This document shows, piece after piece, positions 1-22,168 of a DNA stretch of 22,168 bases. Both the position numbers and the translations under genes were made by a program. The first letter of the stretch is position 1. Every line of letters starts with the position of its first letter. The stretch lies in assembly GCA_030696435.1 (NCBI GenBank), contig JAUYSF010000277.1:1-22168 (forward strand), in the 5' to 3' direction. Below the pieces are notes generated by a model that had not been told where the DNA came from, did no database searches, and saw only the letters and a list, made by a program, of their open reading frames with translations. The DNA is from Desulfoprunum sp. (GTDB taxonomy: Bacteria > Desulfobacterota > Desulfobulbia > Desulfobulbales > Desulfocapsaceae).

Positions 1-2582
1 GGTATTTCTACCTGTCCGTGTTCTACAGAAGTGAACTGTGCTGCTTGAACTGCCGCAGACAACTGTGGTAAGGGCAAATCATCCACTGCAGCCTCTTCAC
101 CCACTTCTTCAAAAACTGCAAGGAACTCGTTATCTTCATCTTGAAGAGAAGGCTCAGCGATAAATGCTGTTGCAGCATATATATCTACACTAGCTTCAGC
201 ATCCTTATCAAAGGCCCCAACCCGATCAATCTCGCCTGTTTTCAAGGCAGAAACACCTTCCGGCAATGCAGAAGATGCCTCGGGTTCAAAATCGAGGGAG
301 AGGTCTTCGGCCTCTGCAACCTGCCCTTCGTCTTTTTTCTGGCTTTCAATGAGGTTTTCTTCTTCGGTAGAGCTGAAGAAAAGCTCCTCAGCTTCCTCAA
401 CCAATTCAAAGACAACTTCTTCAGGTTCTTCAGGTGTTGAAATGAGCTGTACAGCTTCACTCACGGGGCCATGATCATCCTCTCCTCCGAGAACTTCCTG
501 CTCAAAGAGAGAAACTGTCGGTTGTACCTCGGCGAAAAAGGCGAGCGCCGGTTCACTCTCGACCACCGCCTGATGTTGCTCTTCTTGCGTTGCGGCGATA
601 CTGATCTCTTGTGAGATTATGTCACCAGTAGGTTCGACAAAAAGTTCATCTGAACGCAAGTGTTGTTCGAAGTTCTCCTGCCGACTTTCAACTGATGTTT
701 TTTCATCCACTTCCTCAAGGGCAAAGAAAGATTCCAGATGATCTTCTAATGCGACCTCGGTTTCAGAATCCGCACTTGGCAAGCCAGCGCCTGCACTCTC
801 CTCGCGAAGACTACCAGGCAAGGCTGGTAGCGGCTCATCAGACACAAAGAGCGTTTCTGCTGCATTTTCCAAGGCCGTTTCAGCTTCACGGGAAAAATCG
901 GTGATAGGTTCCTCTGAGAGAGCCGAAGCCAGATCACCGCCGGCAAACATCAGTACCTCTTCATCAGAAGCGTCATCATCCTCCGACTCGACATCGACAC
1001 CCGGCAAGACTACCTGCTCTTTGAAAGAGCTTTCTTCATCGACAAGGATTTTAGCCGATTCGTTTCCGATATCTGCAAATTCATCTTCCGACAAGGAGAG
1101 CACCGGCGTGTCTTCAGCCCGTTCCATTTCTTCGGCGAAGAAATCATCCAGACGTGTTTCAAGATCTCCAGCAAGTTCAGCCTGTTTTTCGGTTTTATCA
1201 AGAATTTTTAATTCTTTCCAATTTTCCGTACCAAGCTCTGCCAAAGCCGGAGCAAGCTGCCCTGCCTCCAGTGGTAGATCTTCTTCACCGGAATCATCAT
1301 CGGCCTCGGTCTCCACATCGACTCCCCGTAATGCCGCGTCCTGTCCAACGTACAGGGTAGCCGAGCTTCCATCTTCAACAGAATCTGTTTGAAAAATTGA
1401 ATCCAACTGCGCTTCAGCTGCGTCTCGAAATTCGTCTCTTGTGTCCTTTTCTAGTGAAGCAGAGATTTTTGCAGAATCTACATGTAACTGCTCGGCATCA
1501 GGTTCCTCAGAAAAAAACATATCAATCTGACTAGCCACGTTCAGTGTTGAGGGTAGCCCAAGGGAGGCGGCCTCTTCTTCTTCCTGAAACCCTCTGGTCT
1601 CGCCTTCCGGCAGATCAGAAAAGGCCGGTGAGAGTCCTCCCTCCTCAACCTCCTCGTCATCTTCGCTAAACTCTTCATCCCTCCCAGCCTGAATCGACTC
1701 GGATGAGATTGTCGAACCGACAATTACTTTAAAGGTGTTGAATTTTTCGACCTCTGGGAACAAAATCGCTTTTTCTTCTTCAAGCGTAAGAGGAGTGGAC
1801 ACTATTTTTTCCAACCCGGCAAAAAATGAATGCAGCAGTTTGAATGCATCGGCATGCGCGTTACTTTTTTTGAGCCTAATATAGGCTCCCAGAGATCCGA
1901 TGCCCTGCAGAAAGATCAGTTTTGGTCGACTTCCAGAGAATACCCCTTCGAGTCTGATAACCTCGTCACGCAGCTTTCCGAGGTCTTTTTCAGTTATCTC
2001 CCAGTCAATCCCCAGGACAATTGCCTTCAGATCCAATAGGAAATTTTTAGCCGCAGAAGCTCCGGATGCTTCAAACTCAGACACTCTGTCTTCAGCTAGG
2101 TCTGTTTTTTTCCTTTCAGCTTTCGCGGCCTTGCCTATTTGTTGTTTAAGTTTTTCAAACCTTTTAACATCTTCAAGAAGTATCTGCTTTTTCTCTTCCT
2201 CGGGCATGTCTTCAGACGAGATGATCTTCTCCAGGTTATAATAAAACGTAAGCAGCAGTTTTATGGCATTGGGATTAGAATCGGCCTTTTCCTGGTAGAT
2301 ATATTTACTTATCTTCTCCAGGGCCTGGACATATACCAGATAGATCTTCTCACCCGCCCAAATATCCTTGAGATCTAGAAGCTCCTCATTAAACTGCCGG
2401 AGGATATCATCAGTGATCTCCCAGTCAATGGACAGAACAAGCGATTTGAGCTTGGCAATCGGCGACTCGTCATAACTGGGAAACTCAAACAGGTCGACAT
2501 TATCCGTCTGGAAGGAATCGTTATACTCATCTGCAACAACAGTCAGATCATCGTCATATTGCTTTTCTGTATACTGTTCCAC
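1..2582 (-). CDS. Giant acidic repeat protein, partial (C-terminus beyond left edge)
   Basis: One minus-strand frame stays open from a GTG at 2582 to the left edge: 860 codons without a stop, so the 3' end is missing. I recognise no named family. Residues about 42-153 and 183-287 are two diverged copies of a roughly 105-residue domain, each starting with a hydrophobic stretch and the signature IDWEIT and predicted helical. From about residue 290 the chain is very rich in Glu and Asp, low in Lys and Arg, and looks disordered, with recurrent short motifs such as QIDMFFSEEP, RLDDFFAEEM and HLESFFALEE. No signal peptide or membrane segment is visible, so it should be cytoplasmic. It starts 12 bases after the mglA-like stop codon and in the same frame, so it belongs to the mglB-mglA transcription unit. 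A scaffold or effector for the GTPase is a reasonable inference, not shown. The GTG has only a weak GAGAG ribosome site, but no other start lies nearby. Confidence 0.85.
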   Translation of the reverse strand, partial: MEQYTEKQYDDDLTVVADEYNDSFQTDNVDLFEFPSYDESPIAKLKSLVLSIDWEITDDILRQFNEELLDLKDIWAGEKIYLVYVQALEKISKYIYQEKADSNPNAIKLLLTFYYNLEKIISSEDMPEEEKKQILLEDVKRFEKLKQQIGKAAKAERKKTDLAEDRVSEFEASGASAAKNFLLDLKAIVLGIDWEITEKDLGKLRDEVIRLEGVFSGSRPKLIFLQGIGSLGAYIRLKKSNAHADAFKLLHSFFAGLEKIVSTPLTLEEEKAILFPEVEKFNTFKVIVGSTISSESIQAGRDEEFSEDDEEVEEGGLSPAFSDLPEGETRGFQEEEEAASLGLPSTLNVASQIDMFFSEEPDAEQLHVDSAKISASLEKDTRDEFRDAAEAQLDSIFQTDSVEDGSSATLYVGQDAALRGVDVETEADDDSGEEDLPLEAGQLAPALAELGTENWKELKILDKTEKQAELAGDLETRLDDFFAEEMERAEDTPVLSLSEDEFADIGNESAKILVDEESSFKEQVVLPGVDVESEDDDASDEEVLMFAGGDLASALSEEPITDFSREAETALENAAETLFVSDEPLPALPGSLREESAGAGLPSADSETEVALEDHLESFFALEEVDEKTSVESRQENFEQHLRSDELFVEPTGDIISQEISIAATQEEQHQAVVESEPALAFFAEVQPTVSLFEQEVLGGEDDHGPVSEAVQLISTPEEPEEVVFELVEEAEELFFSSTEEENLIESQKKDEGQVAEAEDLSLDFEPEASSALPEGVSALKTGEIDRVGAFDKDAEASVDIYAATAFIAEPSLQDEDNEFLAVFEEVGEEAAVDDLPLPQLSAAVQAAQFTSVEHGQVEI
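915..1330 (-). repeat. Repeated GVDVE acidic segment in the giant protein
   Basis: Two segments of about 30 residues repeat: LRGVDVETEADDDSGEED followed by AGQLAPAL (about 1240-1330), and LPGVDVESEDDDASDEE followed by AGGDLASAL (about 915-1008). The GVDVE codons (1311-1325 and 987-1001) are offset by exactly 324 bases (108 codons). A short aromatic motif with Leu-Asp before IF or FF precedes each copy. This suggests the acidic tail grew by duplication of a unit of about 108 residues. Confidence 0.65.
1722..2460 (-). repeat. Two tandem copies of a ~105-residue domain
   Basis: Inside the acidic protein, copy 1 (about 2130-2460) and copy 2 (about 1722-2036) align over their whole length. Copy 1 begins LKSLVLSIDWEIT and copy 2 LKAIVLGIDWEIT. 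Later matches are FYYNLEKIIS with FFAGLEKIVS, and EEEKKQILLEDVKRF with EEEKAILFPEVEKF. The DNA is also similar at the IDWEIT segment. The copies are separated by a charged linker of about 30 residues. This is an old internal duplication of a helical domain. Confidence 0.75.
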
Positions 2583-2594
2583 CGCGCGTTCTCT

Positions 2595-3200
2595 CTAGAG
2601 TAATTTTTTCTGTATTGAAACAACCGTGGAAGAAATGATTTTCTTTAGAGTTGCCGCAACATTATATCCAGTAATAGCACTCGCCTCAAAATAAGGAACC
2701 TGCAATCTGCTGTTGAGATCTTTCTGCAAAACAGCAATCGGCAGGATGGGTATACCGTGTTCTTTGAGATCCACTTTATTGTACTGCATGACCAAGGGGA
2801 TTTTAAAAATACTCTCTTTATATGTTTGAAGATTCTCATGAAGCTGATTTAAGGAACGGATATTCTTCTCTCTCTGCTTTTCCATGGCATCTGCCACAAA
2901 TACTATGCCATCAACACCCCGAAGAACAAGCTTGCGCGTCGCATTATACTTTACCTGACCAGGAACGGTGTAGAGTTGAATTTTGATATCGTAGCCCTTG
3001 ATCTGCCCCATATCGAAGGGGAGAAAATCAAAAAACAATGTTCTGTCACCATGTGTTTTAAGGCTGACCATTTCGGATAAAATCTGTTTACGGTACGTAC
3101 GATTGATGTACTCAAGATTGGTTGTCTTCCCGCACCTTCCCGGACCGTAATAGACAATTTTTACCTGAACAACCTTATCTTTCAGATTGATAAAGCTCAA
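2595..3200 (-). CDS. mglA: MglA-like small Ras-family GTPase
   Basis: This 201-residue protein is a bacterial Ras-like GTPase of the MglA group, which switches between GDP and GTP forms to set cell polarity, for example for type IV pili or gliding in Myxococcus. The P-loop is GPGRCGKT (19-26), switch I holds RTLFFDFLP (53-61), the G3 region reads TVPGQ (78-82) and the G4 motif is NKVD (141-144). Thr78 in place of the usual G3 Asp, and the presence of Arg53 and Gln82, match Myxococcus MglA position for position. The start is TTG with GGAGGAG just upstream. It lies 73 bases after the roadblock gene and 12 bases before the giant acidic gene, so the three are probably co-transcribed. Family assignment is firm; which structure it polarises is unknown. 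Confidence 0.95.
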   Translation of the reverse strand: MSFINLKDKVVQVKIVYYGPGRCGKTTNLEYINRTYRKQILSEMVSLKTHGDRTLFFDFLPFDMGQIKGYDIKIQLYTVPGQVKYNATRKLVLRGVDGIVFVADAMEKQREKNIRSLNQLHENLQTYKESIFKIPLVMQYNKVDLKEHGIPILPIAVLQKDLNSRLQVPYFEASAITGYNVAATLKKIISSTVVSIQKKLL

Positions 3201-3273
3201 GGACTCCTCCCCCAGTTGTAACTCTGCTCGTTGGTTTCAGCTCAAGGCCTGTTGCCGCCATGCGTACACGCGA

Positions 3274-3672
3274 CTATCTTTTGTCCCAGACCTTTCTGAT
3301 TTTCTCAATCACATCGACAACATTGAGTCGCAAAAAGCCAAGGGAAATATCCTTACCGAACATGGAAATAAGGAGCAGTTCATCGTCAATCTTGCTGAAA
3401 TGAATATTTGATTCCTGGCCCTTGTGAAAAAGCAGGGAGAACTCCTGTTCACCAACGAGTTTTGCCATAGCATCAACAGTGGCAAAATTACCGGCAGCCA
3501 GAGCAGCAAAAGAATACACATCATATTTGCTTGTGCCGTTGTCTCTGGCTGTAATGATATTTCCCGCCATGTCTATAATTATGACGCAGTCGACACCAAG
3601 TTTTATCAATTTATCCGACAAAATTGAGTCTATCTGCTCAAGTTGTTCCTGACTGACAATCCCATAATTCAT
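3274..3672 (-). CDS. mglB: Roadblock/LC7 protein, MglB-like GTPase regulator
   Basis: This 132-residue protein has a single roadblock/LC7 domain covering nearly its whole length. Typical blocks are VIIIDMAGNIITARDNG (about 30-46), the alanine-rich helix SFAALAAGNFATVDAM (about 54-69), and the strand DELLLISMFG followed by SLGFLRLNV. In Myxococcus, MglB is the GTPase-activating partner and polarity mate of MglA, and adjacency to the MglA-like gene supports the same role here. It is shorter than Myxococcus MglB, mainly lacking a long C-terminal tail. The ATG at 3672 has GAGGAA about seven bases upstream; another ATG five bases upstream is out of frame. It is the first gene of the minus-strand unit and follows a long AT-rich upstream region. 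Confidence 0.92.
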   Translation of the reverse strand: MNYGIVSQEQLEQIDSILSDKLIKLGVDCVIIIDMAGNIITARDNGTSKYDVYSFAALAAGNFATVDAMAKLVGEQEFSLLFHKGQESNIHFSKIDDELLLISMFGKDISLGFLRLNVVDVIEKIRKVWDKR

Positions 3673-3846
3673 GCCATTTTCCTCTTCGTGGTTGGGGCCG
3701 CTGAAGCCGAGTTATTTCATACTACCTGATATCTTAAAACCACATCATCATGATTGCAATGCGCGCGCCTTCCCGCTCATCCCTTTATAGAACTAGGTGA
3801 CAGGAGGGGAGATAAACACCTCTTGAGAAAAGAAGAGTCCATGTTT

Positions 3847-3866
3847 CAGGAATTCTGTAATTCCTG
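3847..3866. promoter_or_regulatory. Perfect inverted repeat, possible operator
   Basis: CAGGAATT-CTGT-AATTCCTG is a perfect palindrome with 8-base arms and a 4-base centre, about 175 bases upstream of the mglB start. The geometry fits a site for a dimeric regulator. It is not followed by a T-run on either strand, so it is not an intrinsic terminator. Which protein would bind is unknown. Confidence 0.4.
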
Positions 3867-4159
3867 TCAGTACCATATATTCAACTTTATTTCGTATTTT
3901 AAAAGGCAAGGCACTCCTTTTAGCTGTAATCACTATACGATAGTTTCTTGACTATATGAAGAAAATTTTTACTTTTTCTGAAAAATCATAGCCCTAGCGC
4001 GAGCAAGATTGAATAATTTAGTCCTTCTAATTTACAACATCATGATTTTATTAATTATATTTAAATATATCCACTGGGGTTCACCTTTTTGCCACTCCGG
4101 AAATTCCGTAATAATCAGTCCCCTTTTAAAGAGCCGTTTATTTTTTCCCGCAAAGGAAA

Positions 4160-4186
4160 TTAACAACCTATACAAACTGCTACACT
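4160..4186 (+). promoter_or_regulatory. Weak candidate sigma70 promoter for tatD
   Basis: TTAACA (4160-4165) and TACACT (4181-4186) are separated by 15 bases. The hexamers match the consensus at five and four of six positions, but the spacing is short. It lies about 85 bases before the tatD start. Confidence 0.25.
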
Positions 4187-4271
4187 GAAGGATCTCCCGG
4201 AGGTTTCGCCGCCGCTTTCCTCATTGCACCCTCATCTATTATCTGCTAAGAAAGGGCTGGAGGAATTTTCA

Positions 4272-5111
4272 GTGAAAGACCTTAAATGCACCGTGCCTGC
4301 GCTGCCAGAAGACACCCAGCTCGTTGACACTCATTGCCATCTCGACATGGAAGTTTTCAACAATGACCTTGAAGCAGTCCTCGATCGCGCAAGGCAACAC
4401 AGGGTAGACACCATAATAACTATAGGGATTGACCTGCTGAGCTCACAAAAGGCCATTGAACTTGCCCAAAAATACCCTGCCGTTTGGGCCTCGGCCGGAA
4501 TACACCCCCACGATGTGCATTCGGTGACTGACGCGACCTACACCGCTCTCCTGGAACTGATCGAGACCCATCGTGATCAGGTTGTCGGCTATGGTGAAAT
4601 TGGGCTCGACTATGCAAAAAAACGATCCGATCCCGACTTGCAACGCCAGCACTTCCGCCGACAGCTTGAGATGGCCATAGCGCTCCAACTACCTGTAATA
4701 ATTCATGATAGAGATGCCCATGAAGATACAATTCGCATTTTGCAAGATTGCGGCCCTTTTTCATGTGGTGGTGTGATGCATTGTTTTTCTGGAGACATTG
4801 CTTTTGCTCAAAAAATCATTGACTTCGGTTTTTATATCTCCATTCCTGGCATCGTTACATTTAAAAATGCGGTTGACCTGCAAAAAGTGGCACGGATTAT
4901 CCCATTATCATCACTTCTGGTCGAGACGGACGGCCCTTTCCTTGCTCCTCACCCTTGGCGCGGCAAGCGAAATGAGCCGTCTTATGTCCTCCATACAGCA
5001 GCCTTTATTGCCAGGCTCCGTGACATTCCCCTGCCAGAACTCGCACAGACAACAACGGCAAATGCGGTTTCACTTTTTCACCTCAACACCTCGTCATCTT
5101 CTCTCCATTAA
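4272..5111 (+). CDS. tatD: TatD-family metal-dependent hydrolase (DNase)
   Basis: This 279-residue protein is a TIM-barrel metallohydrolase of the TatD family, which removes nucleotides from DNA or RNA ends and is linked to nucleic-acid repair and turnover. Metal-binding signatures appear in order: DTHCHLD near the N-terminus, GIHPHD, GEIGLDY, VIIHDRDA, GGVMHCFSGD and VETDGPFLAP, which supplies the late Asp. Length matches the family. I chose the GTG at 4272 because GGAGGA sits seven bases upstream (4259-4264); a TTG at 4224 would add 16 residues but has no ribosome site. It is the first gene of a plus-strand run with yggS (eight-base gap) and ugd. The exact substrate in this organism cannot be told. 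Confidence 0.92.
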   Translation: MKDLKCTVPALPEDTQLVDTHCHLDMEVFNNDLEAVLDRARQHRVDTIITIGIDLLSSQKAIELAQKYPAVWASAGIHPHDVHSVTDATYTALLELIETHRDQVVGYGEIGLDYAKKRSDPDLQRQHFRRQLEMAIALQLPVIIHDRDAHEDTIRILQDCGPFSCGGVMHCFSGDIAFAQKIIDFGFYISIPGIVTFKNAVDLQKVARIIPLSSLLVETDGPFLAPHPWRGKRNEPSYVLHTAAFIARLRDIPLPELAQTTTANAVSLFHLNTSSSSLH

Positions 5112-5119
5112 TCTCGCTC

Positions 5120-5806
5120 ATGATCAGCCAGAACCTCCAAGAGATACAGGACAGAATCAAACAGCGCGCTCTTCTGATCAAAAGAAGCCCCGATGAGATT
5201 CAACTGATAGCCGTCTCTAAAAAAATCTCAACGCCTTTCATTGAAGAAGCTGTCCAATGTGGCCAATTTTATTTTGGCGAGAATTACATCCAGGAAGCAG
5301 TTGAGAAAAAAGGCAAACTCGGGGAAAGGATCGGTCTGCACATGCTTGGCCACCTGCAGAGCAATAAAGCAAAAATAGCCGCACAGATTTTTTATATGAT
5401 TCAGACAGTTGACAGCATAAAGCTCGCATCTGCCCTCGCTAGACACCTTGACTCTCTCGGCAGGACAATGAAAATCCTTGTCCAGGTCAATATTGGCAAT
5501 GATCCGAATAAATCTGGTGTGATGCCGGAGAAAACCGAAGAGCTCTTACAACAGATCAAGTCGCTCGATAAAATTGAGACACTCGGTCTCATGACCATCC
5601 CTCCGGTCACTCCAAGCCCTGAAGAGGCCAGGCCTCACTTTAAAGCGCTCTGTCACTTGGCGATAGACCTCTCCCGCAAAGAACTCTTTCATGACAACCG
5701 GAGAATTGAACTGTCAATGGGAATGTCGGATGATTTCGAAATTGCAATCGAAGAAGGAGCCACCATGGTTCGTATCGGAACAGCCATTTTCGGCCAACGC
5801 CCGTAA
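5120..5806 (+). CDS. yggS: YggS/PLPBP-family pyridoxal phosphate homeostasis protein
   Basis: This 228-residue, single-domain protein resembles the alanine racemase barrel and belongs to the YggS/PROSC family. These proteins bind pyridoxal 5'-phosphate and buffer vitamin B6 and amino-acid pools without a known catalytic reaction. The PLP lysine is Lys34 in IAVSKK, followed by [18 protein letters not shown] and the C-terminal LSMGMSDDF and VRIGTAIFG motifs. It starts eight bases after the tatD stop codon and lacks a clear ribosome site, so it is probably translated by coupling to tatD. Family is certain; a physiological role here is inferred from relatives. Confidence 0.93.
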
Positions 5807-5851
5807 CACAATATTCAGACCAATTACAAAGCTAGAGAAGGAAAATATGTT

Positions 5852-7162
5852 ATGAAAATCACGATAATAGGAACAGGATATGTCGGTCTTGTCACAGGAA
5901 CATGCTTTGCCGAATTCGGCCATCATGTTATATGCGTTGACAAAGATCAAACCAAGATTCAAAGCCTCCAGGCCGGTTTAATACCTATTTATGAGCCGGG
6001 CCTTGACGCCCTTGTCCTGAAAAATTCGCGCGAGGGTCGTCTATCCTTTTCCACCCAACTCTCTGAGGCTGTAGCCCAGGCTGATGCTGTTTTTATGGCC
6101 GTGGGAACACCAAGTAGTCGACGTGGAGATGGCTATGCCGATCTCACATACATCTATGAAGCCTCCCGGGAAATAGCGCCACACCTCAAAGGGTATACGG
6201 TAATCGTCGACAAAAGTACGGTTCCTGTGGGAACAGCACGCCAGGTCGCAAGGATCATAAGGGAGGTTAATCCTGGAGCACTCTTTGACATCGCATCAAA
6301 TCCAGAATTTCTCCGAGAAGGTGCGGCGATAACTGATTTCATGCGGCCTGACAGAGTGGTAATCGGTGTAGATTCAGCACGGGCCGAAGAAGTGCTACGT
6401 GAGATCTACAAACCACTCTTTCTTCAGGAAACCCCTATCGTTAAAACTGACATTGAGACAGCAGAATTGACAAAATACGCAGCAAATGCCTTTCTGGCTG
6501 CCAAGATCAGCTTTATTAATGAAATAGCTCTCCTCTGTGACACGTTGGGCGCAGATGTTGTCGCCTTGGCCAAAGGAATCGGCATGGATGGACGTATCGG
6601 CAAGAAATTTCTTCATCCAGGCCCTGGCTACGGTGGTTCCTGTTTTCCAAAAGATACTCTGGCGCTAATGCGGATTGCCCAAGAGCATGGCCAGAACCTT
6701 AGAATCGTCGAGGCCGCAGTCGAAGTAAACGCAGCCCAGAAAGCCAAAATGGTCAAGAAAATACGTGATATCTTAGGAGGTTCTGAGGCGGGTAAAACTA
6801 TCGCGATACTTGGCCTCACCTTCAAACCGGAAACCGATGACATGCGGGATGCCCCAGCTATCACCATCCTTCCAGCCCTTCTGGAAAAAGGTGCCAAAAT
6901 AAAAGCCCATGACCCGCAGGGGATGGCCGAGGCTCAGAAATACTTGCCGAAGGGTATCAATTACGCTAAGGACGCATATGATGCCTGCACCGGGGCTGAT
7001 GCAGTGGTATTGATGACCGAGTGGAACCAATACCGGGCCTTGGACCTCGACAGACTCGCTCAAAGCATGCGTGAGAAGATATTTATCGATCTGAGAAATG
7101 TCTATGAGCCGGAAAGAATGAAAGAAAAAGGATTCCGTTATGTCGGGGTGGGAAGATCATAA
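5852..7162 (+). CDS. ugd: UDP-glucose 6-dehydrogenase
   Basis: This 436-residue cytoplasmic enzyme oxidises UDP-glucose twice with NAD+ to give UDP-glucuronate, a precursor for capsule, exopolysaccharide or lipopolysaccharide sugars. The N-terminal Rossmann motif is GTGYVG (7-12), the substrate-binding block SNPEFLREGAA spans 149-159, the central helix KYAANAFLAAKISFINE carries conserved Lys and Asn residues, and the catalytic cysteine is Cys264 in GGSCFPKD. The C-terminal domain includes GLTFKPETDDMRDAPA. AGAAGG lies about ten bases before the chosen ATG; the ATG five bases upstream runs into a stop after one codon. It is the last gene of the tatD-yggS-ugd run and no other polysaccharide gene is nearby. 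A GDP-mannose or UDP-ManNAc dehydrogenase is less likely given the close match to the Ugd group. Confidence 0.94.
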   Translation: MKITIIGTGYVGLVTGTCFAEFGHHVICVDKDQTKIQSLQAGLIPIYEPGLDALVLKNSREGRLSFSTQLSEAVAQADAVFMAVGTPSSRRGDGYADLTYIYEASREIAPHLKGYTVIVDKSTVPVGTARQVARIIREVNPGALFDIASNPEFLREGAAITDFMRPDRVVIGVDSARAEEVLREIYKPLFLQETPIVKTDIETAELTKYAANAFLAAKISFINEIALLCDTLGADVVALAKGIGMDGRIGKKFLHPGPGYGGSCFPKDTLALMRIAQEHGQNLRIVEAAVEVNAAQKAKMVKKIRDILGGSEAGKTIAILGLTFKPETDDMRDAPAITILPALLEKGAKIKAHDPQGMAEAQKYLPKGINYAKDAYDACTGADAVVLMTEWNQYRALDLDRLAQSMREKIFIDLRNVYEPERMKEKGFRYVGVGRS

Positions 7163-7187
7163 GCACCCAGAGGAGAGGAAAAACAGA

Positions 7188-7222
7188 AAAGGCACTTGCA
7201 AAAAACCATAGCAAGTGCCTTT
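7188..7222 (-). terminator. Intrinsic terminator between convergent ugd and the PxxKW gene
   Basis: AAAGGCACTTGC (7188-7199) and GCAAGTGCCTTT (7211-7222) form a perfect 12-base-pair stem with an 11-base loop. Read on the minus strand it is followed by TTTTCTGTTTTTCC, so it ends the minus-strand PxxKW transcript. There is no T-run on the plus strand, but the stem may still mark the 3' end of the ugd transcript. Confidence 0.8.
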
Positions 7223-7252
7223 GAGCAGTCAATATAGCAGTTTTCCTTTGCT

Positions 7253-7501
7253 TTACTTCTTGGACTTGGATGCCCGCTTAGCCGCTTTCAACGGATTGAC
7301 CCGGATCTTGGCAACAGCTATCTCCGGTTTGGCGTGTGTGGCAAAATTACAGATTCCAAGCCGCCATTTCGCAGAAGGATTCAGATAACTTTGACAGTAT
7401 TTTCCTGCAGCCTCCTCTACAATCCTCTCACAACCGTCACATTTTTCTACTACAGGTTTATACCTACCATCACTATAATTTACTGCAGTGTTTTTCTGCA
7501 T
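7253..7501 (-). CDS. PxxKW-type small cysteine-rich protein
   Basis: This 82-residue protein has a CDGC pair (Cys21, Cys24), YCQSYLNP (Cys36), then PSAKW leading to RLGICNFATH (Cys51). The PxxKW signature with four spaced cysteines matches a small conserved family I associate with deltaproteobacteria and other anaerobes. Its function is unknown. Four cysteines in this spacing could bind zinc or an iron-sulfur cluster, which is inference. The C-terminus is a basic, lysine-rich tail. The ATG has a strong GGAGGAAAG ribosome site, a candidate promoter at 7625-7653 and a terminator just past the stop, so it forms a complete single-gene unit. There is no signal peptide. Confidence 0.8.
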   Translation of the reverse strand: MQKNTAVNYSDGRYKPVVEKCDGCERIVEEAAGKYCQSYLNPSAKWRLGICNFATHAKPEIAVAKIRVNPLKAAKRASKSKK

Positions 7502-7624
7502 ACTTTCCTCCAGAGTCTTCAGTTGTTTTGCTCTTCCTGCCTCGTTATTAAGGAGGAGGTAGACAGCGCTTCACTCATAGCGAATGAGGCTACCAAATAT
7601 GGTTGATATACGATAGAACCAAAC

Positions 7625-7653
7625 ATTCTAACAATATTTTTCATTGCAGACAA
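7625..7653 (-). promoter_or_regulatory. Candidate sigma70 promoter for the PxxKW gene
   Basis: On the minus strand, TTGTCT (7653-7648) and TAGAAT (7630-7625) are separated by 17 bases. The -10 matches the consensus at five of six positions and the -35 at four. It points toward the PxxKW gene. Confidence 0.5.
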
Positions 7654-7816
7654 GAAAAATGCACATAAACTCTTGTTTATTGCCAATTTCAGAGCAAGAT
7701 AAAAGATAACGGGATGATTTACCCTGATACTTATACAAGAGGTCTAAGTATCTGCAATTTGACAAGAGATTCAGACATCCCTAATTAAAAAAAGGATTGT
7801 TTTCCATGCCATCTCC

Positions 7817-7845
7817 TTGTATTTTACAACAGGCTGATATAGAAT
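7817..7845 (+). promoter_or_regulatory. Candidate sigma70 promoter for pilC
   Basis: TTGTAT (7817-7822), a 17-base spacer and TAGAAT (7840-7845) give a good -10 and a moderate -35. Transcription would begin near 7852, about 65 bases before the pilC start. Confidence 0.5.
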
Positions 7846-7918
7846 GAATTTTATTTCCATTGCCGATCATGTTGTTTTCTCAAGCGAACCTGTTGCCCTA
7901 TACTTTTAGGAGGCGCGA

Positions 7919-9124
7919 ATGCCTGTTTATATTTGGAAAGGAAAAAATTCTCAGGGTGAAAAACGTCATGGTGAGATTGAAGCACCTGACCAGACTGCGG
8001 TTCTTGCACAATTGAAGCGTCAGAGAATTTCCGATCCTGTCATTAAAGAAAAACCGAAAGATCTTTTTGCAAATGTCACTTTTTTCAAACCCAAAGTTAC
8101 AGGTAAGGATATTGTTATTTTTACCCGACAGCTCTCCACCATGATTGATGCAGGTCTACCGCTGGTACAAGGTTTAGAAATTCTCGAAAAACAGCAGGAA
8201 AATCCGACATTTAAAAAAATACTTGTTACTATCCGTTCAGACGTTGAGGCTGGTTCAACTCTCGCTGACTCCATGAGGAAGCACCCAAAGGCTTTTGACA
8301 ATCTATTCAGTAATATGATCGAGGCCGGAGAAACAGGCGGTATCCTTGACACTATCCTTTCCCGTCTTGCCGCCTTCATTGAAAAATCCATGGCCTTGAA
8401 AAAGAAAATCAAAGGGGCCATGACCTACCCCACGATTTGCCTGGCCATATCCATCCTAATTCTCGGCGTTATTCTTATCTTTGTTGTCCCCGTTTTTGAT
8501 AAAATGTTTAAAGATTTTGGATCTACACTACCTCTACCGACCCAGATTGTTGTCAACATGAGTAACTTCATCAAGTCAAATTTTCTCTTTGTCATTATTG
8601 GCTTGTTTATTCTCAGCATGATCTTTAAAAAAATTATTTCTACCCCGAAAGGCAGACTGGCCTTTGATCGCTTTCTTCTTAAAGCTCCAGTAATAGGAAT
8701 TCTTTTAAGAAAGGTTGCTGTTGCCAAGTTTACTCGAACCCTTAGCACAATGCTCCATAGCGGAGTTCCCATCCTCGAGGCTCTACAGGTGGTCGCCAAA
8801 ACCTCAGGGAACAAAGTCATTGAGAATGCGGTGTATAGAGTTGCCGACTCAATTGCCGAGGGCAGGCCAATTGCTGAACCTCTCGAAGAAAGTGGTGTGT
8901 TTCCAAATATGGTTGTTCAAATGATCAACGTCGGTGAATCAGTTGGTGCGCTTGATGCCATGCTCGAAAAAATTGCCGATTTCTACGACGAAGAAGTAGA
9001 TCAGGCCGTGGAAAATCTGACTGCAATGATAGAACCATTTATGATGGTTTTTCTGGGCGGAATGATTGGCGGTATAGTCGTTGCAATGTATCTACCCATC
9101 TTCAAAATCGCTAGCGTTGTGTGA
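7919..9124 (+). CDS. pilC: Type IV pilus / type II secretion inner-membrane platform protein PilC
   Basis: This 401-residue protein is the polytopic platform on which the PilB and PilT motor ATPases act during pilus extension and retraction. Two T2SF domains are visible, about 66-190 and 270-392, each opening with a matching block: TRQLSTMIDAGLPLVQGLEIL-like at 69 and TRTLSTMLHSGVPILEAL-like at 272. Membrane segments fall at about 170-193, 222-237 and 371-394, the usual three. The length matches PilC/GspF. AGGAGG sits five bases before the ATG. No pilB, pilT, pilD or pilin gene is next to it, so it is separated from the rest of its machine. PilC is more likely than GspF because the protein is close to the PilC pattern, but the context does not decide. 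Confidence 0.92.
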   Translation: MPVYIWKGKNSQGEKRHGEIEAPDQTAVLAQLKRQRISDPVIKEKPKDLFANVTFFKPKVTGKDIVIFTRQLSTMIDAGLPLVQGLEILEKQQENPTFKKILVTIRSDVEAGSTLADSMRKHPKAFDNLFSNMIEAGETGGILDTILSRLAAFIEKSMALKKKIKGAMTYPTICLAISILILGVILIFVVPVFDKMFKDFGSTLPLPTQIVVNMSNFIKSNFLFVIIGLFILSMIFKKIISTPKGRLAFDRFLLKAPVIGILLRKVAVAKFTRTLSTMLHSGVPILEALQVVAKTSGNKVIENAVYRVADSIAEGRPIAEPLEESGVFPNMVVQMINVGESVGALDAMLEKIADFYDEEVDQAVENLTAMIEPFMMVFLGGMIGGIVVAMYLPIFKIASVV

Positions 9125-9203
9125 TTTTCTTGTTTTTTTATTACACCAATTTTCAATATTATTTTTTTCGACAAAAGAAATATAATAAATATCTGCAACT
9201 CCA

Positions 9204-9231
9204 TTGACTTTCTTCTTTTTAAGTATATCAT
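9204..9231 (+). promoter_or_regulatory. Candidate sigma70 promoter for ihfA
   Basis: TTGACT (9204-9209) and TATCAT (9226-9231) each match the consensus at five of six positions, with a 16-base spacer, in an AT-rich stretch 45 bases before the ihfA start. It would make ihfA independent of pilC. Confidence 0.6.
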
Positions 9232-9276
9232 CATAAGGGGCATAAAATAAATATTCAGTAAATAATGGAGGAATGT

Positions 9277-9564
9277 ATGACTCTTACAAAAGCAGATCTT
9301 GTTCAGCAGGTATATAAAAATCACGATAATCTGACCAAAGCCCAGGCTACAGATTCGGTAGAGGCATTTCTTCGTCTTTCCAAAAATTCCCTCATTAATG
9401 GATCGGATCTCCTGCTGAGCGGATTCGGTAAATTTAATGTCAAAGACAAGAACTCCCGTCGGGGACGAAATCCGCAAACAGGCGATGAGCTCACCCTAGA
9501 TGCCAGAAGAGTTGTGACTTTTAAACCATCGGGAATCTTACGAGACAAGATTAATGCAGCCTAG
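9277..9564 (+). CDS. ihfA: Integration host factor alpha-type DNA-bending protein (HU/IHF family)
   Basis: This 95-residue nucleoid protein bends DNA for recombination, replication and sigma54-type activation, normally as a dimer. It begins MTLTKADLV and has LLLSGFGKFNVKDK (dimer core and start of the arm), then RRGRNPQTGDE, the DNA-intercalating RNP region of the arm, and ARRVVTFKPS. The matches to IHF alpha, LTKAD and RVVTFKP, are closer than to HU. The start at 9277 is preferred over the in-frame ATG at 9265 because GGAGGA (9267-9272) is correctly placed only for 9277. It has its own promoter and a strong terminator. HU remains a less likely alternative, and no beta subunit gene is in the window. 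Confidence 0.9.
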   Translation: MTLTKADLVQQVYKNHDNLTKAQATDSVEAFLRLSKNSLINGSDLLLSGFGKFNVKDKNSRRGRNPQTGDELTLDARRVVTFKPSGILRDKINAA

Positions 9565-9605
9565 GCCTTGATTTGCCACTATAGAGAACTGTTCCAATTT
9601 TTATC

Positions 9606-9646
9606 CCCCGTAATGACAATCATTGGTTTCATTACGGGGTTTTTTT
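9606..9646 (+). terminator. Strong intrinsic terminator after ihfA
   Basis: CCCCGTAATGA (9606-9616) pairs perfectly with TCATTACGGGG (9629-9639) across a 12-base loop and is followed by seven T residues (9640-9646). It ends ihfA transcription on the plus strand. Its position argues against any start for the next gene before about 9650. Confidence 0.93.
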
Positions 9647-9685
9647 CTTATCTCAACAACCACTTTTTCCGTCTTTATAGGATAC

Positions 9686-10681
9686 ATGTTTTCTCCGCCC
9701 GCCTTATTCTCACCCCTTGCTCCACCGATGAAAAGCCTATCTCTCTTACCGATTAACATTAATTTCGTTACTCATTCGCAGCGCTGGGATTTACACCCTT
9801 TCCTTCCGACTAGCATTCCAGATGATCTTGTGCAATCGTTCAAAGAAATTGGCATCCTTCAACCGCCTATTATTTATGAACAAGGTGAAGGGAAATATGA
9901 AATTCTCTCCGGAAGACGGCGCATCCTGGCAGCACGAGCGATCTGTCATTTGACAGAATGCTTCTGTATTGTGGTTCCGCACACGACACCTCCTCACGAG
10001 GTACTTTCCCTGCTCTTCGAAAGTCATCGTTTCTCCTCTCCATTTTCTCCTATGGAAACCGCCTATTTTTTCAGCATTGGCCTCCAATACCTGTCACTTG
10101 CAGAATTAGCTCAGACATTTCTCTTGAAAATGACAGGGAAGAGTAGCGTCTCAATACTGAGAAAGTTCCTGCAACTGTTACTTCTTGAAAAAGAAATCCA
10201 GCAACTCGTCCATAGCCTGTTTATCACTGAAAGCATGGCTTTGGATCTCCTGAAGATCAGCCCTGAGGACAGAAGCAGGCTCAGTAGATTGTTCCGGGAT
10301 TTTCAATTGGGCGGAGGAAAACAGAAGCGACTTTTCATGCTTCTCAGGGATATCTGTCAACGGGAAAAAACGTCCATCTCAATCTTTCTGGAGCGACAGG
10401 AGATAGCAGAAATACTCAGGCACAGGGAGATGAATAATCCTCAGAAGATACAAAAGCTCTTGTCACTTCTGCAACAGATGGCAACCCCATCGTACCAAGC
10501 TGATGAAGATTCGTTCAGATTGCAAATCAACCAGCTGAAGCTCCCTGAATTTTGCGAAGTACAGCATAGTCAAGCGTTTGAAACGGATGAAGTGTTCCTG
10601 GCGATACGCTTCAGAGGGCTGGAACAGCTCCGTAAATCCTGGCCGGAGCTCAATAATGTGCTTCAGGAAACCAAGCGATAA
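9686..10681 (+). CDS. Diverged orphan ParB/Spo0J-like protein
   Basis: This protein has about 331 residues from the ATG at 9686. Its N-terminal half resembles the ParB/Spo0J CTP-binding domain: IPDDLVQSFKEIGILQPPII followed by YEILSGRRRILAARA, equivalent to the GERRxRA box. The second box, normally ENxQRxxLxPxE, is changed to ESHRFSSPFSPMETA. A helix-rich middle includes a likely helix-turn-helix region (SLAELAQTFLLKMTGKSSVS). No parA gene or parS-like 16-mer was found beside it, so it is not a standard segregation pair. The open frame reaches back to 9623, but that overlaps the ihfA terminator. ATG 9686 has an AGGA three bases upstream; ATG 9728 is an alternative without a ribosome site. Its 3' end overlaps ribD by 19 bases, tail to tail. 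Role unknown; nucleoid- or chromosome-related regulation is possible. Confidence 0.72.
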   Translation: MFSPPALFSPLAPPMKSLSLLPININFVTHSQRWDLHPFLPTSIPDDLVQSFKEIGILQPPIIYEQGEGKYEILSGRRRILAARAICHLTECFCIVVPHTTPPHEVLSLLFESHRFSSPFSPMETAYFFSIGLQYLSLAELAQTFLLKMTGKSSVSILRKFLQLLLLEKEIQQLVHSLFITESMALDLLKISPEDRSRLSRLFRDFQLGGGKQKRLFMLLRDICQREKTSISIFLERQEIAEILRHREMNNPQKIQKLLSLLQQMATPSYQADEDSFRLQINQLKLPEFCEVQHSQAFETDEVFLAIRFRGLEQLRKSWPELNNVLQETKR

Positions 10682-11784
10682 TCAAGACAGCCGGATATCA
10701 TCATATCCACTCCCAGTCGTCTATATTGGACGTCGGATAGTCTGAAGGCTGCTTCACTGCTAATCCCCTCATAACCTGCCAACACAGAAACACCCTGGTC
10801 ACCGACAAAGACCGGGGCATAAAAAAGGTGGGCGTAGTCATATAATTGCTGACGCAGCATGGCACCGTGAACTCGGGCGCCACCTTCAACCAGGAGCGAT
10901 GTCACCCCTTTTTTTCCGAGAAACTCCAGAATTTGGCCGAGATCCACACCACCATCTGCACATCGATCAAGCTGGCGGACTACAACACCTTTCTGTTCCA
11001 GGCGGGTGACCTTTTCAGCATCAACTTCAGTGCCACAACAAATCCATGTTTGGGCTGACGATTGCTGATTAATAACCCTCGCATTTTCTGAAATAGAAAG
11101 CCTACTGTCCACCACGATCCGTATCGGATCCTTGCCTAATTTTCCAGAAGACAACCTGGTGGTGAGTGAAGGGTTATCAATTGCCACCGTGCCTATCCCG
11201 ACCATGATAGCATCAGTCACGTCACGAAGTCGGTGGACTGTCGTCAAAGACTCAGGTCCAGTCATCCAGCCGGTCTTTCTTCCTTGAAAGGTGATCTTGC
11301 CATCAAGGCTCATCCCTGCCTTCATCACTACCCACGGCCTGCCGGTGGTAATATGTTTGATGAATGGCCGATTGAGAGCACGGCATTCCTGTTCCAGCAC
11401 CCCTGATGTCACGGCAATCCCCCTGCTCATCAAGTATTCCGCCCCCCGGCCCTGCACGAGGGGATTTGGATCTACCATTCCCATGACCAGCCGCCGAATC
11501 CCGCTTGCGACAATTGCCTCACAACATGGAGGTGTCCTGCCGGTATGAGAACACGGCTCAAGGGTCACATAGAGTGTGGCACCTTGAGCGTCAGCTCCTG
11601 CCCGTCGGAGGGCGTGAATCTCGGCATGGGGTGTCCCCGCCATTTTATGGAAACCTTTCCCTCTAACCGTCCCTTCTTTGACGACGACTGATCCGACACA
11701 GGGATTAGGAGATGTCCTGCCGATGCCTTTCCTGGCCTCGCACAGGGCCATGCGCATAAAAAGACTATCTGTCTCTGAAATCAT
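10663..11784 (-). CDS. ribD: Bifunctional riboflavin deaminase/reductase RibD
   Basis: This 373-residue cytoplasmic enzyme carries out two successive steps of riboflavin synthesis: zinc-dependent deamination of the pyrimidine intermediate, then NADPH-dependent reduction of its ribosyl group. The deaminase domain (about 1-145) has the zinc set His53-Ala-Glu55, Cys78 in LEPCSH and Cys87 in PPCC. The reductase domain (about 148-373) contains VMKAGMSLDGKI, GIGTVAIDNPSLT and LVEGGARVHGAML. I chose the ATG at 11784 because AGG lies seven bases upstream and it gives a normal N-terminus; earlier ATGs at 11799 and 11820 lack ribosome sites. It overlaps the nrdR end by 20 bases, so it is coupled to nrdR. 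No other riboflavin gene follows. Confidence 0.95.
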   Translation of the reverse strand: MISETDSLFMRMALCEARKGIGRTSPNPCVGSVVVKEGTVRGKGFHKMAGTPHAEIHALRRAGADAQGATLYVTLEPCSHTGRTPPCCEAIVASGIRRLVMGMVDPNPLVQGRGAEYLMSRGIAVTSGVLEQECRALNRPFIKHITTGRPWVVMKAGMSLDGKITFQGRKTGWMTGPESLTTVHRLRDVTDAIMVGIGTVAIDNPSLTTRLSSGKLGKDPIRIVVDSRLSISENARVINQQSSAQTWICCGTEVDAEKVTRLEQKGVVVRQLDRCADGGVDLGQILEFLGKKGVTSLLVEGGARVHGAMLRQQLYDYAHLFYAPVFVGDQGVSVLAGYEGISSEAAFRLSDVQYRRLGVDMMISGCLDYRLVS

Positions 11785-12244
11785 GCTCTGACCTAGCATC
11801 AAGGAGTGATTTGAGCTCATCCATAAATTCGTTCACATCTTTGAACTGACGATAAACTGAGGCAAACCGCACATAAGCAACTTCATCCAGTCCAGGCAAA
11901 TATTCCATAACCCATTCACCGATAACCTGCGACGAGACTTCCTTCGAGCCATAGTCTTGGAGTTTATGCTCAATCTCATCAACAAACTGATCGATCTTGT
12001 CCCGGCTCACCGGTCTCTTCTCACAGGCCTTCTCTAATCCAAGCACCATCTTCTGCCTATCCCAGGCCTCTCTCCGCCCATCTTTTTTTACCAGCATCGG
12101 CATCATTACCTCTAACCGTTCATAGGTGGTAAAGCGCTGGTTGCATATCAGACATGATCGCCGTCTTCGGGTAATAGTGCTTTCCTTATTCAGGCGGGAG
12201 TCAATCACTTTGTTATCAAGATGGCCACAATATGGGCATTTCAT
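11765..12244 (-). CDS. nrdR: Transcriptional repressor NrdR
   Basis: NrdR is a 159-residue zinc-finger and ATP-cone repressor that senses nucleotides and represses ribonucleotide reductase genes. The four-cysteine zinc ribbon is CPYC (Cys3, Cys6) and CLIC (Cys31, Cys34), with the typical SRLNKESTITRRRRSC stretch. The ATP cone starts at about residue 46 (VMMPMLVKKDGRREAWDRQK). AGAGGA is seven bases before the ATG at 12244; the frame reaches upstream to 12316 but this adds non-family sequence. The usual length is 150-160. It precedes ribD in the common nrdR-ribD order. No ribonucleotide reductase gene is in the window. Confidence 0.95.
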   Translation of the reverse strand: MKCPYCGHLDNKVIDSRLNKESTITRRRRSCLICNQRFTTYERLEVMMPMLVKKDGRREAWDRQKMVLGLEKACEKRPVSRDKIDQFVDEIEHKLQDYGSKEVSSQVIGEWVMEYLPGLDEVAYVRFASVYRQFKDVNEFMDELKSLLDARSEHDFRDR

Positions 12245-12323
12245 ATACGTTCCTCTTAAGACGAGAAATTTCCAGAAATACCATCCTGGGCGATAGAAGC
12301 AGGCTGTTTCTGGCACGAGATAT

Positions 12324-12338
12324 CTGACAACATGTCAG
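12324..12338. promoter_or_regulatory. Inverted repeat CTGACA-ACA-TGTCAG, possible operator
   Basis: A perfect inverted repeat with 6-base arms and a 3-base centre lies 80 bases upstream of the nrdR start. It does not resemble an NrdR box. It could be a regulator site or chance. Confidence 0.25.
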
Positions 12339-12477
12339 CGTCTGATTTCCAGGAGTCTAGCAGAAATGAGGTTTTTTTGCTGCAACTCTTCATTTTACAA
12401 GAACAGCGTACAGGGAGAGGTATCAATCAGTAATTCCATATAACAGCTGGCAATGGGAGGCATTAGAAAAAAACAGA

Positions 12478-12490
12478 TAGTATTATACTA
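12478..12490 (-). promoter_or_regulatory. Palindrome TAGTATTATACTA with an embedded -10 element
   Basis: The 13-base sequence is a perfect inverted repeat around one base. On the minus strand it contains TATAAT, a consensus -10 element aimed at nrdR, but no good -35 lies 16-18 bases upstream. The leader would be about 230 bases. Confidence 0.25.
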
Positions 12491-12539
12491 TTACACGGCA
12501 AGCTGATCATGGCTCATATAAAAACTGCTTAAAACGACA

Positions 12540-12571
12540 CGAGCCGACATTACATTTGCAATGCCGGCTCG
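12540..12571 (-). terminator. Terminator after rpiB (end of the fab operon)
   Basis: CGAGCCG (12540-12546) pairs with CGGCTCG (12565-12571), extended by CATT/AATG across one mismatch, with an eight-base loop. On the minus strand it is followed by TGTCGTTTTAAGCAGTTTTT, a broken T-run, so it is a moderate intrinsic terminator 24 bases after the rpiB stop. Confidence 0.6.
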
Positions 12572-12594
12572 TTAACAGTCATTTTTCGGCTCTA

Positions 12595-13026
12595 TTAGCC
12601 CTCGGAATATTTATCAATGCGCTGCTGATGTCTCCCGCCGGCAAAGGAAGTTGCAAGCCACACCTTGACAAGCTCCACAGCAACTCCCTCTCCGATTACC
12701 CTGGCACCAAGACAGAGAATATTGGCGTTGTTATGCTCCCTGCTCTTACGGGCTGTATATTCATCATGACAGATGGCTGCCCGGATTTTCCGATGACGGT
12801 TGGCCGCGATGGACATACCAATACCTGTTCCGCAGATCAAGATGCCGCTATCGCTCTTACCTGCCGTTATCGCTGCAGCAACGAGATCGGCGTAGTCCGG
12901 GTAGTCGACGGATTGCAGAGAGTGACAGCCCATATCCGCAACCTCGTGCCCCAAAGAGTGGAGCAGTTTTGCAATCGACTCTTTGAGAGCAAAACCACCA
13001 TGATCTGCAGCCAGCGCAATCTTCAT
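12595..13026 (-). CDS. rpiB: Ribose-5-phosphate isomerase B (RpiB/LacAB family)
   Basis: This 143-residue enzyme interconverts ribose 5-phosphate and ribulose 5-phosphate in the pentose phosphate pathway. The start MKIALAADHGGFALKE, the DYPDYA motif and the catalytic Cys65 in GILICGTGIGMSIAANR match RpiB. AAGGAGG lies five bases before the ATG. It is 19 bases downstream of fabF and the terminator follows, so it is the last gene of the fatty-acid operon. RpiB following fabF is a gene order I recall from other deltaproteobacteria. RpiB is the likely type rather than an allose-phosphate isomerase, but the substrate cannot be fully fixed from sequence. Confidence 0.93.
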   Translation of the reverse strand: MKIALAADHGGFALKESIAKLLHSLGHEVADMGCHSLQSVDYPDYADLVAAAITAGKSDSGILICGTGIGMSIAANRHRKIRAAICHDEYTARKSREHNNANILCLGARVIGEGVAVELVKVWLATSFAGGRHQQRIDKYSEG

Positions 13027-13045
13027 AAGGCCTCCTTGGAGAGTT

Positions 13046-14290
13046 TCATTTCCCGTTGTACCGCTTCATGGCAACTACAGCATTGGTACCACCAAAACCA
13101 AAGGAGTTTGACAATGCCGCATCAATCCGCATTTCACGTGCTTGCTTAGGCACATAATCCAGATCACATTCAGGGCTTGGCTCCTCCAGATTGGCCGTTG
13201 GCGGTGCAATCTGCTCAGATATGCTCAATGCAGTAAAAACCGCCTCAATACCGCCTGCTGCCCCAAGCATATGCCCCGTCATGGATTTTGTTGAGCTGAT
13301 AGCCAGGTGTCCAGCGTGTTCTTTGAAAACAGTTTTGATTGCCAGGGTCTCACATCGATCGTTGAGAGGGGTAGATGTACCGTGGGCATTGATATATTGA
13401 ATTCCTTCCAGTGGTAATCCGGCATCCTCAAGAGCCATTTGCATGGCCCGAGCCCCTCCTTCACCGTTCTCCGGAGGAGCGGCAATATGATAGGCATCAC
13501 TACTCAGGCCATACCCGCAAATCTCGGCGTATATCCGGGCCCCTCTGGACCGAGCATGCTCGAGTTCTTCGAGAATGAGCATTCCGGAGCCTTCCGACAT
13601 GATAAAGCCATCACGATCCTTGTCAAAGGGTCGCGATGCCAGTTCCGGCTCATCATTTCTGCTGGAAAGGGCTTTCATAGCACTGAATCCGGCAACTCCG
13701 AGTGGACAGATAACCGCCTCTGCTCCTCCGGCAACGACGATATCACAAAAGCCGTATTGAATATGCCGAAAAGCCTCCCCAACTGCATGGGTACCCGCCG
13801 CGCAGGCCGTAGTAAGCGTGAGATTGGGTCCTTTCGAGCCCAGTTGCATAGATATATGGCCCGAAGGCATATTGGGGATCACCATGGGGATAAAAAATGG
13901 GGTGATTTTCCGTGGCCCTTTCTCAAGACATACCAGATGATACTTCTCAATGGTTGGCAGACCACCCATTCCGCATCCGGTGATGACCCCGACACGACCA
14001 CAATTCTCATCATCGATTTCAAACCCACTGTCCTTGGCAGCCATCAGCGCTGCCACAACACCGTATTGCACAAAAAGGTCGAGATGCTTAGAAGACTTTT
14101 TGTCAAGGAAGTCATCCACCTGAAAGTCCTTGACCTCTGCAGCAATTTTCACCTGATAGTCAGTCGTATCGAAACGGGTAATCAGGCCCACGCCACTCTT
14201 ACCCGCACAGATATTCGCCCATGTCTTGGAAACACCAGTACCCAGGGGGGTTACCAGACCGACACCTGTAACCACAACTCTGCGCTTCAC
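13046..14290 (-). CDS. fabF: 3-oxoacyl-ACP synthase II (KAS II)
   Basis: This 414-residue condensing enzyme elongates acyl-ACP with malonyl-ACP. The catalytic triad falls exactly at the E. coli FabF positions: Cys163 in TTACAAGTHA, His303 in NAHGTSTPLND, and His340 in STKSMTGHMLGAAGG. The protein is intact and of normal length. It starts with GTG, preceded by AAGGAG eight bases upstream. The gene follows acpP by 60 bases and is followed by rpiB after 19 bases. No fabB-like second synthase is in the window. Confidence 0.97.
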   Translation of the reverse strand: MKRRVVVTGVGLVTPLGTGVSKTWANICAGKSGVGLITRFDTTDYQVKIAAEVKDFQVDDFLDKKSSKHLDLFVQYGVVAALMAAKDSGFEIDDENCGRVGVITGCGMGGLPTIEKYHLVCLEKGPRKITPFFIPMVIPNMPSGHISMQLGSKGPNLTLTTACAAGTHAVGEAFRHIQYGFCDIVVAGGAEAVICPLGVAGFSAMKALSSRNDEPELASRPFDKDRDGFIMSEGSGMLILEELEHARSRGARIYAEICGYGLSSDAYHIAAPPENGEGGARAMQMALEDAGLPLEGIQYINAHGTSTPLNDRCETLAIKTVFKEHAGHLAISSTKSMTGHMLGAAGGIEAVFTALSISEQIAPPTANLEEPSPECDLDYVPKQAREMRIDAALSNSFGFGGTNAVVAMKRYNGK

Positions 14291-14350
14291 AATAGGATCT
14301 CCTTCAAGCTGTATGTCCTGCTCAACAGATGGGTTTGAAATTTCGTGATA

Positions 14351-14581
14351 TTATTTCAGTTTTTTCACGTAATCAATGGCGTCCTGAACGGTAACAATCT
14401 TTTCGGCATCCTCATCCGGAATCTCTATATCAAACCCTTCCTCCATCGCCATGATCAGCTCTACCAGATCGAGAGAATCAGCACCCAGATCATCAACAAA
14501 AGAGGCATTGGGAACAACCTTGTCCTTCTCAACACTCAACTGCTCTACGATAATATCGATCATTTCTTGCTCTACAGCCAT
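14351..14581 (-). CDS. acpP: Acyl carrier protein
   Basis: This 76-residue acidic protein carries growing acyl chains on a phosphopantetheine arm attached to Ser36 in [10 protein letters not shown]. The sequence is close to E. coli AcpP along its length ([31 protein letters not shown]). I chose the ATG at 14581 because GGGAGA lies six bases before it; the ATG at 14587 is directly adjacent to that ribosome site. A 128-base gap with a possible promoter separates it from fabG, consistent with the high expression usual for acpP. Confidence 0.96.
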
Positions 14582-14637
14582 TGTCATTCTCCCTTAGTGT
14601 AAAAGTATTAGAATTTCGGCGACCGGCACACTCTTTG

Positions 14638-14667
14638 TGTATACCAGCCAGTCCAATATCTATCCAA
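14638..14667 (-). promoter_or_regulatory. Possible internal promoter before acpP
   Basis: On the minus strand, TTGGAT (14667-14662) and TATACA (14643-14638) are 18 bases apart, about 60 bases before acpP. The match to consensus is partial. An internal acpP promoter would fit the need for more carrier protein than enzyme. Confidence 0.25.
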
Positions 14668-14709
14668 GAATTTATGGGTGCCAAAAAAAGAACAGCCCAT
14701 AGTACAGTT

Positions 14710-15453
14710 TCACATATACATGCCGCCATTCACGTGCAGCGTTTGACCGGTCAGATAGCGACCGTCATCACTCACCAGATAGGCAACAGCTCCGGCCACA
14801 TCCTCGGGGGTACCAAGCCAACCCAGAGGTATCTCTTTCTTGAGTTGCTCCTGAACTTCTTCCGGCAGCGCATCCGTCATGTCAGTCAATATATAACCAG
14901 GTGCCACACTGTTGACCGTAATATTTCTCGACGCAAGTTCCCTGGCCATTGCCTTGGTGATCCCCACAAGACCTGCCTTGGCTGCCGCATAGTTGACCTG
15001 GCCGGCGTTGCCGGTAAAACCTATGACCGAAGATATGTTCACAATTCGGCCCCAACGCTGCTTCATCATCGGTTTTGATGCTGCCTTGGCACAGAAGAAT
15101 GCGCCCTTCAGATTGGTAGCCAATACTGCATCCCAGTCCGCTTCTTTCATCCGGGCAACAAGGCCATCGCGGGTGATACCGGCATTATTGATCAGCACGT
15201 CAATACGCCCAGATTCATCGACGATCTGTTTAAAGGCAGTCTGGATTTGCTCAGGAACAGCGACATCAAAAGCCAAGATTCTGGCATTGCCTCCTGCCGA
15301 CTCAATGAGTCTTTTCGTTTCTTCGGCTGCATCGGATCGGCTGACATAATTGATATACACCAGAGCTCCCATGGTCGCAAGACGCAGAGAGATTGCCCGA
15401 CCGATTCCACGGCTCCCACCAGTTACAACAGCGACTTTTCCTTGCAAATTCAT
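14710..15453 (-). CDS. fabG: 3-oxoacyl-ACP reductase
   Basis: This 247-residue short-chain dehydrogenase reduces 3-oxoacyl-ACP to 3-hydroxyacyl-ACP with NADPH. It shows the nucleotide motif TGGSRGIG (11-18), NNAG (89-92), and the catalytic set Asn114, Ser142, Tyr155 and Lys159 in the YAAAK motif. The end HVNGGMYM is typical of FabG. The start codon overlaps the etfA stop codon (ATGA), so translation is coupled to etfA. This ties the electron-transfer module physically to fatty-acid synthesis. Many other SDRs share this fold, but the neighbours acpP and fabF make FabG secure. Confidence 0.96.
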   Translation of the reverse strand: MNLQGKVAVVTGGSRGIGRAISLRLATMGALVYINYVSRSDAAEETKRLIESAGGNARILAFDVAVPEQIQTAFKQIVDESGRIDVLINNAGITRDGLVARMKEADWDAVLATNLKGAFFCAKAASKPMMKQRWGRIVNISSVIGFTGNAGQVNYAAAKAGLVGITKAMARELASRNITVNSVAPGYILTDMTDALPEEVQEQLKKEIPLGWLGTPEDVAGAVAYLVSDDGRYLTGQTLHVNGGMYM

Positions 15454-16643
15454 GCCCGACGATAGTCCTCAATTTTATTGATCAACTTGGGTATTACCTC
15501 GTACAGGTCACCCACAATACCGAAATCGGCGACGTCAAATATTGATGCATGGGCGTCCCGATTGATTGCCACAATTGTCTCCGATGACTGCATCCCGGCG
15601 ACGTGCTGAACAGCGCCCGAAATACCACAGGCGATATAGAGTTTGGGGGCGACAGTCTTACCTGTCTGACCGACCTGATGCGGATAGGGGATCCAACCTG
15701 CGTCAACAACCGCCCGTGATGCCGAGATATTGGCCCCGAGTGTGTCGGCAAGTTTTTGTAACAGCTCAAACCCCTTCGGGTTTTCCAGACCGCGTCCGCC
15801 TGAAACGAGAATATCAGCCTCCTGGATATTCACATTGCTTCCCTGGGACATGACCTCTTCAACGACACGAATACGGCTCTGCAATTGCAAAGACGTGGGG
15901 ATAACATCAATGATCTGGCCAACTCTCTCAGCGTTATATTCAAGCGACTGCATTACATGTGGACGCACGGTTGCCATTTGGGGACGAGATGACGGACAGA
16001 CGATGGTCGCCATGATATTTCCGCCAAAGGCCGGGCGAGTCTGCATCAAGGCGCCGTCTTCGTCACGGATATCAAGACCGGTGCAATCAGCCGTCAGCCC
16101 GGCATTCAGCGTTGTGGCAACACCCGGGATAAACGAGCGGCCGATGGCTGTGGCTCCGGCGAGAACAATCTCCGGGCGATGTTCCTTCACTAGGGCAGTG
16201 ACCAGCTTGGCGTAACAGTCTTCGGAAAAATGCCGTAGCTTTTCATGATCGAGCCGGAATACTTTATCAGCCCCATGGGCTATCAGAGATTTGGCGGTCT
16301 CGCCGGTGTCATGTCCAATCAGAATCGCGCTGAGCTGTACTCCTCTCCTGTCTGCAAGACGTCGACCGACACCAAGAAGCTCAAGCGCCACCGAGGCAAG
16401 CACTCCCTGCCGAAATTCACAATAGACCCAGACACCGGACCAAGAAGCAAGATCAACCTGCACCGATTTTTCCGTCCCCTCCAGTGCCAGGGCGGCCACA
16501 TCACAGCTCTCCACACAAGCGCCACATAAGGTGCAGGAATCACCGACAACTGCAATCCCATTCTCAATCTCAATCGCAGAGAAAGGACACTGGCCCACAC
16601 AGATCCCGCATCCGATACAGAGATCTTCATTGACTTTCAACAT
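15450..16643 (-). CDS. etfA: Electron transfer flavoprotein alpha subunit with N-terminal two-[4Fe-4S] ferredoxin domain
   Basis: This 397-residue protein is EtfA with an extra N-terminal domain. Residues 1-60 hold two ferredoxin motifs: CIGCGICVGQCP (Cys9, 12, 15, 19) and CTLCGACVESCD (Cys37, 40, 43, 47). The EtfA core follows, and the C-terminal FAD domain has SRAVVDAGWIPYPHQVG and LYIACGISGAVQH. Such fused EtfA subunits are known in anaerobes, for example CarE of Acetobacterium, where they accompany flavin-based electron bifurcation. AGGAGA lies nine bases before the ATG. It is 21 bases downstream of etfB and its stop overlaps the fabG start. It probably pairs with EtfB and the neighbouring acyl-CoA dehydrogenase. 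Bifurcation is inferred, not shown. Confidence 0.92.
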   Translation of the reverse strand: MLKVNEDLCIGCGICVGQCPFSAIEIENGIAVVGDSCTLCGACVESCDVAALALEGTEKSVQVDLASWSGVWVYCEFRQGVLASVALELLGVGRRLADRRGVQLSAILIGHDTGETAKSLIAHGADKVFRLDHEKLRHFSEDCYAKLVTALVKEHRPEIVLAGATAIGRSFIPGVATTLNAGLTADCTGLDIRDEDGALMQTRPAFGGNIMATIVCPSSRPQMATVRPHVMQSLEYNAERVGQIIDVIPTSLQLQSRIRVVEEVMSQGSNVNIQEADILVSGGRGLENPKGFELLQKLADTLGANISASRAVVDAGWIPYPHQVGQTGKTVAPKLYIACGISGAVQHVAGMQSSETIVAINRDAHASIFDVADFGIVGDLYEVIPKLINKIEDYRRA

Positions 16644-16664
16644 TTCAGAATTCTCCTGCGGTGA

Positions 16665-17444
16665 CTATAAGTACGGAGCAAGCTTGACCACAAGCTGTGC
16701 AATCTGTTCATCAAGGTTCCCTGCAAAAACTGCCTTCTCACCTCTGGCCTGAGGTGGAAATACCTTCATGACCTGGGTGGGAGAACCCGGAAGGCCTATA
16801 CAGCGGGGATCCGCACCGATATCCGCAGCCGTCATCCTCTTGATCTGGGCCTTTTTTGCCTTCATCTTGCCCTTCAAGGAGGGGACTCTGGGTTCATTGA
16901 TATCTTTAACCACGGTCAGCAAGACTGGCAACTCGGTTTCCACGACATCATACCCATCATCCATCATCCTCTCGACCACAATCTCCTTGCCAGCCACCTG
17001 GCGAATCTTCTGGACACAGGCGATACAGGGGATATCAAGTCGCATGGCGAGTCCCGGACCTACCTGGGCAGTATCCCCATCGATCGCCTGCTTACCGCAG
17101 AGGATGAGATCGAAGGTCCCTATTGTTCTGACAGCTTTTTCAAGGGTATAGGCGGTCGCCCATGTGTCAGCACCGGCAAATGCCCTGTCGGAAATCAGTA
17201 CGGCTTGATCAGCACCGCAGGAGATTGCCTGACGTAGGACCTCTTCGGCTTGAGGCGGACCCATAGTTATGACCGTCACTTCACCACCATGCACCTCGAC
17301 AAGGCGTACAGCCTCCTCAAGAGCATACTGATCGTAGGGGTTCATAATCGACTCAACCCCTTCTCGCGCTAGCGTATTGGTCACAGTATCCAGGTGGACA
17401 TCCTTTGCGTCCGGAACCTGTTTAACACAGACAATAATATTCAT
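16665..17444 (-). CDS. etfB: Electron transfer flavoprotein beta subunit
   Basis: This 259-residue protein is the partner of EtfA. Recognisable blocks are NIIVCVKQVPD at the start, IMNPYDQYALEEAVRL, VTVITMGPPQAEE, DRAFAGADTWATAYTL and GKQAIDGDTAQVGPGLA. These last blocks resemble EtfB proteins of anaerobic bifurcating systems such as Clostridium Bcd-Etf more than those of aerobic respiratory Etf, which is my reading from memory. The ATG has only a weak ribosome site (AGGTT). It lies 84 bases after the acyl-CoA dehydrogenase gene and 21 before etfA. Whether it binds FAD with NADH access (bifurcating) or AMP (plain Etf) needs a structural alignment. Confidence 0.93.
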   Translation of the reverse strand: MNIIVCVKQVPDAKDVHLDTVTNTLAREGVESIMNPYDQYALEEAVRLVEVHGGEVTVITMGPPQAEEVLRQAISCGADQAVLISDRAFAGADTWATAYTLEKAVRTIGTFDLILCGKQAIDGDTAQVGPGLAMRLDIPCIACVQKIRQVAGKEIVVERMMDDGYDVVETELPVLLTVVKDINEPRVPSLKGKMKAKKAQIKRMTAADIGADPRCIGLPGSPTQVMKVFPPQARGEKAVFAGNLDEQIAQLVVKLAPYL

Positions 17445-17528
17445 TGCAATAACCTGTTCAATTCTTTTCTGACTCTTATTCTTCTGAGCAAAGGTCTTGT
17501 CGTTACCTGGTAAAAAGGGGCTCTGCTA

Positions 17529-18680
17529 TTACTGGGCATATTCCCGATTGAGTTCCTGGCCGACAACATTGCGCTGAATCTGGTTTGTGCCTTCATAGAT
17601 CTGCAGGATCTTGGCATCACGCATCATTTTTTCCACCGGATATTCACACATATAGCCGTATCCACCCATGACCTGAACGGCATCGGTCGTCACCTTCATA
17701 GCAATGTCCGTGGCAAAAACCTTGCACATGGAAGAGGCCTTAGACATGTCTTTCGGATGGGCATCAATGTGCTTTGCTGCACTGTAAACCAGAGCCCGCG
17801 CTGCCTCAATCCCGATGGCCATGTCCGCCAGCATATGTTGAACCGCTTGGAATGCCATGATTGGTTTACCAAATTGTACCCGTTGTTTGGCATACCGTGC
17901 GGCGGCGTCAAGTGCGCCCTGGGCGAGTCCGACTCCAAGGGCGGCAATTCCCGGCCTTGAAGAATCGAGCGTCTTCATAACCGTGATAAAGCCTGATCCC
18001 TGTTTGCCGATAATTCTGTCCTTGGGAATACGGCAATCTTTAAAAATGAGCTCTGTCGTTGATGAAGCCCGGATCCCCATTTTTTTCTCTTTCGGCCCAC
18101 AGGAGAAGCCCGGATCCCCAGCCTCAACAACAAACATGGAGGCGCCACGCGGTCCTTTGCTGCGATCGGTGATAGCGACTACTGTATAAATATCGGCCTC
18201 ACCACCGTTGGTAATCCATTGTTTCGTGCCATTGAGCACCCATGCATCACCATCGAGCACAGCCGTGGTCTGAATGCCTGAGGCATCCGACCCGGCATTC
18301 GCTTCGGTCAGGCCAAAGGCCGCAAATTTTCGCCCTGAGGCGACATCGGGCAGATATCGCTGCTTCATCTCCTCCGAGCCTGAGATGAGGATCGGATAGA
18401 TCCCCAGTGAGCTGGCAGCAAAGGCTGTAGCTACACCGATACAACCTCGCCCGAGCTGTTCCAGAGCCAGGACGATATCAAAACAGCCTCCGCCAAATCC
18501 ACCATATTCCTCAGGAATAGGAACACCAAACAGATCAGCTCGAGCCATTTCATTGAGTATCGCCCGAGGAAATTCATGTTTTTCATCAAGTTCGGCGCGT
18601 TGGGGAATAATCCGCTCATCAGTTATCTGTCGAGCAATATCGACAATCATAACTTGTTCTTCAGATAAAAAATAATCCAT
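17529..18680 (-). CDS. Acyl-CoA dehydrogenase family flavoenzyme
   Basis: This 383-residue enzyme has the full acyl-CoA dehydrogenase fold: N-terminal helices (1-120), a beta domain with FGLTEANAGSDASG (FAD contact) and WITNGG, and a C-terminal four-helix domain ending IYEGTNQIQRNVVG. Glu363 in YEGT is the likely catalytic base, as in short- and medium-chain enzymes such as butyryl-CoA dehydrogenase. AGGAGAG is five bases before the ATG. It sits between fabH (115-base gap with a hairpin) and etfB, in the order dehydrogenase-EtfB-EtfA seen in CarCDE. It either oxidises acyl-CoA or, run backwards, reduces an enoyl-thioester. Its place inside a fab operon favours a reductive role, but that is inference and the substrate is unknown. 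Confidence 0.93.
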   Translation of the reverse strand: MDYFLSEEQVMIVDIARQITDERIIPQRAELDEKHEFPRAILNEMARADLFGVPIPEEYGGFGGGCFDIVLALEQLGRGCIGVATAFAASSLGIYPILISGSEEMKQRYLPDVASGRKFAAFGLTEANAGSDASGIQTTAVLDGDAWVLNGTKQWITNGGEADIYTVVAITDRSKGPRGASMFVVEAGDPGFSCGPKEKKMGIRASSTTELIFKDCRIPKDRIIGKQGSGFITVMKTLDSSRPGIAALGVGLAQGALDAAARYAKQRVQFGKPIMAFQAVQHMLADMAIGIEAARALVYSAAKHIDAHPKDMSKASSMCKVFATDIAMKVTTDAVQVMGGYGYMCEYPVEKMMRDAKILQIYEGTNQIQRNVVGQELNREYAQ

Positions 18681-18756
18681 AATTCTCTCCTGTTGAGAAG
18701 CCGTCAGGAAATAGCCATCACATTTCTGACTCTTTCGCTACAGCTCCATAGCCGGT

Positions 18757-18771
18757 CGCGGCATTGCCGCG
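18757..18771. repeat. GC-rich hairpin between fabH and the acyl-CoA dehydrogenase gene
   Basis: CGCGGCA-T-TGCCGCG is a perfect inverted repeat with 7-base arms around one base, forming at least a 5-base-pair stem with a 5-base loop. It begins 24 bases after the fabH stop. No T-run follows on the minus (operon) strand, so it is not a normal terminator. It could protect the 3' end of an upstream mRNA segment or tune read-through. Confidence 0.5.
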
Positions 18772-18795
18772 TTACGGTCTTTTTTGCACACCGGC

Positions 18796-19770
18796 TTACC
18801 ATTTAATCAGGGTTGCGCCCCAAGTAAGACCACCCCCGAAAGTACAAAATAAAATCGTATCTCCTGCAGAAATGCGCCCTTCCCTCTTCGCCTCATCCAA
18901 GGCAATTGGTATGGAGGCCGCAGAAGTATTACCATACTCAGCAACGTTGATAAATACTTTTTCTTTTGGAATTTCAAGTCTTTCTATTAAGTTATTAAGA
19001 ATACGGATGTTTGCCTGATGGGGAATGACCAGCTTCACGGAATCAAGTGAAATCTGCTCCTTTGCCAGCAACCCCCGCACGGCATCTTCCATGGCCTTGA
19101 CTGCATACTTAAAGATCTCCCGACCTTCCATGATGATATGACTTCCAGGATTTTCTTCAATGCACAGCTCAGGATTGTTGCTTTTCGGGGCATGCATGTA
19201 TAACAACTTCCAGAGGTTACCGTCAGAAAAAAAGTTAGAGCCGATATAGCCGCAATCGCCCTCCTGATGGCCAATAATCACCGCTCCCGCCCCATCACCA
19301 AAGAGGATACAGGTATTCCGATCCGCCCAGTTCAGTCGGGCTGAGAGAACCTCCGCACCGACAATCAGAATTTTCTTCTCGCTATCGGCACGGACATATT
19401 TATCGCCCAGATCAAGGGCATAGAGAAATCCTGAGCAAGCGGCATTCACATCATAGGCAAAGGCCTTGGTAGCCCCCAGCTCTTTCTGCACAAAACAGGC
19501 ACAGGACGGCATAAGCATGTGCGAACTGATAGTGGCAACGACTATAATATCAAGTTCTTTTGCATCTATACCAGACATCAGAAGGGCCTTTCTGGATGCT
19601 TCGGTGGCTAGGTTGTACGTCTGCTCGCCCTTTCCGCTTATGCGTCGAGCATTGATCCCGGTCCTGCTCTGAATCCACTCGGCAGAGGTATCAACAATCT
19701 CTTCCAAGTCGTGATTGGTGACTATTTTCTCAGGCAGACATGAACCAGTGCCCAGGATTACTGTTCCCAT
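18796..19770 (-). CDS. fabH: 3-oxoacyl-ACP synthase III (KAS III)
   Basis: This 324-residue enzyme starts fatty-acid synthesis by condensing acetyl-CoA (or a branched or short acyl-CoA) with malonyl-ACP. The catalytic triad is Cys112 in DVNAACSGF, His251 in IPHQANIRI, and Asn281 in EYGNTSAASIP, and the N-terminal block TSAEWIQSRTGINARR is typical. GGAG lies six bases before the ATG. The gene overlaps the plsX stop codon by one base (TAATG), so translation is coupled. The starter substrate cannot be read from sequence alone. Confidence 0.97.
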   Translation of the reverse strand: MGTVILGTGSCLPEKIVTNHDLEEIVDTSAEWIQSRTGINARRISGKGEQTYNLATEASRKALLMSGIDAKELDIIVVATISSHMLMPSCACFVQKELGATKAFAYDVNAACSGFLYALDLGDKYVRADSEKKILIVGAEVLSARLNWADRNTCILFGDGAGAVIIGHQEGDCGYIGSNFFSDGNLWKLLYMHAPKSNNPELCIEENPGSHIIMEGREIFKYAVKAMEDAVRGLLAKEQISLDSVKLVIPHQANIRILNNLIERLEIPKEKVFINVAEYGNTSAASIPIALDEAKREGRISAGDTILFCTFGGGLTWGATLIKW

Positions 19771-20789
19771 TACGACTCCATCAGCATATCATTGCCATCT
19801 GCGGCAAGGCTCTTGAGAATATCATTATTGACATTATTCTTGACCATCTTGATGGCTTCGAGAATTGCATTTTTTATAGCCTGGGCATTAGACTTCCCAT
19901 GGCAGATAATGCCTGTCCCGTTGATTCCCAGAAGCGGTGCTCCACCGTATTCGGCGTAATCGACCCGCTTTTTAAAGGCCCGGAAAGCAGGACGTGCCAA
20001 CAGATAGCCTATCTTGGCAGGAAAAGATTTGAGGATTTCATTCCTGAGCATCTGCATGGCAGCCTCGGCCAATCCCTCACTCACTTTCAGGCAGATATTT
20101 CCAACAAAACCGTCACAGACGATGACATCGACATTGCCCTGAAAGACATCGCGCCCCTCAACGTTCCCGATAAAATTCAGAGAGCTGTTTTTCAGGAGTG
20201 CATATGTCTCCTTGACCAAGAGATTGCCCTTCCCACCCTCTTCACCAATAGTAAGAAGACCTATACGAGGTTCAGCAATGTCAAATATTCGAGAGAAGCA
20301 CGAGGCCATAACGGCAAACTGATACAGGTGCAAAGGTCTGCAATCGACATTTGCGCCAACATCCATGAGTACCACCGGTTTTTTGAGAGTGGGAAAAAAG
20401 GAAGCTATCCCCGGCCGAGAAACACCTGTCAGACGACCGAGCACTCGCACTGCTGCAGCCATAGTTGCCCCCGAATTACCGGCACTGACTGCAGCATCTG
20501 CCTCGCCCTTGCGGACAAGATCGAATGCAACCATTATGGAAGAGTCTTTTTTCTTGCGGACTGCATCAACAGGATGCTCATTCATCTCTACAACCTGCGA
20601 AGAATGAACAATCTGTATGAGCGATTCCGTCTTTGCGTCAGGAGAAATTTTATCGAGGTGTGATCGCAGAAGGACTTCGTCTCCCACCAGGCTGACCTTG
20701 ATCTGTGTCTGCTCAACGGCAAGTAATGCCCCGGCAATCAACTCCTCCGGGCCATGGTCTCCTCCCATGGCGTCCAGGGCAATGTGCAC
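19770..20789 (-). CDS. plsX: Phosphate acyltransferase PlsX
   Basis: This 339-residue peripheral membrane enzyme converts acyl-ACP and phosphate into acyl-phosphate, the donor used by PlsY in phospholipid synthesis. It starts with the family signature HIALDAMGGDHGPE and carries SAGNSGATMAAAV, RPGIASFFPT, LMDVGANVDCRP, FIGNVEGRDVF and CDGFVGNICLK, all typical. The start is GTG with AGGAGGT a few bases upstream. It follows rpmF by nine bases and overlaps fabH by one base, in the standard rpmF-plsX-fabH order. Confidence 0.97.
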   Translation of the reverse strand: MHIALDAMGGDHGPEELIAGALLAVEQTQIKVSLVGDEVLLRSHLDKISPDAKTESLIQIVHSSQVVEMNEHPVDAVRKKKDSSIMVAFDLVRKGEADAAVSAGNSGATMAAAVRVLGRLTGVSRPGIASFFPTLKKPVVLMDVGANVDCRPLHLYQFAVMASCFSRIFDIAEPRIGLLTIGEEGGKGNLLVKETYALLKNSSLNFIGNVEGRDVFQGNVDVIVCDGFVGNICLKVSEGLAEAAMQMLRNEILKSFPAKIGYLLARPAFRAFKKRVDYAEYGGAPLLGINGTGIICHGKSNAQAIKNAILEAIKMVKNNVNNDILKSLAADGNDMLMES

Positions 20790-20798
20790 AACGACCTC

Positions 20799-20987
20799 CT
20801 ACTCTATTTGAGCATCAAGAGTAAAAACCGTACGCCCCTTATATTTTCCACAACTGGCGCACAGGCGATGAGGCTCTTTCGGTTCCCCGCAATCGGCACA
20901 GAGTGAGACACCTGGCGCTTTCAGGCCATCATGAGACCGTCTTTTGTGGGTACGAGAGTGAGAATGTCTTCTTTTTGGCAGAGCCAT
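20799..20987 (-). CDS. rpmF: Ribosomal protein L32 (zinc-binding form)
   Basis: This 62-residue 50S protein starts ALPKRRHSHSRTHKRRSHDG and has two zinc-binding pairs, CADC (Cys30, Cys33) and CASC (Cys43, Cys46). It is the cysteine-containing type rather than the zinc-free form. I chose the ATG at 20987 because GGAGGT is five bases upstream; a TTG four codons earlier lies inside that ribosome site. It sits between yceD and plsX as in many proteobacteria. Confidence 0.96.
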   Translation of the reverse strand: MALPKRRHSHSRTHKRRSHDGLKAPGVSLCADCGEPKEPHRLCASCGKYKGRTVFTLDAQIE

Positions 20988-21033
20988 AATTACCTCCAAT
21001 AGGTATGTCGATATCGATGTAATCGAGTTTAAT

Positions 21034-21549
21034 TTATGCCTTCCGCAGTCTTTTCAAAACAGCGAAAGGTGAATTTGAACTGCTTGTCGAACAATCGCAG
21101 TTCTCATTTTTCAACAGTGCACCACAGACTGAGCATAGTCCCTGGCAATCTTCAGCACAAAGAGTCCTTACAGGCACAGCAAGGAGAACCTGTTCCCTAA
21201 AAATCATATCCAAATCAATGACGGGATCCTTGAGGTAGAGTGTATTGCAGTCCTCGGTACTACACTCAAGCTCCGACATTTCAGGATTATTCTGCTCTTC
21301 GAGGGTGAGTATGTACTCAAACTCCTCTTGTATTCGGCTTTCCACAGGAACTCCGCATCGGTCACACGCCAGCAGTGCTGTAAACCGGACCACTCCCTTT
21401 AAATGCACCGTCTTGTTGGTCTTTTTACAGACCTCAAACTCGGCCAGCACGGGTTGACAGCAGACCAGTTCGTCCGCCGGAAACCAGGAGACTTCACTTA
21501 GGGAATAATGAGATTGCTCCTGAGAAATCTCAGCAAATGCCAATTTCAT
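21034..21549 (-). CDS. yceD: YceD/DUF177-family protein
   Basis: This 171-residue protein belongs to the DUF177/YceD family, whose members precede rpmF and have been linked to 23S rRNA or ribosome assembly. Two likely metal-binding cysteine sets are Cys62/Cys65 in ACDRCG and Cys131, 135, 139, 142 in LCAEDCQGLCSVCG. The middle is acidic. GAGGT is six bases before the ATG. It is the first gene of the cluster, 46 bases before rpmF. The role is inferred from its neighbours. Confidence 0.88.
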   Translation of the reverse strand: MKLAFAEISQEQSHYSLSEVSWFPADELVCCQPVLAEFEVCKKTNKTVHLKGVVRFTALLACDRCGVPVESRIQEEFEYILTLEEQNNPEMSELECSTEDCNTLYLKDPVIDLDMIFREQVLLAVPVRTLCAEDCQGLCSVCGALLKNENCDCSTSSSNSPFAVLKRLRKA

Positions 21550-21735
21550 CGATTACCTCAGTAAATGAACCACAGTTCGATTGAGAAACAAAAACTGCGA
21601 TGATAATAAATTTTGCCTAGAATGGCTAGAAAAAAATAGAAAAGGGGTTTGGACATTCAACCTCTCTTTGCGAACAGTCCTTCTCTGCAGACTGCGGTCC
21701 ATCTCCGAGCACGCTAGTCGAAACAGTACCCTTAC

Positions 21736-22168
21736 CTACATGATGCGGGCCAGACGCTCGGAACTCTTCTGCAGGCGCAGATGAGAAACAAGCAAGAACC
21801 TTGTCAAAATCTTCCAGGCCAATGCAGGATTCTGTTCCATCAGAATCTCGAGGGTTTTCCGCTCAAGAGAAAGCAGCCGGCAATTTTCAATAGCCACAAC
21901 TGTTGCTCCGCGTATCTGCCCTGGAACAACTGCGCCTTCCCCAACCGGAGCACCGGGATCAAGCAGTGCAACCACCTGCAATTTATCAGCAAAACCCGTG
22001 TTTTTCTGAACAGCAAGTCTTCCAGAGACAAGGAAATAGACGACAGAAGCAGACTCACCCGCCCGAAAGAGTGTGTTTCCGGCGGGCAGGTCCACTGGGA
22101 GAAGCATCGAATGTAAGGCCGGGAGATCTCCATCATCGAGAAATGGCAGAACACTGCGAATATCCTGA
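21736..22168 (-). CDS. Cyclic-nucleotide-binding-domain protein, partial (N-terminus beyond right edge)
   Basis: The minus-strand frame is open from the right edge of the window (first visible residues QDIRSVLPFLDDGD) to a stop at 21736; at least 143 residues are visible and the start is missing. It has a CRP-type jelly-roll domain: LPAGNTLFRAGESASVVYF, VSGRLAVQKN, LLDPGAPVGEGAVV and RGATVVAIENCRLLSLER. The chain stops about 25 residues after the usual C-helix (PALAWKILTRFLLVSHLRL), so it lacks a helix-turn-helix. It may regulate another protein or be a domain of a larger one. The ATG at 22107 is internal to the domain and is not the true start. Which nucleotide it binds, if any, is unknown. 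Confidence 0.82.
   Translation of the reverse strand, partial: QDIRSVLPFLDDGDLPALHSMLLPVDLPAGNTLFRAGESASVVYFLVSGRLAVQKNTGFADKLQVVALLDPGAPVGEGAVVPGQIRGATVVAIENCRLLSLERKTLEILMEQNPALAWKILTRFLLVSHLRLQKSSERLARIM

Follow-up and report, generated by a model that had tools for sequence, protein, structure and literature searches.

A candidate enoyl-thioester reductase composed of an acyl-CoA dehydrogenase and a bifurcating-type Etf within a bacterial fatty-acid synthesis operon

The acyl-CoA dehydrogenases (ACD) are best known for fatty-acid breakdown, yet in many anaerobic bacteria, mostly ones lacking FabI, a member of this family is encoded within the operon for fatty-acid synthesis, often together with its electron-carrier partners. 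In the window analysed here (the whole stretch of 22,168 nucleotides from Desulfoprunum sp.), ORF coordinates and profile matches give the operon order plsX-fabH-acd-etfB-etfA-fabG-acpP-fabF, all on the minus strand (Table 1). Bacterial fatty-acid elongation ends with enoyl reduction, a variable step that also serves as a drug target, and we consider it probable that acd-etfB-etfA encodes an enoyl-thioester reductase of type II fatty-acid synthesis, most likely acting on trans-2-enoyl-ACP.

Table 1. Features of the gene run in the window.
Feature	Position	Strand	Remark
yceD-like gene, cluster head	21034..21549	-	27 bits, under the model cut-off of 192
plsX	19770..20789	-	NCBIfam
fabH	18796..19770	-	115 bp upstream of acd
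acd	17529..18680	-	flavoprotein of the acyl-CoA dehydrogenase fold; putative subunit of an enoyl-thioester reductase
etfB	16665..17444	-	bifurcating-type Etf beta subunit
etfA	15450..16643	-	Etf alpha subunit; ferredoxin domain with two clusters at the N-terminus
fabG	14710..15453	-	start overlaps etfA stop
acpP	14351..14587	-	NCBIfam
fabF	13046..14290	-	NCBIfam
rpiB, final gene of run	12595..13026	-	
terminator-like hairpin, 3' of rpiB	12539..12572	-	15-bp stem

The coordinates and profiles bear out the preliminary description of a single-strand run fabH-acd-etfB-etfA-fabG with a ferredoxin-fused EtfA, in which the etfA stop and the fabG start overlap by 4 bp (15450-15453). FabH, FabG, PlsX, AcpP and FabF pass their NCBIfam cut-offs, and the ACD and ETF domains those of Pfam. 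As had also been described, the window has shown neither fabD nor fabZ, nor any known enoyl reductase. The stem of the hairpin after rpiB compares with stems of 5-7 bp at the other six hairpin sites between 12500 and 21700, and the total of seven sites is not above the number obtained from shuffles.

Regarding the dehydrogenase, all three ACAD domains (PF02771, PF02770 and PF00441; N-terminal, middle and C-terminal) score above cut-off, and a YEGT motif, the Glu of which we take to be the catalytic base, is located at residue 362 and recurs in 126 of 140 fab-linked ACDs. The closest solved structure is the C. difficile Bcd-Etf complex with 414 bits, so that CarC (322 bits) is not the nearest dehydrogenase. 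The ACD remains under the cut-off of every curated enoyl-reducing family; AcrCAB (NCBIfam NF042970-NF042972) ranks first or second among the NCBIfam matches of each module subunit, and all three subunits fall below the curated cut-offs (429/640 bits for AcrC, 229/475 and 365/600 bits for the other two). In a quick tree, the ACDs of Desulfobacterota, Nitrospirota and Omnitrophota form one group with C. difficile Bcd outside (SH-aLRT 96). Protein charge, considered as a possible sign of ACP preference, has given an identical median pI of 6.30 in fab-linked and unlinked ACDs. The reaction proposed for the module is that of FabI, FabK, FabL, FabL2, FabI2 and FabV, among which FabK is an FMN protein, the other reported enoyl-ACP reductase classes being SDRs, as stated in an excerpt of PMC6817880. 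ACAD plus Etf is neither an SDR nor a FabK-type FMN protein; measured against the SDR fold and the FabK-type flavoprotein family, the ACD matches ACAD families only and therefore belongs to no FabI, FabK, FabL or FabV class, though it may work like one.

The best structural matches of the Etf subunits have been found in A. woodii 6fah, CarE for EtfA (446 bits) and CarD for EtfB (245 bits). Bifurcating structures score 446-282 bits against EtfA and 245-220 bits against EtfB, compared with at most 168 and 97 bits, respectively, for those PDB entries that we take to be classical Etfs. The window Etf carries four published bifurcation markers together with eight cluster cysteines. EtfB matches the beta-FAD motif DGDTAQVGP exactly at residue 122 and shows the NAD motif RxFxG as RAFAG at 87 and the SPT segment at 221 (motifs taken from PMC9232219), Arg203 of EtfA aligns with CarE Arg203, which contacts N5 of the beta-FAD (PMC5861303), and the N-terminal ferredoxin domain of EtfA contains a complete CxxCxxCxxxC motif at 9 and another at 37. 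Among fab-linked EtfBs, RxFxG is present in 100/109 and SPT in 73/109, and the complete DGDTAQVGP occurs in 104/109 vs 37/46 unlinked ones; among 106 fab-linked EtfAs, RPxFGGN is present in 93, and two CxxCxxCxxxC motifs are found in 94, one in 2 and none in 10. These signatures are suggestive of bifurcation and fall short of proving it, the motifs being nearly as common in unlinked EtfBs.

The module thus resembles CarCDE of Acetobacterium woodii in its dehydrogenase-EtfB-EtfA make-up and in the two-cluster ferredoxin domain on EtfA, but differs in its position inside a fab operon and in an ACD that is nearer to Bcd. CarCDE links NADH both to an enoyl thioester and to ferredoxin (PMC5861303). 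With Bcd-EtfAB of C. difficile (5ol2), which acts on crotonyl-CoA and uses about 2 NADH per enoyl group while reducing ferredoxin according to part of PMC5691135, it shares the fold, the expected chemistry and the bifurcating Etf type, whereas the C. difficile EtfA matches only the portion of the window EtfA after the ferredoxin domain, and the C. difficile dehydrogenase lies outside the fab-type group.

We propose that the acyl-CoA dehydrogenase runs as a reductase with a Car-type Etf as its electron supplier, the action of the module being probably NADH-driven and ferredoxin-reducing. NADH would deliver its electrons to the beta-FAD of EtfB, from which one electron would pass over the alpha-FAD of EtfA and on to the dehydrogenase FAD; once this has happened twice, the dehydrogenase FAD would saturate the FabZ-made C2=C3 bond, presumably with ACP as the carrier, and the remaining electrons would travel through the two [4Fe-4S] clusters of EtfA to ferredoxin. 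That bifurcation accompanies the enoyl-reductase role seems nearly an even prospect, if slightly below it.

A survey of gene-order conservation across Desulfobacterota, as suggested in the preliminary description, has clearly found the linkage to be conserved. A close ACD is present in 97/197 Desulfobacterota genomes and lies among at least two fab genes in 86 of the 96 loci fetched; an Etf is near the ACD in 50 of these 86 and not in 36. All of the 16 best-listed loci show etfA followed by fabG. Linkage to fab genes is also seen in Nitrospirota-, Omnitrophota- and WS1-titled loci, and the Nitrospirota and some Desulfobacterota loci have the order acd-etfB-etfA-fabD-fabG. Since the arrangement recurs across phyla, the chance placement that had been offered as a less exciting option can be set aside. 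In three loci, etfB-etfA stands immediately before fabD while the ACD of the same genomes is located on a separate contig, which ties the Etf to fab genes independently of the ACD. The linkage is not universal: an ACD with neither a fab gene nor an Etf nearby has been found in 26/53 Nitrospirota loci, and no fab gene adjoins the Etf in 49/80 surveyed EtfA loci.

Two samples of 118 (Nitrospirota) and 197 (Desulfobacterota) genomes have been surveyed for ACD and, of the reductases FabI, FabK, FabV and FabL, for FabI alone. In the Nitrospirota sample, a strong FabI is present in 0/54 ACD genomes vs 50/64 others (overlap 0/118), and in Desulfobacterota in 2/97 vs 34/100, that is, 97 ACD and 36 strong-FabI genomes overlap in 2/197. 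At the family level, 32 ACD families and 18 FabI families have one in common. The corresponding p-values of 9e-21 (Nitrospirota), 1e-9 (Desulfobacterota) and 7e-4 (families) overstate independence because FabI avoidance follows clades. Neither ACD nor strong FabI has been detected in 14/118 and 66/197 genomes, respectively, so other reductases must exist. Among 18 further ACD/Etf genomes, searched at E<=1e-25 for FabI, 1e-30 for FabK, 1e-65 for FabL and 1e-3 for FabV (the FabV search being without a positive control), 14 have no match to any of the four, a group that takes in 12 of the 14 genomes with fab linkage. Sub-threshold hits resembling FabK have been obtained in 3/18, one genome having nine of up to 358 bits. 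In most surveyed Nitrospirota- and Omnitrophota-type genomes, the module is the sole candidate found.

The window's own genome bin differs in this respect, as a FabL-type enoyl reductase is encoded on contig C349 (374 bits vs a curated cut-off of 328), and the module would therefore work beside a known reductase here. FabL is likewise above cut-off in 12 of the 16 best-listed relatives, so that the module is not needed there for want of an alternative. The suggested genome search has further returned a fabD match divided over the ends of two contigs (C2 and C204) and a FabZ-type match (C170) between genes that by eye are lpxD-like and lpxA-like. With fabD elsewhere in the bin, and 3' of etfA in other clades, the idea that the module replaces fabD has been abandoned; 'fabD slot' is a positional label only. 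Ten PF13561 (SDR) matches are present in the bin, five of which have been classified with NCBIfam, and a whole-bin search with FabI and FabL models has yielded no others at their thresholds. A FabK-like protein on C142 has been rejected as FabK (171 vs 453 bits), and a FabI-like SDR on C8 is doubtful as a housekeeping reductase, since it scores 158 bits where the FabI cut-offs are 299-477. At a position where the FabI chain 6tbb_A has tyrosine, presumably one of FabI's two active-site tyrosines, the aligned C8 protein has Ile; its divergent form is common to eight relatives, in three of which it adjoins KASIII- or FabG-like genes, as judged by eye. At a guess, it may serve in a polyunsaturated-hydrocarbon cluster of the type described for Desulfotalea (PMC2649909).

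A dedicated reductase elsewhere together with an unconserved gene order had been named as speaking against a biosynthetic role; the former has been found, whereas the latter is clearly contradicted by the survey. Enoyl-thioester reduction in fatty-acid synthesis, as originally proposed, is thus favoured by the conserved fab placement over phyla, the Car-type Etf signatures and the FabI avoidance, with FabL in the same bin standing on the other side. The availability of FabL for the reductive step also leaves room for the ACD to oxidise acyl-ACP, the trans-2-enoyl-ACP thus regenerated serving anaerobic unsaturated-fatty-acid synthesis while the Etf drains electrons. Such a role would have a precedent in FabX of Helicobacter pylori, a redox flavoprotein described in part of PMC8626469 as a dehydrogenase/isomerase on decanoyl-ACP within fatty-acid synthesis. 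The same portion of that paper assigns FabX, acting in the oxidising direction, to the NMO family rather than ACAD and mentions no Etf partner, and FabI avoidance fits substitution rather than addition; genomes with ACD and fabG-acpP-fabF that have no FabI, FabK, FabL or FabV match would, moreover, lack a recognised reductive step. We therefore regard an oxidising ACD as improbable. Much the same applies to genes for breaking down or recycling fatty acids, or for the metabolism of short-chain acyl-CoAs, that are only co-regulated with the fab operon, for which the Bcd-Etf complex as nearest solved relative, the coverage of the biosynthetic step by FabL and a related acd-etfB-etfA block away from fab genes (six loci of one Desulfobacterota family) may be cited. 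This explanation is hard to reconcile with the linkage in Desulfobacterota and its recurrence in other phyla, with the avoidance of FabI genomes, and with the finding of no other beta-oxidation enzyme among the operon proteins scanned with NCBIfam and Pfam profiles, and we judge it quite unlikely.

A further variant is compatible with enoyl reduction by the module, namely that ferredoxin or another donor feeds the Etf, and the Etf the ACD, without bifurcation. Some non-bifurcating Etfs are close relatives of bifurcating ones (PMC9232219), a canonical Etf feeds Bcd in Fusobacterium according to part of PMC12630350, and the 36/96 Desulfobacterota loci with no Etf near the ACD indicate that electron donors may vary. 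Against this stand the presence of every tested bifurcation marker in the window EtfB and EtfA and their far better match to bifurcating than to classical structures, which make the variant rather unlikely, though worth keeping in view.

Among the matches listed for open-licence PMC, a collection that subscription journals and preprints lie outside, no paper dealt with an enoyl reductase of the ACD/Etf kind in fatty-acid synthesis. One may tentatively postulate that the module represents a new ACAD-fold, Etf-dependent class of enoyl-ACP reductase, the main one across much of Desulfobacterota, Thermodesulfovibrionia-type Nitrospirota and Omnitrophota, and that with a Car-type Etf fatty-acid synthesis bifurcates, storing the energy of enoyl reduction as reduced ferredoxin. 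In the window's clade, it would act alongside a FabL-type reductase. If this holds true, an ACAD-fold, Etf-fed enzyme would supply the missing step in anaerobes that have fabG-acpP-fabF and no match to a recognised reductase, and biosynthesis would be coupled to ferredoxin reduction, with a different hydride source for membrane lipids. Such a change matters for hydrogen-isotope studies of sulfate reducers, whose arguments, in an excerpt of PMC4916218, start from FabI and NAD(P)H. The annotation 'acyl-CoA dehydrogenase' in such genomes would then not necessarily imply fatty-acid breakdown.

The ten genes yceD-like, plsX, fabH, acd, etfB, etfA, fabG, acpP, fabF and rpiB form a minus-strand run in the window, which is an entire contig of the Desulfoprunum bin (3.82 Mb, 494 contigs, 93% complete), and their names are backed by NCBIfam and Pfam with the exception of yceD, which falls below its cut-off. 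The order fabH-acd-etfB-etfA-fabG with overlapping etfA and fabG, proposed in the preliminary description, has thus been borne out by gene calls and both model collections. According to the gene coordinates, the overlap amounts to 4 bp, and the intergenic spacing to 115 bp (fabH-acd), 84 bp (acd-etfB) and 20 bp (etfB-etfA). Terminator-like sites total seven, which is not above the shuffled-sequence count, and a single long one has been found (see the table).

Coordinates and gene orders of features in the window and in related loci
Feature	Locus	Position	Strand	Remark
acd	window	17529-18680	minus	
Terminator-like hairpin, 15-bp stem	window	12572-12539	minus	3' of rpiB; sole long one
Stretch with acidic, repetitive 860-aa ORF	window	3-3672		
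MglA-type GTPase-like	window	2595-3200		next after this ORF; named by eye
Roadblock-type-like	window	3274-3672		as above; named by eye
plsX-(fabH)-acd-etfB-etfA-fabD-fabG	L036, L037, L059, L067		same strand	fabH not matched in L037
acd-etfB-etfA-fabG	L068		same strand	plsX, fabH, fabD not matched
etfB-etfA-fabD	L038, L044, L086		same strand	
fabG-acpP-fabF-acd-etfB-etfA	L039, L046, L060, L061, L072, L073, L089		same strand	Omnitrophota; L060 cut by contig
WS1 acd	L067	7900-9045		fab-operonic
FabI-like SDR	L005 (contig C8 of the bin)	1456-2265		relatives in L098-L105
NMO/FabK-like flavoprotein	L009 (contig C142 of the bin)	1459-2442		

The top match of the window EtfA is the caffeyl-CoA reductase subunit CarE (446 bits across 391 residues), followed by four other bifurcating-type Etfs (302-282 bits) and by classical Etfs at 168 bits or less; EtfB ranks in parallel, with 245, then 229-220, then at most 97 bits. 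All four bifurcating-Etf features named in PMC9232219 (DGDTAQVGP, RxFxG and SPT in EtfB, one arginine in EtfA) are present, and EtfA also carries two four-cysteine motifs. Judged by such sequence markers alone, electron bifurcation by this Etf may be predicted. The dehydrogenase (ACD) is nearest to C. difficile Bcd (414 bits), with CarC lower at 322 bits, and has retained the YEGT motif; none of ACD, EtfB and EtfA reaches the cut-offs of acryloyl-CoA reductase models.

A search of genome contigs with an EtfA alignment has confirmed at least 579 relatives, from which the best 80 loci were kept; this alignment comprises 13 rows, namely the window protein and 12 of 120 homologues among the matches listed. 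Among L018-L033, the 16 best-listed loci, of which several are titled Desulfobulbaceae, Desulforhopalus, Desulfocapsa or Desulfobulbus, fabG follows etfA throughout, and acd and fabH precede etfA in 15, the exception being L033, whose sequence begins within the module. Same-strand fab genes occur in 15 more of the best 80 (see the table). The remaining 49 carry Etf without an adjoining fab gene (L084 has a fabZ match on the opposite strand). Among them are short contigs and further kinds of Etf system, as well as acd-etfB-etfA sets of Omnitrophota that lack fab genes, some of which adjoin smc-like genes by eye. Eight Cloacimonadota-titled loci (L071, L078, L081, L083-L085, L096, L097) encode a ferredoxin-fused-type EtfA; at the BLAST threshold applied, neither EtfB nor ACD turned up close to it.

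At phylum scale, we have examined 118 Nitrospirota-centred genomes (the phylum of the L059 genome, G025; at least 85% completeness requested) and 197 Desulfobacterota genomes (at least 90% complete). At E≤1e-130, a single ACD copy with at least 69% identity to that of L059 was found in 54 of the former, and a window-ACD match in 97 of the latter; loci were fetched for every ACD genome except G025, already represented by L059, and the bin itself, giving 53 and 96. Across Desulfobacterota, where the preliminary description suggested a survey of conservation, the placement is conserved, with at least two same-strand fab genes inside 7 kb in 86/96 loci (Etf present in 50, absent in 36). Two loci, both at contig ends, have a single fab gene, and eight have none, comprising two contig ends with yceD and Etf and six loci of family f28. 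In Nitrospirota, two or more fab genes accompany the ACD in 16 of 53 loci and only fabD and Etf in nine, while 28 show no fab gene, 26 of these also lacking Etf. Desulfobacterota therefore show strong fab linkage, and Nitrospirota a partial one. In the f28 loci (L225, L313, L315-L318), acd-etfB-etfA has no fab genes beside it; the ACD belongs to the same wider group, and the Etfs are far less similar (EtfB 37-43%, EtfA 30-34% identity).

A quick tree of 71 ACDs has separated Desulfobacterota, Nitrospirota and Omnitrophota copies, with a few loci titled otherwise, from C. difficile Bcd as one group of 62 rows (SH-aLRT 96). Over the full tree, the label fab-linked or unlinked changes 11 times versus a mean of 23 with shuffled labels, a pattern to be expected from decay of gene order in certain lineages. 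The WS1 ACD is fab-operonic, yet falls outside this group on a different branch, suggesting that it was recruited separately to that position. A second plsX-fabH-acd-etfB-etfA block occurs in the bin (L169, contig C248, 4259 bp), with an ACD 86-87% identical to that of the window and grouping in the tree with the Desulforhopalus copy L025; either a second operon or a co-binned contig could account for this block.

Whether a dedicated enoyl-ACP reductase accompanies the module bears directly on its role. Strong FabI (E≤1e-80) has been found in 50/118 Nitrospirota-sample genomes, none of them with ACD; among the ACD genomes, G086 gives a weak FabI match (158 bits). In Desulfobacterota, strong FabI (E≤1e-60) occurs in 36/197 genomes, two of which (G321 and G340, a single family) also have ACD; weaker matches occur in another 16, 13 of them with ACD. 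Fisher p for avoidance is 9e-21 and 1e-9, respectively, a rough guide that ignores kinship. At family level, ACD is found in 32 families, FabI in 18 and both in one (p 7e-4, kinship again ignored, presuming 79 families from the highest label observed). At E≤1e-32, 82 of the 97 Desulfobacterota ACD genomes are without a FabI/FabL-type match, although some FabLs may score under this threshold. Neither ACD nor strong FabI was found in 14/118 and 66/197 genomes, in samples surveyed for ACD and FabI.

The search of the bin for other enoyl reductases, proposed beforehand, has returned one protein above its cut-off, a FabL-type protein on contig C349 that has the Y-x6-K motif (374 bits, cut-off 328). 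Two others stay below theirs, namely a FabI-like SDR of divergent sequence on C8 (158 bits, cut-offs 299-477) and a FabK-like protein on C142 (171, cut-off 453). We chose 34 further genomes from the 80 loci, comprising the 16 best-listed, 14 of the 15 other fab-linked (minus L060) and four unlinked Omnitrophota. FabL exceeds its cut-off (search E≤1e-65; control match B. subtilis alone) in 13/35 genomes, namely the bin and 12 of the best-listed 16; FabL thus coexists with the ACD module in the window's relatives. The FabI model at E≤1e-25 matches 15/34, all best-listed and none over cut-off (control match 9/14 named genomes). FabK exceeds its cut-off in 0/35 (control 7/14); at E≤1e-30 it matches 17, namely the bin, 13 of the best-listed 16, G017, G018 (nine matches, maximum 358 bits) and G021. 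The FabV search, which matched no control genome and so has no positive control, gave two weak fragments, in G004 and G024, the latter 24 residues long and just above cut-off. Of the 18 genomes outside the best-listed 16, whose completeness is unstated, 14 have no FabI, FabK, FabL or FabV match, the last with the same proviso; the others are G017, G018 and G021 (FabK-like) and G024 (FabV fragment).

Relatives of the window conserve the FabI-like SDR family, whose members share an NYGYMAP core and have Ile aligned to a FabI tyrosine; by eye, KASIII- or FabG-like genes neighbour it in three loci and a ferredoxin-type protein in two (L005, L105). The flavoprotein on C142 has counterparts of similar score in 13 of the best-listed 16 and could bear on unsaturated-fatty-acid synthesis. 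Upstream of FabL on the same strand lies what we take to be a DUF362-like protein (L001, L121, L125, L127, L132-L136, L138), and downstream, by eye, a Maf-like gene (L122, L133, L137, L138).

Among the open-licence PMC papers listed, an ACD/Etf enoyl reductase in fatty-acid synthesis was not found; the phrase 'electron transfer flavoprotein' is absent from PMC2649909, in which gene clusters for fatty acids were compared between Kuenenia and 137 other organisms, Desulfotalea included. The C349 FabL and the window have been placed in one organism by binning alone. GC is 53.0% for the FabL stretch and 47.6% for the window; tetranucleotide distances to the window are 0.19-0.41 for 2-4 kb bin stretches, noisy at such length, whereas three related loci belonging to other species lie at 0.15. 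This doubt matters little for the argument, because the module and FabL occur together in those 12 relatives. Since ACD has been kept in fab operons over phyla, Etf alone also lies beside fabD, and FabI is avoided, the ACD is best interpreted, from its genomic setting, as catalysing enoyl reduction in fatty-acid synthesis.
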